64,000 nucleotides of DNA from Novipirellula herctigrandis (GTDB lineage: Bacteria > Planctomycetota > Planctomycetia > Pirellulales > Pirellulaceae). Both the position numbers and the translations under genes were made by a program. Where the stretch lies: positions 4,631,078 to 4,695,077 of the forward strand of contig SJPJ01000001.1 of the NCBI GenBank assembly GCA_007859835.1. The letters run 5' to 3'. The notes under the pieces were generated by a model, which saw nothing but the letters and a program-made list of their open reading frames with translations, searched no databases and was not told the DNA's origin. Positions 1 through 64,000 of the stretch are shown piece by piece. Within the stretch, counting starts at the first letter, position 1, and each line of letters begins with the position of its first letter.

Positions 1-1158
1 GCGAATGGTCCGCGAGAAGTGACAGCGATATTGTCGGAAAAATCGCTATTTCCCGTTCACGTCGCAGATCTTGCGCAAAACGACACGCGTTCATTTTCGT
101 CAATGCTTGGTCGACGCAAAACGGTCAATGGCCAAACGATGTCGATTTTCTATGGCCAATTAGCATCACTACTGCGCAGTGGTGTGCCGATGATCCGCTC
201 GCTCAATGTGCTTAGTTCGCAAACGTCCGACAAAGTGCTAAAGGAAGTCGTCGCCGATGTGCGGGCACGTGTGGAAGACGGCGAACCACTTGGCCAAGCT
301 TTCGCTAGATATCCAGGCGTATTCAGCGAGATGAGCGTGAATATGGTTCGAGCTGGTAGCGAAGGTGGATTTCTTGAAGACGCATTGGACCGCGTTGGTA
401 CGTTCACGGAGTTGCAGGAAGACTTAAAGGGACGCACCGTTAGTGCGATGGCCTATCCCGTGTTCCTGTTCTGCGTGGGAACGGTCGTCGTGACAGTTCT
501 GTTGGTGTTCTTCGTGCCGAAATTTGAAATGTTGTTTGAACGCCTTCGAAAGAAAGGTGAGATGCCGGCGGTCACCGAATGGCTATTGGCGTTTAGCGGA
601 TTCTTACAGAATTACGGCTGGATTGTTTTAGTTGCAATTCTGGCTGCCGTGATTGCGATGAAGGTGAAACTTAGTAGCGAAGCGGGCAAAGAATGGGCTG
701 ATCGAATCAAATTGAAGATTCCCGTCCTTGGAAACATTTTGATGAATTTGGCGGTTGCCCGATTCTGCCGAGTCCTTGGAACGCTGCTGGGAAATGGTGT
801 CCCAATCATCAAATCGCTGGAAATTAGCCGCAGCGCCACAGGCAACCGTTTGCTTAGCCGTTCGATTGCCGATGCAACCGAAAACATTCGCAGTGGTGAA
901 AGTTTGGCGATGCCGCTGCGCCAGTCAGGTTATTTGCCAGTCAGCGTGACCGAGATGATCAGCGTCGGCGAAGAAAGCAATTCGCTCGACCGCGTCCTTC
1001 CGGAGATCGCTGACTCATTGGAAAAACGAACCTTTCGGCGGCTTGACCTCTTCGTACGATTGCTCGAACCAATTATGCTTTTGATCATGGCGATCTTGGT
1101 TCTCGCCGTTGTAATGGCACTTTTGATTCCTGTGCTCAAGAGTAGCACCACCTTGTAG
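1..1158 (+). CDS. Type II secretion / type IV pilus inner-membrane platform protein (GspF/PilC family), 5' end outside window
   Basis: Inner-membrane platform protein of a type II secretion or type IV pilus machine. Two GspF repeats are visible: one around residues 45-165 from the first GTG (base 19), with a hydrophobic segment ending in FVPKFEMLF, and one around 245-375 with its own hydrophobic C-terminus. The motifs FYGQLASLLRSGVPMIRSL and FCRVLGTLLGNGVPIIKSL are the paired family signatures. The frame is open from base 1 with no stop, and the residues read upstream of the GTG continue naturally into the usual N-terminal stretch (an L..K.LFPV-type segment). I therefore treat the gene as cut by the window edge rather than starting at 19. 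The partner ATPase (GspE/PilB) would be expected just upstream. The next gene, glcD, follows after 11 bases but is functionally unrelated. Confidence 0.9.
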   Translation, partial: ANGPREVTAILSEKSLFPVHVADLAQNDTRSFSSMLGRRKTVNGQTMSIFYGQLASLLRSGVPMIRSLNVLSSQTSDKVLKEVVADVRARVEDGEPLGQAFARYPGVFSEMSVNMVRAGSEGGFLEDALDRVGTFTELQEDLKGRTVSAMAYPVFLFCVGTVVVTVLLVFFVPKFEMLFERLRKKGEMPAVTEWLLAFSGFLQNYGWIVLVAILAAVIAMKVKLSSEAGKEWADRIKLKIPVLGNILMNLAVARFCRVLGTLLGNGVPIIKSLEISRSATGNRLLSRSIADATENIRSGESLAMPLRQSGYLPVSVTEMISVGEESNSLDRVLPEIADSLEKRTFRRLDLFVRLLEPIMLLIMAILVLAVVMALLIPVLKSSTTL

Positions 1159-1169
1159 GGTCGCCTCGC

Positions 1170-2549
1170 ATGGATGTCGCTTCGGTCGTTAACATGCTGA
1201 TCCACCACCTTGGTGCTGATCGCGTGCTAACCGAAAAAGAAGACATTCTGCCATACGGGTTCGACGGCACCGCGACTCTCAAACAACTTCCTGCCTGCGT
1301 CTGTTTCCCTCGCGACGCAAAGGACGTTGCGGTCGCGATCAAGCTTGCCAGCGAGCAGAAGCTGCCCGTCGTTACGCGCGGAAGCGGCACAGGACTTTCG
1401 GGCGGAAGCGTACCGATCGCTGGCTCGCTTGTACTGTGCCTAGCCAAAATGGATCGCATCATCGAGGTCGACACAGCAAATTTGACATTGCGAGCCGAAG
1501 CGGGCGTGATAACGCAAAAAGTCTATGCAGCAGCCGATGCGGTCGGTCTGTTCTACCCGCCTGATCCAGGGTCGATGAAGATCAGTACGATTGGAGGTAA
1601 CGTCGCTGAAAATTCCGGTGGTCTGCGTGGTCTCAAATACGGTGTCACTCGCGATTATGTGATGGGGCTCGAAGTGGTGCTCGCTGACGGATCGATCTGT
1701 CGGCTTGGTTCGAAATGTGTCAAAGATGTCGCGGGTTATAACTTACGTGATTTGTTTATCGGCAGCGAAGGGACACTTGGCGTCGTCACGCAAGTCATTC
1801 TGAAACTGTTGCCCAAACCGGCTGCTAGGCAAACATTGTTGGCCACATTTACGGCAATGGATGCGGCTGCAGCGGCGGTTTCAGCGATCATCGCGGCGAA
1901 AATCATCCCCTGCACGCTTGAGTTTTTGGACCAAAAAACACTTCGCTGCGTCGAGGATTATGCGAATGTGGGTTTGCCTCGTGATGCCGCTGCGGTCCTG
2001 TTGATCGAAGCAGATGGACATGCCGCCGCTGTTGACGAAGACGCTTCGAAAATCGAAGAATTGTGTTGGATTCATGATGCATCCTCGGTCCGGCTTGCCG
2101 CTGATGCAGACGAAGCCGTCCAACTAGCTACCGCCCGACGCAGTGCCTTTAGTGCACTTGCTCGAATCCGGCCCACGACGATACTTGAAGATGTGACCGT
2201 ACCACGAAGTGAACTAGTGGGAATGATTCGAGCGGTGGAACAGATTGCAAAGAAGCACAATCTGAATATCGCCACCTTTGGCCATTTCGGCGACGGTAAT
2301 TTACATCCTACAATTCTGACCGATGAGCTCGACAGCGAAGAAATGCATCGCGTCGAGGCGGCGATTGTGGATATCGTCCAAGAGACACTCGATCGCGGCG
2401 GCACGATCACTGGCGAACACGGCGTTGGCCTTGCGAAAAAACCGTTCTTGCAACACCAACTCGGCGACAATTCCTATGATCTACTTCGCCTGGTCAAACG
2501 GGCGATTGATCCCCAAGGGCTACTGAATCCCGGCAAGATATTCGATTAG
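1170..2549 (+). CDS. glcD: Glycolate oxidase FAD-binding subunit GlcD
   Basis: FAD-linked subunit that oxidises glycolate (or D-lactate or a similar 2-hydroxy acid) to the keto acid. The 459 residues match the usual GlcD length. The N-terminal FAD-binding PCMH domain carries RGSGTGLSGG near residue 70 and the segment DPGSMKISTIGGNVAENSGG around residues 130-150. The C-terminal half carries GHFGDGNLHP and TGEHGVGLAKK, the family's active-site and flavin-contact motifs. It starts 11 bases after the secretion gene and is followed 87 bases later by glcF, so the two subunits are probably cotranscribed. No separate glcE lies next to them, so this is a two-subunit GlcDF arrangement. In a planctomycete a role in glycolate or lactate oxidation feeding the quinone pool is plausible. 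The substrate cannot be fixed from sequence. Confidence 0.92.
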   Translation: MDVASVVNMLIHHLGADRVLTEKEDILPYGFDGTATLKQLPACVCFPRDAKDVAVAIKLASEQKLPVVTRGSGTGLSGGSVPIAGSLVLCLAKMDRIIEVDTANLTLRAEAGVITQKVYAAADAVGLFYPPDPGSMKISTIGGNVAENSGGLRGLKYGVTRDYVMGLEVVLADGSICRLGSKCVKDVAGYNLRDLFIGSEGTLGVVTQVILKLLPKPAARQTLLATFTAMDAAAAAVSAIIAAKIIPCTLEFLDQKTLRCVEDYANVGLPRDAAAVLLIEADGHAAAVDEDASKIEELCWIHDASSVRLAADADEAVQLATARRSAFSALARIRPTTILEDVTVPRSELVGMIRAVEQIAKKHNLNIATFGHFGDGNLHPTILTDELDSEEMHRVEAAIVDIVQETLDRGGTITGEHGVGLAKKPFLQHQLGDNSYDLLRLVKRAIDPQGLLNPGKIFD

Positions 2550-2636
2550 CAAGTTGGAGTTTAACCTCTCGATTGCTGCGGTAGGGTTCCTGGTTGCTGC
2601 AGCACGCATTGCCAAACTGCCAACACCTCCCATTCT

Positions 2637-3989
2637 ATGCCCATGACCAATAAGAGCGACAACCTCCTCAAAGAACTCGACTACTCGGTGCTACAACAAT
2701 GTATGCACTGTGGCATGTGCTTGCCGACGTGCCCGACCTATGACGAAACGAAACTTGAACGTCATAGCCCGCGTGGACGAATCGCATTGATGCGTGCAAT
2801 CGCTGACGATGAACTTGAACTGACCAAGGCGTTCGGTGACGAAATGTACTACTGCCTTGGATGTTTGGCATGCGTATCGGCATGCCCCGCAGGCGTGAAC
2901 TATCCGAGCCTGTTTGAGACCGCTCGGGCAGAGATCGAACGTCAAAGTGTGATGGATCATCCCAAGCGAGATTTCCTACGATGGTCAATCCTGCGAGTGC
3001 TATTTACTCGTCCACGACTGCTGCGATTGGTTGGACGCATGCTTTGGGTATGGCAATCCAGTGGTCTACAAGGTCTGGCTCGTCGAAGTGGCGTGATGCG
3101 TTTGTTGCCAAAGAACCTTCGGCGACTCGAACCACAATCCCCCACCGTGAAAAAGCGGTTTTCGCACCAACTCATTGCACCGGCCGAGTCGACTGCGAAA
3201 CCGGTGCGCCATGTCGCGGTATTGACCGGTTGCATACAGGACATCGCCTTTTCCGATGTTAACCGCGCAACGGTTGATGTTCTGCTAGCCAATGACTGCA
3301 AAGTCCATACGCCAACGGTGCAACCCTGTTGCGGTTCACTTCATGCACATAACGGCGATCTTGATTCAGCTCGCAAACTAGCTCGTCGCCAATTGGACCT
3401 TTTCAATCCAGACGACTACGACGCAATCATCAGCAACGCGGGTGGCTGCGGATCTCACCTGAAATCTTACGGTCACTTGCTAAAGGATGATCCGAAATAC
3501 GCGGAACTTGCTGCTCGCTGGGACGCAAAACTAAAGGACATTCACGAGTACCTCGTTGAGATTGATTTTCGCAAACCGACATGCACGCAAGCGAAAACAA
3601 CGGTTGCTTACCATGAAAGTTGCCACCTTTGTCATGGCCAACAAGTGAGCGCACAACCACGTGCGATTTTGCGTGCCATACCAGGGGCGAAATTAGTAGA
3701 GTGCGAGGAGGCACAATGGTGCTGTGGCAGTGCAGGCATCTACAATATCACCCAGCCCGATACGGCCAATCGTCTACAAAGACGCAAAATCGCGAATATC
3801 CTCGCCACCGATGCCCAAATCGTCGCCACCGCGAACCCTGGTTGCCATCTGCAACTCGTCAACGGTCTAAAGGAATCGGTCCCAACAAACCCTCCAATCG
3901 CGACACCAACGGTCACTCACCCGATCCTCCTTTTGGCCAACGCCTACCGCGAGGAAGCCAAAAGGGGGCAAGAGCGTAGCGAGATCTAA
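2637..3989 (+). CDS. glcF: Glycolate oxidase iron-sulfur subunit GlcF
   Basis: Electron-transfer partner of GlcD. Two ferredoxin-type 4Fe-4S sites lie near the N-terminus: CMHCGMCLPTCP (residues 22-33) and CLGCLACVSACP (about 73-84). Two cysteine-rich CCG domains follow, seen as LTGCIQD with PCCGSLH, and YHESCHLCHG with WCCGSAGIYN. This layout is typical of GlcF and related heterodisulfide-reductase-like subunits. Length is 450 residues, slightly above the usual 410-430. An alternative start lies two codons downstream (ATG at 2643). The gene sits 87 bases after glcD on the same strand. After it the strand switches, so the GlcDF unit ends here; I saw no strong terminator hairpin in the 60 bases before the convergent gene. 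Confidence 0.92.
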   Translation: MPMTNKSDNLLKELDYSVLQQCMHCGMCLPTCPTYDETKLERHSPRGRIALMRAIADDELELTKAFGDEMYYCLGCLACVSACPAGVNYPSLFETARAEIERQSVMDHPKRDFLRWSILRVLFTRPRLLRLVGRMLWVWQSSGLQGLARRSGVMRLLPKNLRRLEPQSPTVKKRFSHQLIAPAESTAKPVRHVAVLTGCIQDIAFSDVNRATVDVLLANDCKVHTPTVQPCCGSLHAHNGDLDSARKLARRQLDLFNPDDYDAIISNAGGCGSHLKSYGHLLKDDPKYAELAARWDAKLKDIHEYLVEIDFRKPTCTQAKTTVAYHESCHLCHGQQVSAQPRAILRAIPGAKLVECEEAQWCCGSAGIYNITQPDTANRLQRRKIANILATDAQIVATANPGCHLQLVNGLKESVPTNPPIATPTVTHPILLLANAYREEAKRGQERSEI

Positions 3990-4050
3990 ACGGACAAATG
4001 CATAATGGAAGACTGTACTAGCAGGATCTGCAAATGCTCGATGTCGGTCG

Positions 4051-5070
4051 TTACTCACTCAAGGCGACTTGACCTTTCTTGAAATAGGAATGCTCCGCTT
4101 TTAACCCGTGCTTCTCACAAAACTCGGCGAGCCGACGGTAGCGTGCAATAGGAGAAACCGCCGTCGCAAAACACAGTTTCGCATGACACTCGGGACATAG
4201 ATACAACGGGTGGCGATCCGATTCATCTCGGTGGTTCGAGCCACACATATTGCACTGGTAGGCAGTGCAGTGCAGCATCGAGAACATGTGGCCAGTTTCA
4301 TGTGTGGCTGTTTTCAACGTGCGGCGTAAACAGAGAAGAAACGCTTCATCATCGCCCGCTGGATCGCCGTTGCGATGGATCGACCACACGCCAACGCGAT
4401 CGCGCAAGGATGCTTGTCCAAAAACGAAATTCCATCCGCGCCCCGGCCATAAATCCATTGCCGTGAATGCAATGGTTGCCGCTGCATCATCCGGCAGACG
4501 GGGCTTGAGAATATCATCTAACACATAGGTCGTCAGGATTTGTGGCATCCTCCACTCGGGATGCACTCGTCGGGCGTTGTCAGGAATGACCGAAAGTGGC
4601 AAATCACCAAGAATCCTGACGGTTCGATTCATATAGATTGCAAGATACTCGGCCGAAAGCTCAACGATTTGACGCTGCTTTTCCGTGAACTTGCCCAGCG
4701 GTTGAACGTAGATAACACTCCGACGTCCAGTCGGCGTAGCGGGGCGAGCCTTAAGGTACTGTCGAAATGTCTGTCCGGACTCATCATGCTGATCAAGCCA
4801 GTCACCCGGTTTTGGCGATTCAAGCTTCTTATGTAGAAACTCGAGTTTGTCGATCGTGGCCAACATTTGACGTGAATCGCCCGGTCGTCGCTGCATGCTT
4901 TGCCCGCCAGGAACGCGAAAGGTCTTCACGACAGGGGGTGCCAACGTTGAAACATCCGCACTCGAAACACAGGTTGGTAGCATCGCATAAAAGGCAGCGG
5001 CGATGACACACACACAGAAACCGGAGCGATGGCTCAATGCCATGAACGCGAACAAAGAATCGACACGCAT
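4051..5070 (-). CDS. Exported archaemetzincin-like zinc metalloprotease (M54-like)
   Basis: Probable secreted or periplasmic zinc peptidase. Near the C-terminus it carries HETGHMFSMLHC, then TAYQ and CNMC, and after a spacer CPEC. This is the archaemetzincin pattern (HExxHxxGxxHC, a second CxM cysteine, then CxxC), with serine in place of the usual glycine between the second and third histidines. Archaemetzincins bind a second zinc through those cysteines. An ATG at 5070 gives a hydrophobic segment (about residues 15-35) that reads as a signal peptide, and AGGA lies about ten bases upstream. The longer open frame to 5157 would need a TTG start and is less likely; ATG at 5043 is another option. 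It is convergent with glcF and divergent from nothing obvious. Substrate unknown. Family assignment is from motif only. Confidence 0.75.
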   Translation of the reverse strand: MRVDSLFAFMALSHRSGFCVCVIAAAFYAMLPTCVSSADVSTLAPPVVKTFRVPGGQSMQRRPGDSRQMLATIDKLEFLHKKLESPKPGDWLDQHDESGQTFRQYLKARPATPTGRRSVIYVQPLGKFTEKQRQIVELSAEYLAIYMNRTVRILGDLPLSVIPDNARRVHPEWRMPQILTTYVLDDILKPRLPDDAAATIAFTAMDLWPGRGWNFVFGQASLRDRVGVWSIHRNGDPAGDDEAFLLCLRRTLKTATHETGHMFSMLHCTAYQCNMCGSNHRDESDRHPLYLCPECHAKLCFATAVSPIARYRRLAEFCEKHGLKAEHSYFKKGQVALSE

Positions 5071-5179
5071 AGTACGAAATCCTACTAGTGATAAGTAGTA
5101 AAGATCGAGTGAACCGTCAAACAAATGGCTTACCGAACATTGCTCCGAACGACGCAAAAAAAAACATATTGGCAGCCCG

Positions 5180-5746
5180 CTATGGTACCCAAATGCGAAT
5201 CAATATTTTCCCTGATGTATGTATATCGACAAATGCGTTGCCGGGGTCCCAAACAACGGCCCCGCCACCGCCGCGAAGCGAAACGGTTTGTTCCGTTGGC
5301 AGCATTGAGACTTCTGCGCGTCGAACCACAGTAGATGCCTTTGTCTGAATGACGGTAATTTCGTATGCTCCTCCAAACGCAGGCGACAACGGTGCCATGA
5401 CCCAACAGTGATAAAGCCCATTGGGGGATTCCGCGTGAACCCCTCCGAGCACATCGGAGGGGTTCCAAACATAATACGTGGCCATTGCAAAGAACGCACA
5501 TGCAAAACCAGCGATGAACGAGTTACGCTTTGGCAATTTCAATTCATTGCTCGCAGTGGCCAACAACAGGTTTTGCCGACGCCGTTTGTAAGCGAAACGA
5601 AATAACGTGGCATACCAGAAGATTGTACCAACGGGAAAACCCAATTCAACAAATGGGCTGGTCGGAAGCGTGACGTGGGGCCACTTTTGGGCAGGTGTCA
5701 AATCACGACGCGTTCCCGCTGAAGATTCGAATCGCCGTTTCGGCAT
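5180..5746 (-). CDS. Hypothetical small membrane protein
   Basis: Not recognised. The 188-residue product has two hydrophobic stretches: one near residues 30-50 (ELGFPVGTIFWYATLFRF) and one near 75-95 (FIAGFACAFFAMATYYVW). A polar domain follows that looks extracytoplasmic, with a glycine run (LRGGGGAVV). The ATG at 5746 lies inside the 3' end of the TOPRIM gene (44-base overlap), consistent with translational coupling on the minus strand. It is downstream of the tetraheme cytochrome and TOPRIM genes and may be the last gene of that transcript. Coding status is supported by balanced composition and membrane-protein pattern, but I know no family for it. Confidence 0.6.
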   Translation of the reverse strand: MPKRRFESSAGTRRDLTPAQKWPHVTLPTSPFVELGFPVGTIFWYATLFRFAYKRRRQNLLLATASNELKLPKRNSFIAGFACAFFAMATYYVWNPSDVLGGVHAESPNGLYHCWVMAPLSPAFGGAYEITVIQTKASTVVRRAEVSMLPTEQTVSLRGGGGAVVWDPGNAFVDIHTSGKILIRIWVP

Positions 5747-6362
5747 CGGAAGAATCGATCGCGGTGAAGGCTCTTGTGTTTGGATCGATGCACGTCTTGA
5801 CCAATGTTTCTTCGTTGAGACTCGCTAATCCGCGAAACCGATTGGCCTTCACGCCCTCGATACTTTGGCGATCGAGTTCTTCTCGAAGTTTTCGGTAATG
5901 TTCCTCGCTGTACGCAAGGATCGAATCGGTGTACCGCTTTGCGGTGATTTCAAACATCGGTGCTCGTACCACACCGACACGGCCACTGTCGAGCAACGGT
6001 CGCATCCATCGATAAAGAAACATCATCATCAGCGCGCCGCAGTGAATCCCGTCGGCATCGGGATCAAACAACAAGACGATACGGTCATAACGAACGGACT
6101 CGAGATGAAAATACTCGCCAAATTCCGACCCAAGCGAATCAATGAACGCAGCAAACCATTCGTTGCCGAGCATCGACCGTTTGCTGGCCTTTATCGTATT
6201 GAGCGGTTTGCCTTGCATCGGCAAAACCGCTTGAAAAGACGCGTCGCGAGCCCGCGCGACAGACAGCGACGCCGAATCTCCTTCAACGACAAACAACTCC
6301 GCTCCCGATCCGCTGCCATGCATCTGGCAATCGTGAAGCTTGACCGGTTGAGAGCGAAACAT
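5703..6362 (-). CDS. Stand-alone GyrB/ParE-like TOPRIM domain protein
   Basis: The product resembles only the TOPRIM half of a type IIA topoisomerase B subunit. From the first ATG (6362) it opens directly at the family's KL.DC motif, followed by ELFVVEGDSA, LPMQGKPLNTIKA, and FDPDADGIHCGALMMMFLYR. The acidic residues expected to bind magnesium (E of EGDSA and the three D of DPDAD) are kept. The GG that normally follows EGDSA is replaced by SLS. The GHKL ATPase and transducer domains are absent: upstream sequence belongs to the tetraheme gene, whose stop is 12 bases before this start. About 219 residues stay in one frame without a break, which argues against a recent pseudogene. It could be a partner for another topoisomerase subunit, a regulator, or an old fragment kept under selection. 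The longest open frame (to 6407) needs a TTG and overlaps the upstream gene. Confidence 0.75.
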   Translation of the reverse strand: MFRSQPVKLHDCQMHGSGSGAELFVVEGDSASLSVARARDASFQAVLPMQGKPLNTIKASKRSMLGNEWFAAFIDSLGSEFGEYFHLESVRYDRIVLLFDPDADGIHCGALMMMFLYRWMRPLLDSGRVGVVRAPMFEITAKRYTDSILAYSEEHYRKLREELDRQSIEGVKANRFRGLASLNEETLVKTCIDPNTRAFTAIDSSDAETAIRIFSGNAS

Positions 6363-6373
6363 CACAGGCGGGC

Positions 6374-8170
6374 TTAGTCCATACCATAGTGTTCGACTTG
6401 TGGCCAATACTCGTCTTCGAAGGCATCTTCTTCGTGGAAGGCGGGGCTGTTATCCAAGTCGTGACATTCCATACATTTCTCGCGGGCGTCTTCGTACGTC
6501 AAACGCATCCCATCACGTAGATCGAGTCGTTTGTCTTCACTCACGGTCGACCCTGCTTCTTCGGCCGCAGCATGTTCGGCGCCAGGGCCATGACAATTTT
6601 CGCACCCACTTTTAGTCAATAGAGGCGTTCCTTCGAGCGAAAGGTAACCTGACACGTAGGGATAGAATCCTTGTGGGTTCCAACCGGTCACATGACAACT
6701 GATGCATTCGGGATCAAAATGGCGCGGCACGTCACCTCGTTCACCGGGATGAACAAGCGATTCGGTGGCGTGTTCGTGAGGCGAGTTTTCCCAAATGTCA
6801 TAAGCGGTTGTATGACATTTTCCACACGTGTCGGTGCCGATATAGGTTCGTCCCGATGGAGGCGGAATCGGGCGCAGTCCTAACGCATCCAATCCAAGAT
6901 CGCGAAGTTGATATTGGTAGTCCGCCATCAATTTTCGCATCTCGGGTGCATCTTCGATTTCGTGAGTCATCGGCAAGCGGCAATACTTCGCCGGCGAGTC
7001 TTTGTACAACCCGATCATGCCGACATACATTGCCTTGTTGCCAGTCACGACCATTCGCGTCTTGCTTCCTTCGATCGCTTGCATTTGATAGGTTGGTTCA
7101 CCGTACCCCCCCGCGACGACGATCACATCAAAACCGGGTGCCTGTTGGACTAACTTTTCAGCGGCATCCTCGGTTCCAAAGAACGTCAAGATTTTGAATT
7201 CTGCGGATTGGGCGTCAAGTTCCTTAGCGGCTTTCGCGGTCGCTGCGACGATCGGCTCGACCACAATTTCATCGCCAAGCGGTGCATCGAGCATTTCGGG
7301 ATCAAGAATGGTTGTCATACCAACCTTCACGCCGCCTCGGTCCACCAGTTTGTGTTGAGGCATCAGCGAAGGGTCGATCAACACGACGTTCGCAGACACG
7401 TACAATGCCTCGTCGGCCGATTCACTTGCTGCGACGGAAATCAATTCGCCAACACCCAATCGGACGTCTTCTGGGCCAAAGCCGACCGCATCGTATTTCA
7501 TCTGCTTGAGGGCTTCAGCCGTGCGTTGGAATTTAATCTCGGCTTGACGACCGAACCGGCGAACTTGATTACCAGCGTCAATCGGCGCCACCTCCCAGCC
7601 GTTGCTGCGTAAATTCTCGAAGAAGGTATATCGCCGGGCAACGCCACCTTTTTGATTGTCCAAACCTGTGCATCCACAGGGTTCAATATAACCATGTTGG
7701 TTACCGGTAATCAGGAGTGTTAAGTTCGGCGTATCCCAGTCTCGGTAGTCTTCAGGCCCAGTCGCGTCGACCGGTGCAGTGGGAATCGAAGTGGCTGCTG
7801 TCGGATTTGCTGCAATCGAATTTTCTGCCGGTGAGTTTGCAACCTCGGGGTTGATCGCAGGTGCGGTGTCCTCGACCGGGGGCTGCTCGGTCGCAGGAGT
7901 CGAGGGCATCCCGGATTCAAGCACCCCGACAGGCGTAGGGATAATTTCGACTTGAAGCGGTGGTCCCGCGATCTCCGTCGGAACCGTTTCAAGCTGCGGC
8001 TGTTCAACGGCCTGGTCGTCCGATTCCTGTGCCCCGCTCGGTACGCTTCGAAATGCCAAAAGAATCATTACGACCGCAAAAACGCATGCCAACCGAGCTG
8101 CGATCCGCAAAGCCGAGGTTGTTGAACTTGACGGATCGTGAGGGGCAGGCAATTTGGCTTGGTTTCTCAT
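6374..8170 (-). CDS. 5'-nucleotidase-like domain fused to a tetraheme cytochrome c554-like domain
   Basis: Exported electron-transfer protein of 598 residues. A hydrophobic N-terminal segment (about residues 22-42) serves as signal or anchor, followed by a proline/threonine-rich linker to about residue 140. Next comes a domain resembling UshA-type metallophosphatases: LLITGNQHGYIEPCGCTG, KGGVARR, IDAGNQV, and DAVGFGPEDVRLG. Several usual metal and catalytic positions are changed (DxH is NxH, GNHE is GPED), so phosphatase activity is doubtful. The C-terminal 150 residues hold four CxxCH heme sites (CGKCH, CISCH, CENCH, CMECH) spaced as in cytochrome c554-type proteins. It sits 32 bases after the DUF1573 gene and just before the TOPRIM gene, all minus strand. 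The electron partner is unknown. The fusion is recognisable, but its physiological role is inference. Confidence 0.85.
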   Translation of the reverse strand: MRNQAKLPAPHDPSSSTTSALRIAARLACVFAVVMILLAFRSVPSGAQESDDQAVEQPQLETVPTEIAGPPLQVEIIPTPVGVLESGMPSTPATEQPPVEDTAPAINPEVANSPAENSIAANPTAATSIPTAPVDATGPEDYRDWDTPNLTLLITGNQHGYIEPCGCTGLDNQKGGVARRYTFFENLRSNGWEVAPIDAGNQVRRFGRQAEIKFQRTAEALKQMKYDAVGFGPEDVRLGVGELISVAASESADEALYVSANVVLIDPSLMPQHKLVDRGGVKVGMTTILDPEMLDAPLGDEIVVEPIVAATAKAAKELDAQSAEFKILTFFGTEDAAEKLVQQAPGFDVIVVAGGYGEPTYQMQAIEGSKTRMVVTGNKAMYVGMIGLYKDSPAKYCRLPMTHEIEDAPEMRKLMADYQYQLRDLGLDALGLRPIPPPSGRTYIGTDTCGKCHTTAYDIWENSPHEHATESLVHPGERGDVPRHFDPECISCHVTGWNPQGFYPYVSGYLSLEGTPLLTKSGCENCHGPGAEHAAAEEAGSTVSEDKRLDLRDGMRLTYEDAREKCMECHDLDNSPAFHEEDAFEDEYWPQVEHYGMD

Positions 8171-8202
8171 TCGATCCTACTATCCGTGAAAAAACGAAGT
8201 GA

Positions 8203-9465
8203 CTAAATCGGGTCCAGCGAAAACTTGACGCCAACCGTCAGTTTTCCACCCTCAGAACCGTGGCAGAGAATCCGTATTTTTCCGTAATCATCTGTCCCAC
8301 GCCCCAGCCGCTGGATCGGTTCCGGTCCAGGAACCAGTTCAATTTCCAGAGGGAACAGCGTCATTGATGCTTTTTTGATCGGTTCCCCGAAGGTTGCTTT
8401 AACAACATTTTCGGGAATGACGCTTTCAACACTTAACTTTTCATTGTTGCGATCTTCCCCCTTTAACACAACAAAGGTTTTGGCCTTAAATGGCCCATCA
8501 CTACCAACTTGCCCAAAGTCATATATATAATTGCCCCCTTCGATACCCTTCAATCGAGGATTGGGGATCATGCTAATCGCCCCGACCACTTTTCCGGTCA
8601 ACGGAGCAACGAATTGCTTTCGCCGCAGTTCCTCTTCTTCCTCCCCGACATCTCCATCGGTACCGTCTTCATCTTCCTCATGTACGAAGCTAAATATCGC
8701 ATTCTGTGAGATCGGACCCTGCTTCAACCCTGGTCGAATAACCACTCGGATACCAAATCCCTGAACCGCTTGTTGGTTGATTTCATCGCTCTCCGATGGC
8801 TCGAATGGTTCAATGTGAATGTCGGCCAATGCATTAAGTTCGTCGCTGGTGAACGTGAATTGAGGGTCTTTGATTGAAGGCCTCAAGTAGCTGTAAACGC
8901 GTGCAAACAGCCTAATTTCTTCTCCCGCAGCGACTTCGCCAAATGTAATTGCATCCGGAACCATTTCCATTTCGCGAACCACACGCCCGGTCACCTTCAA
9001 ATCGATGGCGTATTGCAGCGGATCGTTTGTCAGAATTTGGGCCGATTGGCCAAAGAATTTATCGTTGGTTTTGACGGTCCATTCCAGCAGCACCTCTGTT
9101 TCCTCACCCGGTTTAAGGACATCGGTTTTCAATGATCCAAGCGTACACTTGCACGTTGTCGCACCCAAACGGAGTTCCAAGTCCCCTTGGCCGATATTCT
9201 TAATGACAAACGAGTGCTTTCCCTTCGCGTCAGGCGGCATAGCGCCAAAGTTAAACTCGTCCCCGTCGGGCAAGTAAATCTTTGGGTTTTCGGTCTGAAC
9301 CATCGAATCGAGATGTTCCGCATAATTCTCGGCTGTGACCGTTCCTTGGTACTCCATTTCCCCAAGATATCCGGTCCGATGCCCAAATTTAGAGTAGTTA
9401 ATTCCCCAACCGATCGCCGAACCAGCCGCAGCGACCAAACCCAATAGCAAGAAGAAACGATTCAC
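8203..9465 (-). CDS. DUF1573 domain protein, membrane-anchored
   Basis: A protein with an N-terminal hydrophobic helix (MNRFFLLLGLVAAAGSAIGW) that is a signal anchor or signal peptide, followed by an extracytoplasmic region. Residues 65-150 carry the DUF1573 pattern: FNFGAMPPDAKGKHSFVIKN, then GATTCKCTLGS and LKPGEETEVLLEW. DUF1573 folds as an immunoglobulin-like (ASPM/SPD-2/hydin-like) beta-sandwich and is common in Planctomycetes and Bacteroidetes; no enzymatic role is established. The start codon is GTG. It is the first gene of a probable minus-strand unit with the cytochrome c554-like fusion 32 bases downstream, which suggests a scaffold or partner for that protein in the periplasm. An acidic patch (EEDEDGTDGDVGEEEEEL) sits near residue 270. 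Confidence 0.82.
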   Translation of the reverse strand: MNRFFLLLGLVAAAGSAIGWGINYSKFGHRTGYLGEMEYQGTVTAENYAEHLDSMVQTENPKIYLPDGDEFNFGAMPPDAKGKHSFVIKNIGQGDLELRLGATTCKCTLGSLKTDVLKPGEETEVLLEWTVKTNDKFFGQSAQILTNDPLQYAIDLKVTGRVVREMEMVPDAITFGEVAAGEEIRLFARVYSYLRPSIKDPQFTFTSDELNALADIHIEPFEPSESDEINQQAVQGFGIRVVIRPGLKQGPISQNAIFSFVHEEDEDGTDGDVGEEEEELRRKQFVAPLTGKVVGAISMIPNPRLKGIEGGNYIYDFGQVGSDGPFKAKTFVVLKGEDRNNEKLSVESVIPENVVKATFGEPIKKASMTLFPLEIELVPGPEPIQRLGRGTDDYGKIRILCHGSEGGKLTVGVKFSLDPI

Positions 9466-9537
9466 GATACAGGCCCAACCAAACGAGTTTTTTGAGGTAT
9501 TCGAAAAATGAGCAACGGAGAAACAGACAATCCGCGT

Positions 9538-11844
9538 CTATTTCGCTACGGGGGCTCGGGACAGTTGGTTCGCGAGTAGCTCGCTTGCCGGGATTTGACG
9601 GATCGAGTTGGTCGCCGGGGGCCCAACCCGTTTTGCCACCAGGATCAATTGGCGGTCGAGCAGTCGCTCGGTATTATTGCCCAGATTCGAGAGCCACTCG
9701 GCTCGTTGGGCCATTTTTTGCGACAGCATCTCGTCGCCCGCCTCTCGTGCAATTTCGGCTAACTGTGCCGCAATCCATTCATCCGACGGGCTCCACTGTG
9801 CCGCTTGCTTGATGGTTTCCATCGCAGCGAGCAAATCGTCGCGGTCACCGAAACGTTGATAGACGTGCAATTGAGCTGTCCCCAATTCTCGGTAGGTCGC
9901 CGGATTCTCGCCCGAACGCGTTTTGGCTTGCTCGACGAACGACTGCCAATCGGTTCGGAGCGAACGATCGCCACCGGGCGTATCCTCCGCTGGACGTCGC
10001 ACCAGTTCCCAGTGATACAGGTCCGCTTGCCATCGGATTGCTTTGTCCGACCAGGGATCAACATTGGTTGCTTCGCGAAGAAATCGATCCGCTTGATGGA
10101 ATCGACCGCGTTCGGCCTCCAATCGAACCGCATTGAGCGCCATCGTCTCGCGGCGTACCGGCCCCAACGACATGCTCCATACCAGCACGATGCCCACCAG
10201 AGCCGCCATCAACATCGCAAACCTCACGCGACTCAGCTTAGGCATTGTTCCGCTACTCTGACTTGCAACTTGCAATGAGGTAGACGTCGCGATCGCAGCA
10301 AAAATCCAAATCAAGATCGCGACCCCCGGAATTGTCCATCCACTGGCGATCGATAAATGAACCATCACCGCCACCAAAACCGAACTTACAAGAACATCGA
10401 TATCGCGCTCCGAAAACAAACGCAGCGAAGGTGTCGCCAATACAATCGACGCAAGCGCTGCAGGAATTGCAAACGTGTGCGCATCCAAATCGGGGATCTG
10501 AAGCGTAACGATTCCAACCAACCAAACCAACGCCAAACCAATGCCCGCGCCAATCCACACGGATCGCTCGATGCTTTGATCAAGGTTTGTTTCATCTCGA
10601 ACAATGGAACCACTATTACAGTCGGGTCCATCTTGACGAAGTCGTTTCACAAAGTGAACACAGGCGGCCACAATCAGCAGAACGAGCAATCCTCCCGCGA
10701 TCCATCCACCACTGCCAATCGTTTCAAAAAAGAAGTGATGCGGATCCGCAATATTCTCGCTCGCACTGGGTTCTCGAAACCGTTCGTAAATTGATTGAAA
10801 GTTCCCTGGTCCTGCGCCAAACAACGGGTACTCGAAAAGCATCCGTAACGTGGATCGCCAATACTGAAAACGAAACGCCAATGACGCCGGAGCTTGCTCG
10901 ATCCATTCACGACGCCCAAAGACGGCGATCACCGATGCAACGACCAATCCCGCCATCAACGCGCCACCGCCTATCCATCCGATTACTTTGCGATTTTTTG
11001 ACTCGATGGAACCAGCGAACACAACGGTAGCGCCAACCATCACCGCAATCAAAGCCGATCGACTGCGTGTCGCTACCAATGCGGCAAGCAGCACCGCAAT
11101 CACGACGGTCCACGCGATTCGATCAGGCCATTTCATCGACCGCATTCGCAGCCATACGACACTCAATCCCATCACCACGCCCACGATTAACACGGCCGCT
11201 AACGAGTTCGCTAGTGCAAAGGTGCCTGTGGGGCCACCGTCGTAAAGGCGGTTTTCGAACACGTTTCGTTCCGCCGAACCTTCCGGTGCCACAATCCCTA
11301 CGCTCGCCAAAGTCCCTTCTGGGTCGGCTTCATATTTCATACGTGTTTGAGGCAAACTGATGATTTGCTGATGCAATCCATGCACCGATTGAGCAACCGC
11401 ACACCCAAACACCAAGCATAAAATCGCACGACGGGCGGCAACACTACGAAACAAACGACGCAAGACAAACACGACTGCGGCAGCCATCAACCAAAACCAA
11501 GCTTCGTTGGTACTTTGCCGAAGGTTACCGGGTGGGCATGAACCGAAAGCAGCGATCATCATCCAGCCACCAAGAATCCAAGGCCCCCAATCAAGCGAGA
11601 GACTGACCCAAGTCTTCGCGAAGCTCGTTTCAAAAGTCCGTGAAGAATCCGACGGTGAGAACCACGATTCCAACAAGCCACTGGCAAGCCAAACGCCGAG
11701 CAAACCGAACGAGAAGACGACCATCCAAAGCGCATCGCCGTTTTCAACCGCGACACTATCGCTCGGGTGGTATTGAGCGTAGACCAACAACCCCGATAGC
11801 GCAGCTGCAACGACGTGTATGCCTACTCTTGCGTATTTTGCCAC
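9538..11844 (-). CDS. O-antigen ligase / Wzy-like polymerase with C-terminal helical repeats
   Basis: Polytopic inner-membrane protein with about a dozen hydrophobic helices over the first 550 residues, and a loop around FGAGPGNFQSIYERF followed by DPHHFF. That glycine-rich loop and histidine are typical of the O-antigen ligase/Wzy_C superfamily, which joins or polymerises surface polysaccharide. The last 200 residues are soluble and helical (ALNAVRLEAERGRFHQADRFLREATNVDP and on), reading as TPR-like repeats. I prefer a GTG start at 11844, which overlaps the end of the upstream transferase gene by 22 bases; the longest frame to 11955 would need TTG and a poor N-terminus. With the WecA/MraY-like gene directly upstream, the pair likely builds a surface glycan. 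The substrate is not determinable. Confidence 0.82.
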   Translation of the reverse strand: MAKYARVGIHVVAAALSGLLVYAQYHPSDSVAVENGDALWMVVFSFGLLGVWLASGLLESWFSPSDSSRTFETSFAKTWVSLSLDWGPWILGGWMMIAAFGSCPPGNLRQSTNEAWFWLMAAAVVFVLRRLFRSVAARRAILCLVFGCAVAQSVHGLHQQIISLPQTRMKYEADPEGTLASVGIVAPEGSAERNVFENRLYDGGPTGTFALANSLAAVLIVGVVMGLSVVWLRMRSMKWPDRIAWTVVIAVLLAALVATRSRSALIAVMVGATVVFAGSIESKNRKVIGWIGGGALMAGLVVASVIAVFGRREWIEQAPASLAFRFQYWRSTLRMLFEYPLFGAGPGNFQSIYERFREPSASENIADPHHFFFETIGSGGWIAGGLLVLLIVAACVHFVKRLRQDGPDCNSGSIVRDETNLDQSIERSVWIGAGIGLALVWLVGIVTLQIPDLDAHTFAIPAALASIVLATPSLRLFSERDIDVLVSSVLVAVMVHLSIASGWTIPGVAILIWIFAAIATSTSLQVASQSSGTMPKLSRVRFAMLMAALVGIVLVWSMSLGPVRRETMALNAVRLEAERGRFHQADRFLREATNVDPWSDKAIRWQADLYHWELVRRPAEDTPGGDRSLRTDWQSFVEQAKTRSGENPATYRELGTAQLHVYQRFGDRDDLLAAMETIKQAAQWSPSDEWIAAQLAEIAREAGDEMLSQKMAQRAEWLSNLGNNTERLLDRQLILVAKRVGPPATNSIRQIPASELLANQLSRAPVAK

Positions 11845-12983
11845 TGGGTCGATTCCAAGATAATGACAAGTAGCAGCATACAAGCCACAATCCCAATGAC
11901 CGTGATTGCTTGCACAATACCAACGTGTGTGAGCAAAACGGACGCTAGACCGCAAGTTCCGGTAACAAGATATATCGTCAACACCGCTTGCGTCCGACTC
12001 AGACCGAGTTCGACCAAACGGTGCGAAAAATGACTACGGTCACCAACAAACGGGCTGCGTCCTTGTCGAATCCGAATCCACAACACGGTTGTCATGTCGT
12101 AAAGCGGAACTGCCATCGCACACAATGGAGCCAACATGGCATGCGGCCTTGGTTCATGATCGCTACTGGCAAACGTTGCCATCAACATTGCCACCGCGAT
12201 CAAAAACCCGACCAGGTAGCTGCCGCCGTCACCCATGAAGATTTTCGCCGGCGAAAAATTGTGCCAAAGGAACCCCAGCAAAGCTCCGCAAACGACCAAC
12301 AGCAACGCTGCGACAAACACTTGTGGTCGACTCGTCCCCGGATCGGGCGTCGTCAACATGACGATCGCCATCGATGCCGAGATAATCGCAGCGACACCAC
12401 CACTGAGTCCATCCATGTTGTCGAGCATATTGAACGAGTTGATCAAGGCGACAATCCAAACCACGGACAAAAAATCGGTCAGCCAACTGATTCCAATGAA
12501 AGCAGTCAATCCGAATCCCATACCGTAAACAACATAGCCCGCAACCGCGAACTCCACCGCCAATCGAAAAAACGGATTCACGCCACCGCGTCGGTCATCC
12601 GTCACGCCAAGAATCACTAGCACCGTCGCAGCCCCAAGCAGCGACCAAAGTTGTCCAAGTCGTAACCATGCACCTTCCAAGTAGACAAGTGATTGAGAGG
12701 GCAGATGCGATTGCAAATCTGCGTTTTGACGCACTAGATAAAGCGTCACCGTGGCCGACAAAAACGTGAACATGATTCCGAGCCAAATACCAATTCCACC
12801 CCCAAGCGGAGTCACGTTGGTATGGGTGCTATGACCACCGGGACGAGCAACCAAACCGAGCGCATCCGCAAAACGCCGAACTGGATACAGCGAAACGAGT
12901 GTCACTAGAAGTGGTGGCAAAACGGTTACCGCGACCAACCATCCAATCCACTGTGTAAGATCCGTCAAAGCCCAATCACCCAA
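11823..12983 (-). CDS. Polyprenyl-phosphate sugar-1-phosphate transferase (WecA/MraY family)
   Basis: Multi-pass membrane enzyme that transfers a sugar-1-phosphate from a UDP-sugar to undecaprenyl phosphate, the first step of many surface glycans. Family motifs are clear: TPLGGGIGIWLG near residue 57, NMLDNMDGLSGG around 185 (catalytic aspartates), MGDGGSYLVGF around 255, and DRSHFSHRL near 320. Ten or so hydrophobic helices match the family. The only start that keeps the first helix is TTG at 12983, so the exact start is uncertain. The stop lies inside the next gene (O-antigen-ligase-like), so the two are translationally coupled. Likely substrate is UDP-GlcNAc or UDP-GalNAc, but it could be another sugar. 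It is not the cell-wall MraY by context, since no mur genes flank it. Confidence 0.88.
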   Translation of the reverse strand: MGDWALTDLTQWIGWLVAVTVLPPLLVTLVSLYPVRRFADALGLVARPGGHSTHTNVTPLGGGIGIWLGIMFTFLSATVTLYLVRQNADLQSHLPSQSLVYLEGAWLRLGQLWSLLGAATVLVILGVTDDRRGGVNPFFRLAVEFAVAGYVVYGMGFGLTAFIGISWLTDFLSVVWIVALINSFNMLDNMDGLSGGVAAIISASMAIVMLTTPDPGTSRPQVFVAALLLVVCGALLGFLWHNFSPAKIFMGDGGSYLVGFLIAVAMLMATFASSDHEPRPHAMLAPLCAMAVPLYDMTTVLWIRIRQGRSPFVGDRSHFSHRLVELGLSRTQAVLTIYLVTGTCGLASVLLTHVGIVQAITVIGIVACMLLLVIILESTQWQNTQE

Positions 12984-13137
12984 AAAACCATGATCAAAAC
13001 AACAAACGCTTCACTGTTATAGCACTTCAAGTTCCCAATGAGAACGTCGCGAACGCATCCGCCACTAGCAAGCGACAAACGGTAGTATTAGGATGAACCG
13101 AAAGAATGTGTAGTAAAGGTAAAGATCAATACAAAAC

Positions 13138-13211
13138 GTCCCGGTAGCTCAATTGGATAGAGCGTTGGCCTCCGAAGCCAGAGGTTGTGGGTTCGACCCC
13201 CGCCCGGGATA
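13138..13211 (+). tRNA. tRNA-Arg (anticodon CCG)
   Basis: A complete cloverleaf can be drawn. The acceptor stem pairs GTCCCGG with CCGGGAT (one G-U pair). The D arm is GCTC/GAGC. The anticodon stem is TTGGC/GCCAG with loop CTCCGAA, giving anticodon CCG, which reads the arginine codon CGG. The T arm is GTGGG/CCCGC with loop TTCGACC. The discriminator base is A, and CCA is not encoded. The gene lies in the intergenic region between the transferase gene and the macrodomain gene; no integrase or attachment repeat is seen beside it. Confidence 0.95.
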
Positions 13212-13320
13212 TTTGCATCTCGTATTGTAGGCATTGCCTTGCGTCGCCGGCTTGAACATCAATAAACGGTTTGCTTTTGATGTCGTTGGTTGCCAAGGAA
13301 GCTGCAACGGCGCAATCTGC

Positions 13321-13848
13321 TCACATGGCGAGCGTTTCCTTCCATTGACGAAAAAGTTCGTCGTTGAATGCAACCAGCGTGACGGTTTGGACCGTTGATG
13401 GCGATGTTTCAAAAAAATGGCGAATGGTTGTGATCGAGATGCGTGATGCTTCGTCGATTGGGAATCCGTAAACACCACAACTGATCGCAGGAAAGGCGAT
13501 CGTTTTGAGTTTGTGTGACGCTGCGATTGAGAGGGCATTTCGGTAACACGATGCCAACTGTTCGCGTTCGCCATAACCGCCGCCGTCCCATACTGGGCCC
13601 ACCGTGTGGATGACATACCGCGCCGGTAAATTGAAACCGGGCGTGATGCGACATTCACCCGTCGGGCAACGAACGTCACCTCTGACGATCGGTACCGCCC
13701 TGCAGGCCTCAAGCAACTGCGGCCCAGCGGCTCGGTGGATCGCTCCGTCAACACCGCCTCCGCCGAGCATGCATTTATTCGCAGCATTGACAATCGCATC
13801 GAGCGAAAGCGTCGTGATGTCGCCTTGAATGACTTCGATGCTTGCCAT
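13321..13848 (-). CDS. Macrodomain protein (O-acetyl-ADP-ribose deacetylase type)
   Basis: A single-domain macrodomain of about 175 residues that binds or hydrolyses ADP-ribose derivatives. Motifs: IEVIQGDITTLSLDAIVNAAN at the N-terminus, then GGGGVDGAIHRAAG, TGECRITPGFNLPARYVIHTVGP, and FPAISCGVYGFP. These match the MacroD/YmdB group. The longer open frame (to 14001) was rejected: the ATG at 13848 begins exactly at the conserved domain and has AGGAAA nine to ten bases upstream. The tRNA-Arg lies 109 bases past the stop on the other strand. No partner ADP-ribosyltransferase is visible in the window, so a role in NAD-dependent deacetylation by-product clearance or in reversing ADP-ribosylation is only inferred. 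Confidence 0.92.
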   Translation of the reverse strand: MASIEVIQGDITTLSLDAIVNAANKCMLGGGGVDGAIHRAAGPQLLEACRAVPIVRGDVRCPTGECRITPGFNLPARYVIHTVGPVWDGGGYGEREQLASCYRNALSIAASHKLKTIAFPAISCGVYGFPIDEASRISITTIRHFFETSPSTVQTVTLVAFNDELFRQWKETLAM

Positions 13849-13954
13849 GATTTGTTTCCTGAGCAGGTCGCTTAGGATGCCATTCGCACACTCGGGCGAG
13901 CGGTTCGACAATGGCCGGCTTGGCTTCGTCGATCGCTCGCCTACCCCCCATCGC

Positions 13955-16900
13955 TTAGTGGCGATCGCTGTCTCGTGCTGCCACTTCCGCAGCCGGGACA
14001 ACTCCTAGGTAACTCATCAAGTTGCTAATTTGTTGCGTGCTTAATTCGTCCAGTAAACCGCTCGGCATGATACTAGCGTTACTAGGCAAAATTTGGTCGA
14101 CCTGCTTTTCCTCGGCTCGAGCGATTCGGTTATTGCTGTCTCGTATCAAAACCGTTCCGTCACTTTCCGTCGTAACCAAGCCAACATAGGTTTTTTCGTC
14201 AAGCGTCTTGACCTTTTTGCTTGCGAATTTTTCGTTCACGAGGTGTGCCGGGAACAGAATAGATTCGACAATTTCTCGTTTGGTGAACCGACGTGAAATC
14301 GATGTCAAATCAGGTCCGATCGATTCGCCTTCTCCTCCAAATTGGTGACATTGAACACATCGTGCTTTGGCAAACACATGGTGCCCAAGTTCAGGATCAC
14401 CCAAACGTCCTTTATCGCTTTCTAAGTAAGCGACGACTTGGTCCAAGTCCCATCGCGACTCATCCGCGTTTGGCATCGCCGCATTGGGACGATCGGGGTA
14501 AGTTTTGGCATACCATTTTTGCCAAGGCGCCATCGAGAGTTTCGCTTCGCTCGGTCGCTGCATACCCGTCCAATGCTCAAGCAATTGTTCGACATTTTCA
14601 AAGGATTTCCCACTGGCCTGCGCCCGGACGCCGAGCAAAATCAGTTGGCGGATCGCCATCGGGTCATCGGTGGCGATCGGAACGCTCTTAAGCGCCCCGA
14701 TGACCTCGCTTGCAGCCTCGCCTTCAAGAATATTGAGGCTACGAACTAAGTAGTCCCAGTTTTCGCCTTCCGGTGCTTGTGCCAATGCCATTGCGATGAT
14801 CGCACGACGTTCCGGTTCACTGCGCCATGTTGAACGCAGATAGTCCCCGGCATGCTTCTCGGTCGAAGTGGACAACATCGCGGTGATACCGGTGCGAAGC
14901 CTTCGCTGAACATCACCTACTTGTGGATCGGCAACGAGTTTGCGATCAAGTTGAATCAAGGTATCCGTTGTCTTGGAATCGATTGGGCGAGGCAATTTGT
15001 AAATCGCAGCAAGCGCGGCGTTGCGCCAAACATTGCCTTGTTCCAAAATCGCTTGAACGTCGTCATTGGAAAGCGATTTTGCAAAGTCACGAGTGACACC
15101 CGCGAGATACATTGACAAAGCACTATTGGTCGCTCCGGTCGCAGTGTTTTCGTAATACTTCAAGATGCGGAAGCGTTGTTCAGCAGTCCATTCATTGTCA
15201 AATTGTGGTAAGCACATCGCGACCAACGATCGATCCGCGAGCGGCGCATCGGAGTCGATGAAATCGAGTGCTCGATCGGCAACTTGGTTCGCCTTCAAGT
15301 AAGCGGCCAAACGGATCAATTCATGATTCATGCGGTTTTCGCCCGCAGGGAACTCTTCGGCAATTTGATCTCGTAGCGGTGTGAGTTTCGATGGATCGAC
15401 GTTGCCACAATGCAGCGCTATTTGGCAAACACGTAGGGTATCGACGAAATCAGCGTCACTGAGGAAGTCCGTCATCATTTCGCTAGCACGCGTTAACACT
15501 CGAATCGCGTTCGCCTGAGTGGGATCGGCATTCATCAGCGCGAGCATCCCTTGCAGGGCAATTCGCGTGTCGCTGTTCGACAAAACTTCATCTCTCCATA
15601 GATGCAAATGCATCCGTTCGAGTACTCTGCGAGCAATGAACGCAAGCGTTCGGTCATCGGACGCCAACAGTTCTAACACAGGATCGACCGTTTCAGGAAC
15701 TTTGCCACTACGGAGCATCGCTTCACAAGCTGCACGTTGTACTTGCGCATTTTGATCGGTCAGCATTTCGGTTAATCGCTGAGTGGTTTCCGCATCCGGA
15801 TGCAATCCAATCGCGGTTGCGGCGCGAGCACGAACGGCTTCGTTGGCGGCTCGGCTAAGTTCATGAAGCAGTTCCGAACTTGGTACGGGGCCGAACAATT
15901 CCATCAGATCCAAAGCACGTGTTCGGTAGTGCGGTGGGTTATCGTCGCTATAAGCAACCCCGGCGATCAATTGGCCCCACTGGTCACCAAGTTCACGCTT
16001 AATCGAAGCGATTTCTTGTCGCGTCCAAGCCGATCCGATTTGCGGCTGGCGGACGGCTGCGGCGATTCCAGTACCGAGATTCTTCATCCGATCGGGGATT
16101 TCTCCTTTGTATACCACACGATAAATGCCACCCGATGTTCCACGTCCGCCTGTGCAGAAATAGAGGGCTCCGTCAGGACCGATTTCCAAATCGGTGACAT
16201 TCAGCGGTTGGCCTTTCAGAAAAACTTCACTGTCCGCAATGAATCCGGCCCCCCGTTCTTTCAAGCGAACATTCAAAATACGTCCGCCCGACCAATCCGC
16301 AACGAACAAGGTGTTTTGGTATCGAACTGGGAACATGTAGTGTTCGTAGCATGTCGCACCCGTCGGGCTTCCACGCCCCGTGTCGAGCAAGTTTGGAAGT
16401 CGGTCCAGGTAATGATCGGGCCATTTTGACCAACCGCTGCGCCATCCAAATTCGCCACCTTCAGTGACATCGAAAAGAGCAGTTGGGCGATACCACGGAG
16501 TTCCGATGTCTGATGCCATGTCGGAATCATGAACAAATAGTTTTCCTGATGGATGAAATGACAAGTCGTAGGCATTGCGAATGCCACCGGCAACTCGTTC
16601 GATCACCGTGCCGTCGATATTGGTTCGGATGATCGTACCACCCGGAGCCTTTACACCAGCAGATTGACCCGAGGGGTCTTCGTATCTTGGCAGCAGGTCG
16701 CCTTCGTAGGCATCACGATAGGTTTCTCCCGCACCCGTCTTACCCATTGCCTGGACTTGGTTGCCAAGCGAAACGTAGATCATTCCATCGGGGCCAAGTT
16801 GCAATCCGTGCGGACCATATTCACCGGACTTGCCTTTGAATTTCACAATCGCTTTGACTTTTTCGAGAGACCCGTTTCGATCGGTATCGGTCAGCCGATA

Positions 16901-17779
16901 CAGGGCGAGTCCTTGGGGCCCATCGCCGGTAACGAAGACTTCACCGTTAAGAGCCAAGATACCTTGGCATGATTTCACTTGGTCGCAGTAAGTTCGAACT
17001 TGTTCCGGAACACCATCTTCATCGCGATCAAACACTAGCATCAGTGGACCGTTTTCGCGTGAAGCGATGATGTGGCCGAACTCGTTAAAGGTCATTGCGA
17101 TGACCGAGCCGATTTGTTCGTCTTTGAGAACACGTTGGACACCAAAGCCGCGTTGAATTTGGAACCGTTCCCGTTGTTCGGTTTGTGCAGCCACTTTGAC
17201 ATCTTCGTCACGATCCCAAGGCGCTGTGTCGCCTAGCTTTCCAAACGACGAAGCAACGCCCCATAGGTGATCGTTGTAAAGGGTCGTTTCCCACATCGAG
17301 TCTTCAACGTCACTGGTCTTCCATGATGGGTCGCTGCTGAACGTGTACCACTGCTCGCTGCCTTCGGGCAGTACCGCCACGCGGGCGGCAAGTGCCGATT
17401 TGTCGCCATGTGTATTGTTAACGCGAACCGCAACGATGTTTCGACCGACTTCGAGGTAATCGGTGATGTTGTATTCATCCATTTGCCGCGACGATTTTCC
17501 TGACCCCACCCGTCGACCGTTGACATACAGTTCGTATTCGTCATCGGCGGCGATTTCGATGTGCCCTTCGGCCCGAATCTTCAAATTGATTGTTTTTCGG
17601 AAAAAGCAACTCGCGCCCGCTTGGACCGGCGTATCGAGGGATGCGCCGGTGGCCCAAATCCACTGTGCCTCGTCAGCCTTGGCCGTCGACAACGGATAAC
17701 TGAGCAAAAAGAACGTAAAAATTAAGGCAAAACGCCAAAACGAGGGGTATCGCAAATGCGATCGTGTGGAGCCTTCCAT
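13955..17779 (-). CDS. Giant PVC-type cytochrome c with sugar-dehydrogenase-like propeller and HEAT-like repeats
   Basis: Exported 1,274-residue protein typical of Planctomycetes. After a signal peptide (about residues 10-35) comes a jelly-roll-like region (residues 40-160). A beta-propeller resembling soluble glucose/sorbosone dehydrogenases follows (GQGLALYRL, LGPDGMIYVSLGNQV, GGIRNAYDLSFHPSG, DLEIGPDGALYFCTGG; roughly 200-560). Then an alpha-helical HEAT-like stretch runs to about 1,080, and a C-terminal cytochrome c domain has one CVQCH heme site near residue 1,140 and GPDLTSISRRF plus the family tail IMPSGLLDELS. These proteins are thought to oxidise extracellular sugars or related substrates and pass electrons to a cytochrome chain; the substrate here is unknown. 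It stands alone on the minus strand. Confidence 0.9.
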   Translation of the reverse strand: MEGSTRSHLRYPSFWRFALIFTFFLLSYPLSTAKADEAQWIWATGASLDTPVQAGASCFFRKTINLKIRAEGHIEIAADDEYELYVNGRRVGSGKSSRQMDEYNITDYLEVGRNIVAVRVNNTHGDKSALAARVAVLPEGSEQWYTFSSDPSWKTSDVEDSMWETTLYNDHLWGVASSFGKLGDTAPWDRDEDVKVAAQTEQRERFQIQRGFGVQRVLKDEQIGSVIAMTFNEFGHIIASRENGPLMLVFDRDEDGVPEQVRTYCDQVKSCQGILALNGEVFVTGDGPQGLALYRLTDTDRNGSLEKVKAIVKFKGKSGEYGPHGLQLGPDGMIYVSLGNQVQAMGKTGAGETYRDAYEGDLLPRYEDPSGQSAGVKAPGGTIIRTNIDGTVIERVAGGIRNAYDLSFHPSGKLFVHDSDMASDIGTPWYRPTALFDVTEGGEFGWRSGWSKWPDHYLDRLPNLLDTGRGSPTGATCYEHYMFPVRYQNTLFVADWSGGRILNVRLKERGAGFIADSEVFLKGQPLNVTDLEIGPDGALYFCTGGRGTSGGIYRVVYKGEIPDRMKNLGTGIAAAVRQPQIGSAWTRQEIASIKRELGDQWGQLIAGVAYSDDNPPHYRTRALDLMELFGPVPSSELLHELSRAANEAVRARAATAIGLHPDAETTQRLTEMLTDQNAQVQRAACEAMLRSGKVPETVDPVLELLASDDRTLAFIARRVLERMHLHLWRDEVLSNSDTRIALQGMLALMNADPTQANAIRVLTRASEMMTDFLSDADFVDTLRVCQIALHCGNVDPSKLTPLRDQIAEEFPAGENRMNHELIRLAAYLKANQVADRALDFIDSDAPLADRSLVAMCLPQFDNEWTAEQRFRILKYYENTATGATNSALSMYLAGVTRDFAKSLSNDDVQAILEQGNVWRNAALAAIYKLPRPIDSKTTDTLIQLDRKLVADPQVGDVQRRLRTGITAMLSTSTEKHAGDYLRSTWRSEPERRAIIAMALAQAPEGENWDYLVRSLNILEGEAASEVIGALKSVPIATDDPMAIRQLILLGVRAQASGKSFENVEQLLEHWTGMQRPSEAKLSMAPWQKWYAKTYPDRPNAAMPNADESRWDLDQVVAYLESDKGRLGDPELGHHVFAKARCVQCHQFGGEGESIGPDLTSISRRFTKREIVESILFPAHLVNEKFASKKVKTLDEKTYVGLVTTESDGTVLIRDSNNRIARAEEKQVDQILPSNASIMPSGLLDELSTQQISNLMSYLGVVPAAEVAARDSDRH

Positions 17780-17877
17780 GGCAAATTCGTCGTTTCACAG
17801 GGGGAACGGAGAGGGTTCATCGATTCATAGCGCCGCGCAGCGTAGGACGGTTGCCAAAATGATGCAATAGAGATTTT

Positions 17878-19134
17878 TCAGGAGGGAAAGAGCGATTTCT
17901 GTACCAAGTTTCGGCTGGCAACCTTCGACTTCTTTGCTGGTTTCTTTTTCACGGCCTTCGAACTGGTCCGTTTCTTCGCTTTTTTCGTCGCCTGCTTCTT
18001 TACCTGCTTCGTCGCCTGCGTGTTCACCTGCGTGTTCACCTGCGTGTTCACCTGCTTCTTTGCCTGCTTCGTCACCTGCTTCTTTGCCTGCGTCTTTGCC
18101 TGCTTCGTCACCTGCTTCTTTGCCTGCTTCGTCACCTGCTTCTTTGCCTGCGTCTTTGCCTTTCCACTGGCGACGGGCTTTTTGCTGGGCTTTTTGCTGG
18201 GCTTTTTGCTGAGCTTTTTGCTGGGCTTTTTGCTGGGCTTTTTGCTGGGCTTTTTGGCGAGCCGTTTGCCATTTTTGGTTGAGGGGGCACTCCGAAGCGG
18301 ATTTTCCGCACCCACTAACGGTTCGCCTACTTCGGTACGGTCGAGCCGCTGGCGAATCTTGTCAGCATATTCTTGGGAGAGTTCGGTCCCGAGCCATTTG
18401 CGGCCAAGTTTTTTGGCGACGACCAAGGTCGTGCCACTGCCGCCAAACGGGTCGAAAACAATATCCCCCTGATCGCTGCTCGCTCGAACGATTCGCCCCA
18501 GCAATTGCTCAGGCATTTGGCAACCGTGAAACCCTTCGCGTTCTTTGAAGGTTCCTGCAACACGGGGGAAGTACCACGTGTCGCCATCCGTTTCGAATCC
18601 GTCAGGCAGGTCTTGGGGACGCAAGATCCATGTGTTGTCGGGCAGCCGGCCTTTCGGATTGGCGCGAGCATCACCATAGACCAGTTGGCGAGCCGATGGA
18701 ACTCGGATCGCGGGATCGTCAGCGTTGAATTTGGACGATTGGGGGTCTTTGACAAAATGGAACAAATGCGTGTGCGAGCGGCTAAAACCAAATTTACAGT
18801 TCACGCCGAATGTGTAGTACCAAATCACCCAACTGCGACAATGAAAACCTACCTCGCGAGTCGCACAAACTTTGAGTTCTGCCGCGTACTCATCACCGAT
18901 GGCAAGCCAAAACGTCCCATCCGGTTTGAGCACGCGATGAACACCATGAATCCATTGCTTGCACCAATCGAGGTATTCTTCATCACCACGCTTGTCATCG
19001 TAGACGTCGTATTTGTAGCCAATATTAAATGGCGGATCGGCAAAGCAAAGATCAACACACCCCGCATTAATCTCGGATAGTTTCTCGAGACAATCGCCTT
19101 GATGTAGATGGTTGACCTTTAGCCCAATTTTCAC
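17878..19134 (-). CDS. DNA methyltransferase (N6/N4 type, beta-class order) with histone-H1-like lysine-rich tail
   Basis: Site-specific DNA methylase. The catalytic motif DPPF is at residues 33-36 and the AdoMet-binding motif [10 protein letters not shown] at about 225, so motif IV precedes motif I, the beta-class order shared with CcrM-like enzymes. I choose the GTG at 19134: GAGGAGAG lies nine to ten bases upstream, while the longer frame needs a TTG at 19194. From about residue 285 to the end the protein is a low-complexity basic tail built of four-residue units ([16 protein letters not shown]) resembling histone H1 tails, encoded by 12-base tandem repeats. The tail probably binds DNA non-specifically. 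No cognate restriction enzyme is next to it, so it looks like an orphan, possibly regulatory, methylase. Whether it makes m6A or m4C is not decided by DPPF alone. Confidence 0.88.
17975..18160. repeat. 12-base-unit tandem repeats coding [12 protein letters not shown] in the methylase tail
   Basis: On the minus strand this stretch reads as a chain of four-residue units ([24 protein letters not shown]). On the plus strand it appears as alternating forms of CCTGCTTCTTTG, CCTGCTTCGTCA and CCTGCGTGTTCA. Because every unit is 12 bases, gain or loss of units keeps the reading frame. Confidence 0.85.
18178..18258. repeat. 12-base tandem repeat coding KKPS in the methylase tail
   Basis: About six to seven near-identical copies of CTTTTTGCTGGG (plus strand), coding PSKK on the minus strand, with one copy changed to GCTGAG (giving KKLS). 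The array keeps frame and could vary in length by slippage. Confidence 0.88.
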
Positions 19135-19359
19135 GCGGTTCTCTCCTCGGGGGTTGTGTGTTCGACACCCCAAGATCGTACTGAATCGAGTCAACGCATC
19201 AATGCCGCTTCACAAAAGTAGCCTAATATCAAATAAAAACCCACCGAGACTCTGGGCCACACTCACCGAGAAACGGGGCCGGAGAGTGGAGTTCACCGCG
19301 CGTATCCTTAGGTTTGCCACGTCTTGCTAGAAAGCAGGCAGATTCGTCGTATCAACAAA

Positions 19360-19396
19360 AAAACGCCGGCAAGTCGCTCGACTCGCCGGCGTTTTG
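19360..19396 (-). terminator. Rho-independent terminator of the polysaccharide export gene
   Basis: AAAACGCCGGC-A-AGT pairs with ACT-C-GCCGGCGTTTT around loop CGCTCG: about 14 paired bases with one mismatch. On the minus strand the stem is followed by a T-run (bases 19354-19363 read in reverse). It lies 36 bases past the stop of the gene on that strand. Confidence 0.85.
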
Positions 19397-19431
19397 ATTA
19401 GATCCACCGTCGGAACTAGGGTTGGTGAAGA

Positions 19432-20799
19432 CTATTTAAACAACTCACGAATACCGAATGTGAAGAAGGTCACCAAACCGAAGTTCAAGGCTTCCTCGCA
19501 TGGTTTGTATCGTAAGATCAACGTGTCACCGGGTTGAACCAAGATACGTTGGCTCGAATCGTTGTACGCATTCTTTAGGTCCACTGAAATCGTGAAGTCT
19601 TGCCCACAAGGGCCTTTTCGCATCACGAAAAGCTGTGTTGGCGTGGCTCCGCCGAATCCGCCGCTGAGTAACATGCCGGCTCCGCTGCTACCACCACCTG
19701 TCGAACTGCTTCCGCCAAGTCCGGTTCCAGCAACCGCCATGGCGCCGATCACGTCGAGGTCATAATCACGCGGCAATGGGTATTGTCCGCCTGGTAACAA
19801 CCCGCCGGTGTAGAACACCTCGGTATCGCGAGCTTCGATGTAGACAATGTCGCCATCTTCGAGGATCACGTCCGCAGGATCGATGTTTGGCATTTCACCA
19901 GGACGAACACGAAGCGGGATGGTGATCGAAAACGGATCTTCGACCATTCCCTCCATACCTTCCATTTGGTTGCCGCAGAAATCGATGCAGCAGCCACAAT
20001 TTTCGCCTTGACCCGCGAAGATTTGCATCATCATTTCTTCACGTCGGTCTTCGGTAAATCGCGATGCTTTCAAGACTTTGACTTCGCTCATGGCATTCAA
20101 GCCAGGCAATCCGCCCGTGTCCGCCAAAGCGTGCATCAAGTCGTTCTTGTAGGCAGGCATGTCGAGCGTGAAGCCCGAGCCTTGTCGCTCCGTACCACTG
20201 ATCACTTCTTGAGCGTTGCCGAATTGACGGCTACCACCTGCAATCGCTGAACCGTCTGTGCCACCGTCTTCACGGATCACAATTACACGACTGGTTCGCT
20301 CACGCATCAACGAAACCAGAATTCGGTCACGTCCTTGACGCAAGATTTTTTCGTCATCGACGTAGGCTTTGCGAATCAATTCCTCGACTTCGGCCATCGT
20401 CTTGCCACGAACATCGATCGGAGAGATCAAGGGCAGGGGCAAGGTTCCGTCATCACGAACAGGAATCGGGAAACCAACGCTTGGCGGTAAATCGCTGCCA
20501 GCCTCGGGGAAGTGAACCGGCGGAATCGCTACCGGTTGGTCTTCGTTGGCCGAAGCAGGCATCACACCTTCGATATAAATCCCGAGGATGTCTCCATCAT
20601 CGAGAAGATAATGCTCCGGCTGTTCCATTCGCAGCAACGCCAATGGCACGTTGATATAGTCAGCTCGTTTTTCACCCAATAGTGGTTTTGGGATGCTCGA
20701 AACAGGCACTCCGTTAATCGGGGCTAACAACGAGGTGCACCCTGATGCTAGAGGGGTTAGCACCATGGCTAACAGGAATCCCTTCCATTTGAAGTTCAT
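19432..20799 (-). CDS. Polysaccharide export outer-membrane lipoprotein (Wza-like)
   Basis: Predicted export protein for a surface polysaccharide. The N-terminus is a lipoprotein signal (LLAMVLTPLASGC, modified Cys at residue 21). A Poly_export/SLBB-type region follows: YLLDDGDILGIYIEGV near residue 65, then DGTLPLPLISPIDVRGKTMAEVEELIRKAY around 135-165, and later LEDGDIVYIEARDTEVFYTGGLLPGGQYPLP, the SLBB-type second half. A glycine/serine-rich loop (about residues 365-385) and a Cys cluster (CGCCIDFCG, about 275) are unusual for Wza. The C-terminus (IRELFK) is short with no clear outer-membrane helix. A strong terminator follows. The next gene upstream on the same strand encodes a Cys-rich putative lipoprotein. 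No capsule tyrosine kinase (Wzc) is in the window. Confidence 0.87.
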   Translation of the reverse strand: MNFKWKGFLLAMVLTPLASGCTSLLAPINGVPVSSIPKPLLGEKRADYINVPLALLRMEQPEHYLLDDGDILGIYIEGVMPASANEDQPVAIPPVHFPEAGSDLPPSVGFPIPVRDDGTLPLPLISPIDVRGKTMAEVEELIRKAYVDDEKILRQGRDRILVSLMRERTSRVIVIREDGGTDGSAIAGGSRQFGNAQEVISGTERQGSGFTLDMPAYKNDLMHALADTGGLPGLNAMSEVKVLKASRFTEDRREEMMMQIFAGQGENCGCCIDFCGNQMEGMEGMVEDPFSITIPLRVRPGEMPNIDPADVILEDGDIVYIEARDTEVFYTGGLLPGGQYPLPRDYDLDVIGAMAVAGTGLGGSSSTGGGSSGAGMLLSGGFGGATPTQLFVMRKGPCGQDFTISVDLKNAYNDSSQRILVQPGDTLILRYKPCEEALNFGLVTFFTFGIRELFK

Positions 20800-20941
20800 G
20801 GCTATGTCCAGTATTAGTTCGTCCGTGAATCATTTCGCTGTCGACCCATTGTCAGGCAGCGTGGTCGCCCATCCATTGGGCATTCTGGTCATTGCGGCGG
20901 CCAAGACGCGTAACACGCTTGCCGCCTTGGAATGAGGATCG

Positions 20942-21937
20942 TTAGCGGATTTCGTAGTTGACCGCGTTGATACCTTGTTCCGATTCATCGATGGTGAGCC
21001 AATCAAATGGTGCTGCCAATTCGATCAATTGCTTTTCTGTTAACTTCGCCGAATCACGATCGCTGTCCTGTGGCGAAGGCGTTTCGACTTGAGCCGATTC
21101 GATCAGTTCTGGTTTTGCAACAGGCTGTGCATAGGTCACCAATCCTGACTCCGCTGCCGTCGACTCGACAGACGCCGCATCAAGGTCCGTCACATGTGCA
21201 GGTGCTGCCGGTTCAGGAACCGGTTCGGGAATGGGTTCAGTAACGGGTCCGGGAACAACAACTTCATCCGGTTGATGGAGCGGTGACTCGTGGATCGGCT
21301 CCATTGGAACCGGTTCGTACGATTCGATGTGATATTCGTCGACGTGATATTGGTCTGCTTGGATCAAAGCCGGACTGTTGCATCCACAGCTGCCGGTGAT
21401 CTCATGGGCGTCGAGCCCCTTGCAAGGTTCACATCCAGGATTGCATGGCAAAGTTTCGCTGCAAGACAACAACGCAGGATTACAGCGGCTCTTGGCCCAG
21501 CGACACGCACCACATTTTTCTGCGGCAACGACCCCGAGCGGATAACCTTCGAACCATGCCGATGCACAGCGGTCTTTGCATCCGAGCGATAACATGCAGT
21601 AGCCTTCCGGTGCGAATAACGGTGGGCATCCATCGCCACCGTTACACGTATCGACAAAGCCATCGATAAAGCCATCGCGAACGTCTTTCACGTTGCAGTG
21701 ATTGCGATAGCACTTGGCATAGGAAGATGCCCAAATCTTTCTGGCTTCGAGACGTCCTCGAAAATCCGTGAGACATCCACTCTGGTAAACGGGCGACATG
21801 ACAGCGTTATACGATGTGCAGCAAGTGGAGCAACCAGTTGTCATCGCCATGATAATCATCGACGTGCAAACGAGTGTCCCAGAGGCTATCCAGCGTTTTA
21901 ACGTCCGCCAGCACTTAAGCTGCGGCGTGTGATTCAT
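20942..21937 (-). CDS. Cysteine-rich secreted protein, possible lipoprotein
   Basis: Not assigned to a family. The N-terminus has a hydrophobic segment ending MIIMAMTTGCSTCC, which could be a lipoprotein signal, although the lipobox is weak. The next 160 residues contain many cysteines in pairs (CYRNHC, CKDRC, CGACRWAKSRC, CNPGCEPC). The C-terminal third is acidic and proline/glutamate-rich (PITEP/VPEPAAP-like), an extended linker. It lies 142 bases upstream of the Wza-like gene on the same strand, so both may be expressed together and act at the cell surface. Divergent to it, across 570 bases, is the Gly-rich secreted protein gene. Confidence 0.7.
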   Translation of the reverse strand: MNHTPQLKCWRTLKRWIASGTLVCTSMIIMAMTTGCSTCCTSYNAVMSPVYQSGCLTDFRGRLEARKIWASSYAKCYRNHCNVKDVRDGFIDGFVDTCNGGDGCPPLFAPEGYCMLSLGCKDRCASAWFEGYPLGVVAAEKCGACRWAKSRCNPALLSCSETLPCNPGCEPCKGLDAHEITGSCGCNSPALIQADQYHVDEYHIESYEPVPMEPIHESPLHQPDEVVVPGPVTEPIPEPVPEPAAPAHVTDLDAASVESTAAESGLVTYAQPVAKPELIESAQVETPSPQDSDRDSAKLTEKQLIELAAPFDWLTIDESEQGINAVNYEIR

Positions 21938-22511
21938 CTGTAATTCCCTTGTCCTTGGGTGAAAGCGATTCGTATTGCTTTGCTCGCCGATTTCCGTTGG
22001 GCGTCAAGCAGACAGAAACTTCAATCACCACCAATGGGATCGATGCGTCCTGTCTTGCAGTGTCCAAATCGAATTTCTGGGGATCTAGTGACTAAATTCA
22101 CCCGATCGGTCGACCGACTCACTGCGGATTACGAGGTCTATCGGGGAGTATTCGGCAATCAACCCGCTCAGGGTCCGACACTTCTCATCTGGCAAGTTTT
22201 CCTTGGGTAACAGCTATGAACAGAACATGCGGAGCGAATCCCCCAGCCGGCAACACCGCTACAATCAGGCCGAAAACTCATCCCAAACCAACAACAACTG
22301 AACAAAAAACACCTCCATCAGGTGGTTCGACGCAGAATCTGCGGAACAGATGATTTAGGCAGAATAAACCAGATAGGAGGTTGATTTTCGATATCGGCAG
22401 GTGTAATATCACCAACGTATGCCTCGGGGAAGGTTTTGAACGATCGAAGCGATAGTCCCGACCCCAACGAAAATGAACTGACCCACACGACGAAACATCA
22501 AGGCAACCACG
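21938..22511. other. Divergent intergenic region, 574 bases
   Basis: Separates the Cys-rich protein gene (minus) from the Gly-rich protein gene (plus). A sigma70-like promoter is seen at 22381-22409. Short open frames here look random. I see no RNA gene or repeat. Confidence 0.6.
22381..22409 (+). promoter_or_regulatory. Candidate sigma70-type promoter
   Basis: TTGATT and TAATAT are separated by exactly 17 bases (each matches four of six consensus positions). The start codon of the Gly-rich protein gene is 102 bases downstream. Sequence match only. Confidence 0.45.
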
Positions 22512-23147
22512 ATGATGAAAACCCTTGGACGAATAGCCCTTGCCGCAATGCTTTTGGGCGGGCTGGGCATCAAAAGCTATGGTGTTATGGCTGATGCACC
22601 ACAAAAAGATGCTCAAGCAAACATCGAGACACGCGAAACGCTCGTTTCCAAAATTCTCGCGGAAGGCGAGAAAGAACAACTTAGCTGCGAGCAGTTAGTT
22701 TCGAAAATCGATGCAGAAATCATCGACATCGACCTGAAGCTTGACAAAGACGCCGATGACAGTGCACTTCTTGAAGAACGTCAAGAATTGGTTTCCTGCC
22801 GTTTGTCGCAACCTTGCCACACCGAAGTGATCACTCCCGTTGCTGCATGTTGCGGACGCGCCGTAAGCGTATGCGAATGTCAACAACCAATCATCGAAGA
22901 AGTCATCTATGAGCAACCGATGGAAGTCATCAGTGAAACATGCGTGACTGAAGAAATCGTTGGTGAGCCTTTAACGGGTGCTCCGATGATGGGCGGCTGC
23001 GGCTATGGCAGCGCTTGCGGCGGTGGCTGCGGTGGCGGTGGCGGTGGAGGAGGCGGCGGAATGGGCTGGGGCCTTGCCGGACTCGCTGGCCTCGCAGGTT
23101 TGGCTGGGCTGGATGATAACAAAAATGTAAATGTCATCTCGCTTTAA
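22512..23147 (+). CDS. Secreted protein with glycine-rich C-terminus
   Basis: Unrecognised 211-residue exported protein. A signal peptide spans about residues 1-28 (LGRIALAAMLLGGLGIKSYGVMADA). The middle is acidic and helical (KILAEGEKEQLSCEQLVSKIDAEIIDIDLKLDKD), followed by a cysteine-containing region with the pair AACCGRAVSVCEC. The C-terminus has a run of ten or more glycines within a YGSACGGGCGGGG context, then AGLAGLAGLAGLDD repeats. AAGG precedes the ATG by about 9 bases, and a strong terminator lies after the stop, so this is a single-gene transcript. The composition is like other small planctomycete surface proteins rich in Gly and Cys; function unknown. Confidence 0.75.
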   Translation: MMKTLGRIALAAMLLGGLGIKSYGVMADAPQKDAQANIETRETLVSKILAEGEKEQLSCEQLVSKIDAEIIDIDLKLDKDADDSALLEERQELVSCRLSQPCHTEVITPVAACCGRAVSVCECQQPIIEEVIYEQPMEVISETCVTEEIVGEPLTGAPMMGGCGYGSACGGGCGGGGGGGGGGMGWGLAGLAGLAGLAGLDDNKNVNVISL

Positions 23148-23179
23148 GTTGTCGCTTCGATCCAATACAAAAATAAAAG

Positions 23180-23210
23180 CTGTCGCATTTAAACGCGGCA
23201 GTTTTTTTTT
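23180..23210 (+). terminator. Rho-independent terminator of the Gly-rich protein gene
   Basis: Stem CTGTCGC/GCGGCAG (one G-T pair) with an eight-base loop, followed by nine T. It lies 32 bases after the stop. Confidence 0.88.
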
Positions 23211-23413
23211 GCGCCGACTTTGGACCTTACTTGAGACCTTATGCCGACTTAGTAGCCAAGCAGCCAAAGCACCTTTTTCGGCCCGCGATGCCGTAGGTCG
23301 CTCGCTATCGGCCAACCATGATCTGGCGCCCAACCGGACACTTGCCATTTGCTTTGAAATCACAAGGCCTGGGCATACCGCCCACTTCAACTGACACTTA
23401 GCCAACCAGCTTG

Positions 23414-23911
23414 TTAGCCCACTGGCTTGATCGAGTAGCTCCAACAAATGGTCCCTCGGTCGCTCATCAGCCGGTGGGGCTGCACCAAAATCGAATCACC
23501 GCTGCGAACCAATTCTGAATCTTCGCCAGGTGTAATCGTGAAACCATCGTTGGATTCGTATTGGCTCCCCAGAAAAATTGGCTTTGTCTTGTATCGACAA
23601 GCCAGTTCAAATTTAACGGCGGGGGCCTCGGCCAAGGAAACCCAATGGACACTGATACTCCAATGGCTCAATCCCGCCCCGCCGAGACCGAGTAACACAT
23701 CGGCCATCTGCATTTTCTCAAGCGACAATTGCTGAATCGGCGGCGAGCTGGGCCAATCAGTTTCGCCTCTCCCCTCGATACTATTCATCGAACAGATCTC
23801 GTTTCCGTTGCCATCCTCGCCGATCAACCAATGGGCGTAACGGTCACCGTTCCACTTAAAGCGTACCGAAAAAGAACCATCCGGCGAAATCAAGGACAAA
23901 GGGGCTGTCAT
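23414..23911 (-). CDS. Hypothetical protein coupled to hisH
   Basis: Not recognised: 165 residues, no signal peptide or membrane segment, with a beta-rich look (SLISPDGSFSVRFKWNGDRYAHWLIG...). The ATG overlaps the hisH stop in a TAATG arrangement, which strongly suggests translational coupling and co-expression with HisH. Tryptophan and aromatic residues are frequent. No link to histidine synthesis is implied by its sequence. Confidence 0.7.
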   Translation of the reverse strand: MTAPLSLISPDGSFSVRFKWNGDRYAHWLIGEDGNGNEICSMNSIEGRGETDWPSSPPIQQLSLEKMQMADVLLGLGGAGLSHWSISVHWVSLAEAPAVKFELACRYKTKPIFLGSQYESNDGFTITPGEDSELVRSGDSILVQPHRLMSDRGTICWSYSIKPVG

Positions 23912-24540
23912 TAGGCATTTACCCCTTCCGCCTGGTTCAAGCTGGAAAAGGCCGATAGTAACTTCAGCCCATCGGCTTGGCTCTTTTCCGGGTGAAACTG
24001 AGTGGCATACAGATTATCGCGCCAAACCATCGCACAAAATGGTCCGCCGTAATCGCACTCTAATGCGACAACCGATGGGTCCTTGGGACGCACATAGTAG
24101 GAGTGAACAAAATAGAAGTGGGTCTGATCATGAAGTTCTTTCAAAATCGGTGCTGCACTTCGCTGCGAAACGGTATTCCATCCCATGTGTGGTACCTTCA
24201 TCCCCTCGGGCAAGTCAAAGCGAACGACATCCCCTTGAAGTACACCAAGGCCCTCATGCTCGCCATGCTCGAATCCACGTTCAAACAACAATTGCAGACC
24301 AAGACAAATCCCCAAAAAGGGACGACCGGACGCGATAAAATCGCGAATCGGACTCGCGAGATCTCGCCGATGGATCTCCGCCATCGCATCGCCAAAAGCC
24401 CCGACACCCGGAAGAATCAGCTTTTCCGCACCTGCGATTTCCTTCGGATCAGAACTAATTTTGGCCGAACCACCGACGCGTTCAATCCCTTTTTGAACGC
24501 TGCGAAGGTTCCCCATTTGGTAATCGACAATGGTGATCAT
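23911..24540 (-). CDS. hisH: Imidazole glycerol phosphate synthase glutaminase subunit HisH
   Basis: Class I glutamine amidotransferase that supplies ammonia to HisF in histidine biosynthesis. Motifs: IVDYQMGNLRSVQKGIERVG at the start, LPGVGAFGDAM (oxyanion strand), FLGICLGLQLLFE with the nucleophile Cys, and ATQFHPEKSQ with the His and Glu of the triad. At 209 residues it is the normal length. It is followed with a TAATG overlap by a hypothetical gene rather than hisA/hisF, so the histidine genes are dispersed in this genome. Upstream on the same strand, 117 bases away, is a response-regulator gene. Confidence 0.96.
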   Translation of the reverse strand: MITIVDYQMGNLRSVQKGIERVGGSAKISSDPKEIAGAEKLILPGVGAFGDAMAEIHRRDLASPIRDFIASGRPFLGICLGLQLLFERGFEHGEHEGLGVLQGDVVRFDLPEGMKVPHMGWNTVSQRSAAPILKELHDQTHFYFVHSYYVRPKDPSVVALECDYGGPFCAMVWRDNLYATQFHPEKSQADGLKLLSAFSSLNQAEGVNA

Positions 24541-24657
24541 GGCGAATGCTGGATGTGGAAGCGGGAAGAATGAAAATGGCGCTGAGTCAGCGTGGGACCA
24601 TATCGGCGAAGAGGTATTTTCGCAACCAGCGGTTCACTTTGCCGTTCCAATGGCGAT

Positions 24658-25140
24658 TCATTTCACAGACGATTTTGGCTTCGATCTTGCGGCAACGATT
24701 CTCAAACACAACTGGTGTGGGTCAAGTGGTTTGGCCAAGTGAATATCAAACCCAGCTTCAATCGCTTCATGTTGGTCGGTTTGGCGTGCATAACCGGTCA
24801 ACGCAATCAGCGTGGTCAGCTGAAATTTCTTATTCGCGCGGATTGCGGCAGCCACTTGATATCCGTCCATCCCGGGCAAACCGATATCAATCACTGCGAT
24901 CTCAGGGCGGAATGAGTCAAACAATTCGATTGCCGACGGGCCATCACCTGCTTCGCCGACTTCGAATCCTTCGAGCCTGAGCGTCTCTGCCAACATCGTT
25001 CGGGCATCTTGGTTGTCTTCGACCAATAGCAGCTTGAGACCTTCAAACGCAAAGGGCTCTTCGACCTTACGAGGTCGCGCCACATCTTGGTTGGGTAGAT
25101 CCGTAAGATGCTCTTTAGCTTTGCTGCTTAATTCAGACAT
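24658..25140 (-). CDS. Stand-alone response regulator receiver protein
   Basis: Single receiver domain (CheY-like) with a 35-residue N-terminal extension. LKLLLVEDNQDARTMLAETLRLEGFEV starts the domain near residue 35. The phosphoacceptor Asp is in IAVIDIGLPGMDGYQ, the conserved Thr in LIALTGYA, and the Lys in HLAKPLDP. No output domain follows, so it would act by protein contact, for example downstream of a hybrid histidine kinase. No kinase gene is next to it. AGGGG about eight bases before the ATG supports the start. Confidence 0.9.
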   Translation of the reverse strand: MSELSSKAKEHLTDLPNQDVARPRKVEEPFAFEGLKLLLVEDNQDARTMLAETLRLEGFEVGEAGDGPSAIELFDSFRPEIAVIDIGLPGMDGYQVAAAIRANKKFQLTTLIALTGYARQTDQHEAIEAGFDIHLAKPLDPHQLCLRIVAARSKPKSSVK

Positions 25141-25811
25141 TTCGCGGCCCCTAGGAAATTAGGCAAGCTGGCTGCTTATCCTCCTTGAAAATCCCAACGC
25201 AACTGGCCTGACGACAACATACGCAGTAAAACTTCGATGAGTTTCTCCGGTGTTCACCTACGATGAGGCTATTTGCACCACGCTCAAGTGCTTTCCATCG
25301 ACGCCCAACAGAAGCAGTGTCACTGTTATTTCCAGAAAATCCATCTTCATAAACAACTAACTTCTACGCAACTATGGTAGCAGCTTGGCTATCCCTACGC
25401 GGTAACTTCGTAAATGAAAAAGCACGAAAGAACATTCGTTTTGAGGTCTCCGACGACGCGAGTTGCAGCGATCTTGGGATACAGTAAATTTTGCGTTGTT
25501 TCGTTTATCGATCGCTCAACGCCTCTGACCACTCTGCGGCTTAGCCGTACTCGATTGGCCAGTTCAGCTCCGCTCGGCTGACCTAATCACAAATCCAAGG
25601 GACGATTTGTCAACCGTCGCTAACGCAAAGCAGGGCAGGGCAGGCCAAAGCAGGCCAGGCCAAGGCAAGGCAGGGCAGGCCAAAGCAGGGCAGGGCAGAC
25701 GAGTGGTAGCGCAAACAAACAGCTATATTGATGTCACCGAAAAGAAACTGTCGCTCGGTTAAGCGAGCGTTTCTCTCACCGTTAGCCCCGATTTCGAAAG
25801 TGAACGGAACA
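25141..25811. other. Intergenic region of about 670 bases with a GGGCA/GGCCA repeat
   Basis: Lies between the response regulator (minus) and the Yip1-like gene (plus). Apart from the repeat at 25625-25698 I see no gene, tRNA or clear hairpin. Divergent promoters are expected here. Confidence 0.6.
25625..25698. repeat. Low-complexity GGGCA / GGCCAAAGCA repeat
   Basis: A 74-base run of GCAGGGCAGG, GGCCAAAGCA and GGCCAAGGCA units, with the longer phrase GCAGGGCAGGCCAAAGCAGG occurring twice. It sits about 100 bases upstream of the Yip1-like gene. Runs of GGG spaced by CA may allow unusual structure. Confidence 0.75.
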
Positions 25812-26558
25812 ATGAACCCCTACGACGATAATCGCCGCGACGACCGTGGAGACATTGGAAACGCACCATCGAGAGCAACGATGAATCCCTACCAGTCATC
25901 AGTTGAAATCAATGCCCCAGTGGTTTCAGATCAAACCGTTCCCTATGAGACTGACTTGAATCCCTGGCTTTCGATTTGGACGCGTCCACGCGCGACAATC
26001 CGCTCGATCGTGGAAACCAACGTCACGGATTCAGTGCTTTTACTCTCAGCACTTTACGGGATCACTCGGACGTTGAGTCGAGCGTCATCGAAATCACTGG
26101 GCGACCAGATGGGCTTGACTAGCATCTTGTTGATCGCCTTGATCGTTGGTCCGATTGGTGGATTGATCACCATCTATTTGAGCGCGCTGATCATCGGTTT
26201 TACCGCAAGAATGCTGGGAGGGACGGCTACCACTGAGGAAATGCGGGCAGCCTTAGCTTGGGGATTTTTGCCGGCGACGGCGACATTAGTTCTATGGCCG
26301 CCCGCGATCATGATTCTGGGGCACGAAATGTTTACCTCGGCAATGAACATGAACAATCCGCTGGCGGCCGTCACCATGCTTGGTGTCGGACTGACCATGA
26401 TCGTTTTAGCGATATGGTCAATGTTTACGAGTTGCAAGACGATTGGCGAAGTGAATCGATTTTCTGCTTGGCGTGCACTCGGAGCATGCTTCTTAGCATT
26501 CTTCATCGTGCTAATACCAATATTGATTCTCGTCGCCGGTGTGGTTGCCATCGCGTAG
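25812..26558 (+). CDS. Yip1-domain membrane protein
   Basis: Integral membrane protein of about 248 residues with a polar N-terminus (two NPY motifs) and five hydrophobic segments. The Yip1 pattern is seen in LNPWLSIWTRPRATIRSIVETN at the domain start and GTATTEEMRAALAWGFLPATATLVLWPPAIMI later. Bacterial Yip1-domain proteins have no settled function. I use the ATG at 25812; the longer frame begins with TTG at 25728 and its first 28 residues look unlike the family. It converges on the HtrA gene, with only 13 bases between the two stops. Confidence 0.8.
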   Translation: MNPYDDNRRDDRGDIGNAPSRATMNPYQSSVEINAPVVSDQTVPYETDLNPWLSIWTRPRATIRSIVETNVTDSVLLLSALYGITRTLSRASSKSLGDQMGLTSILLIALIVGPIGGLITIYLSALIIGFTARMLGGTATTEEMRAALAWGFLPATATLVLWPPAIMILGHEMFTSAMNMNNPLAAVTMLGVGLTMIVLAIWSMFTSCKTIGEVNRFSAWRALGACFLAFFIVLIPILILVAGVVAIA

Positions 26559-26571
26559 TTTCAGCGATTCC

Positions 26572-28062
26572 TTAGCGGACAACCAGTAGCATCCGAGAAT
26601 TGCCGCGTCGAACGACCAAACGCAATGGTTGTTGCTGCCTAGCCGCTTCGTCAACAAGCAACGATAACTGGTCCGCCGAACCGACCTGGATGCCTCCTGC
26701 AGATTCGATCACATCGCCGACCTGTAAATCGCCTCGCGCTGCGACGCTGCCATCTTCAATACTGGTGACAATCAATCCGCTCGTCAGCCCTTCGTAGCCG
26801 TATTGGCGAGCACTTTCGGGTGTAACCGGAGTCAATTCAGCCCCCAGGACGGTACCACTGCCGAACATCGCCATCGCGGCATTGGTTCGCTCTTCCAAAT
26901 TCACCGAGACCTGAATTTGCGTTCCATTGCGAGTCACCTCCATCAACACCACCGATCCCGGCGGTCGACTTGCGATGTAATTCCGCAATTGGGTTCCCGA
27001 TCGAATCGGTTTCCCATCGAGCATTGTCACCACGTCGCCCGGTTGCAGTCCCGAGGTCGCGGCCGGTTGGTTTTCGAGCACCGCTCCGATCAACGCCCCG
27101 TGTTGAACCGACAAATCGTATTTTTTGACATTCTCTGGCGTCACATCGACCACCTGGGCACCAAGGAAACCGCGGCGGACCGTGCCGGTTTCGATGATCG
27201 ATTCGAAAACCGGCTTGGCCAACGAAACAGGAATGGCAAACCCGATCCCTGCACTTGCGCCAGTACGAGAGAGAATCGCCGTATTGATGCCGACTAACTC
27301 GCCGCGCAAATTAACCAGCGGACCACCTGAATTGCCTGGGTTGATCGCTGCATCGGTTTGCAGGAAGTCTTCAAAGCCATTTCCATCATCGACGATTCCC
27401 TGGACCCGGTTCTTGCCACTGATGATTCCTGCGGTGACGGTTTGGTCCAAACCAAAAGGACTTCCGATCGCTAGGACCCAATCGCCTACACGGATTTCGT
27501 CTGAATTGCCGAACATCACCGGCTGCAGTCCTTGCAGGTCCACCTTAACAACGGCCAAGTCGGTTTGCGGGTCGGTGCCAACCACTTTCGCTTCGACGAT
27601 CGAATCATCGCTCATTTGGACCGTTAGAGTGTCCGCATCTTTAACGACATGATTATTTGTCAAAATGTAGCCATCACCGCGAACAATGACACCGCTCCCC
27701 ATTCCTTCGGCTTCGCGTTTCTGTGGACGCGGGTTTCCAAAATCAAAGAAATCATCGAAGCCAGGTGGCAATTGCCGACGCAGCCCCGGAGGCAATTGTC
27801 GCTGCCCACCACCAATGACTTGGGTTTGCTTTGTGCTGATGCTGACCACACTTGGCCGCAGAGCTTCGGCAACGTTATGGAACGCAGCCGACAAATCTTG
27901 CGCAGCCGACAAACTTTGCCCTTGGATTTGGCGTTGGATTTGCTCCTGCGCCATTGTGTCGCGGTTGAAGGATCGAGGTAACGTCAACATTACCCCCGTG
28001 ACGAGCAAACCGACAATCCCGGCACTTAGAACCACGCTGATCTTCTTCCAATAATTATCCAC
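26572..28062 (-). CDS. HtrA/DegP-type periplasmic serine protease with two PDZ domains
   Basis: Envelope-stress protease and chaperone. From the GTG at 28062 (AGGAG eight bases upstream) the protein has an N-terminal membrane anchor or signal (about residues 8-27) and a glutamine-rich linker. The trypsin-like domain has catalytic residues His138 (TNNHVV), Asp168 (DLAVV) and Ser245 (GNSGGPL). Two PDZ domains follow (about residues 300-390 and 405-495; GFLGAQVVDVTPE and GLQPGDVVTMLDGKPI mark the first, DLQVGDVIESAGGIQV the second). The longest frame (to 28089) needs TTG and places the Shine-Dalgarno inside the gene. The Glu/Gln-rich stretch before the protease domain is typical of this family in Planctomycetes. 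DegP, DegQ and DegS-type roles cannot be separated by sequence alone. Confidence 0.94.
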   Translation of the reverse strand: MDNYWKKISVVLSAGIVGLLVTGVMLTLPRSFNRDTMAQEQIQRQIQGQSLSAAQDLSAAFHNVAEALRPSVVSISTKQTQVIGGGQRQLPPGLRRQLPPGFDDFFDFGNPRPQKREAEGMGSGVIVRGDGYILTNNHVVKDADTLTVQMSDDSIVEAKVVGTDPQTDLAVVKVDLQGLQPVMFGNSDEIRVGDWVLAIGSPFGLDQTVTAGIISGKNRVQGIVDDGNGFEDFLQTDAAINPGNSGGPLVNLRGELVGINTAILSRTGASAGIGFAIPVSLAKPVFESIIETGTVRRGFLGAQVVDVTPENVKKYDLSVQHGALIGAVLENQPAATSGLQPGDVVTMLDGKPIRSGTQLRNYIASRPPGSVVLMEVTRNGTQIQVSVNLEERTNAAMAMFGSGTVLGAELTPVTPESARQYGYEGLTSGLIVTSIEDGSVAARGDLQVGDVIESAGGIQVGSADQLSLLVDEAARQQQPLRLVVRRGNSRMLLVVR

Positions 28063-28279
28063 GGTTGGAACTCCTGTCGAACTTGTCAATTCTTCGAACG
28101 TTGTTTCATCTCATTAGAATGATATCGATCTGCCGATACGACAGAATATCACTTTGACCGCCTGCAGGGCAAACCTCGGGCCAAAATCCAGCCATTCAAT
28201 GACAATTCCCGAACATTAGGGTCCATAATCTGTTAGGCTAGATTCGTTCCTATATTGAATGCAAGGAGTAAGAAATTCG

Positions 28280-29548
28280 ATGCGTGACACTTTGACAGTG
28301 ATTCTAGCTGGCGGACGCGGCTCGCGTCTTGAATCACTGACGCGAGATCGAGCCAAACCGGCCGTGCCGTTTGGTGGCCTGTACCGCATCGTCGACTTTG
28401 TCTTGAGCAATTGCCTCAACAGTGATATGCGGCGATTATTGCTTCTGACCCAGTACAAAGCCCAGTCGCTCGATCGCCATATCAACATGGCTTGGCGAAA
28501 TTACTTCTGTCGTGAACTGGGCGAATTTATCGATGTGATGCCGCCTCAGCAGAGGATTGATGACAATTGGTACCAGGGAACGGCCGATGCGGTCTACCAA
28601 AATATCTATGCAATCGAGAGTGCGGAGCCCCGGGACATCATGGTCTTGGCGGGCGATCACATCTACAAGATGAACTACAAACCGATGGTTGATTTCCATC
28701 GCAGAATGGACGCTGATATTACGATCGGGGCGCTTCGAGTCACACGCGACGACGCGACACAGTTCGGTGTTTTGCAGACCGATATTGACCATCGGTTGAC
28801 GGGCTTTCAAGAGAAACCGGCCAACCCCATTCCAACGCCTGACGATCCAGATATCTGTATGGCCTCGATGGGAATTTATGTTTTTAACGCCCGATTCCTG
28901 TACGAACAACTCTGCGACGACGCAACCAAAACAAACAGTTCTCACGATTTCGGAAAGGACATCATTCCGGCCGCGATCAAAGACTACCGCGTGTTTGCCT
29001 TTCCATTTCTCGACGAAAACCGGAAACGGGACGCGTATTGGCGTGATGTCGGCACGATCGACGCCTACTACGAAGCCAATATGGACCTGATCACCGTTGA
29101 TCCCCAATTGAACCTTTATGACAAGGTTTGGCCGATTCGGTCCTACCAACCGATGCTTCCGCCACCCAAATTCGTGTTCGGCAGTGACGGTCCCTCGTCG
29201 CGGCGTGGCGAGGCTCTCGATTCGATTGTCTGTCAAGGAGCAATTATCAGCGGCGGAAGCGTGGCGCGCAGCGTGATTGGGCCAAATGTTCGGATCAACA
29301 GCTACGCCCAAGTCGAGGACAGCATCCTGTTCGATGGAGTCCACGTGGGCCGCCGGTGTCGACTCCGTCGCGTGATTATCGATAAAGGAGTCCATATCCC
29401 CGCGGAGACGGAAATCGGTTATGATCCGATCGCGGATGCCGCTCGCGGCTTCACCGTCACTGACAGCGGTCTCGTGGTGATCGCTCGTGGTGAGCAAATT
29501 GAACCGTCACGCGGGCGGTCAGAAAGGGTCAGCCCCCTTTCCGGATAA
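28280..29548 (+). CDS. glgC: Glucose-1-phosphate adenylyltransferase GlgC
   Basis: Makes ADP-glucose from ATP and glucose-1-phosphate for glycogen synthesis. N-terminal nucleotidyltransferase motifs: LAGGRGSRLESLTRDRAKPAVPFGG, then NWYQGTADAVYQN and the glucose-1-P site in GFQEKPANP. The C-terminal left-handed beta-helix repeats are seen as CQGAIISGGSVARSVIGPNVRINSYAQVEDSILFDGVHVGRRCRLRR (shown here in pieces of the same run). The ATG at 28280 has AAGGAG about 11 bases upstream; the upstream ATG at 28259 overlaps that site and is less likely. The diguanylate cyclase gene follows 24 bases later, so the pair is probably one transcript. The promoter is in the 217-base divergent region shared with htrA. 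Confidence 0.95.
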   Translation: MRDTLTVILAGGRGSRLESLTRDRAKPAVPFGGLYRIVDFVLSNCLNSDMRRLLLLTQYKAQSLDRHINMAWRNYFCRELGEFIDVMPPQQRIDDNWYQGTADAVYQNIYAIESAEPRDIMVLAGDHIYKMNYKPMVDFHRRMDADITIGALRVTRDDATQFGVLQTDIDHRLTGFQEKPANPIPTPDDPDICMASMGIYVFNARFLYEQLCDDATKTNSSHDFGKDIIPAAIKDYRVFAFPFLDENRKRDAYWRDVGTIDAYYEANMDLITVDPQLNLYDKVWPIRSYQPMLPPPKFVFGSDGPSSRRGEALDSIVCQGAIISGGSVARSVIGPNVRINSYAQVEDSILFDGVHVGRRCRLRRVIIDKGVHIPAETEIGYDPIADAARGFTVTDSGLVVIARGEQIEPSRGRSERVSPLSG

Positions 29549-29572
29549 GTCTTTTATGCGATCGAGCGAACT

Positions 29573-30502
29573 ATGTTGCAGGGAAACGCGATGATGATGG
29601 CGGCTGGATCCGCAGTCGCCTTGGTACTTATTGCGATCGGCATTGCGATCGGCATTCGTATCGCCCGCAATCGAAACAAAGCAAGTCAATCTTCGATGAG
29701 CCAAGAGGAGCGTGAACGCATCCTCCAAATGCTCCACGAACTTGGTGCGTGGACGAGTGAATATTCGGGAAACGTTTCACAGTACCAAACTCGCTTGGGT
29801 GAATTGAATGACGCCGTACGCGTTGACCCAAGTGTCAACAAGACTGCACCCAAAGTCGTCTCGTTGCTTCAGCAAATTATGGAGTCCAACGAGGCGCTTC
29901 AAACACGGCTTGATGCCGCCGAGCGGCAACTCGATAAGCAAACCAAGCAGATCGAGAGCTATCTGACCGAAGCTCGTACCGACGGACTCACCGGTCTGTA
30001 CAATCGCCGCGCCTTCGACCAGCGACTCGAAGAACTGTTTGGCGGTTTTCGCAAAGGGGGACGATCCTTCGTCTTTGTCCTTGTTGACATCGATCATTTC
30101 AAAAACTTCAACGACACCCACGGTCACCAAGTCGGCGACCAAGTGCTCCAACAAGTCGCCAAGACGCTTCGGCTCGAATTGCAGGGCGCGATCATGGTCG
30201 CCAGGTTTGGTGGGGAAGAGTTCGCCGTGTTGATGAATGGGCCACTGAGAATCGCTGCGGAAAAGATGAACGAAGTCCGAAAATCATTGGCCGCCCAAGA
30301 GATCGAGATAGGAAAGAAACACTTGTCGGTCACAATAAGTATCGGGCTAAGCGAACCGCGCGACGACCTCGTTGTTAGCCCCGTGGTGCGTCGCGCCGAC
30401 GAAGCGTTATACGCCGCAAAAAATATTGGACGCAACCGAGTGTATTACCACGATGGCAAAGGAACGTCACTCGTTGGTGCACCCGAAGTGGCAAGGGGCT
30501 AG
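29573..30502 (+). CDS. Membrane-anchored diguanylate cyclase (GGDEF domain)
   Basis: Predicted cyclic-di-GMP synthase. An N-terminal transmembrane helix (about residues 9-28) is followed by a coiled-coil-like region (about 35-130) that may dimerise. The GGDEF domain begins at TDGLTGLYNRRAFD near residue 140, with the active site RFGGEEFAVLM at about 212 (GGEEF variant, active in many enzymes). I see no RxxD inhibitory site in the expected position. Placed directly downstream of glgC with a 24-base gap, it might tie carbon storage to c-di-GMP signalling, but this is only positional inference. No EAL or HD-GYP domain is nearby. Confidence 0.9.
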   Translation: MLQGNAMMMAAGSAVALVLIAIGIAIGIRIARNRNKASQSSMSQEERERILQMLHELGAWTSEYSGNVSQYQTRLGELNDAVRVDPSVNKTAPKVVSLLQQIMESNEALQTRLDAAERQLDKQTKQIESYLTEARTDGLTGLYNRRAFDQRLEELFGGFRKGGRSFVFVLVDIDHFKNFNDTHGHQVGDQVLQQVAKTLRLELQGAIMVARFGGEEFAVLMNGPLRIAAEKMNEVRKSLAAQEIEIGKKHLSVTISIGLSEPRDDLVVSPVVRRADEALYAAKNIGRNRVYYHDGKGTSLVGAPEVARG

Positions 30503-30605
30503 TTGGGTTTCAACCTTTTGGCTGCCACGAACGATCCATACCGAATATCCCTACACGCAATAAATCGTTAACTCAAACGATAAATACCCTCCGAGATGAT
30601 AGCCA

Positions 30606-32624
30606 ATGAGTATTGAGAATCCCCCCTCGATCAGCGACGAACTCTACGAGAATGAATCCACCCTTTTCGGACACCCGACAGGGCTCTACGCGTTGTTCTT
30701 CGCCGAGATGTGGGAACGTTTTTCGTACTATGGCATGCGTGCGTTGCTTGTCCTGTACATGATCAAGGGCTTCTTGAAGTACGGCGACGAACAAGCCTAT
30801 ACCGTTTATGGAGCATACACGGCTCTGGTTTACATGACGCCATTCTTCGGTGGATTGTTGGCCGACCGCGTCCTTGGTCAACGGCGTGCGGTGATCCTTG
30901 GCGGATTGCTAATGGCGGGTGGACACCTGCTGATGATGATCGAAGGGCAATGGCCGTTCTTTTTCGCATTGTCCCTGCTGATCGTCGGCAATGGATTTTT
31001 CAAACCCAACATTTCGACCATTGTTGGGTCGCTTTACCCGCAATATAGCGGCAAACGCGACGGCGGTTTTACGATTTTCTATATGGGCATCAACCTCGGT
31101 GCCGCGATGAGTCCGCTGCTGTGTGGCTATGTGGGGGAAACCTATGGATGGCATTACGGCTTTGGACTTGCGACGATCGGCATGCTGATCGGCTTGGCGG
31201 TATTCGTGATGCCCACGGTGGTTTCCCAAATTTTGATTGGACTCGGTGCGTTGGCTGGCGGTTTGGGGATGCTCATCTTTCGTCCCGACAACCCGTGGAC
31301 GACTGCGATCAATATCTTCGTCGCCGTTTCGCTGGTGGCCGCGGGAATCATCGCCTGCGTCGCTCTATCGCGTGGTGGCTTAGCGGCGGATAAGGGGACA
31401 CGCCCCGACGGGGCCGACCATCGCCATGATTGGAAAGTCTACCTTGGAACGCTCATTGCAATCCCCGTTTTGACACTGTTGGTCAGCGGTTTCTCTCCGT
31501 TAACCGAAGATGGAAAGTCACTGCAATTGATCTCCAATGAGACGATCAACAGCTTTACCGGCGATGCCCAAGAAGGTGCTTCCGGCATATCGGAAGCGGC
31601 GCGAAGCATCGCAGTCGTTTTCATGAAAGAAGTCAGCAAACCCGCCGGCCTCGTATTGACTGTGATCGGTATTCTCGCGTTTGGCTACCTGATCCAACAA
31701 ACCTTTAGACTTGATCATGTTCCGCGACAAAGGATGGTTGTTGCGTTAGTGTTGATTTTCTTTCAAATGCTCTTCTTTGCGTTCTTTGAACAAGCGGGAA
31801 GTAGCGTGAACCTATTCACGGATCGAAACGTCGATCGAGTAGTCGAAACCGATGTCGTCACACCCGAGATGGTGGGGCAAACGATTCAGATTCAACCCAC
31901 CCAAGAACAAGTCGGTTATCAGTGGAATTCCGGCGAAGTCTTTTCCTTATCGGATCTCGATCGTTTGCGAGAGGAAAATGAGAAAAGTGGATTCGAAATT
32001 GATTGGCCCGTGACCGAGAATAATATTGGGATGGGAATCGCAACCCGCAACGGCGAGCTTCCCGCAAGTTTGTTTCAGTCCGTCAATCCAAGTTTGATCC
32101 TGATCTTGGGGCTCGTCTTTTCCGCGCTTTGGACCAAACTGCGAACCTTCAACGCGGACCCTCCGGCGCCTGTCAAATTCGCGCTTGGGTTGGCGCTGCT
32201 TGGACTCGGTTTCGGAGCGTTTTGGTACGGTGCGGTATCAGCCAATGGCCGCGGGATGGTGTTCGTTGGATGGCTGTTACTGGGCTACCTATTCCAAACG
32301 ATGGGGGAATTATGTCTGAGCCCCGTCGGGTTATCAACGATGACAAAACTGAGCCCGCGTCACTTGGTCAGTACCGTCATGGGGGGATGGTTCTTAGCCA
32401 CTGCGTTTAGCCAGTACCTCGCGGCGATTATTTCACAATTGACCGGTGTTAGCGAAGGCGGTGACGCTGGTTCGGTGATCCCGCCGCCAACGGAAACCGT
32501 CAGCGTCTACGGTGGGGTTTTCGGAACCATTGCGATCACAGCTATACTATCCGGTGCGGTTTGTTTGCTGCTGGCACCTTGGTTGACGCATTGGATGCAT
32601 GAATCCGAATCGGCCGCGGACTAG
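30606..32624 (+). CDS. Proton-dependent oligopeptide transporter (POT/PTR2 family) with a large extra loop
   Basis: Major-facilitator-type proton symporter for di- and tripeptides or related solutes. Family motifs: EMWERFSYYGMRALL near the N-terminus, GGLLADRVLGQR, and GFTIFYMGINLGAAMSPLLCGYVGE. At 672 residues it is longer than typical bacterial members of about 490-500. The excess includes a polar insertion around residues 395-490 (NVDRVVETDVVTPEMVGQ... to SLFQSVNPSLILILG) that splits the helical bundle, probably periplasmic. Similar insertions are seen in some PVC and Bacteroidetes transporters. The start is ATG with GAG nearby. The 3' end overlaps the next gene's longest frame by 26 bases. 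Confidence 0.9.
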   Translation: MSIENPPSISDELYENESTLFGHPTGLYALFFAEMWERFSYYGMRALLVLYMIKGFLKYGDEQAYTVYGAYTALVYMTPFFGGLLADRVLGQRRAVILGGLLMAGGHLLMMIEGQWPFFFALSLLIVGNGFFKPNISTIVGSLYPQYSGKRDGGFTIFYMGINLGAAMSPLLCGYVGETYGWHYGFGLATIGMLIGLAVFVMPTVVSQILIGLGALAGGLGMLIFRPDNPWTTAINIFVAVSLVAAGIIACVALSRGGLAADKGTRPDGADHRHDWKVYLGTLIAIPVLTLLVSGFSPLTEDGKSLQLISNETINSFTGDAQEGASGISEAARSIAVVFMKEVSKPAGLVLTVIGILAFGYLIQQTFRLDHVPRQRMVVALVLIFFQMLFFAFFEQAGSSVNLFTDRNVDRVVETDVVTPEMVGQTIQIQPTQEQVGYQWNSGEVFSLSDLDRLREENEKSGFEIDWPVTENNIGMGIATRNGELPASLFQSVNPSLILILGLVFSALWTKLRTFNADPPAPVKFALGLALLGLGFGAFWYGAVSANGRGMVFVGWLLLGYLFQTMGELCLSPVGLSTMTKLSPRHLVSTVMGGWFLATAFSQYLAAIISQLTGVSEGGDAGSVIPPPTETVSVYGGVFGTIAITAILSGAVCLLLAPWLTHWMHESESAAD

Positions 32625-32670
32625 AAAGAAGGTCTCTGTCGCGGCCCCGATCGCGAAGAAGCATTTCCTC

Positions 32671-34314
32671 ATGAATGACAACGACGAATCTCGCTTGATC
32701 GGTATGCTCCGTCGCGTCATCCGCGACTGTGGCAAACTGTACAACCACTGCGGAAAGTGGATGGTTCGTCGCTATCCAAATCTAATTGAAGGAGACGCTA
32801 ACAAGTTCGTCGAGTTGATGGACGATTTACATCGCGGATTGTTGGTAAAAGTCTATGTCACCATCGTTCGCGCGGATGATAAATGGACCGCTCCTGAAAA
32901 GCGGGTAGCGGCGGCGATGATCGAGCACCTCTGGAACCAACAACTGCACGGTGCCCAACTTCGCGAAGCCGCCGTCGGCCTTTTCCAGCAAGCAGACCAA
33001 CTCAGCTGGGAATCGCTCGTCGCACCGTTCGTCCGCTATGCTCCGCTTGCCGACAGCAAAGTGCAAGTAGAAACGATCGTGATGCGGTTGGCCAATTTGG
33101 TCGCCAAGTGCGATGGCCAAACCATGCCCGAAGAAAGCGTGGCGCTGCACACATTGCAACGAGCCATCGACATGGCGCTCCATCCTGCGGACCCCAAGTC
33201 GGTCCTCCAACCCTTAGGAAACGTATCTTCCGAAGGGCCTTCAGCGGTCGCGTACCAACAACATCAGCAGCAAGCGGTTGACCCCGAGACGATCGCACCG
33301 GACCCAGAAAACCAGGCCGATCGCGAACGACGGTTACAGGCTGCCATGGCTGAACTCGATTCATTAATCGGATTGCAAACGGTCAAAGATCGCGTACGAA
33401 GCTATGCGAATTTCCTGAAACTGCAACAACAACGTCGTGGTGCGGGCTTATCGACCATGCCGATCAGTTTGCACATGACGTTTGTCGGCAATCCAGGCAC
33501 TGGAAAAACAACCGTCGCTCGCATCGTTGGCCAAATTTTAGGGGCGCTCGGCACACTTCCAAGCGGCCACGTGATTGAAACCGATCGTAGCGGACTGGTC
33601 GCCGAGTACGCAGGACAAACCGCGCCGAAAACGAATAAGCTTTGCGATTCAGCAAAAGGGGGTGTGCTGTTTATCGACGAAGCCTACAGCCTTGTCGACG
33701 CTTCAGGCGACGATGCCTACGGACGCGAAGCAGTTCAAACGCTGCTGAAGCGGATGGAAGATGATCGTGAGTCGATGGCAGTGATTTTGGCCGGATACAG
33801 TGACGAGATGGACAAGATGATCCGCAGCAATCCGGGCTTGTCTTCGCGGATTAACACACGGATCAATTTCGAAGACTACGCGCCGATCGATTTGTGCCGA
33901 ATTTTTGAAACCTTGTGCCGGCAAAACCAATACCAATTACCCAGTGACGCGCGACATCGATTACTGGTTGGGTTTAGCCACCTTTATGAAAACCGCGACC
34001 GCCATTTTGGAAACGGTCGCATGGTCCGAAATGCTTTTGAAGACACGGTGCGACGACTAGCCGATCGAATCGCCGAGATTGCTCAATTGAGCGAGTCGCT
34101 GTTGACCGTTTTGCTAGCTGATGATATCAGCGTTCCGCGTGTGCCGACGAAGAAGCTCGATGATTTGATTGCGCAGCCCCATACGCTGCGAATCGAATGT
34201 GAAGGCTGCAATCGAAAGGTCCGCATTCAACCCGATTCGCTCGGCATCAAAGTCCGCTGCAAAAAATGCGACCACGTCCAACTAGCGGACTGGGCCGAGC
34301 CGGAATGGGCGTAG
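32671..34314 (+). CDS. AAA ATPase (CbxX/CfxQ-like) with TerB-like N-terminus and zinc-ribbon-like C-terminus
   Basis: Predicted ring ATPase. The N-terminal 170 residues are helical and show TerB-like acidic patterns twice (VRADDKWTAPEKRVAAAMIEHLW and AKCDGQTMPEES). A linker then leads to the AAA core with Walker A FVGNPGTGKTTVARIVG, Walker B GGVLFIDEAYSLV, and the sensor region ILAGYSDEMDKMIRSNPGLSSRI. The core is of the CbxX/CfxQ type (Rubisco activase and type VII secretion EccA relatives). The C-terminus carries CEGCNRK and CKKCDH spaced as a zinc ribbon. The longest frame starts at 32599 and overlaps the transporter; I prefer ATG 32671 but the choice is not decisive. The client is unknown. 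Confidence 0.85.
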   Translation: MNDNDESRLIGMLRRVIRDCGKLYNHCGKWMVRRYPNLIEGDANKFVELMDDLHRGLLVKVYVTIVRADDKWTAPEKRVAAAMIEHLWNQQLHGAQLREAAVGLFQQADQLSWESLVAPFVRYAPLADSKVQVETIVMRLANLVAKCDGQTMPEESVALHTLQRAIDMALHPADPKSVLQPLGNVSSEGPSAVAYQQHQQQAVDPETIAPDPENQADRERRLQAAMAELDSLIGLQTVKDRVRSYANFLKLQQQRRGAGLSTMPISLHMTFVGNPGTGKTTVARIVGQILGALGTLPSGHVIETDRSGLVAEYAGQTAPKTNKLCDSAKGGVLFIDEAYSLVDASGDDAYGREAVQTLLKRMEDDRESMAVILAGYSDEMDKMIRSNPGLSSRINTRINFEDYAPIDLCRIFETLCRQNQYQLPSDARHRLLVGFSHLYENRDRHFGNGRMVRNAFEDTVRRLADRIAEIAQLSESLLTVLLADDISVPRVPTKKLDDLIAQPHTLRIECEGCNRKVRIQPDSLGIKVRCKKCDHVQLADWAEPEWA

Positions 34315-34857
34315 TCGTGGATCAAACACAGCTTGGTTACGAAACGGACGCTAACACGTTCGCCTTGTTTCAAGCATTGTGAATGGTGCCAGTCTCCCGG
34401 TAGCCCAGCCGGTCATGGTGGCTTCGAGTTCTCGCACCAGCCCCGATATATCGGTAAAGGGACTGTTGTGAAAACCATGACGGATTTGCGTTCTCAATTC
34501 ACGTAAGCCCGATAAATTCTGAAGCAACTCGGCGGCGATTTCGACGTACTCGTGCTCATCTCCGGCGACCAATTCTTGCATCCCCATTCGTATCATCATC
34601 GCCGAGGTCGCACGGTGGGCATCGAAGTTGTCGCAACACGATACGATCGGCGTACCGACCGATAAACATTCCAGTGATGTCATCGTTTCCCTGATAGGGA
34701 AACGCATCAAGAGCCAAGTCGACCGACATCATCGTCCGTAAATGTTCTTCGAGTGATTCGCCTCGAGTGCGAAATTCCAATCGATGCGGCAACACACCGT
34801 GCGATGCAAATTCGCATCGGTAGCGATCCTGCAACGATCTTACCGCGAAGTGGTCCC

Positions 34858-34891
34858 CGTACTTCAGGATCATCCGTACTTCAGGATCATC
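34858..34891. repeat. 17-base perfect tandem duplication inside the OGT pseudogene
   Basis: CGTACTTCAGGATCATC occurs twice in a row, followed by a near match (CGTGCTTCGG). Seventeen bases is not a multiple of three, so the duplication shifts the frame. Confidence 0.95.
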
Positions 34892-35324
34892 CGTGCTTCG
34901 GGAACTCGTCGCATGATTTCCGCATAGGCTCGCAGAGCGGAAGGAGATATCTTGGCGACGTTGTTGAAAACACCCAACAACGGACCGCCGCGCGATTCGA
35001 CCGAGACATTCTTGACTTCGTCATAAGGTCGCCAAGCTAATTGAGCATGGTCGAGCCAAACAAGCTGCTCGCCATACAGGGATTGGGTCATTCCCGGTGG
35101 ATCGGCAAAGCGATCGGTAAAGTGATAATCGATCGTCGGTAATGCGGTTGAGTTGGGATAGCCCAAGAAAGAAACCTGGATCGGTGCCACGCGCCGCGAC
35201 AACACTCGCAAGCGATTGCCGCCACCAGTGTAGCCGCCTAGCTCCACCATGATGTCAAGCTCGTGACTGCGGATCGTCTCGACTACCGCATCGTCATTCA
35301 TCGCATGAATCGAAACGAAGCGAT

Positions 35325-35356
35325 CAACGGTTTGTCGGGTCAACGGTTTGTCGGGT
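35325..35356. repeat. 16-base perfect tandem duplication inside the OGT pseudogene
   Basis: CAACGGTTTGTCGGGT occurs twice in a row. The 16-base insertion shifts the frame between the two main open fragments. Confidence 0.95.
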
Positions 35357-35798
35357 CAATTGTGTGGTCGCGTCTTCATGATCGCCATCGTGGTAGACGG
35401 AAAGGTGAAAGCAGTCGCGATCATGGGCCTCGAGGATCGGTAGCATCAACTTGCCAACCGGATGCATATAAAAATCGGCTGCCAAATAACCAACACGAAT
35501 TTTTTCTTTGTCAGTTCGCTTGCGTCGGTTGATCGTGTCAGCCCGCTCGGCAAACCTTAGAGCCAGGCGAAAATGTTCCTTTGATATTTCAGCGGCGGTG
35601 TAGCGATCGGAATAGTTCATATAGAGCAGAAAGTTGGCTGCCGCCGCACTATCACCTCGGTCCAGTTCCAGTAGCCGGGTGCAGGCAGGCTAATCGGGCG
35701 TTCAAGTTGGATTCGAGATTGGTGGCGCAGATTTGGGGGTTGGTCGCGATAATCGCGAGGAGTTGAATAAAGCCCGTGGTCTAGGAGGGACTCAAGTC

Positions 35799-36780
35799 AT
35801 GTCAGAAGCGGTTGAGAAACGTCGTGCTAGGTTTTCACCTGAAGCTCTTCGGTTGATGCAGGAGTTGGGGCGTGTCATTAGCGCCGAGACCTACGGCGAG
35901 GGCGGACCTCCGATCGAACGACTTGGAACGAGATCGAGGAGCTAGGCCACGAAATCGGCAAGCTCACCGCCACCGAATTTGACCAGACAGTCCAGCGCCA
36001 ACAAGCGGAAACATTCGATGCCGCCAGGGCCTGCCTGAAATACGGCAAGCAGTGCAGCGCGAGCGTGAAACACCGCGACCTGACCGCCCGCGACGGGACG
36101 ACCGATCTTTCCGAACCCGAGTTTTGGTGCGCCTCCTGCGAGCGTTCTTTTTTCCCTCAGCGGATTAACTTGCGGTTCGACGGCAGCAGCTTCTCGCCTG
36201 CAGTCTCCGAGCGGATCGTGGCCATGGGAGGCACCTGCGGATCGTTTCCAATCGCCGCACGAATGATCGAGTTGCTCACCGATTTGAAGGTGGCTTGGCG
36301 AACGGTCAACGACAAGACCATTTCGATCGGTAGCGAGTTGGCGGCGACGCGCGAGGCGGCCACTGATGCACATCTGGCGCGCCCGCTGACGGCCCAGGCA
36401 AAGATCGTTGAGTCGGTCGTTTCGCTCGCCGTGGCGCAGGTTGACGGAGGCCGAACAAATCGCACGCGGGATGGCGGCAGCAGACAGCGATAAAAATGAC
36501 CCGCGCCGCAAGCTCGCCAAGACGATCGGCTATTTGCAAAAGAATGTTTCACGGATGGACTATCCTCGCTATCGGACGAGTGGATTACCGACGACCAGTT
36601 GCCTGATCGAGTCCTCGGTCAAGGAGATCAACCACCGGGTCAAAGGGAGCGAGACGTAATGGAATGATGGTGCGTCGGGCGAAGCGATCTTGCACCTCAA
36701 AGCCGCCCTCATCAGCGACGGCGACCCGTTATCGAGGCACTTCGCGGCTCGTCCCGGAAGTATGAACACTCGGCGATCTA
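35799..36780 (+). pseudogene. Deleted and frameshifted ISKra4-type transposase remnant
   Basis: An ATG at 35799 with AGGAGG upstream opens MSEAVEKRRARFSPEALRLMQ, which breaks near 35920. In the next frame the sequence continues as TWNEIEELGHEIGKL, then LSEPEFWCASCERSFFPQR and IVAMGGTCGSFPIAARMIELL, to SLAVAQVDGGR. These are N-terminal ISKra4-family features (zinc-binding CxxC, and the start of the catalytic core). From about 36450 another frame resumes at ARGMAAADSDKNDPRRKLAKTI and MDYPRYRTSGLPTTSCLIES, near the C-terminus, so most of the catalytic domain is missing. An in-frame TAA at 36657 then interrupts KGSET before WNDGASGEAILHLKAALISD. The product cannot be a working transposase. Terminal repeats were not identified. 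Confidence 0.82.
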
Positions 36781-36917
36781 CGAAAGACAGGCTATACGAA
36801 CTGGTCGGATCAGCCGATTCGTCTGCTCGCACCAACGCACCACTCGTTCAAAAATTCGGCCAGGAAAGTTACAGGAACTGCCGCGAATTGACAAGTCGCA
36901 TTGCGTCAAGATTTTGA

Positions 36918-37261
36918 TGCCAACACGATGATGTTGAAAACGAACCGGCGTCTCGGTTGCCTTCAATATTGCAAATGCATTTTTTTCTGCCTGTTTTGGA
37001 CCTGCTTTTCGCGTGATAAAAGTGTGCGATTTCTAAGTGCAACGCGAGAATGACATAAAATTGACTACACAACGCACACATCCCATATATTTTTTGATTT
37101 TGCCTCTATTATGGGGCAAGTAATTGTTGACACGGTAGCCTCACGATATAGATTGACGGGCTCAGGGCGAGAGTTCGCCCAAATTACGCAGCCGTTAAAG
37201 CTTCTCGATTTTCTTCTGTTGCCTCACAGGCTGTGAGACGTATTTTGGAGGGTATCCCTAG
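36918..37261. other. Intergenic region upstream of the YTV protein gene, 344 bases
   Basis: AT-rich relative to its flanks, with no coding signal. It contains the candidate promoter at 37127-37154 and an untranslated leader of about 100 bases before the ATG. Confidence 0.65.
37127..37154 (+). promoter_or_regulatory. Candidate sigma70-type promoter of the YTV protein gene
   Basis: A perfect TTGACA box (37127-37132) is followed after 16 bases by TAGATT (four of six matches). It is about 107 bases before the ATG. A strong GGAGGG ribosome-binding site lies about nine bases before the ATG. Confidence 0.55.
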
Positions 37262-39640
37262 ATGAAAGCAACATTGCTTAAGAGCGTGCTTAGCATTTGT
37301 GCGACATTAGTGTTCGCAGTAAGTGTTCAAGCCCAGTGTGGTTCGTGCGGAGGTTGCGTAAGCAACTCCGGTTGTGTCTCTAGCGACGGTGGCGTCGTGA
37401 TGGGCAGTGGTTCGGGCGCTATCGTTGATGGCGCTTCGATGGGTGCAGGGGCTTGTGGCCCGGCTGTGTCTTATCAAACGCAGACCGTCATGCGGTCGCA
37501 AATGGTCACCGAGACTCAGATGGTCCCAACGACCACCTACCAACGTCAAACGCAGACCCGTATGCGTACGGTCAGCAAGCAAGTCGCACGAGTTGAATCT
37601 CGTTCGCAAGAGTACACGGTTAATGTTCCGCAAACTCAAACGCGTACCGAGTCGTACACGGTTCAAGTTGCGGTTCCTTACACCGAAGAGCAACCCTACA
37701 CGGTTCAAGTTCCCGTTACAACGCAAGTTGAACAGAGCTACCAAGTATCGGTTCCTTACACTGAGCAAGTGTCGCAGAGCTACACCGTTACGGTTCCTTA
37801 TACCGAAAACGTTGAGCAGTCTTACACGGTTCAGGTTCCCGTAACCGAAACCAAGACTCAGAACTACATGGTCAATGTTCCTTACACTGAGCAAGTAGAG
37901 CAGAGCTACACGGTCAGCGTTCCTGTCCAAAAGACTCGTGAAGAATCGTACACAGTATCGGTTCCTTACACCGAAGAAGTTGCACAGAACTACACCGTAA
38001 GTGTTCCTGTTACTTCGACTCGCACTGAGAGCTACCAAGTATCGGTTCCTTACACCGAAACGGTTACTCAGAACTACAACGTCAATGTTCCTTACACGGA
38101 AACAATGACCCAGAACTACACCGTCAACGTTCCTTACACCGAAGCGGTTGAGCAACCTTACACGGTATCAGTTCCTGTTACTGAGCAAGTTGCTCAAAAC
38201 TACACTGTCAACGTTCCTTACACCGAACAAGTCGCTCAAAGCTACCAAGTTCGCGTTCCTGTGCAGCAGACCCATACTGCATACCGAACCGTTTCCACTT
38301 GCGTGCCTGTTACAACGATGAAGTCGGTTACCAAGGACATGGGCAGCTACCAATGTCAAGCGGTTGCCGTTAGCGGACGAAGCTCGGCTGGTCGCAGTCG
38401 TGGCGGCATCCTCGGCGGATGTGGCCTTCTTGGCAAGCGTGGTGGCGGCTGTGGCGGTTGCGGTTCATGCAAGAGCTGCTCGTCCTGCTGCGGTTGTGGC
38501 GATGCTTGCGGTGGATGTAGCACTGGATGTGGTGCGGGTGCTGGATACGGTGCTGGAGCTTCGGCTGCCTGCGGTCCAACCATCGCTTACCGTCGCGTCT
38601 ATGTTCCAAACCCTGTAACGGTTCAAGTTCCTGCGACGTCATACCAACGTCAAACGAGCCGGGTTCCTTATACCTACACGACGACCAGCTACACCTGCCA
38701 AACGCAAACTCGCATGGTACCTGTTACCAAGATGCGAAGCGAAACTCGCACTCGTATGGTCAACGTGACCAAGTACACGACCGAGCAACGCATGCGTACG
38801 GTTCAGGTTCAAAAGTGCCGTCAAGAAACTCGTACTCGTGAGTACCAAGTTACGAAGTGCCGCACCGAAACTCGCTCCCGCGAAGTTCCTGTCACTCGCA
38901 CTCGTTTGGAAACTCGCACCCGCGAAGTTCCTGTGACCACGATGACCACGGAAACCCGTACTCGTATGGTTCCTGTGACCAAGACTCGTATGGAAACCCG
39001 TACTCGTTCGGTTCCTTACACCGAAATGAGCACTGAAACTCGTACCCGTATGGTTACGGTTCAAAAGTGCCGTCAAGAAGAACGTACTCGTGAATACCAA
39101 GTCACCAGCTACAACACGGAAACAAAGACCCGTAGCGTTCCTGTGACTCGCACGCGTACTGAAAATCGTACTCGTATGGTTCCTGTCACCAAGACTCGTA
39201 TGGAAACCCGCACCCGCATGGTTCCCCAAACGACAATGACGACCGAAACCCGCACGCGTACGGTCAACAAGACTCGTATGGAATCGCAAGAGCGAAGCCG
39301 CGAAGTCAGCTACACCGTTAATGTTCCGGAAACTCGTACTCGTAATTACAACGTTACGGTTTACGACACGGTTCAAGAAGAAGTGCCTGAAACTTACAGC
39401 GTTTGCGTTCCTGTTCAGTCGATGAAGGCTGTCCAAGTTCGAAAATGCGTTCAAGTTCCATCCACGATCCAAGTCCCTGTCTACAGCTCGCCAGCATCAG
39501 TAATCTCTTCTGGTGGTAGCGTGATGGGTGGCGAAGTCATCAGTGGTGGCTACAGCGAAGGTGCTGTTATCCAGTCGGCTCCAATCATGGAGTCGGCTCC
39601 GATGGCAACCGGTGCTGGTTGCACAAGCTGCGGAAACTAG
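37262..39640 (+). CDS. YTV-repeat surface protein (planctomycete-specific)
   Basis: Exported 792-residue repeat protein. A signal peptide (about residues 1-24) is followed by a Cys/Gly-rich stretch. Residues about 118-340 hold some 13-14 copies of a 16-17-residue unit around VPYTEQVEQSYTVSVP. Residues about 380-440 are Gly/Cys-rich (CGGCGSCKSCSSCCGCG). Residues about 460-715 hold a second repeat series built on TRTRMVPVTKTRMETRTR with many arginines. The end is Gly/Ser-rich and Cys-poor until CTSCGN. These are YTV-domain proteins known from Planctomycetes, thought to belong to the cell surface. No catalytic motif is visible. The second series is strongly basic and the first nearly neutral. 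GGAGGG precedes the ATG, and a perfect terminator follows, so the gene is transcribed alone. Confidence 0.92.
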   Translation: MKATLLKSVLSICATLVFAVSVQAQCGSCGGCVSNSGCVSSDGGVVMGSGSGAIVDGASMGAGACGPAVSYQTQTVMRSQMVTETQMVPTTTYQRQTQTRMRTVSKQVARVESRSQEYTVNVPQTQTRTESYTVQVAVPYTEEQPYTVQVPVTTQVEQSYQVSVPYTEQVSQSYTVTVPYTENVEQSYTVQVPVTETKTQNYMVNVPYTEQVEQSYTVSVPVQKTREESYTVSVPYTEEVAQNYTVSVPVTSTRTESYQVSVPYTETVTQNYNVNVPYTETMTQNYTVNVPYTEAVEQPYTVSVPVTEQVAQNYTVNVPYTEQVAQSYQVRVPVQQTHTAYRTVSTCVPVTTMKSVTKDMGSYQCQAVAVSGRSSAGRSRGGILGGCGLLGKRGGGCGGCGSCKSCSSCCGCGDACGGCSTGCGAGAGYGAGASAACGPTIAYRRVYVPNPVTVQVPATSYQRQTSRVPYTYTTTSYTCQTQTRMVPVTKMRSETRTRMVNVTKYTTEQRMRTVQVQKCRQETRTREYQVTKCRTETRSREVPVTRTRLETRTREVPVTTMTTETRTRMVPVTKTRMETRTRSVPYTEMSTETRTRMVTVQKCRQEERTREYQVTSYNTETKTRSVPVTRTRTENRTRMVPVTKTRMETRTRMVPQTTMTTETRTRTVNKTRMESQERSREVSYTVNVPETRTRNYNVTVYDTVQEEVPETYSVCVPVQSMKAVQVRKCVQVPSTIQVPVYSSPASVISSGGSVMGGEVISGGYSEGAVIQSAPIMESAPMATGAGCTSCGN

Positions 39641-39712
39641 TTTCAGATCACGAACGCCTCGGCGTTCCTAAGTAACCCTTCAAGCGTCGCGTAGGCGTGA
39701 GAAATAGGAGCG

Positions 39713-39747
39713 GCCCCGGAAAGCCTTGTGCTTTCCGGGGCTTTTTT
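39713..39747 (+). terminator. Rho-independent terminator of the YTV protein gene
   Basis: Perfect 11-base stem GCCCCGGAAAG/CTTTCCGGGGC with a seven-base loop and six T. It lies 72 bases after the stop. Confidence 0.93.
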
Positions 39748-39833
39748 CGTTTAGGTTTGCCTTCCTAGGCATAGACGCAATTCACAACACGAAACCGCCG
39801 CCCGTTGCGTTTTGGGACACTGCCGGTTATTGA

Positions 39834-42131
<2,298 letters not shown>

Positions 42132-42492
42132 AGCTGGAGTGGTGAAGGCAGTGTTCATGATCACCGTTTGACCCTCAGGGCAGATCAGAAAATCACGGAT
42201 AGACAGCTCGAATTTCCGTCATGATCCGATCATGGGATTTCGCGATGGGGTCGTTCCATTTCGAAGAACCGGGCAGGCGAGAAAAAAATAATTTCCAACG
42301 GGATCTTGCCGATTGGTCTATGGGAAAATGAACATCATCCATGTGCCTTTAGGGCGTTGCGGGACCATTACCGAAATAATTGCCGGATGACTCTTTCATC
42401 CGTCCTTCCCTCTTGTAAACTTCGAAAGTCTCAGATCGGCGGACTGGGCAACATTGTGAGCGATTCTCTTCTTTTCTCGTTCGTTGTTCCCG
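42132..42492. other. Intergenic region before the ATP-grasp cluster, about 360 bases
   Basis: No coding region, RNA gene or clear hairpin seen. It should contain the promoter of the ATP-grasp/alpha-E/transglutaminase operon, but I do not see a convincing one. Confidence 0.55.
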
Positions 42493-44025
42493 ATGCAAAA
42501 CGAAATACCATCGCAAAGCCAATTCCAGTCGATCCCCCGGCAGTCGATCGTCGCACCCAAGTTGGAGTCCTACCAGACCGACGGATTCTTCGACGAACTT
42601 GTTGACGAACACACGATGGCCCGCCCCGATGCCGAGATGCTGGTGCAATTAATCAACCGCATTCCGGCAGGGGAATTGCTTCGGCGTCAACGTTCGATCG
42701 AACGGTCACTTTACCAAATGGGAATCACATTTACGGTCTACAGTGACAACTCCGGCACGGAAAAGATCATGCCGTTTGATGTGATCCCTCGGATTGTTTC
42801 GGCGATGCTTTGGCATCACATCGAAGCGGGATTGCGACAACGTATCCGAGCGCTGAATCGCTTTTTGTCCGATATCTATGGTGACCAAGCGATCGTCAAT
42901 GACGGGATCATTCCTAAAGAGTTGATTGATTCCTGTCCCGCTTTTTTGCCACAGTGTGTCGGCTTGAAACCGCCACGGGATGTTTGGTGTCACATCACTG
43001 GCACGGATTTAGTCCGCGACAACACAGGGGCGGTCTATGTGCTCGAGGACAACCTGCGATGTCCCTCGGGCGTTTCATACGTACTGCAAAACCGCCACGT
43101 CATGAAACGAAATTTTCCGCAAGTATTTGGCGCTTCTCGAGTTCGTCCAGTAAACGATTATCCATCGAGGCTGTACGGTATGCTTCGTTCGATGGTGCCG
43201 TGGGAAATTGACAATCCTACGGTCGCTGTTTTGACACCGGGCGTGTTCAACAGCGCCTACTACGAGCACTCGTTTCTTGCTCAGCAGATGGGTGTCGAGT
43301 TGGTCGAAGGACGAGACTTAGTCGTCCAAGATGACTTCGTGTACATGCGAACGACCGATGGGTTACAGCAAGTTGATGTGATCTATCGGCGTGTAGATGA
43401 CACGTTTTTGGACCCTGAAGTCTTTCGCAAAGATTCAGCACTCGGCGTCGCCGGTTTGATGCGAGCCTATCGTGCTGGCAATGTGGCGCTCGCAAACGCA
43501 CCGGGTACCGGGGTAGCCGATGACAAAGTGATCTATGCATTTGTTCCGCAGATGATCGATTACTATCTCGGTGAACAACCCATTCTTGCCAACGTGCCGA
43601 CTTATGTTTGTCAACAGGAAGAAGACCGCAATTACGTGCTTGATCATTTGGACGAATTGGTCGTCAAAGCCGCTGGCGAGTCGGGCGGCTACGGCATACT
43701 AATTGGGCCCCATGCAACGGACGATGAGAGGGCCGAGTTTGCCGCAAAGATTCGCGAAAACCCACGGAACTACATTGCACAACCAACATTGCAACTTTCT
43801 CGCGTTCCGACGTTGGCTAACGATACGATCGAAGGAAGGCATGTCGATCTACGTCCTTATATTTTGTATAGCGGTCCGGACGACGTATGGGTGATGCCAG
43901 GCGGATTGACTCGTGTCGCACTTAAGAAAGGTTCGCTAGTGGTTAACTCATCGCAAGGCGGCGGCAGCAAAGACACTTGGGTCGTTGCCGAAGCAGGTCA
44001 GCCCGTCGCAAGCTCCAACTCCTAA
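42493..44025 (+). CDS. Circularly permuted type 2 ATP-grasp protein (stand-alone)
   Basis: Predicted ATP-dependent carboxylate-amine ligase with a circularly permuted ATP-grasp fold (formerly DUF404/DUF407). Recognised stretches: RSIERSLYQMGITFTVY, PFDVIPRIVSAMLWHHIEAGLRQRIRALNRFLSDIYG, HITGTDLVRDNTGAVYVLEDNLRCPSGVSYVLQNR (the metal and ATP-binding region), DVIYRRVDDTFLDPE, and VKAAGESGGYGILIGPHA. The ATG at 42493 is used; the longest frame begins at a TTG three codons earlier. It is the first of five collinear genes, with the alpha-E gene 58 bases later (overlapping in the longer frame). Family members occur beside alpha-E and transglutaminase-like genes and are proposed to form peptide or amide bonds on unknown substrates. 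Confidence 0.92.
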   Translation: MQNEIPSQSQFQSIPRQSIVAPKLESYQTDGFFDELVDEHTMARPDAEMLVQLINRIPAGELLRRQRSIERSLYQMGITFTVYSDNSGTEKIMPFDVIPRIVSAMLWHHIEAGLRQRIRALNRFLSDIYGDQAIVNDGIIPKELIDSCPAFLPQCVGLKPPRDVWCHITGTDLVRDNTGAVYVLEDNLRCPSGVSYVLQNRHVMKRNFPQVFGASRVRPVNDYPSRLYGMLRSMVPWEIDNPTVAVLTPGVFNSAYYEHSFLAQQMGVELVEGRDLVVQDDFVYMRTTDGLQQVDVIYRRVDDTFLDPEVFRKDSALGVAGLMRAYRAGNVALANAPGTGVADDKVIYAFVPQMIDYYLGEQPILANVPTYVCQQEEDRNYVLDHLDELVVKAAGESGGYGILIGPHATDDERAEFAAKIRENPRNYIAQPTLQLSRVPTLANDTIEGRHVDLRPYILYSGPDDVWVMPGGLTRVALKKGSLVVNSSQGGGSKDTWVVAEAGQPVASSNS

Positions 44026-44083
44026 CGAACGCCACAAAGGCTTTCAGAGCGAAGCAAATAGGAACTTTCCGCGAGTTCCACTC

Positions 44084-45070
44084 ATGACCCGAATCCCCAT
44101 TTTCACGCTTTCACCGACTATGCTTTCTCGCGTCGCCGAATCAATTTATTGGATGAGCCGCCAAGTAGAGCGAGCCGAGAATCACGCTCGATTCTTGGAA
44201 GTTACGCTAAACTTGATCCTCGACCAACCCGAAGATGTAGTTGACCCTTGGGAACCCCTTGTCCAGGTTACTGGCGATACCGCTTGGTTTTTAGAAAAGT
44301 ACGGTCCCCCGAATGCTCAAAACGTAGTCAAATTCTTGGCGTTCGATCTGGAATACCACAGTTCGATGCTAACGTGTTTACGAGCAGCAAGAGAAAACGC
44401 AAAGTCCGTTCGCGAATCGCTGTCGTCTGAGTCATACGAACAATTGAATGAGTTCTATCACTTTGTTCAACATGCAACGAGTGAGCAATTGACCGATCCT
44501 ACGGCAGCGTTTTTCGACAGTGTTCGACGGCACGCTTTGATGTGGTCGGGAACGCTCGACAACACCATGGCGCATAACAAGGCGTGGCACTTTGCCAATG
44601 TTGGACGGTTGCTTGAGCGAGCAGACAAAACGTCCCGCATCCTTGATGTCAAGTATTTCAATTTGCTGCCGCGTATCGAAGATGTTGGTACGGCAGTGGA
44701 TGACTTGCAATGGTCAACGCTGCTGCTGGCGATTAGCGGATTTGAGGCCTACCGTCGTGATCACCATTTGGTGGACCTCGAAAAGGTTGTCGAATTCTTT
44801 TTGTTTCATCGCACGTTTCCTCGTTCGATTCTGTCCTGTGTTGCCGGAGCGGATTGGTCTTTGTACGAGATCAGCGAATCGTCTCATGAAACGGTTCCAC
44901 GAGAGGCCCGACAAAAAATCGCTGCGTTGAAGCACCGCCTCTCTCGCACCAACGTCAAAGAGGTACTTGCGGGTGGCATGCACCAATTCATTGATTTGCT
45001 TCAAGGCGAGCTAAATGAGATTGGCAATCTTCTAAATCACGACTACTTCAACCAACCAAGTTCTACATGA
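44084..45070 (+). CDS. Alpha-E domain protein (DUF403, stand-alone)
   Basis: All-helical alpha-E protein, about 328 residues. Hallmark: LSRVAESIYWMSRQVERAENHARFLE near the N-terminus, and later HFANVGRLLERADKTSRILDVKYF, a second copy of the ER.E/ER.D pattern. I place the start at ATG 44084; ATG 44120 (MLSRVAES) fits the family equally well. Catalytic activity is unknown; the glutamates are thought to matter. It follows the stand-alone ATP-grasp gene and overlaps the transglutaminase-DUF2126 gene by 4 bases (ATGA), so the genes are translationally coupled. Confidence 0.92.
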   Translation: MTRIPIFTLSPTMLSRVAESIYWMSRQVERAENHARFLEVTLNLILDQPEDVVDPWEPLVQVTGDTAWFLEKYGPPNAQNVVKFLAFDLEYHSSMLTCLRAARENAKSVRESLSSESYEQLNEFYHFVQHATSEQLTDPTAAFFDSVRRHALMWSGTLDNTMAHNKAWHFANVGRLLERADKTSRILDVKYFNLLPRIEDVGTAVDDLQWSTLLLAISGFEAYRRDHHLVDLEKVVEFFLFHRTFPRSILSCVAGADWSLYEISESSHETVPREARQKIAALKHRLSRTNVKEVLAGGMHQFIDLLQGELNEIGNLLNHDYFNQPSST

Positions 45071-48000
45071 CCATTCGCGTTTCGCTTCATCACAAAACAT
45101 CGTATCGCTACCCGCGACCGATCACCTTAGGCCCTCAGTTGGTGCGATTGCGGCCGGCTTACCACGGGCGGACAAAAATCGATGCGTACAACTTGAAGGT
45201 GGAACCCGAGGACCACTTTGTCAATTGGCAACAAGACCCGTTCGGTAACCCGATTGCAAGGTTTGTGTTCAACAAAATGGCGACGGAATTCACGGTGACC
45301 GTCGATTTGACGGCCGACATGACCGTGATCGATCCATTTGATTTCTTCGTGGAATCGTACGCCGAAAAATGGCCGTTCCGTTACCAAGACGATGTCAAGC
45401 TGCAATTGGCCCCATATCTCATTTGCAGCAAACCAACAGGAAAATTTGCTGAGTGGGTCGATTCACTTCCTACCAAATCCGATAGTATCAATGACTTTTT
45501 GGTCAACGTGAATCAGTTGGCTCAAAAACGAATCAAGTACTTGCTGAGGATGGAACCTGGTGTCCAAACCCCCGAGGAAACCTTGACACTCGGCAGCGGA
45601 TCATGCCGTGATTCGGCTTGGCTACTTGTCCAAACCTTTCGCCAAATTGGGATCGCAGCACGCTTTGTTTCTGGATACTTGATCCAATTGACTGCCGATG
45701 AAAAGCCGATCGAAGGCCCCGAAGGACCGGCCGAGGATTTTTGTGACTTACATGCTTGGACCGAAGTCTTTTTGCCCGGTGCTGGCTGGGTAGGGCTCGA
45801 CCCAACAAGCGGGCTTTTTGCAGGCGAAGGCCACATTCCACTCGCGTGCACACCGTCGTTCGATGGTGCTGCGCCGATCAGCGGAGGACATGAACCGTGC
45901 GATGTCGAGTTCGACCACGAGATGAAGGTCGTGCGCATTCACGAAGACCCGCGAGTCACCAAGCCATACTCCGATGGCCAATGGGACGATATCATGCGAG
46001 CGGGTGAGAAGATTGACGAGCGATTGATTGCCGGGGATGTCCGCTTGACCACGGGTGGCGAACCCACGTTTGTTTCGATCGACAACATGGACGATCCACA
46101 GTGGAATACCGATGCGGTCGGCGAAGAAAAGCGTGTCCTTAGCAACGTACTATTGCTGCGACTTCGCGACAAATTTGCGCCGGGTGGCTTGCTGCATTAC
46201 GGCTTAGGCAAATGGTATCCCGGTGAATCATTACCCCGTTGGGCATTGACATGTCTATGGCGCCGTGACGGCGAACCGATCTGGAATGATCCGAAGTTCA
46301 TGGCTGACGAAGGTACCGACTATGGGTACACCCACGAAGATGCAGATCGGTTTGTCCGCCATTTGGCAAGTGAATTGAACATCAATGCCAAGATGACGTT
46401 CCCAGTCTTCGAAGACGTTTTCCATTACTTATGGCGCGAGAACCGCTTGCCGGTCGACGTCGATCCAACTGACCCAAAGTTGGACGACCCAAACGAGCGG
46501 TCAATGATGATGCGGACCTTTACAAACGGACTAAGCAAACCGATTGGGTTTGTCTTACCGATTCGCCGAGCATGGTGGCAGACACGTCCGGGTTGGATGA
46601 GCGGACGTTGGCCCGTAAGGAGCGAAAAGATCTATTTGATCCCAGGCGATTCACCGATCGGACTTCGCTTGCCAATCTCGACGCTGCCTAATAGCACCAA
46701 CGTAACGAGTCCGTTTTACACTTCGCCGGCAGACCCATTTGCACCGCGTCCTCCACTACCGCCACTGCCCAAAGGAAATGAAGCGGCTGTTCAATCAGGC
46801 CAATGGGACAGCCAAAGTTCACTTGAATTGCCTGTCAATGAACAAGTACTCGACGAAGAAATCCCCGATGAGTCGCCGACCAGTGAAGACATCGTCAACA
46901 CGGCTCTATGCGTCGAGTGCCGCTATGGTCGCTTGCACATTTTCATGCCACCGACACAGCGGCTTGAGGATTACTTAGACCTCGTCAATGCTGTGGAATT
47001 GACTTGCAAGACGCTGAATATTTCCGTGATTCTAGAAGGTTATCTGCCACCGCCCGATGACCGCATTGAAAATTTCAAAGTTACCCCTGACCCTGGTGTG
47101 ATTGAAGTCAACACGCATCCAACCTCATCATGGGAAGAACTCGCGGACCAGATCGAATCGCTTTACGCGGAGGCTAAGCTGAGTCGACTCGGTGCAGAAA
47201 AGTTCGACATTGATGGGCGGCATACGGGAACCGGCGGTGGCAGTCACATCGTGCTCGGGGGAGCAAAGCCTGCTGACAGCCCGTTCATTCGGCGACCGGA
47301 TCTATTGGCTAGCATGATCCGATTCTGGAACAACCATCCCGCGCTTTCGTATTTATTTAGTGGTCGATTTATTGGCCCGACCAGCCAAGCGCCCAGAATG
47401 GATGAAGCTCGTGTGGATGCCATCTACGAGATGGAAATCGCACTCGCCCAACTCGATACGCTGGAAAATCATCGCCCACCGTGGTTAGTCGATCGTTTGT
47501 TTCGTGACTTGTTGGTTGATTTGACTGGTAACACTCACCGGACTGAAATTTGTATCGACAAACTGTATTCGCCTGATTCTTCGACAGGACGATTAGGGCT
47601 AGTGGAACTTCGTGGTTTCGAAATGCCACCAAATCCGCGGATGAATTTGGCGCAGCAATTGTTGATCCGAGCGGCGATTGCGACCTTCTGGGAGTCGCCT
47701 TGCAAGGACCCACTGATTCGCTGGCAAACGAGCCTCTACGATCGATTCATGTTGCCACATTTCGTTTGGCAAGATTTATGCGACTTGATCGATCAACTGA
47801 ATCGAAGCGGAGCTGGTTTGGATTCACAGTGGTACGCACCGCAATTTGAATTCCGGTTTCCAAAAATTGGAGAGATCAACTACCAGGACATTAGATTGCA
47901 ACTGCGAAGCGGCATTGAACCTTGGTATGTAATGGGTGAAGAACCTGGGGCGGATGGAACAGCGAGGTACGTTGATTCGTCACTCGAACGGATGGAGGTA

Positions 48001-48408
48001 CTAATCGATGGGATGGACGCGACACGGTACGCGGTCACATGCAACGGCATTCGAGTGCCGCTGCATTCAACAGGTGTACAAGGCCAATACGTTGCAGGAA
48101 TCAAGTATCGAGCGTGGCAACCACCACGATGCCTGCATCCTACAATCGGAATCCATACGCCGCTCGAATTCGATTTGGTCGACATGCGGAATCGCCGTTC
48201 GATTGGCGGATGCCGGTATCATGCAGTTCACCCGGCGGGACGAAGCCACGAGATCTTTCCTATCAACGCTGCGGAAGCGGAATCTCGACGTACGGTTCAA
48301 TTTGAAGCAATGACAATGACTGGTGGAACGATCGATGTTCCGTCAATGCCTAAGTTAATCGGACGATGTGAGTATCCGATAACGTTGGATTTGAGACGTT
48401 TTCAATAG
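45067..48408 (+). CDS. Transglutaminase-like and DUF2126 fusion protein
   Basis: Large (1,113 residues) two-part protein. The N-terminal third is a transglutaminase-like cysteine protease fold: an N-terminal beta domain (VSLHHKTSYRYPRPITLGPQ), then Cys180 in GSGSCRDSAWLLVQT, His229 in DLHAWTEVFLPG, and Asp245 in GLDPTSGLF, a complete Cys-His-Asp triad. The C-terminal two thirds is DUF2126: TTGGEPTFVSIDNMDDPQWNTDA, then HIFMPPTQRLEDYLDLVNAVE, GVIEVNTHPTSSWEELADQ, and HTGTGGGSHIVLGGA. The DUF2126 part is suspected to be another ligase-like enzyme (glutamine-synthetase-type fold proposed in the literature). No signal peptide, so cytoplasmic. It overlaps the alpha-E gene by 4 bases and is separated by 119 bases from the next gene. 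Confidence 0.92.
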   Translation: MTIRVSLHHKTSYRYPRPITLGPQLVRLRPAYHGRTKIDAYNLKVEPEDHFVNWQQDPFGNPIARFVFNKMATEFTVTVDLTADMTVIDPFDFFVESYAEKWPFRYQDDVKLQLAPYLICSKPTGKFAEWVDSLPTKSDSINDFLVNVNQLAQKRIKYLLRMEPGVQTPEETLTLGSGSCRDSAWLLVQTFRQIGIAARFVSGYLIQLTADEKPIEGPEGPAEDFCDLHAWTEVFLPGAGWVGLDPTSGLFAGEGHIPLACTPSFDGAAPISGGHEPCDVEFDHEMKVVRIHEDPRVTKPYSDGQWDDIMRAGEKIDERLIAGDVRLTTGGEPTFVSIDNMDDPQWNTDAVGEEKRVLSNVLLLRLRDKFAPGGLLHYGLGKWYPGESLPRWALTCLWRRDGEPIWNDPKFMADEGTDYGYTHEDADRFVRHLASELNINAKMTFPVFEDVFHYLWRENRLPVDVDPTDPKLDDPNERSMMMRTFTNGLSKPIGFVLPIRRAWWQTRPGWMSGRWPVRSEKIYLIPGDSPIGLRLPISTLPNSTNVTSPFYTSPADPFAPRPPLPPLPKGNEAAVQSGQWDSQSSLELPVNEQVLDEEIPDESPTSEDIVNTALCVECRYGRLHIFMPPTQRLEDYLDLVNAVELTCKTLNISVILEGYLPPPDDRIENFKVTPDPGVIEVNTHPTSSWEELADQIESLYAEAKLSRLGAEKFDIDGRHTGTGGGSHIVLGGAKPADSPFIRRPDLLASMIRFWNNHPALSYLFSGRFIGPTSQAPRMDEARVDAIYEMEIALAQLDTLENHRPPWLVDRLFRDLLVDLTGNTHRTEICIDKLYSPDSSTGRLGLVELRGFEMPPNPRMNLAQQLLIRAAIATFWESPCKDPLIRWQTSLYDRFMLPHFVWQDLCDLIDQLNRSGAGLDSQWYAPQFEFRFPKIGEINYQDIRLQLRSGIEPWYVMGEEPGADGTARYVDSSLERMEVLIDGMDATRYAVTCNGIRVPLHSTGVQGQYVAGIKYRAWQPPRCLHPTIGIHTPLEFDLVDMRNRRSIGGCRYHAVHPAGRSHEIFPINAAEAESRRTVQFEAMTMTGGTIDVPSMPKLIGRCEYPITLDLRRFQ

Positions 48409-48444
48409 CTCTTACGAGATTATTTAAAACACAACCATTATGAA

Positions 48445-48456
48445 AATAGTACTATT
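48445..48456. promoter_or_regulatory. 12-base palindrome in the gap between the two halves of the ATP-grasp cluster
   Basis: AATAGTACTATT is a perfect palindrome in an AT-rich 119-base gap, the only gap of this size inside the cluster. It might be an operator or part of a promoter. The match is short and could be chance. Confidence 0.3.
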
Positions 48457-48527
48457 ATCTCGCCTTTGAAACTAAGTTAGAATCCGCGTATTGCACAAAT
48501 AAGTTTCTTTTTCATAGGCACCTGGTC

Positions 48528-51080
48528 TTGTCCTCACCGGTCACCGCATCGTGTTCTCTGAGTCATTATGTGCCAGCGTCGACTCGCTATGATGAATGCA
48601 AGTCGGCGGATGGACAAATCCGTCCGCATTGGCAACCGATTGCGAATTATTTTCAATCTCTCGGTCCCGATGGCTTTCGCGAGCGATCGGCGACGATCGA
48701 TCAATTGATTTACGAAAACGGAACGACTTTCAACGTCGACAGCGACGAAGGACGTTTGGTGCGACCATGGCGTTTGTCGTCCATTCCTTTGGTCATCGAT
48801 TCAACTTCTTGGTCAAAACTCGAATCCGGTTTGACTCAGCGAACCGTGCTGCTTGAAACCGTCCTCGATGATTTGCTCGGCCCACAACGTTTGATAAAAG
48901 AGAAGGTGATTCCGCCGGAAGTCCTTTGGGCAAACCCGTTTTTTCAGCGTGCCTATCACAAATTGCCAAGCGTAGGCGGCAAGCGACTTCATATTACAGC
49001 AACAGATCTGGCGAGAGCGACCGACGGAACATGGTGGGTTACGAGTGACCGAACTCGGGCACCGAGCGGGCTTGGCTATTTGCTTGAAAATCGAATCGTG
49101 ACGTCTCGCGTATTTCCACAGTTGGTTCGTCAATGCAACACGCGTCGATTAGCATCGTTTTTTGATTCACTCCGTCGCCATCTTCGTTCGCTTGCCTCTC
49201 GGATGCGAGACAACCCGCGTGTCTCGCTATTGACGCCGGGGCGTGACAGTTATCGAGATTTTGAAGATGCATACCTTGCTCGCTATCTCGGCTTGACACT
49301 TGTTGAAGGCACCGACTTGGCGGTTCGCGGTGGTCAATTGAACCTTAAAACGCTAGGCGGCTTGTTGCCGATCGAGGTTTTATGGCGTCATGTCTCAGAT
49401 CGAAAATGCGATCCACTTGAACTGGAACCTAATTCGAACAAGGGCGTGACGGGCCTATTGCGAACGATTCGCGAAGAAAACGTGGCGGTGGTCAATTCGA
49501 TCGGCAGCGTAATGGCTCAGACGCCCGCACTGTTACCGTTCTTGCCGGCTGCAAGCCAATTCCTTTTTCAAGAACCGCTGCAACTGCCGAGCATTGCCAC
49601 CTATTGGTGCGGGGGAAAAAAGGAATGTGATTTTGTGCTGCAAAATCTTAACAGCCTGATCATTCGACCAGCATTTGCAGTGACTGGCGCGGCCCCCGTT
49701 GCTCCGTCGGGACTATCCGAATCAGCCAAACAAGAACTGATTGGGGCAATCAAAGCGAAGCCACATGAGTACGTCGCACAGCAAAAACTCAATCACAGCA
49801 CGACGCCGGTTTGGTCCGAAGGAAAACTCGAACCCTGGCATGTTGCACTCCGTAGCTTCCAATTGCAAACCAAAAAAGGGGTAGAAGTACTCCCCGGTGC
49901 ACTTGCGCGGTTAAGTCCGGCCGAACAGCATTTGGAAGAGTCAACGGTGAGTGGCTTGTTGACAATGGATTGTTGGATCTCCAGTAGTCAGCCCGTCGAC
50001 ACGGAAACCACGCTGTTGCCATCTTTCGACGCAGAAATCTCGCTAAAACGCAGCGGTAATGAGTTACCGAGCCGTGTCGCAGAGAATTTGTTTTGGCTTG
50101 GCCGCTATGCTGAGCGTGCTGAAGCGATCACGCGACTTCTAAGAACCACCCTCGTTCGCATTTCTGGCGAAAACCAACTGAATGAGTTGCCTGAGATTCC
50201 ACGACTTTTGGCGGCGCTTGCAGCAATTGGACAGATTGAGCCTGACTATGCGGTCGCCGGTTTGGATGGGAGTTTGCCGAGTGTCGAGAACATGCTTCCA
50301 GATTCGGTCAACGACCCCAATCAACCACGAGGTTTACAAGCAACGATCCGCTCGATTGTGATGAACGCCCGAGCCGTTCGTGACCGTATTTCGATCGATG
50401 CTTATCGGATCATTCAACGCATCGGATCGGATACGATGGATGTGCCAGCGCATACCGATGACAACATGGGCCGACTGATTGAAAAATTGAACCAACTGAT
50501 CACAGACTTGTTAGCGTTTGCTGGGATTGCAAACGAGAGCACGACGCGAACGCATGGTTGGCGATTTTTGCAACTCGGACGACGAATCGAGCGGGCGGAT
50601 CAAACGTCGGAATTACTCGATGCCACGTTGGTTCAACCGATCGAAAACGAAGCAACATTGAGCGAAGCGGTGCTTGACGCTGTCGATAGTCTAATGACAT
50701 ACCGCTCGCGATATTTGAATTTGGTACGCCCTGCACCCGCGATGGATCTGTTGGTGACCGATGAAACCAATCCGCGGTCGTTGCGATTCCAATTGCAGGA
50801 GATCGTTGAGTTGATCATGCAATTGCCTACCGATGCTAAATTGATTGGTTTGGGAGCGGACGAAAAACTGGCGAGTGAGCTATTGCATTGCTTGCGGATG
50901 GCCGATCCCTCTGTACTGAGTGAGATTGATCGCTCAGGGAAACGATCAAATTTGCAACGGTTGCTTCGACAATTGATCGAAGGGTTACCAAGTCTGTCCG
51001 ATGCAATCGCAGCCCGTTATTTGATCCACACTGGTACGGCGCAAGCGTTGACCGGCGTTATCCCCATCGACGTGAACTAG
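48528..51080 (+). CDS. Circularly permuted ATP-grasp and alpha-E fusion protein
   Basis: An 850-residue fusion of the two modules that also occur separately upstream. Residues about 40-490 form the permuted ATP-grasp: RSATIDQLIYENGTTFNV, then ITATDLARATDGTWWVTSDRTRAPSGLGYLLENR, EGTDLAVRGGQLNLKTLGGLLPIEVLWRHVSD. Residues about 505-840 are the alpha-E module: LPSRVAENLFWLGRYAERAEAITRLLRTTL, then GWRFLQLGRRIERADQTSELLDATL. In the ATP-grasp half the sequence equivalent to LEDNLRCPSG of the stand-alone copy is TSDRTRAPSG, so the acidic and Asn positions differ. That may mean an inactive or specialised ligase. The start is uncertain: TTG 48528 opens the longest frame, and GTG 48570 is an alternative. 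The next gene begins 13 bases later. Confidence 0.92.
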   Translation: MSSPVTASCSLSHYVPASTRYDECKSADGQIRPHWQPIANYFQSLGPDGFRERSATIDQLIYENGTTFNVDSDEGRLVRPWRLSSIPLVIDSTSWSKLESGLTQRTVLLETVLDDLLGPQRLIKEKVIPPEVLWANPFFQRAYHKLPSVGGKRLHITATDLARATDGTWWVTSDRTRAPSGLGYLLENRIVTSRVFPQLVRQCNTRRLASFFDSLRRHLRSLASRMRDNPRVSLLTPGRDSYRDFEDAYLARYLGLTLVEGTDLAVRGGQLNLKTLGGLLPIEVLWRHVSDRKCDPLELEPNSNKGVTGLLRTIREENVAVVNSIGSVMAQTPALLPFLPAASQFLFQEPLQLPSIATYWCGGKKECDFVLQNLNSLIIRPAFAVTGAAPVAPSGLSESAKQELIGAIKAKPHEYVAQQKLNHSTTPVWSEGKLEPWHVALRSFQLQTKKGVEVLPGALARLSPAEQHLEESTVSGLLTMDCWISSSQPVDTETTLLPSFDAEISLKRSGNELPSRVAENLFWLGRYAERAEAITRLLRTTLVRISGENQLNELPEIPRLLAALAAIGQIEPDYAVAGLDGSLPSVENMLPDSVNDPNQPRGLQATIRSIVMNARAVRDRISIDAYRIIQRIGSDTMDVPAHTDDNMGRLIEKLNQLITDLLAFAGIANESTTRTHGWRFLQLGRRIERADQTSELLDATLVQPIENEATLSEAVLDAVDSLMTYRSRYLNLVRPAPAMDLLVTDETNPRSLRFQLQEIVELIMQLPTDAKLIGLGADEKLASELLHCLRMADPSVLSEIDRSGKRSNLQRLLRQLIEGLPSLSDAIAARYLIHTGTAQALTGVIPIDVN

Positions 51081-51093
51081 GTTTCTTACAATC

Positions 51094-51999
51094 GTGTCCA
51101 ACGAATCGGTTCGTTATCGTATCGAGCATCGCACAGAATATCGCTACAGCGAGCCGGTGGCGATTTGCCAAAACCAGTTGCGAATGAAGCCATCTTCGCG
51201 GCATGGTTTGATTTGTCATCACTCGCAGATCTCCGTTAGCCCCGCGCCAGATACGGTCACCGAGCACGAAGACTATTTCGGCAACCGTGTCTATTCATTC
51301 GCCATCGAAAAGCTGCATAAAAAATTGGTGGCAATTGCGAAAAGCGAAGTTACGGTTGCGCCCCCTCGGTTTCATTCGCAGTCCCCGTCGCCAACTTGGG
51401 AAACGATCCGAAATGAAACGCGCGATCCCGTAGATGCGCCAGTACGCATCATTCAGGAGTTCCGATTTGACTCGCCTCGTGTGCCCATCAAACAAGAGTT
51501 TGCCGACTATGCGATGGTATCGTTTCAACAAGGACGCGGAATTCTCGACGCAGCGTTGGATCTGACCAAACGCATTCACAAGGATTTTCACTACGACACA
51601 ACGGCGACACACGTCGATACATTGACGACCGACGCATTCAAGTTACGAGCAGGCGTATGCCAGGACTTTGCACATATCCAAATCGCGTGTTTGCGATCGA
51701 TTGGATTGCCAGCCTGTTATGTGAGTGGCTATTTGCGAACCATCCCGCCAGCGGATAAACCACGATTGGTCGGTGCTGACGAATCACACGCTTGGCTGAG
51801 CCTGTACGCCGGCGAGTCGCTTGGGTGGGTCGACTGCGATCCCACCAATGGCTGCTTATGCGGAGTGGATCATATCCCAATCTGTATCGGTCGGGATTAC
51901 GGAGATGTCAGTCCGATGCGTGGAGTCATCATTGGCGGTGGGCAAACGGCATTGAAAGTGAGCGTTGATGTGATGCCAATCGAAGTGAGCCAAATTTGA
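51094..51999 (+). CDS. Stand-alone transglutaminase-like protein
   Basis: Transglutaminase-like cysteine hydrolase/transferase, 301 residues, GTG start. Beta-rich N-terminal domain (YRIEHRTEYRYSEPVAICQNQLRMKP), then the catalytic triad Cys189 (RAGVCQDFAHIQIACLRS), His232 (ESHAWLSLYAG) and Asp249 (WVDCDPTNGC). No signal peptide, so probably cytoplasmic. It closes the five-gene cluster, 13 bases after the ATP-grasp/alpha-E fusion. Members of this COG1305-type group accompany ATP-grasp/alpha-E genes, and may cleave or transfer peptide-like substrates made by them. What follows is on the other strand. Confidence 0.94.
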   Translation: MSNESVRYRIEHRTEYRYSEPVAICQNQLRMKPSSRHGLICHHSQISVSPAPDTVTEHEDYFGNRVYSFAIEKLHKKLVAIAKSEVTVAPPRFHSQSPSPTWETIRNETRDPVDAPVRIIQEFRFDSPRVPIKQEFADYAMVSFQQGRGILDAALDLTKRIHKDFHYDTTATHVDTLTTDAFKLRAGVCQDFAHIQIACLRSIGLPACYVSGYLRTIPPADKPRLVGADESHAWLSLYAGESLGWVDCDPTNGCLCGVDHIPICIGRDYGDVSPMRGVIIGGGQTALKVSVDVMPIEVSQI

Positions 52000-52108
52000 T
52001 GCACGAAGCAATCGGTGTAGCAAGTTGGTCGAAAAAGGGCCTGTGAAAAAAAGAGAGGCTGTGAAGCTGAGTGCACGTGTTCGCTCGGCGGCTCAGCGAA
52101 TATCCAAC

Positions 52109-52528
52109 CTATCCTTCCTCAAAGAACCGGCGGCGAACCATCGTGAGGATCGCATTTTGCTCGGGCTTGATCGCCGAAGATTTTCTTGCTTTTTCCACAG
52201 CCGCGTCGAACGAGGCTTCGCTTAGAAGCATTAATGCTGGCTGAGCCAATGCAGCTTCGGTCGCAATGGTGCGCACTAACTTGGTCCCCGTGCGGTTGAG
52301 TCGATGAACGCCGCACAATTCGGTCAGCAACGCATTTGGGCAATGCTGATGCATAGAACCTTGAATGTGGAAACGATACACGAAGAACACAATGGCGATT
52401 ACAGCGACGAGGATCACGACGATCCACAAAGTGGAATTACCAGAACTGGTAGTCGATTCGCGGTATTGCATGCTGATCTCGGCCATGCGAGTCTCAGCGA
52501 ACAGAGTGGCAATGTTGGACGAAATCAT
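52109..52528 (-). CDS. Hypothetical single-helix membrane protein
   Basis: Unrecognised 139-residue protein with one transmembrane helix (about residues 33-50, LWIVVILVAVIAIVFFVY) and a mostly helical cytoplasmic or periplasmic tail ending in RRRFFEEG. Alternative ATGs lie at residues 15 and 20. It is the second gene after the HEAT-like gene (33 bases between), same strand, so both may be co-expressed. It converges on the ATP-grasp cluster with a gap of 109 bases; I see no clear terminator hairpin there. Confidence 0.65.
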   Translation of the reverse strand: MISSNIATLFAETRMAEISMQYRESTTSSGNSTLWIVVILVAVIAIVFFVYRFHIQGSMHQHCPNALLTELCGVHRLNRTGTKLVRTIATEAALAQPALMLLSEASFDAAVEKARKSSAIKPEQNAILTMVRRRFFEEG

Positions 52529-52561
52529 GTTGGAACAAAAAAATGGGGATTCGTATTTGAT

Positions 52562-54100
52562 TTAGGCGACAGCAACACTGCGTTTGCTGAGGGCCTTCAC
52601 AGCAGCGTCACGAACCGGACAAGGTGGCAAGGCAGCCATTTCTTGTAGCAGTGACAGCGATATCAAACTTTCAGCGTTGGCCATCACTTCACAGGCACGC
52701 ACGCGAGCTTCTTGGTGGTCTTCCCGCGAGATTCGCTCGAATGCGTCAGTGAGCAAGTCGACCGCAGACAGTGCGTCTGCGGCAGCGATAGCCGCGAGCC
52801 GTTTTTTCAGGACGGGATGACGAAGTCCATCGCGAATATGCGGAATCGCATCGGCGTCAATCACCAAGACAATGCGGCCAATCGCTCGACGATGTTCCTC
52901 CGGCAACGCTTGAAGTCGATCAAGCATCGATGCGACATGCAATGGTTTCAGAATACGACGGACCGATCGGACCAATGCCGCGTCGGGATTATCGAGCAGT
53001 TCGATTAGTTCTTCTAAGAGCGATGCATTGCGGTCCGCCTGGATCGCAATGCGGTCTTTGCCCGACAACACGATTGCGGCACGCAGCCATACCTTTGCTT
53101 CGGGAATTTCACATTTACTAAGTCCAAGCACTGCCGCCGTAGTCACGCCGGGTCCACCGCGATTAATGGCGGCTACCACGGTTCGCAAGTATGCAATCAC
53201 ATCCGTATGAGCTTGGCTGTAGACGAACACGGCGGCGGCGCGATGATCGGGACTGATTTGGTCCATTAGCTTAGCGTCACCGAAACAACATCGCGGAATT
53301 CCAATTTCGGATAAATTTCGAAGGATTATTGACGAAGGCTCGTGCCCTATCATTCGCAAAAAGAAGTCGCGGTACACTTCGTCAGTCCGCGAAGCGAGGA
53401 TTTCCTTCATAAACATTGGAACATTCCGTCGCCCCAGAAACCCTGTCAACAGTTCGACGATACCGACTCGCTGAGTCGTTCGAAATCGATCGGCAAGTAA
53501 ACTTTCAACGGGACTATCAGGAGCGACCAGTGCGCGAAGTTCGCGGTCGGACCAAGTGCAAACCATTAAGAATGCGTCAACCAATCTGTCGTTGCGATGC
53601 TTATTGTATCGCTGAACGGATTCCGCCAATGCTGCAACAATCCGCGTTCGATCGGATGATTGCCCTCGTTCGGCCCTGGCGTCGCGACCAACTTCACGTG
53701 CCAATTCCAAGATCGCTTCCATCGCGGAGACACGAATCACTTCCGACGGATGAGTTTCAACGATCGGAACCAAAAGGCAAATGACATTGTTGATACCAAG
53801 GGCTTCGGTGGCGGAGATCGCGCGAGCCAAATTGGAGGTGCGTTCCTGAATTGCTTTTTCGATTGCGGGGTAAAGCCATTGCTTCTTCTTGCGAAGCAAA
53901 CGACGGCAGTGCAGATCAAGCGTTTCCCAACTGGTCAAAACCACGTCGCCGCATTCCGGTTCCGAGCGTTTTAGAAGTGCTTCCATTGCCATTAACCGCA
54001 TCGATGGATCGGTAGCACCTGCGGTGTCTATCAACAGATCGACAGCAGCAGTATTGAGCGATTCGGCGAGTTGATTGAAGGTGAGCTGCAGGCCTTGCAT
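52562..54100 (-). CDS. HEAT-like helical repeat protein
   Basis: A soluble all-helical protein of about 512 residues, with no signal peptide. Repeated helix pairs (for example AMEALLKRSEPECGDVVLTSW, AISATEALGINNVICLLVPI, VSAMEAILELAREV, AAAVLGLSKCEIPEAKVWLRAAI, LAAIAAADALSAVDLLTDAF, ACEVMANAESLISLSLL) look like HEAT repeats, which act as protein-binding scaffolds. No catalytic motif is seen. The ATG at 54100 is chosen over a TTG at 54112. It is the first gene of a two-gene minus-strand unit with the small membrane protein downstream. Planctomycetes encode many such proteins, so the partner cannot be guessed. Confidence 0.75.
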   Translation of the reverse strand: MQGLQLTFNQLAESLNTAAVDLLIDTAGATDPSMRLMAMEALLKRSEPECGDVVLTSWETLDLHCRRLLRKKKQWLYPAIEKAIQERTSNLARAISATEALGINNVICLLVPIVETHPSEVIRVSAMEAILELAREVGRDARAERGQSSDRTRIVAALAESVQRYNKHRNDRLVDAFLMVCTWSDRELRALVAPDSPVESLLADRFRTTQRVGIVELLTGFLGRRNVPMFMKEILASRTDEVYRDFFLRMIGHEPSSIILRNLSEIGIPRCCFGDAKLMDQISPDHRAAAVFVYSQAHTDVIAYLRTVVAAINRGGPGVTTAAVLGLSKCEIPEAKVWLRAAIVLSGKDRIAIQADRNASLLEELIELLDNPDAALVRSVRRILKPLHVASMLDRLQALPEEHRRAIGRIVLVIDADAIPHIRDGLRHPVLKKRLAAIAAADALSAVDLLTDAFERISREDHQEARVRACEVMANAESLISLSLLQEMAALPPCPVRDAAVKALSKRSVAVA

Positions 54101-54344
54101 GAAACAGTTCAAAGGTCAAAGGATTTGGAATGCCCGGAAGCCCCCCGAGCGTTTTTGGCGATTTTTGTCATCCCGTTACATCGTAAACGTAGCTCTTTAG
54201 ATGACGCGCAGCCGGGTAAGGAAACCGAAATTACGCCCCTACCTTGCCCGCGAACCTCTATCCATGCGGCATAATCCGAACGATTGCCAAAAACCGCAGC
54301 AATTGGGTCTGATCAGTTGCTACGTGTCACAATCGGCGGTTTCG

Positions 54345-55745
54345 ATGTACCATAAAGACTCGCTCCAACAAGACTCTGGGTCAGCCATCTTCTCACTCAA
54401 AGGTCCGAATTTGAGAATTTCGTCTATAAAGTCCGCGGTCTGTATCGCCCTTACCATCACCATTGCCGGATCTAACGGTCGATTGGTCATTGCCGAATCG
54501 GGCTCAACCGATCCGAATTCTAATGTGGCAGAAGTCAAAGTGGGATGGAGCGAATTTCATGGCCCCGCTGGGACTGGTTTTGTCTCGGAAGGAAGTTTGC
54601 CGAAAAACTGGACCGACCAGGAATATGTTTGGCGATATCCCCTTGCTGCATCCGATGTGGGGTCGCCCGTCATAGCAGGTGGCATAATCTATTTCCTCAC
54701 CACGGACCGTGAAGCCAAAACAATCTCACTGGAAGCTGTTCAGCTCGCAACGGGTAGCCCTGTCTTCAAAAAGTCTTTCCCCCAATCAGCTTTTCACGTT
54801 CATAGCCGGAACTCGTTTGCGTCTAGCACTCCGGCCGTGGACGACAAAGGCATCGTCGTTGCGTGGAGCGATTCCGAGCACACCTTCCTAAAATCATTTG
54901 ACATTGATGGGAATGAGCAATGGTCTCGCGACTTCGGAACTTGGCAAAGCCAACATGGTTTCGGGACCTCACCTCGACTGTTTGGTTCAATGGTGTTGCT
55001 GTTCAATTCTCAACAAGCGGACCAATTGCGTCCTGGGGAAGAACCCGGTCAAAGCCGCATGATCGCCGTTAGTCGCGACACAGGTGAAACCCTCTGGGAA
55101 ACACCGCTCGAAACAACGCGAACTTGTTACGGTGTACCTGCGATTTTCGTTGCTCCCGATGGAACCACACAAATCATTGCGGCCAATACCGGCAATGGCA
55201 TGTTTGGACTCGACAGCCAAGATGGTAGGATGTTGTGGAACCTTCCGGTATTTTCAAAGCGTTGTTGCAGCACACCCGTTCTGTATGGAAATTTGGCATT
55301 GGCATCAACCGGAAGTGGCGGTGGCGGAAACGAACTGGTTGCCGTGCGCATCCCAACGTCAGACGCGGAAAAACCAGAAGAGGTTTACCGGATTGACCGT
55401 AGCGCGCCCTATGTTCCAACGTTAGCGGTCAAAGGAAACCAATTTTTCATGGTCGACGACAAAGGCATCGCGTCGTGCCGAGAAATCGAAACGGGAACGC
55501 CGGTTTGGACCAAACGACTTGGAGGAAACTATAGTGCTTCACCGATCATTGTTGGCGACACACTATTGGCAATCAACCTCGATGGCATTGCGACCCTAAT
55601 GGGCACCGGCGACAAATTCGAACCGCTTGGTAAAGTGGACCTTGGTGGTTCGGTCGGTGCAACACCAGCCTTTTCCGATGGCTACTTGGTTCTGCGAGTG
55701 GGTGATGAAATCCGATGTTTGAGTAACCGAAGTGAGTCGGAATAA
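54345..55745 (+). CDS. Exported PQQ-binding-like beta-propeller protein
   Basis: Exported beta-propeller protein. A hydrophobic segment SAVCIALTITIAG (about 30-45 residues in) and a following region suggest a signal peptide. Repeats have the PQQ-like form: SWRYP/VWRYPLAASDVGSPVIAGGIIYFLTTD, FASSTPAVDDKGIVVAWSD, FGTSPRLFGSMVLLFN, FGLDSQDGRMLWNLPVF, SRTIDRSAPYVPTLAVKGNQFFMV. Seven or eight blades fit the length. No PQQ-dehydrogenase active-site motif is obvious, so it may be a BamB-like or binding protein. The ATG at 54345 is preferred over the longest frame (54201), whose first 48 residues are basic and unlike a signal. The stop overlaps the larE start as TAATG. Confidence 0.82.
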   Translation: MYHKDSLQQDSGSAIFSLKGPNLRISSIKSAVCIALTITIAGSNGRLVIAESGSTDPNSNVAEVKVGWSEFHGPAGTGFVSEGSLPKNWTDQEYVWRYPLAASDVGSPVIAGGIIYFLTTDREAKTISLEAVQLATGSPVFKKSFPQSAFHVHSRNSFASSTPAVDDKGIVVAWSDSEHTFLKSFDIDGNEQWSRDFGTWQSQHGFGTSPRLFGSMVLLFNSQQADQLRPGEEPGQSRMIAVSRDTGETLWETPLETTRTCYGVPAIFVAPDGTTQIIAANTGNGMFGLDSQDGRMLWNLPVFSKRCCSTPVLYGNLALASTGSGGGGNELVAVRIPTSDAEKPEEVYRIDRSAPYVPTLAVKGNQFFMVDDKGIASCREIETGTPVWTKRLGGNYSASPIIVGDTLLAINLDGIATLMGTGDKFEPLGKVDLGGSVGATPAFSDGYLVLRVGDEIRCLSNRSESE

Positions 55746-56611
55746 TGAATCTAGTCGAAACGAAAACCACGAAGGAAAATACGAAACGACTCATTGATTA
55801 TCTGCGCCAATTCGATCGCGTGACAATCGCTTTTTCGGGCGGCGTTGACAGCAGCGTGGTTGCTGCTGCTGCAATGCAAGCCGGGCTTGACTCGGCAGTC
55901 GCCGTTACCGGATGGTCACCAAGTGTTTCGCAGTGGCAAATTGATTGGTCCGAACGGATTGCCGATCAAATCGGGATCGATCACCGGGTCGTCAAGACCG
56001 AGGAAGGATCGCAGCCGAACTATATCCGAAACGATGCCAAGCGATGTTTCTACTGCAAAGAATCCCTCTATCGAACGCTTGCTCAGATTGCAGACCAATG
56101 CGACCAGACTGTGCTGATTTCAGGAACCAACGCAGACGACTTAGGAGATTATCGGCCCGGCATCGAAGCGGGAAAACTTGCATCGGTAAAGACGCCCTTG
56201 GCTGATCTCGGCTTCGGCAAAATAGAAGTCCGTGCATTGGCACGATGGTTCAATCTCGAAAACGCGGAGCTGCCCGCTTCCCCTTGCCTAGCGAGCCGCG
56301 TTGCTTATGGTGTGGATGTGACGCCGGAACGATTGGCGCGAATCGAGCAAGCCGAGAATTGGCTTCGCGACCGTGGTTTTAGCGATCTGCGAGTGCGAAT
56401 CCATGCCGACGAATTGGCTCGCGTCGAAGTGCCAGTGGATGAACTATACCGGCTGTTTGATGCGTCACTTGCCGCTGAAATGAACAAGACGTATCGCTCC
56501 CTTGGCTTCCGCTACGTTACGGTGGACACACAAGGCTTACAGTCAGGCAGTTTAAATCGAGCGTTAGTGTCCATTGAAACAAGCGAATCTCGCAAAGGAA
56601 TTTCTCTTTAA
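55745..56611 (+). CDS. larE: ATP-dependent sacrificial sulfur transferase LarE
   Basis: PP-loop enzyme that adenylates the carboxylate of a P2CMN-type precursor and donates sulfur from its own cysteine in biosynthesis of the nickel-pincer cofactor of lactate racemase. The PP-loop is SGGVDSS at residues 31-37, and the sulfur-donor region is LPASPCLASRVAYG near residue 180. Other conserved parts: RCFYCKESLYRTL and DDLGDYRPG. Length 288 is normal. It begins in a TAATG overlap with the beta-propeller gene. No larA, larB or larC is in this window, so partners must lie elsewhere; in many bacteria larE-like genes also serve other sulfur-transfer roles. Confidence 0.93.
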   Translation: MNLVETKTTKENTKRLIDYLRQFDRVTIAFSGGVDSSVVAAAAMQAGLDSAVAVTGWSPSVSQWQIDWSERIADQIGIDHRVVKTEEGSQPNYIRNDAKRCFYCKESLYRTLAQIADQCDQTVLISGTNADDLGDYRPGIEAGKLASVKTPLADLGFGKIEVRALARWFNLENAELPASPCLASRVAYGVDVTPERLARIEQAENWLRDRGFSDLRVRIHADELARVEVPVDELYRLFDASLAAEMNKTYRSLGFRYVTVDTQGLQSGSLNRALVSIETSESRKGISL

Positions 56612-56623
56612 GAACGTACTTTT

Positions 56624-58183
56624 ATGTCGCAGTCTCCTGATTTCAATTCGATTCCCCCCCAAGGCTCTTCGCGAGACGATTCAGAAATTTCGTCATCGAA
56701 ATTGGTAGGTTGTCGTTTGGGCGATTACCAAGTGCTGCGAAAACTAGGTCGAGGAGGGATGGCGGATGTCTATGCGGCACGCCATTTGTCGCTCGGGCGC
56801 GACGTCGCGATGAAAGTGTTGAGAAGTGATTTCGCTCGTGACGACGATTACGTCGCTCGCTTTCGCCGGGAAGCAAAGGCCGCAGCTAAGTTGAACCATC
56901 CCAACATTGTTCAAGTTTACGAAGTCGGCAGCGTCAACTTGTTTCACTACATCGCTCAAGAATTGATCGATGGCGATAACCTACGTCACATTTTGTCGGT
57001 AAGCGGATCATTGTCCGCTGACGAAGCAATCGAGGTCCTTGTTGCCGTTGGCTCGGCACTTGAAGTCGCCGCAGAAGCAAGCATCACGCATCGCGACATC
57101 AAGCCTGAGAATATCATGCGGTCCGAGCGTGGGATCATTAAGGTCGCCGACTTTGGGCTTGCACGTCTCGGTCCCGATGTGGATGCAACGAGAGCCGATT
57201 TGACTCAGGCGGGGCTGACACTCGGGACCCCTCGCTACATGAGCCCTGAACAGGTGCAAGGCCACACCGTCGACGCTCGAAGTGACCTGTATTCGCTCGG
57301 AGTCACCATGTACCACCTGCTAGCCGGGCGTCCACCGTTTGAGGCGGATGACCCGTTGGCGCTGGCGGTCATGCACTTACACGATACGCCAATGCCACTG
57401 GATCGAGCGCGTGGCACCGACGATTTGCCCGAATGGTTGATTGCGATCGTCTCAAAATTGATCCGCAAACGCCCCGAAAATCGTTTTCAATCACCAACAG
57501 AACTTCTCGACGCGGTCCGCTCCAAAGCATTCGATTCGGGATACTCAAGTGCCGCCACGATTGGGACGGCCGCGGCAACCATTCGGCTTCAACGGATCAC
57601 GGATGAGGTTCGGCGCGATCGGAATAACACGATTAAGCGAGGGCTGGCTTTGTTTTTGGCGCCAACGATTTGTATCGTTGCAACGGCCGGAATATGGATG
57701 TCCCGGCCAGCCAAGAGCGTTACACGTGTTTTGCGACCCGATCAAGTTCCACTGGCGGAATCGGTTCAAGAACAATACTTGATTGCCGCAACACGAAATG
57801 ATGAACCCGGATGGTTGGCGGTTTCAGAGTATTTTCCGCCGGATGAAAACAATTCACTTAACACCGGGTACTACGCAAAGAGCAGACTGCAATTGGCCCG
57901 CTTTTTGGCATCGGAGCAGCAGTGGCGGCAAGCGGGCCATGTGCTTGACGAATTGATCCGCGACCCGCGTATCGATCGGCTTTACCGAGCCCTCGCGCTT
58001 GTCCAACAATGCGAAGTGCTCGGCAAACTTGGAGCATCCAAAGAGTTGACTCCAACCCAGACTCAACTGCAAACGATTTATCAAAACCTCAATCGGGGCG
58101 TGGCCGAACAGTTTGATCGCATTGTTCCCGAAAAGGAACGATTGCAATTAGGTCTGACCAGTAGCGGAAAAGGGGATTCCTAG
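56624..58183 (+). CDS. Transmembrane Ser/Thr protein kinase
   Basis: Eukaryote-like protein kinase. The glycine loop KLGRGGMADVYAARH starts near residue 40, with the lysine in VAMKVL. The catalytic loop HRDIKPEN is at 156-163, and DFGLARLG follows near 175. The activation segment ends GTPRYMSPEQVQGH. A transmembrane helix (about residues 340-360) leads to an extracytoplasmic domain of about 150 residues rich in helical repeats (LARFLASEQQWRQAGHVLDELI). All catalytic residues are present. It follows larE at 12 bases, probably the same transcript as the beta-propeller gene. Similar kinases occur in many copies in Planctomycetes; the signal and substrates are unknown. Confidence 0.94.
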   Translation: MSQSPDFNSIPPQGSSRDDSEISSSKLVGCRLGDYQVLRKLGRGGMADVYAARHLSLGRDVAMKVLRSDFARDDDYVARFRREAKAAAKLNHPNIVQVYEVGSVNLFHYIAQELIDGDNLRHILSVSGSLSADEAIEVLVAVGSALEVAAEASITHRDIKPENIMRSERGIIKVADFGLARLGPDVDATRADLTQAGLTLGTPRYMSPEQVQGHTVDARSDLYSLGVTMYHLLAGRPPFEADDPLALAVMHLHDTPMPLDRARGTDDLPEWLIAIVSKLIRKRPENRFQSPTELLDAVRSKAFDSGYSSAATIGTAAATIRLQRITDEVRRDRNNTIKRGLALFLAPTICIVATAGIWMSRPAKSVTRVLRPDQVPLAESVQEQYLIAATRNDEPGWLAVSEYFPPDENNSLNTGYYAKSRLQLARFLASEQQWRQAGHVLDELIRDPRIDRLYRALALVQQCEVLGKLGASKELTPTQTQLQTIYQNLNRGVAEQFDRIVPEKERLQLGLTSSGKGDS

Positions 58184-58348
58184 GAAAACGCTCGGCAGTC
58201 CCAGTGAAGCGGTCAGCACTTTCCTGAACGCTGATGACGCGGCATAGTGCTTGTTGGACTATGTGCACGATTTAGCCGAACCAAATAACGTGTGTTTCCA
58301 TCGGCCGAACCGACGGACCATTCGTCCACTACGCTACGGGCTCTTTCC

Positions 58349-61189
58349 CTACTCTTCGGAAGTTGGCTCGTCCGATGATTCAGTCGTGTCGCTACCCGTT
58401 TCGGCGGGCTCGGTCGAAGAATCAACAACCTCACCTTCAACCGTCACTGGTGCGACGACGCCCTCTTCGGATTCTTCTTCTGGTGGAACACGGACAACCC
58501 CTACCAAGCTATCGCCTTCGTCAACGTTCATGATCCGGACCCCTTGGGTATTCCGTCCGATCACGTTGATATCCGCGGCTTTGATGCGTTGCAGCTTACC
58601 TTTTGCGGTCATCATAAAGAGTTCGTCTTCATCGGTCACATGTGCGATCCCGATTACCTTGCCGTTCCGCTCACTGGTGCGAATATCACGAACGCCCTTA
58701 CCGCCCCGTTTTTGGGTTCGATAGCGAGCACTAGACGGACTGCCCTCTTCATCATTCGAGTCATCTTCGCCACCTTCTTCGGATTCATCGCCACCACCCA
58801 TGACGGCGGCGTTCGGGCCAAAGAAAGTTCGCTTGCCGTATCCGTTTTCGCAAACGGTTAACAGCGTTGCATCTGGATCAGCGACCACCATCCCGACGAC
58901 CGTATCGTCCCCGACTAATCGAATACCTTTAACGCCCGAGGTGTTGCGGCCCATTGGACGCGCGTCCGATTCGCGGAACCGAATGGCCATGCCTGATGCG
59001 GTGACCAGAACGACTTCATCGCCCGGTCCAATCACGGCGGCATCAACAAGCTCGTCCTCTTCTCGCAATTTGATCGCAATGATGCCACCCTTTTTCGGAC
59101 GACTGTATTGTTCCAGAGGCGTCTTTTTGATCAATCCACTTCGAGTGGCCATCACGACAAAGTAACCTTCTTGATCAAAGTCACGGATCACCAAGCATTC
59201 TGCGATCTTTTCGTCCTCTTGTAGGTTTAACAAGTTCACGATCGCGCGGCCCTTACTGTCGCGAGCCAATTGCGGCAAGTCGTAAACCTTTTGCCAACGA
59301 ACTTTTCCGGCCGTGGTCAGGAAGAGCAAGTATGCATGCGTGCTTGCGACAAACAAATGCTCGATCGGATCCTCGTCGTCCGTCTTTGCACCTTTCAGTC
59401 CCTTACCACCGCGACGCTGAGTGTTGTAGACGCTCGTCGGAGTTCGTTTGATGTATCCACGATGGCTGATCGACACGACCATCGTTTCTTCGGTAATCAA
59501 ATCTTCGAGGTCAATGTTGCCGAGTTCTTCCATGCTGATCTCGGTACGCCGCTTGTTACCAAAGCGCCGTTTCATCTCCTCGAGATCTTCTTTGATGATG
59601 CCATTGATCCGTTCTTGGCTTGACAAAATATCGAGATAGTCTGTGATCTCAGCCAACAGCGAAGTGTGTTCGTTGAGCAGTTTCTCCTGTTCGAGGTTCA
59701 CCAATTGGCCAAGCGTCATGCGAAGGATCGCATCGGTTTGAACGCTGGTCAGTCGGTAATTCTCTTCTTCGCCTCGCTCAAGAACGAATTGCTGGAAACC
59801 ATCATCGCCGAGCGCTCGTTTAAGCATTGAAGATGGACACTCGATTTCCATCAAACGCTGCTTCGCTTCGGGCTGCGTCTTGCTCTGGCGAATCGTCTTG
59901 ATAATTTTATCGATATCGGTGAGCGCCAATAGCAAACCTTCGACAGTATGCTTTCGGCGACGCGCGCGAGCCAACAAGAATTGCGTTCGTCGGCGGATCA
60001 CAGTCACACGGTGACGAAGAAACTCTTGCAAAATTTCCTTGATTGTTAATTCGCGTGGTTTGCCATCGACCAGCGCCAAGAAGATCAGCGAGAAAGTATC
60101 TTGCAAAGGCGAAAATTGGTAAAGCTGGTTCAACACCACGTCTGGATCAGCGTCGCGTTTGAGCTCGATTACCAAACGAACCGGCTCTTTCAAATCGCTT
60201 TCGTCGCGAATACCTGAGATGCCTTTGATTCGGTCTCCGTTGACCAATGCCGCGATCTTTTCGATCACTCGGTCGCGGTATTGCTGGTACGGGATCTCTG
60301 TCACGACGATTCGCGATCGATTGCCTTTCATCTCTTCGATTCGGCAACGTGCTCGGACGATCACGGTACTTCGGCCCGTTTTATAGCCGCGTCGTATACC
60401 GGCTCGGCCACAAATGATGCCACCGGTCGGGAAATCAGGACCTGGAATGATCTCACAAATTTCATCGATCGACGTATCGGGATGATCGACCAAGCGAATT
60501 AACGCTTCACATACTTCAGTCGGATTGTGTGGCGGGATACTTGTCGCCATACCGACCGCAATCCCGCCGCTACCGTTGATCAACAGGTTTGGGAATCGGC
60601 TCGGCAACACCGTCGGTTCGGTGCGAACTTCATCGTAAGTTGGGATGTAGTCGACGGTGTCGAGCTTCAAGTCGTCGAGCATCGCCGCGGAAACCGCACT
60701 CAAGCGAGCTTCGGTATATCGCATCGCCGCGGGGGGAAGCCCCGCGACGGAGCCGAAATTCCCTTGCTTGTCGATAAGCAGCGACCGCATGTTCCATTCT
60801 TGGGCCATCCGAACCAGCGTCGGATAAATGACACTTTCACCGTGCGGGTGATAGTTACCGGAGGTGTCCCCCGAAATTTTCGCACATTTGACTCGCTTGC
60901 TACCCGGACCGAGGTTCAAGTCGTTCATCGCGACCAAAATTCGCCGCTGTGACGGTTTCAATCCGTCGCGAACATCCGGCAAAGCCCGGCTGACGATAAC
61001 GCTCATCGCATATGTCAAATAGCTTTCTCGAAGCTCGTCCTCGATCGGTAAATCGATCATCCGGAAAGCGCCGGCACCACCGATATCACCTCCGCTAGGA
61101 GGAAGCCCGCCATTATTGTTGCCGTTATCCTCAGCGGGTGCCGCGCCCTCAGTTTCGCCGTTTTCGTTGTTGTTATCGTCGTCAGCCAA
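58349..61189 (-). CDS. gyrA: DNA gyrase subunit A
   Basis: Breaks and rejoins DNA in the gyrase A2B2 complex to introduce negative supercoils. The N-terminal 42 residues are a low-complexity acidic Asn/Gly extension. Then come [30 protein letters not shown], the quinolone-determining region, and the catalytic Tyr in MRYTEARLS. The C-terminal beta-pinwheel has the gyrase-specific GyrA box in TQRRGGKG (residues around 590), which separates it from ParC. The C-terminus is acidic and Ser/Glu-rich. At 946 residues it is longer than E. coli GyrA (about 875), mainly through the acidic ends and a Ser/Asp-rich insertion ([16 protein letters not shown]) in the pinwheel. No gyrB lies beside it, but a lone TOPRIM protein exists at 5.7-6.4 kb. 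Confidence 0.96.
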
Positions 61190-61358
61190 CGTGATGTCCT
61201 AAGCAAGAAATGCTGTAAATGGAAGGGCAATAGTTTACCGGTTTTAGCTTTCCTTCACAACGGGACGGCGGTTTTACCCCGTTGCCGCAAAGTGTTTCCT
61301 GGACGATACTTAGAGCATCCAGATTTCCTTCTCCCAGAATGACTCGAGGGCTTTCACG

Positions 61359-62003
61359 ATGATTCGCGTTGCAGGTGTTCAAATAGGGAAGCTGGTTTCC
61401 GAAGGGGATTCCAATTCGACCGATACGCTGTCGCGTCATTGGACAACCGGGTTCTACAAAATGCCGATTTCGGACCGGGTGAAAATGACTGCCATGGGGA
61501 TCGCCGGGGACCATGTCGCCAACACGAAGAACCACGGCGGAATCGACAAAGCGGTGCTCTGTTACGCAGCAGTCCATTACGACGCCTGGGCTGCAGAGCA
61601 TCCCGAACTGGCCATCGGCTTTGGTGGTTTTGCCGAAAACTTGACGATGGCAGAAATGGACGAGCAAACGGTTTGCCTCGGCGACCGCTACCGAATCGGG
61701 AGCTGCGAAATTGAGGTGAGCCAACCACGTCAACCGTGCTGGAAAATCGCACGGAGATGGGGAGTGAAATCATTGGTCAAGGAAACGACACAAACCGGCC
61801 GGACAGGTTGGTACGTCCGCGTTGTGGTTGAAGGAGAACTTCAAGTCGGCGACGAGGTCACCGTGCTTGAGCGTCCGTGCCCGACGTGGACCGTCGCTCG
61901 AGCGAATGATGTGATGTTCGGCCGCCGTAGCGATCGGGCGGAAGTAATCGAGCTGATGTCCGTACCGCTTCTCGCAGAGGCCTGGAAAAAGGACCTGGCT
62001 TAG
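61359..62003 (+). CDS. MOSC domain protein (YiiM-like)
   Basis: Molybdenum-cofactor-sulfurase C-terminal (MOSC) domain protein, 214 residues. Motifs: VKMTAMGIAGDHVANTKNHGGIDKAVLCYA (the D..HGG.DKAV pattern), FGGFAENLTM, CLGDRYRIGSCEIEVSQPRQPCWKI, with the conserved Cys in QPCWK. The size and the C-terminal GWYVRVVVEGELQVGD fit the YiiM group, which handles N-hydroxylated substrates with a molybdenum cofactor. It stands alone, divergent from gyrA across about 170 bases. Confidence 0.92.
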   Translation: MIRVAGVQIGKLVSEGDSNSTDTLSRHWTTGFYKMPISDRVKMTAMGIAGDHVANTKNHGGIDKAVLCYAAVHYDAWAAEHPELAIGFGGFAENLTMAEMDEQTVCLGDRYRIGSCEIEVSQPRQPCWKIARRWGVKSLVKETTQTGRTGWYVRVVVEGELQVGDEVTVLERPCPTWTVARANDVMFGRRSDRAEVIELMSVPLLAEAWKKDLA

Positions 62004-62341
62004 CCAGCTTTGGTCCCCACGACGATCGCCCATTGATCCTGCAAACGCTGCGACACGCCCTGCAAACGCCGCTGGTCTCGTTCGAATACCATGATTCGAA
62101 TGCCATGAACGGTGAAACGGCCATGAACGGTGAAACGGCCACCAGACCGGCCCGCCCAAGGAGGTCACGAAGCAGCGAGCTTCTGGCGGGGCGACGGAAA
62201 TACGAGAATTTCGATTTGGGCCGTTTTGAGTCTGCCAAAAACAGAAGTTCCCAAGACGGTCCCTACTCGAATCCCGTTGTCTCGGGCATAATTACGGGCT
62301 TTTCAACAACGAATGACACGCGTCTGCGGTGAGGCAAAAAG
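62004..62341. other. Intergenic region before guaB, 338 bases
   Basis: Contains an 18-base tandem pair at about 62103-62138 (ATGAACGGTGAAACGGCC twice). No gene or terminator recognised. The guaB promoter should lie here. Confidence 0.6.
62103..62140. repeat. 18-base tandem duplication
   Basis: CCATGAACGGTGAAACGG occurs twice in succession upstream of guaB. Being 18 bases, it carries no frame information. Low-level slippage product is likely. Confidence 0.8.
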
Positions 62342-63823
62342 ATGGATGAGAAACTTGGGATCATGGGGGTGACCTTCGACGATGTGCTGCTGATGCCCCG
62401 ATATAGCGAGGTGGTCCCTAGCGAAGTCGACGTCACTAGCCAGCTGACCAACCGCATCACGCTCCAAATCCCCCTGCTTTCCTCGCCGATGGATACCGTC
62501 ACCGAATCCGAAATGGCGATCGCACTGGCCAAAGAAGGAGGAATTGGGATTGTCCACAAAAATCTTTCACCTCGTAGTCAGACCCAGCAAGTGCTGAAGG
62601 TCAAACGGTCGGCCAACGGCATTATCGTCGATCCAGTAACGCTGCCGCCGGAGGAAAAAGTGGGCCGGGCAGCCGAATTGATGGACCAGGCCAATGTTTC
62701 AGGCATCCCAATCGTACTGGCCGACCGTACACTTGCTGGCATTTTGACCCGCCGAGACCTTCGCTTCCTAGAGGACCCAGACCTCCCCGTTAGCGAAGTC
62801 ATGACCCGTGAGAACTTAGTGACGGCAGTAGGGAATGTGACGCTTGAGGAAGCTGAGAGGATTTTAACGGCAAAAAGGATCGAGAAACTTCTCCTGATTG
62901 ACGAAGATAGAAGACTGACGGGGTTAATAACGATTCGTGACATCGACATGATGAAACGATTCCCGCGTGCTTGCAAAGACCCACAGGGGCGATTGCGGGT
63001 CGGAGCGGCCATCGGAGTCGGCGATTTTGATCGAGCGGAAAGCTTGATACGACAAGGCGTCGATTTGTTGGTGGTCGATTCAGCTCACGGGCACAGCAAA
63101 AACGTGATTGAGACCGTCCGAGAAATCAAACAACAACGTGATTGGGACATTGATGTCGTGGCAGGGAATGTTGCCACGGGCGAAGCGACGCGTGATTTGA
63201 TCGAAGCAGGTGCAGATGCGGTAAAAGTCGGCATCGGACCTGGCTCGATTTGCACCACGCGTGTGATTAGTGGCGTCGGCGTTCCTCAGATCACAGCGAT
63301 CCTTGAAGCAGTCAAGGTCGCGGAAGAACGAAACATTCCCATCATCGCAGACGGCGGTATTCGCTTCAGCGGTGATGTGACAAAGGCCATTGCGGCCGGG
63401 GCTAGTACCGTGATGATCGGCAGTTTGTTTGCTGGTCTAACCGAAAGCCCCGGTAAGAAGATTTTGTACCAAGGGCGAACGTTCAAGTCGTACCGAGGGA
63501 TGGGATCGATCGGCGCGATGGGCAAAGGAAGTAGCGATCGGTATCGGCAAAAAGGGACACCCACGGACAAACTTGTTCCCGAAGGTGTCGAAGGTCGAGT
63601 ACCGTTCAAAGGTCCCCTTAGCGATTACGTTTACCAATTGGTCGGCGGTTTGCGAGCGGGGATGGGATATGTCGGAACACGGACGATTGACGAATTACGT
63701 CGTGATGCGAGGTTCACTCGTGTCTCGGCCGCTACGGTTAGGGAGAACCACCCGCATGACATTGCGATCACCCAAGAAGCGCCAAATTATAGTCCCGACG
63801 TTCAAGCGGGCGAGACGCTGTAG
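62342..63823 (+). CDS. guaB: Inosine-5'-monophosphate dehydrogenase GuaB
   Basis: Oxidises IMP to XMP, the committed step of GMP synthesis. N-terminus [20 protein letters not shown]. The catalytic TIM barrel is split by two CBS domains (about residues 100-215; [26 protein letters not shown] and [16 protein letters not shown]). The active-site loop GPGSICTTR holds the catalytic Cys near residue 305, and [13 protein letters not shown] precedes it. The IMP-binding and flap regions are [10 protein letters not shown] and DRYRQ. Length 493 is normal. The start ATG follows a short AAAAAG leader. guaA is not in the window. Confidence 0.97.
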
Positions 63824-63830
63824 CGACCCC

Positions 63831-64000
63831 GTGACCGAAGTCACAGCGACGGTTGCCGTAGGCGCAGAGACTTCGGATTCACACATGTTGCCGTCGGCAG
63901 AAATCTCAACGCCGTCGGTTACACGTTCTCGATACGGCCAAATCAAGATGGTGCGACGTGTTAGCTTAGCAATTCTTATTGCAAGCACCGGCTTGTCCAC
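63831..64000 (+). CDS. 5' part of a possible exported protein, cut by the window end
   Basis: From GTG 63831 the frame is open to the last base. Inside it an ATG at 63948 begins MVRRVSLAILIASTGLST, which reads as a signal peptide. Either start is possible. It lies 7 bases after guaB if the GTG is used. Only about 18-57 residues are visible, so neither family nor function can be given. Confidence 0.45.
   Translation, partial: MTEVTATVAVGAETSDSHMLPSAEISTPSVTRSRYGQIKMVRRVSLAILIASTGLS

Follow-up and report, generated by a model that had tools for sequence, protein, structure and literature searches.

The five-gene cluster at positions 42493-51999 of the window, a stretch of 64,000 nucleotides from Novipirellula herctigrandis, is one instance of a widespread, poorly described amide-making gene set, and the fused ATP-grasp proteins of this set are probably pseudo-ligases, judging from their residues. 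We see an even chance that the cluster forms a two-module, ATP-dependent system for making and breaking amide bonds, with module A as the catalytic core and module B as an add-on that contains the non-catalytic g4. This two-module view is based on the domains, the residue loss in g4, the hydrolase triads, the gene order, the dependence of module B on module A and, within the phylum, the higher frequency of Anbu where module B is missing.

All five open reading frames (g1-g5) were found on the + strand in the order described in the earlier note, and every expected Pfam domain was detected far above the cut-off. Module A comprises g1 (42493..44025, +), a stand-alone circularly permuted ATP-grasp ligase (CP_ATPgrasp_2, 8.1e-172), and g2 (43985..45070 as the longest ORF, +), a stand-alone alpha-E protein (Alpha-E, 2.8e-89) in which the ER motifs of the family alignment are conserved. 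The start of g1 is either the ATG at 42493, as read previously, or the TTG at 42484 of the longest ORF, from which its residues are numbered here. For g2, the MLSRVAE start common in the alpha-E family suggests that translation begins near 44120. Module B consists of g3 (45067..48408, +), a fusion of a transglutaminase-like Cys hydrolase with a DUF2126 putative amidoligase (Bact_transglu_N, Transglut_core and DUF2126, the latter with E 0), g4 (48528..51080, +), a fused ATP-grasp/alpha-E protein and predicted pseudo-ligase (CP_ATPgrasp_2, 2.5e-127; Alpha-E, 1.4e-72), and g5 (51094..51999, +), a stand-alone transglutaminase-like Cys hydrolase of the module B class (Bact_transglu_N, Transglut_core). 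Since Pfam names DUF2126 a 'putative amidoligase', the ligase-type domains of the cluster number three instead of two. In the genome of the organism (9.5 Mb, 23 contigs) both matches to CP_ATPgrasp_2 and both matches to Bact_transglu_N lie in this cluster. A chance origin of the cluster is excluded because its gene order is conserved in other phyla.

The two ATP-grasp domains differ in their catalytic residues. The stand-alone g1 keeps E188-D-N190 (the E-x-N motif), K348 and the glycine loop at 401-404, and it is predicted to be an active ligase as it retains the residues for ligase chemistry. According to pairwise and profile alignments, the counterparts in g4 are S173-D-R175 for E-x-N, P333 for K348 and VTGAA for SGGYG. 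This loss in the fused proteins extends across the sampled loci of several phyla. The residue survey drew on 60 regions from planctomycete profile matches, L005, the window and L114-L196, and covered ORFs of at least 450 aa for single and at least 780 aa for fused proteins. E188, N190 and K348 were each present in 90/91 stand-alone ATP-grasps, whereas among 105 fused copies E188 occurred once and N190 and K348 never; no fused copy had all three loop glycines 401, 402 and 404 together. The exception among the singles (L115 13852), which lacks E188, N190 and K348, is an ORF encoding an ATP-grasp and sits close downstream of a transglutaminase-DUF2126 gene, in the usual place of the fusion. It falls on a very long and unsure branch outside the single clade, which unites the remaining 90 singles with a support of 100. 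The earlier note had named non-conserved ligase metal sites as evidence against its proposal, and this loss is seen for the fused copy but not for the stand-alone one.

The earlier note had read the two ATP-grasp genes as two ligases acting in two stages or in two parallel pathways. The idea of two equivalent ATP-grasp ligases was rejected because the fused copies lack E-x-N and K348, and we regard two active ligases as very improbable, even though single and fused kinds co-occur and g4 retains the ATP-grasp fold. By homology g4 is a circularly permuted ATP-grasp, as the Pfam model covers the domain over its full length and the fold agrees. A fold search with g4 returned 3n6x (TM 0.88 by target length), to which g1 is related by sequence, and the fungal enzyme Cp1B at rank 17; all 37 matches at E 0.001 or better were ATP-grasp enzymes, with no relative of alpha-E among them, and a sequence search of the PDB with alpha-E gave nothing below E 0.5. 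In Cp1B, alanine at R139, D141, E163 or N165, which includes the motif equivalent to E-x-N, abolished or significantly attenuated activity, as far as the available sections of that paper describe (PMC12568646). Because D175 (93/105) and K395 (69/105) are mostly kept, fused copies may still bind ATP or carry out altered chemistry. A neofunctionalised ATP-grasp that binds a nucleotide or another ligand, or that uses a conserved x-D-R-T in place of E-x-N for a new reaction, would fit this, together with D189 in 84/105 and R190 in 95/105 fused copies and a conservation that is specific to the fused group. However, the fused group has lost E and N of the E-x-N motif as well as K348 and the glycines of the lid loop, and it has diverged further than the singles (42% mean column identity over the whole fused protein versus 60%), so that we consider this explanation rather doubtful. 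The fused group also keeps invariants of its own (R457, D497, W499, G473, G196 and D278 in 105/105) and is therefore under selection. We accordingly prefer to see g4 as an inactive but functional protein, a reading drawn from sequence comparison. The phrase 'inactive ATP-grasp' was not found in a search of an open-licence library of papers, although Iyer et al. 2009, who first proposed the system, may already note inactive copies; a search for papers naming at least three of five mycobacterial gene numbers gave none.

The earlier proposal of a poorly described peptide or amide system made of co-occurring parts held up in the comparison of genomes. Single ligase, fusion and DUF2126 occur together in 51/71 planctomycete genomes that have any of them at full length, a count that leaves aside G094, which passes the cut-off only with neighbours added, and fragments below 700 bases. 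Single and fused proteins were distinguished here by open-frame length, and G160:C283 with an open frame of 787 was entered as single by hand. The complete five-gene order is found at 15/39 planctomycete loci, the window included, and at 17/80 DUF2126 loci from named genomes, these 80 being the best-matching of at least 586 loci and thus an uneven sample. Transglutaminase-DUF2126, fusion and transglutaminase are contiguous at 30/39 planctomycete loci and at 65 of the same best 80 of at least 586. Moreover, module B is dependent on module A in a near one-way manner: the fusion occurs without a full-length stand-alone ligase in 1/54 planctomycete genomes and without any stand-alone ligase in 1/46 other genomes (from 48 of the best 80 of at least 586 loci, with the singles of G295 and G336 in two pieces), whereas 13/71 planctomycete genomes have a stand-alone ligase without any part of module B. 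DUF2126 without any fusion was seen in 4/56 planctomycete genomes and in 2/48 others from the same best 80 loci. These counts agree with the expectation that the sets co-occur elsewhere. They do not agree with the suggestion that the AT-rich gap of 119 bases before g4 (48409..48527; 34% G+C compared to 53% for the window) splits the cluster into halves. The gap is not a module boundary because transglutaminase-DUF2126 is linked to the fusion and immediately precedes it in 45/56 planctomycete genomes, which places the gap inside module B; in three genomes of the same family (L075, L076, L098) it is the stand-alone pair that lies on the opposite strand.

As had been anticipated, the triads of the transglutaminase-like proteins are conserved in orthologues. 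Cys-His-Asp is invariant in 32/32 g3-type rows (C180, H229 and D245 in g3) and present in 32/32 members of the g5 class (C189, H232 and D249 in g5), and a hydrolase or transamidase activity is predicted for both proteins from this triad. The Cys motif of g5 is GVCQDFAHI and that of the other Bact_transglu_N gene of the genome GSCRDSAWL, while transglutaminases beside planctomycete module A mostly read GxCRDLAVL, a class judged on 8 sequences. Neither gene of this genome belongs to the class associated with module A. For DUF2126 a Foldseek search gave members of the glutamine synthetase superfamily in 25/47 rows at ranks 4-50 (best E 0.0096, prob 0.91; model mean pLDDT 73). A profile-profile comparison by hhalign found no homology to the glutamine synthetase profile (prob 0.1). 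Overall, DUF2126 is itself a putative ligase, and the evidence for a fold like that of glutamine synthetase is moderate.

In the mechanism that we propose, g1 would activate a carboxylate as acyl-phosphate and join it to an amine, with the alpha-E protein g2 as its partner, and g1 and g2 would thus be the catalytic core. Module B (g3, g4, g5) would be an add-on depending on this core, in which g3 joins a Cys-His-Asp hydrolase or transamidase to a second, glutamine-synthetase-like ligase domain and g5 may serve as a second hydrolase. Besides g1, DUF2126 would be active. Having lost ligase chemistry, g4 would most likely be a non-catalytic partner, i.e. a scaffold, a substrate-holding or a regulatory subunit, that may contact module A. 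The hydrolases presumably act on the bond made by the ligases.

Several known systems resemble parts of the cluster. Glutathione synthetase, glutathionylspermidine synthetase and YgiC-type ligases as well as Cp1B share the fold of g4 and the E-x-N motif of g1, and g4 differs from them in lacking this motif. The bifunctional glutathionylspermidine synthetase/amidase of E. coli combines a Cys hydrolase and an amide ligase in one chain, an architecture like that of g3; however, g3 is not a member of that family, and its ligase domain is the putatively glutamine-synthetase-like DUF2126 and not an ATP-grasp. The genes I35_5080-83 of Burkholderia cenocepacia, with neighbouring locus numbers, encode an ATP-grasp (DUF404/407), alpha-E (DUF403), a transglutaminase and a 'large transglutaminase', and the available sections of the report do not name the fusion (PMC5491218), which a B. 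multivorans replicon has beside transglutaminase-DUF2126 (L114). The Rlo operon of Pseudomonas was set aside, as the available sections of the paper describe an inactive, membrane-bound transglutaminase (RloB) and draw a comparison between the ATP-grasp RloC and RimK, and as 'alpha-E' is absent from the main text (PMC12239564). The Anbu operon (ATP-grasp, alpha-E, transglutaminase, Anbu) comprises the same ATP-grasp, alpha-E and transglutaminase families as our cluster, and its pairing of a circularly permuted ATP-grasp with an alpha-E neighbour recurs in g1 and g2. Module A equals the Anbu operon minus Anbu and minus that operon's own transglutaminase. In contrast to the Anbu operon, the cluster adds transglutaminase-DUF2126, the fused pseudo-ligase and a second transglutaminase, and the genome has no match to PF00227 and none to an Anbu profile built from 5 sequences, at a cut-off of E 1e-12. 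In Yersinia, the ATP-grasp of the Anbu operon released phosphate from ATP, and no specific interaction of Anbu with the other proteins of the operon was detected, according to the sections available (PMC6376114).

What the system does in the cell has been discussed in terms of peptide synthesis, modification or tagging, a role described as not experimentally confirmed in the available parts of PMC5666114, PMC6376114 and PMC3597751. Protein tagging or turnover similar to the Pup-proteasome system or the proposed Anbu operon would mean that the ligases attach a peptide or amine and that hydrolases or Anbu remove or degrade the product. Of the 14 planctomycete genomes having Anbu, 11 carry it no more than 3 kb from the stand-alone ATP-grasp (ORFs of this kind were seen in L054, L055, L057, L058 and L078), a depupylase is among the fold matches of g3 (rank 45, E 0.64), and, according to the accessible text of PMC5666114 and PMC6376114, Iyer 2009 put forward peptide synthesis or tagging. 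We nevertheless judge tagging unlikely, as the genome has no match to Anbu, no tag gene was identified and Anbu proteins from Yersinia and other bacteria lacked peptidase activity with the substrates used, as far as reported in the available sections of PMC6376114. Among planctomycetes, Anbu is commoner where module B is absent (8/13 versus 6/58 genomes, a comparison that ignores shared ancestry), although the six genomes with both show that exclusion is not strict. It might be supposed that the fused module is accessory and, at least in planctomycetes, tends to stand where others have Anbu, as an alternative outlet of the same amide-tagging reaction, and that an ancient ligase/pseudo-ligase pair exists in several phyla, its silent copy controlling transglutaminase-DUF2126 or holding substrate for it. 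Because an Anbu-like ORF adjoins transglutaminase-DUF2126 in L155 and L184, outside the phylum survey, and Anbu lies just beyond it in G243, we lowered our estimate of this idea slightly, from doubtful to unlikely as well. A pathway for nitrogen storage or scavenging, in which a small amide or polyamide would be synthesised, and recovered when nitrogen runs low, appears somewhat less unlikely, yet still no better than possible. In B. cenocepacia the expression of I35_5080-83 depends on NtrC and sigma-54, as stated in the available sections of PMC5491218, and in marine metagenomes domains of urea metabolism are associated with DUF403, DUF404, DUF407 and Bact_transglu_N (PMC3597751); it is only by analogy with these relatives that the system may play a part in nitrogen limitation. 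However, sigma-54 sites with at most 2 mismatches are not enriched beyond chance in the window (36 versus 33 expected), and none lies between 42132 and 42484 upstream of g1.

Taken together, the presumed pair of enzymes becomes an enzyme with a probable silent partner. Accordingly, the targets for assays shift: ligase activity would be sought in the stand-alone ATP-grasp and perhaps in DUF2126, and a binding or regulatory role in the fused copy. The almost one-sided dependence of module B on module A, together with the lower frequency of Anbu where module B is present, yields a wiring diagram that can be put to the test for a question of long standing.

The cluster at 42493-51999 consists of five genes on the + strand, encoding a circularly permuted ATP-grasp protein (g1), an alpha-E protein (g2), a transglutaminase-DUF2126 protein (g3), an ATP-grasp/alpha-E fusion (g4) and a transglutaminase (g5), and the genes and domains were confirmed as the earlier note had described them. 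The gene set belongs to a described but uncharacterised kind, and Mycobacterium tuberculosis presumably carries genes of these kinds as well. All CP_ATPgrasp_2 and Bact_transglu_N matches of the 9.5-Mb genome of N. herctigrandis fall within these five genes. The cluster is flanked by a monomeric isocitrate dehydrogenase gene upstream and, downstream, by a short ORF without Pfam match and another ORF whose HEAT match is below the cut-off, all without obvious link to it. Upstream of the isocitrate dehydrogenase gene, positions 37262-39640 (+) encode a 792-aa protein made up largely of VPYTE/VPVTK-like repeats and Gly/Cys-rich stretches, where the opposite strand is also open in two long stretches. 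The ATP-pyrophosphatase-like ORF at 55745-56611 (+) matches Asn_synthase in Pfam, and we take it to resemble LarE.

Among 294 genomes of the planctomycete phylum, 72 exceeded the cut-off for CP_ATPgrasp_2, 56 for DUF2126 and 69 for Bact_transglu_N. Classified by open frame, 71 genomes carried a full-length stand-alone ATP-grasp, fusion or DUF2126 gene: all three were present in 51, the stand-alone form only in 13, the stand-alone form with DUF2126 in four and with the fusion in two. Fusion and DUF2126 without a full-length stand-alone gene were found once (G097, with a family fragment at a contig end), so that the latter was missing beside the fusion in 1/54 and beside DUF2126 in 1/56 genomes. 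A wider scan with a 14-row transglutaminase-DUF2126 alignment as query revealed at least 586 stretches encoding relatives, the best 80 of which came from Pseudomonadota, Verrucomicrobiota, Acidobacteriota, Planctomycetota, Desulforhopalus, Flexithrix and others. Of 48 searched genomes from these best 80 loci, 47 carried the stand-alone ATP-grasp (split in two in G295 and G336) and 46 the fusion; one metagenome bin (G320) had the fusion without the stand-alone form. The five-gene order of the window was complete at 17 of the best 80 loci and at 15 of the 39 planctomycete survey loci with transglutaminase-DUF2126, window included, while transglutaminase-DUF2126, fusion and transglutaminase were contiguous at 65/80 and 30/39, respectively. 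Therefore, the cluster is a common cassette and not a peculiarity of this genome.

The earlier note had placed the border between two halves at the 119-base gap before g4. This gap falls inside one unit, as in 45/56 planctomycete genomes transglutaminase-DUF2126 immediately precedes the fusion on the same strand; in 28/56 the stand-alone ATP-grasp is no more than 4 kb from it. In three genomes of the window's own family (L075, L076, L098) the stand-alone ATP-grasp and alpha-E genes are on the strand opposite the other three, in G205 and G226 they are more than 1 megabase away, and in some genomes they are on another contig. The natural units are module A (g1, g2) and module B (g3, g4, g5), and across the sampled genomes the reliance of B on A is nearly one-way.

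To compare the two ATP-grasp types, 91 stand-alone and 105 fused domains were aligned (the phylum survey supplied 46 and 35 of these, plasmid and named-genome loci 45 and 70, a few of the latter also planctomycete). Numbered on g1 from the TTG at 42484, E188, N190 and K348 were each kept in 90/91 stand-alone copies. In the fused group N190 and K348 occurred in none, E188 in one (L187), and the loop glycines 401, 402 and 404 were never found together (0/105). In g4 the motif reads S173-D-R175, P333 replaces K348 and VTGAA replaces the loop SGGYG. D175, E188 and N190 are presumably spaced as Mg ligands are in other ATP-grasp enzymes. The g4 model (mean pLDDT 86) has fold matches including Cp1B and glutathione synthetases. 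For Cp1B, a structurally related ligase, PMC12568646 states that activity was lost or significantly reduced when R139, D141, E163 or N165 was changed to Ala. Judged from these residues the fused ligase is probably dead, although D175 in 93/105 and K395 in 69/105 fused copies count against full loss. Simple decay does not appear to describe the group, since R457, D497, W499, G473, G196 and D278 are invariant in 105/105 fused copies and R190 is found in 95/105. In a tree built with a quick method and midpoint root, 90 stand-alone copies formed one clade (support 100); the split would thus be older than the sampled phyla or have spread by transfer, and the tree fits either. The copy outside this clade (L115 13852), on a very long branch of unsure placement, is the only stand-alone copy without E188, N190 and K348. 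This ATP-grasp ORF lacks alpha-E, closely follows transglutaminase-DUF2126 at the fusion's normal place, and is probably a decaying remnant of a fusion. The ORF, from 13852 onward on a Caballeronia plasmid, is unannotated in the record and lies beside an annotated module A.

The transglutaminase-DUF2126 triad was kept at the planctomycete survey loci (Cys 39/39, His and Asp 38/39 with one gap) and in the wider set (32/32), as were the triads of B-class (32/32) and A-class (8/8) transglutaminases at the survey loci. The commonest motifs were GSCRDSAWL, GVCQDFAHL and GxCRDLAVL, respectively, and the ER motifs of alpha-E were conserved in most copies, single and fused. The g3 model (mean pLDDT 73, pTM 0.65) matched the transglutaminase-like 3isr first, followed by gamma-glutamylmethylamide synthetase (E 0.0096, prob 0.91), with glutamine synthetases, GCS and Dop among further matches; the 47 rows at ranks 4-50 comprised 25 of the GS superfamily, 20 of diphtheria toxin (prob <=0.14) and two others. 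E332, E680, N682, H727, N822, R825, E847 and R849 are invariant in transglutaminase-DUF2126 and, we assume, resemble GS motifs. However, hhalign of the whole alignment against a GS profile gave a probability of 0.1, which counts against GS likeness. Elsewhere in this genome, the only Gln-synt_C match is weak and partial and falls at G000:C1:1873178-1873579 (L212), within an ORF of ~348 aa that we take to resemble type II glutamine synthetase; two genomes of the same genus were likewise weak and partial, and 12 other relatives searched had strong matches.

For the proteasome-like protein Anbu a 5-row profile was used because PF00227 scores the planctomycete Anbu of L058 at 21.2 bits, just below the cut-off. 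This profile detected Anbu in 14/294 planctomycete-phylum genomes and not in that of N. herctigrandis. It was present in 8/13 A-only genomes versus 6/58 with any B part (Fisher p 2.3e-4, kinship ignored); counted by genus, the A-only side gives 7 of 12. In 11/14 Anbu genomes at most 3 kb separate it from the stand-alone ATP-grasp. In the other three, an Anbu-like ORF lies beyond transglutaminase-DUF2126 and not inside the module A operon (G243:C99:20644-21375), a relative with one in-frame TGA is ~300 kb from the stand-alone ATP-grasp (G176:C1:1913322-1914032), and in G160 the two are on different contigs. Outside the phylum survey, an Anbu-like ORF adjoins transglutaminase-DUF2126 at 2/83 loci (L155 13456 (-), L184 9153 (+)), again not within a module A operon. 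Given these two loci and the six B genomes with Anbu, the contrast is a tendency within one phylum, not exclusion. A zinc-ribbon metallopeptidase adjoins the cluster at 7/83 loci (L115, where it is Peptidase_Mx, L124, L137, L158, L172, L180 and L191); N. herctigrandis has one weak match over the cut-off, far from the cluster.

In the literature the operon was proposed to act in peptide synthesis (PMC5666114), expression of I35_5080-83 was 6.0 to 9.4 fold lower in a B. cenocepacia ntrC mutant (PMC5491218), and in marine metagenomes an association of the domains with those of urea metabolism was described (PMC3597751). A literature search, with Iyer et al. 2009 outside its scope, found no earlier mention in the text available of the motif loss in fused copies, the one-way dependence or the Anbu contrast. 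In the best-supported model, for which domains, motifs, gene order and the dependence of B on A are the parts shown, module A is a core that would form an amide bond through the putative ATP-grasp chemistry of g1, to which module B would add a putative GS-like ligase-hydrolase, a second hydrolase and, with g4 as a silent partner, a non-catalytic ATP-grasp/alpha-E subunit, both modules presumably acting on a shared substrate.
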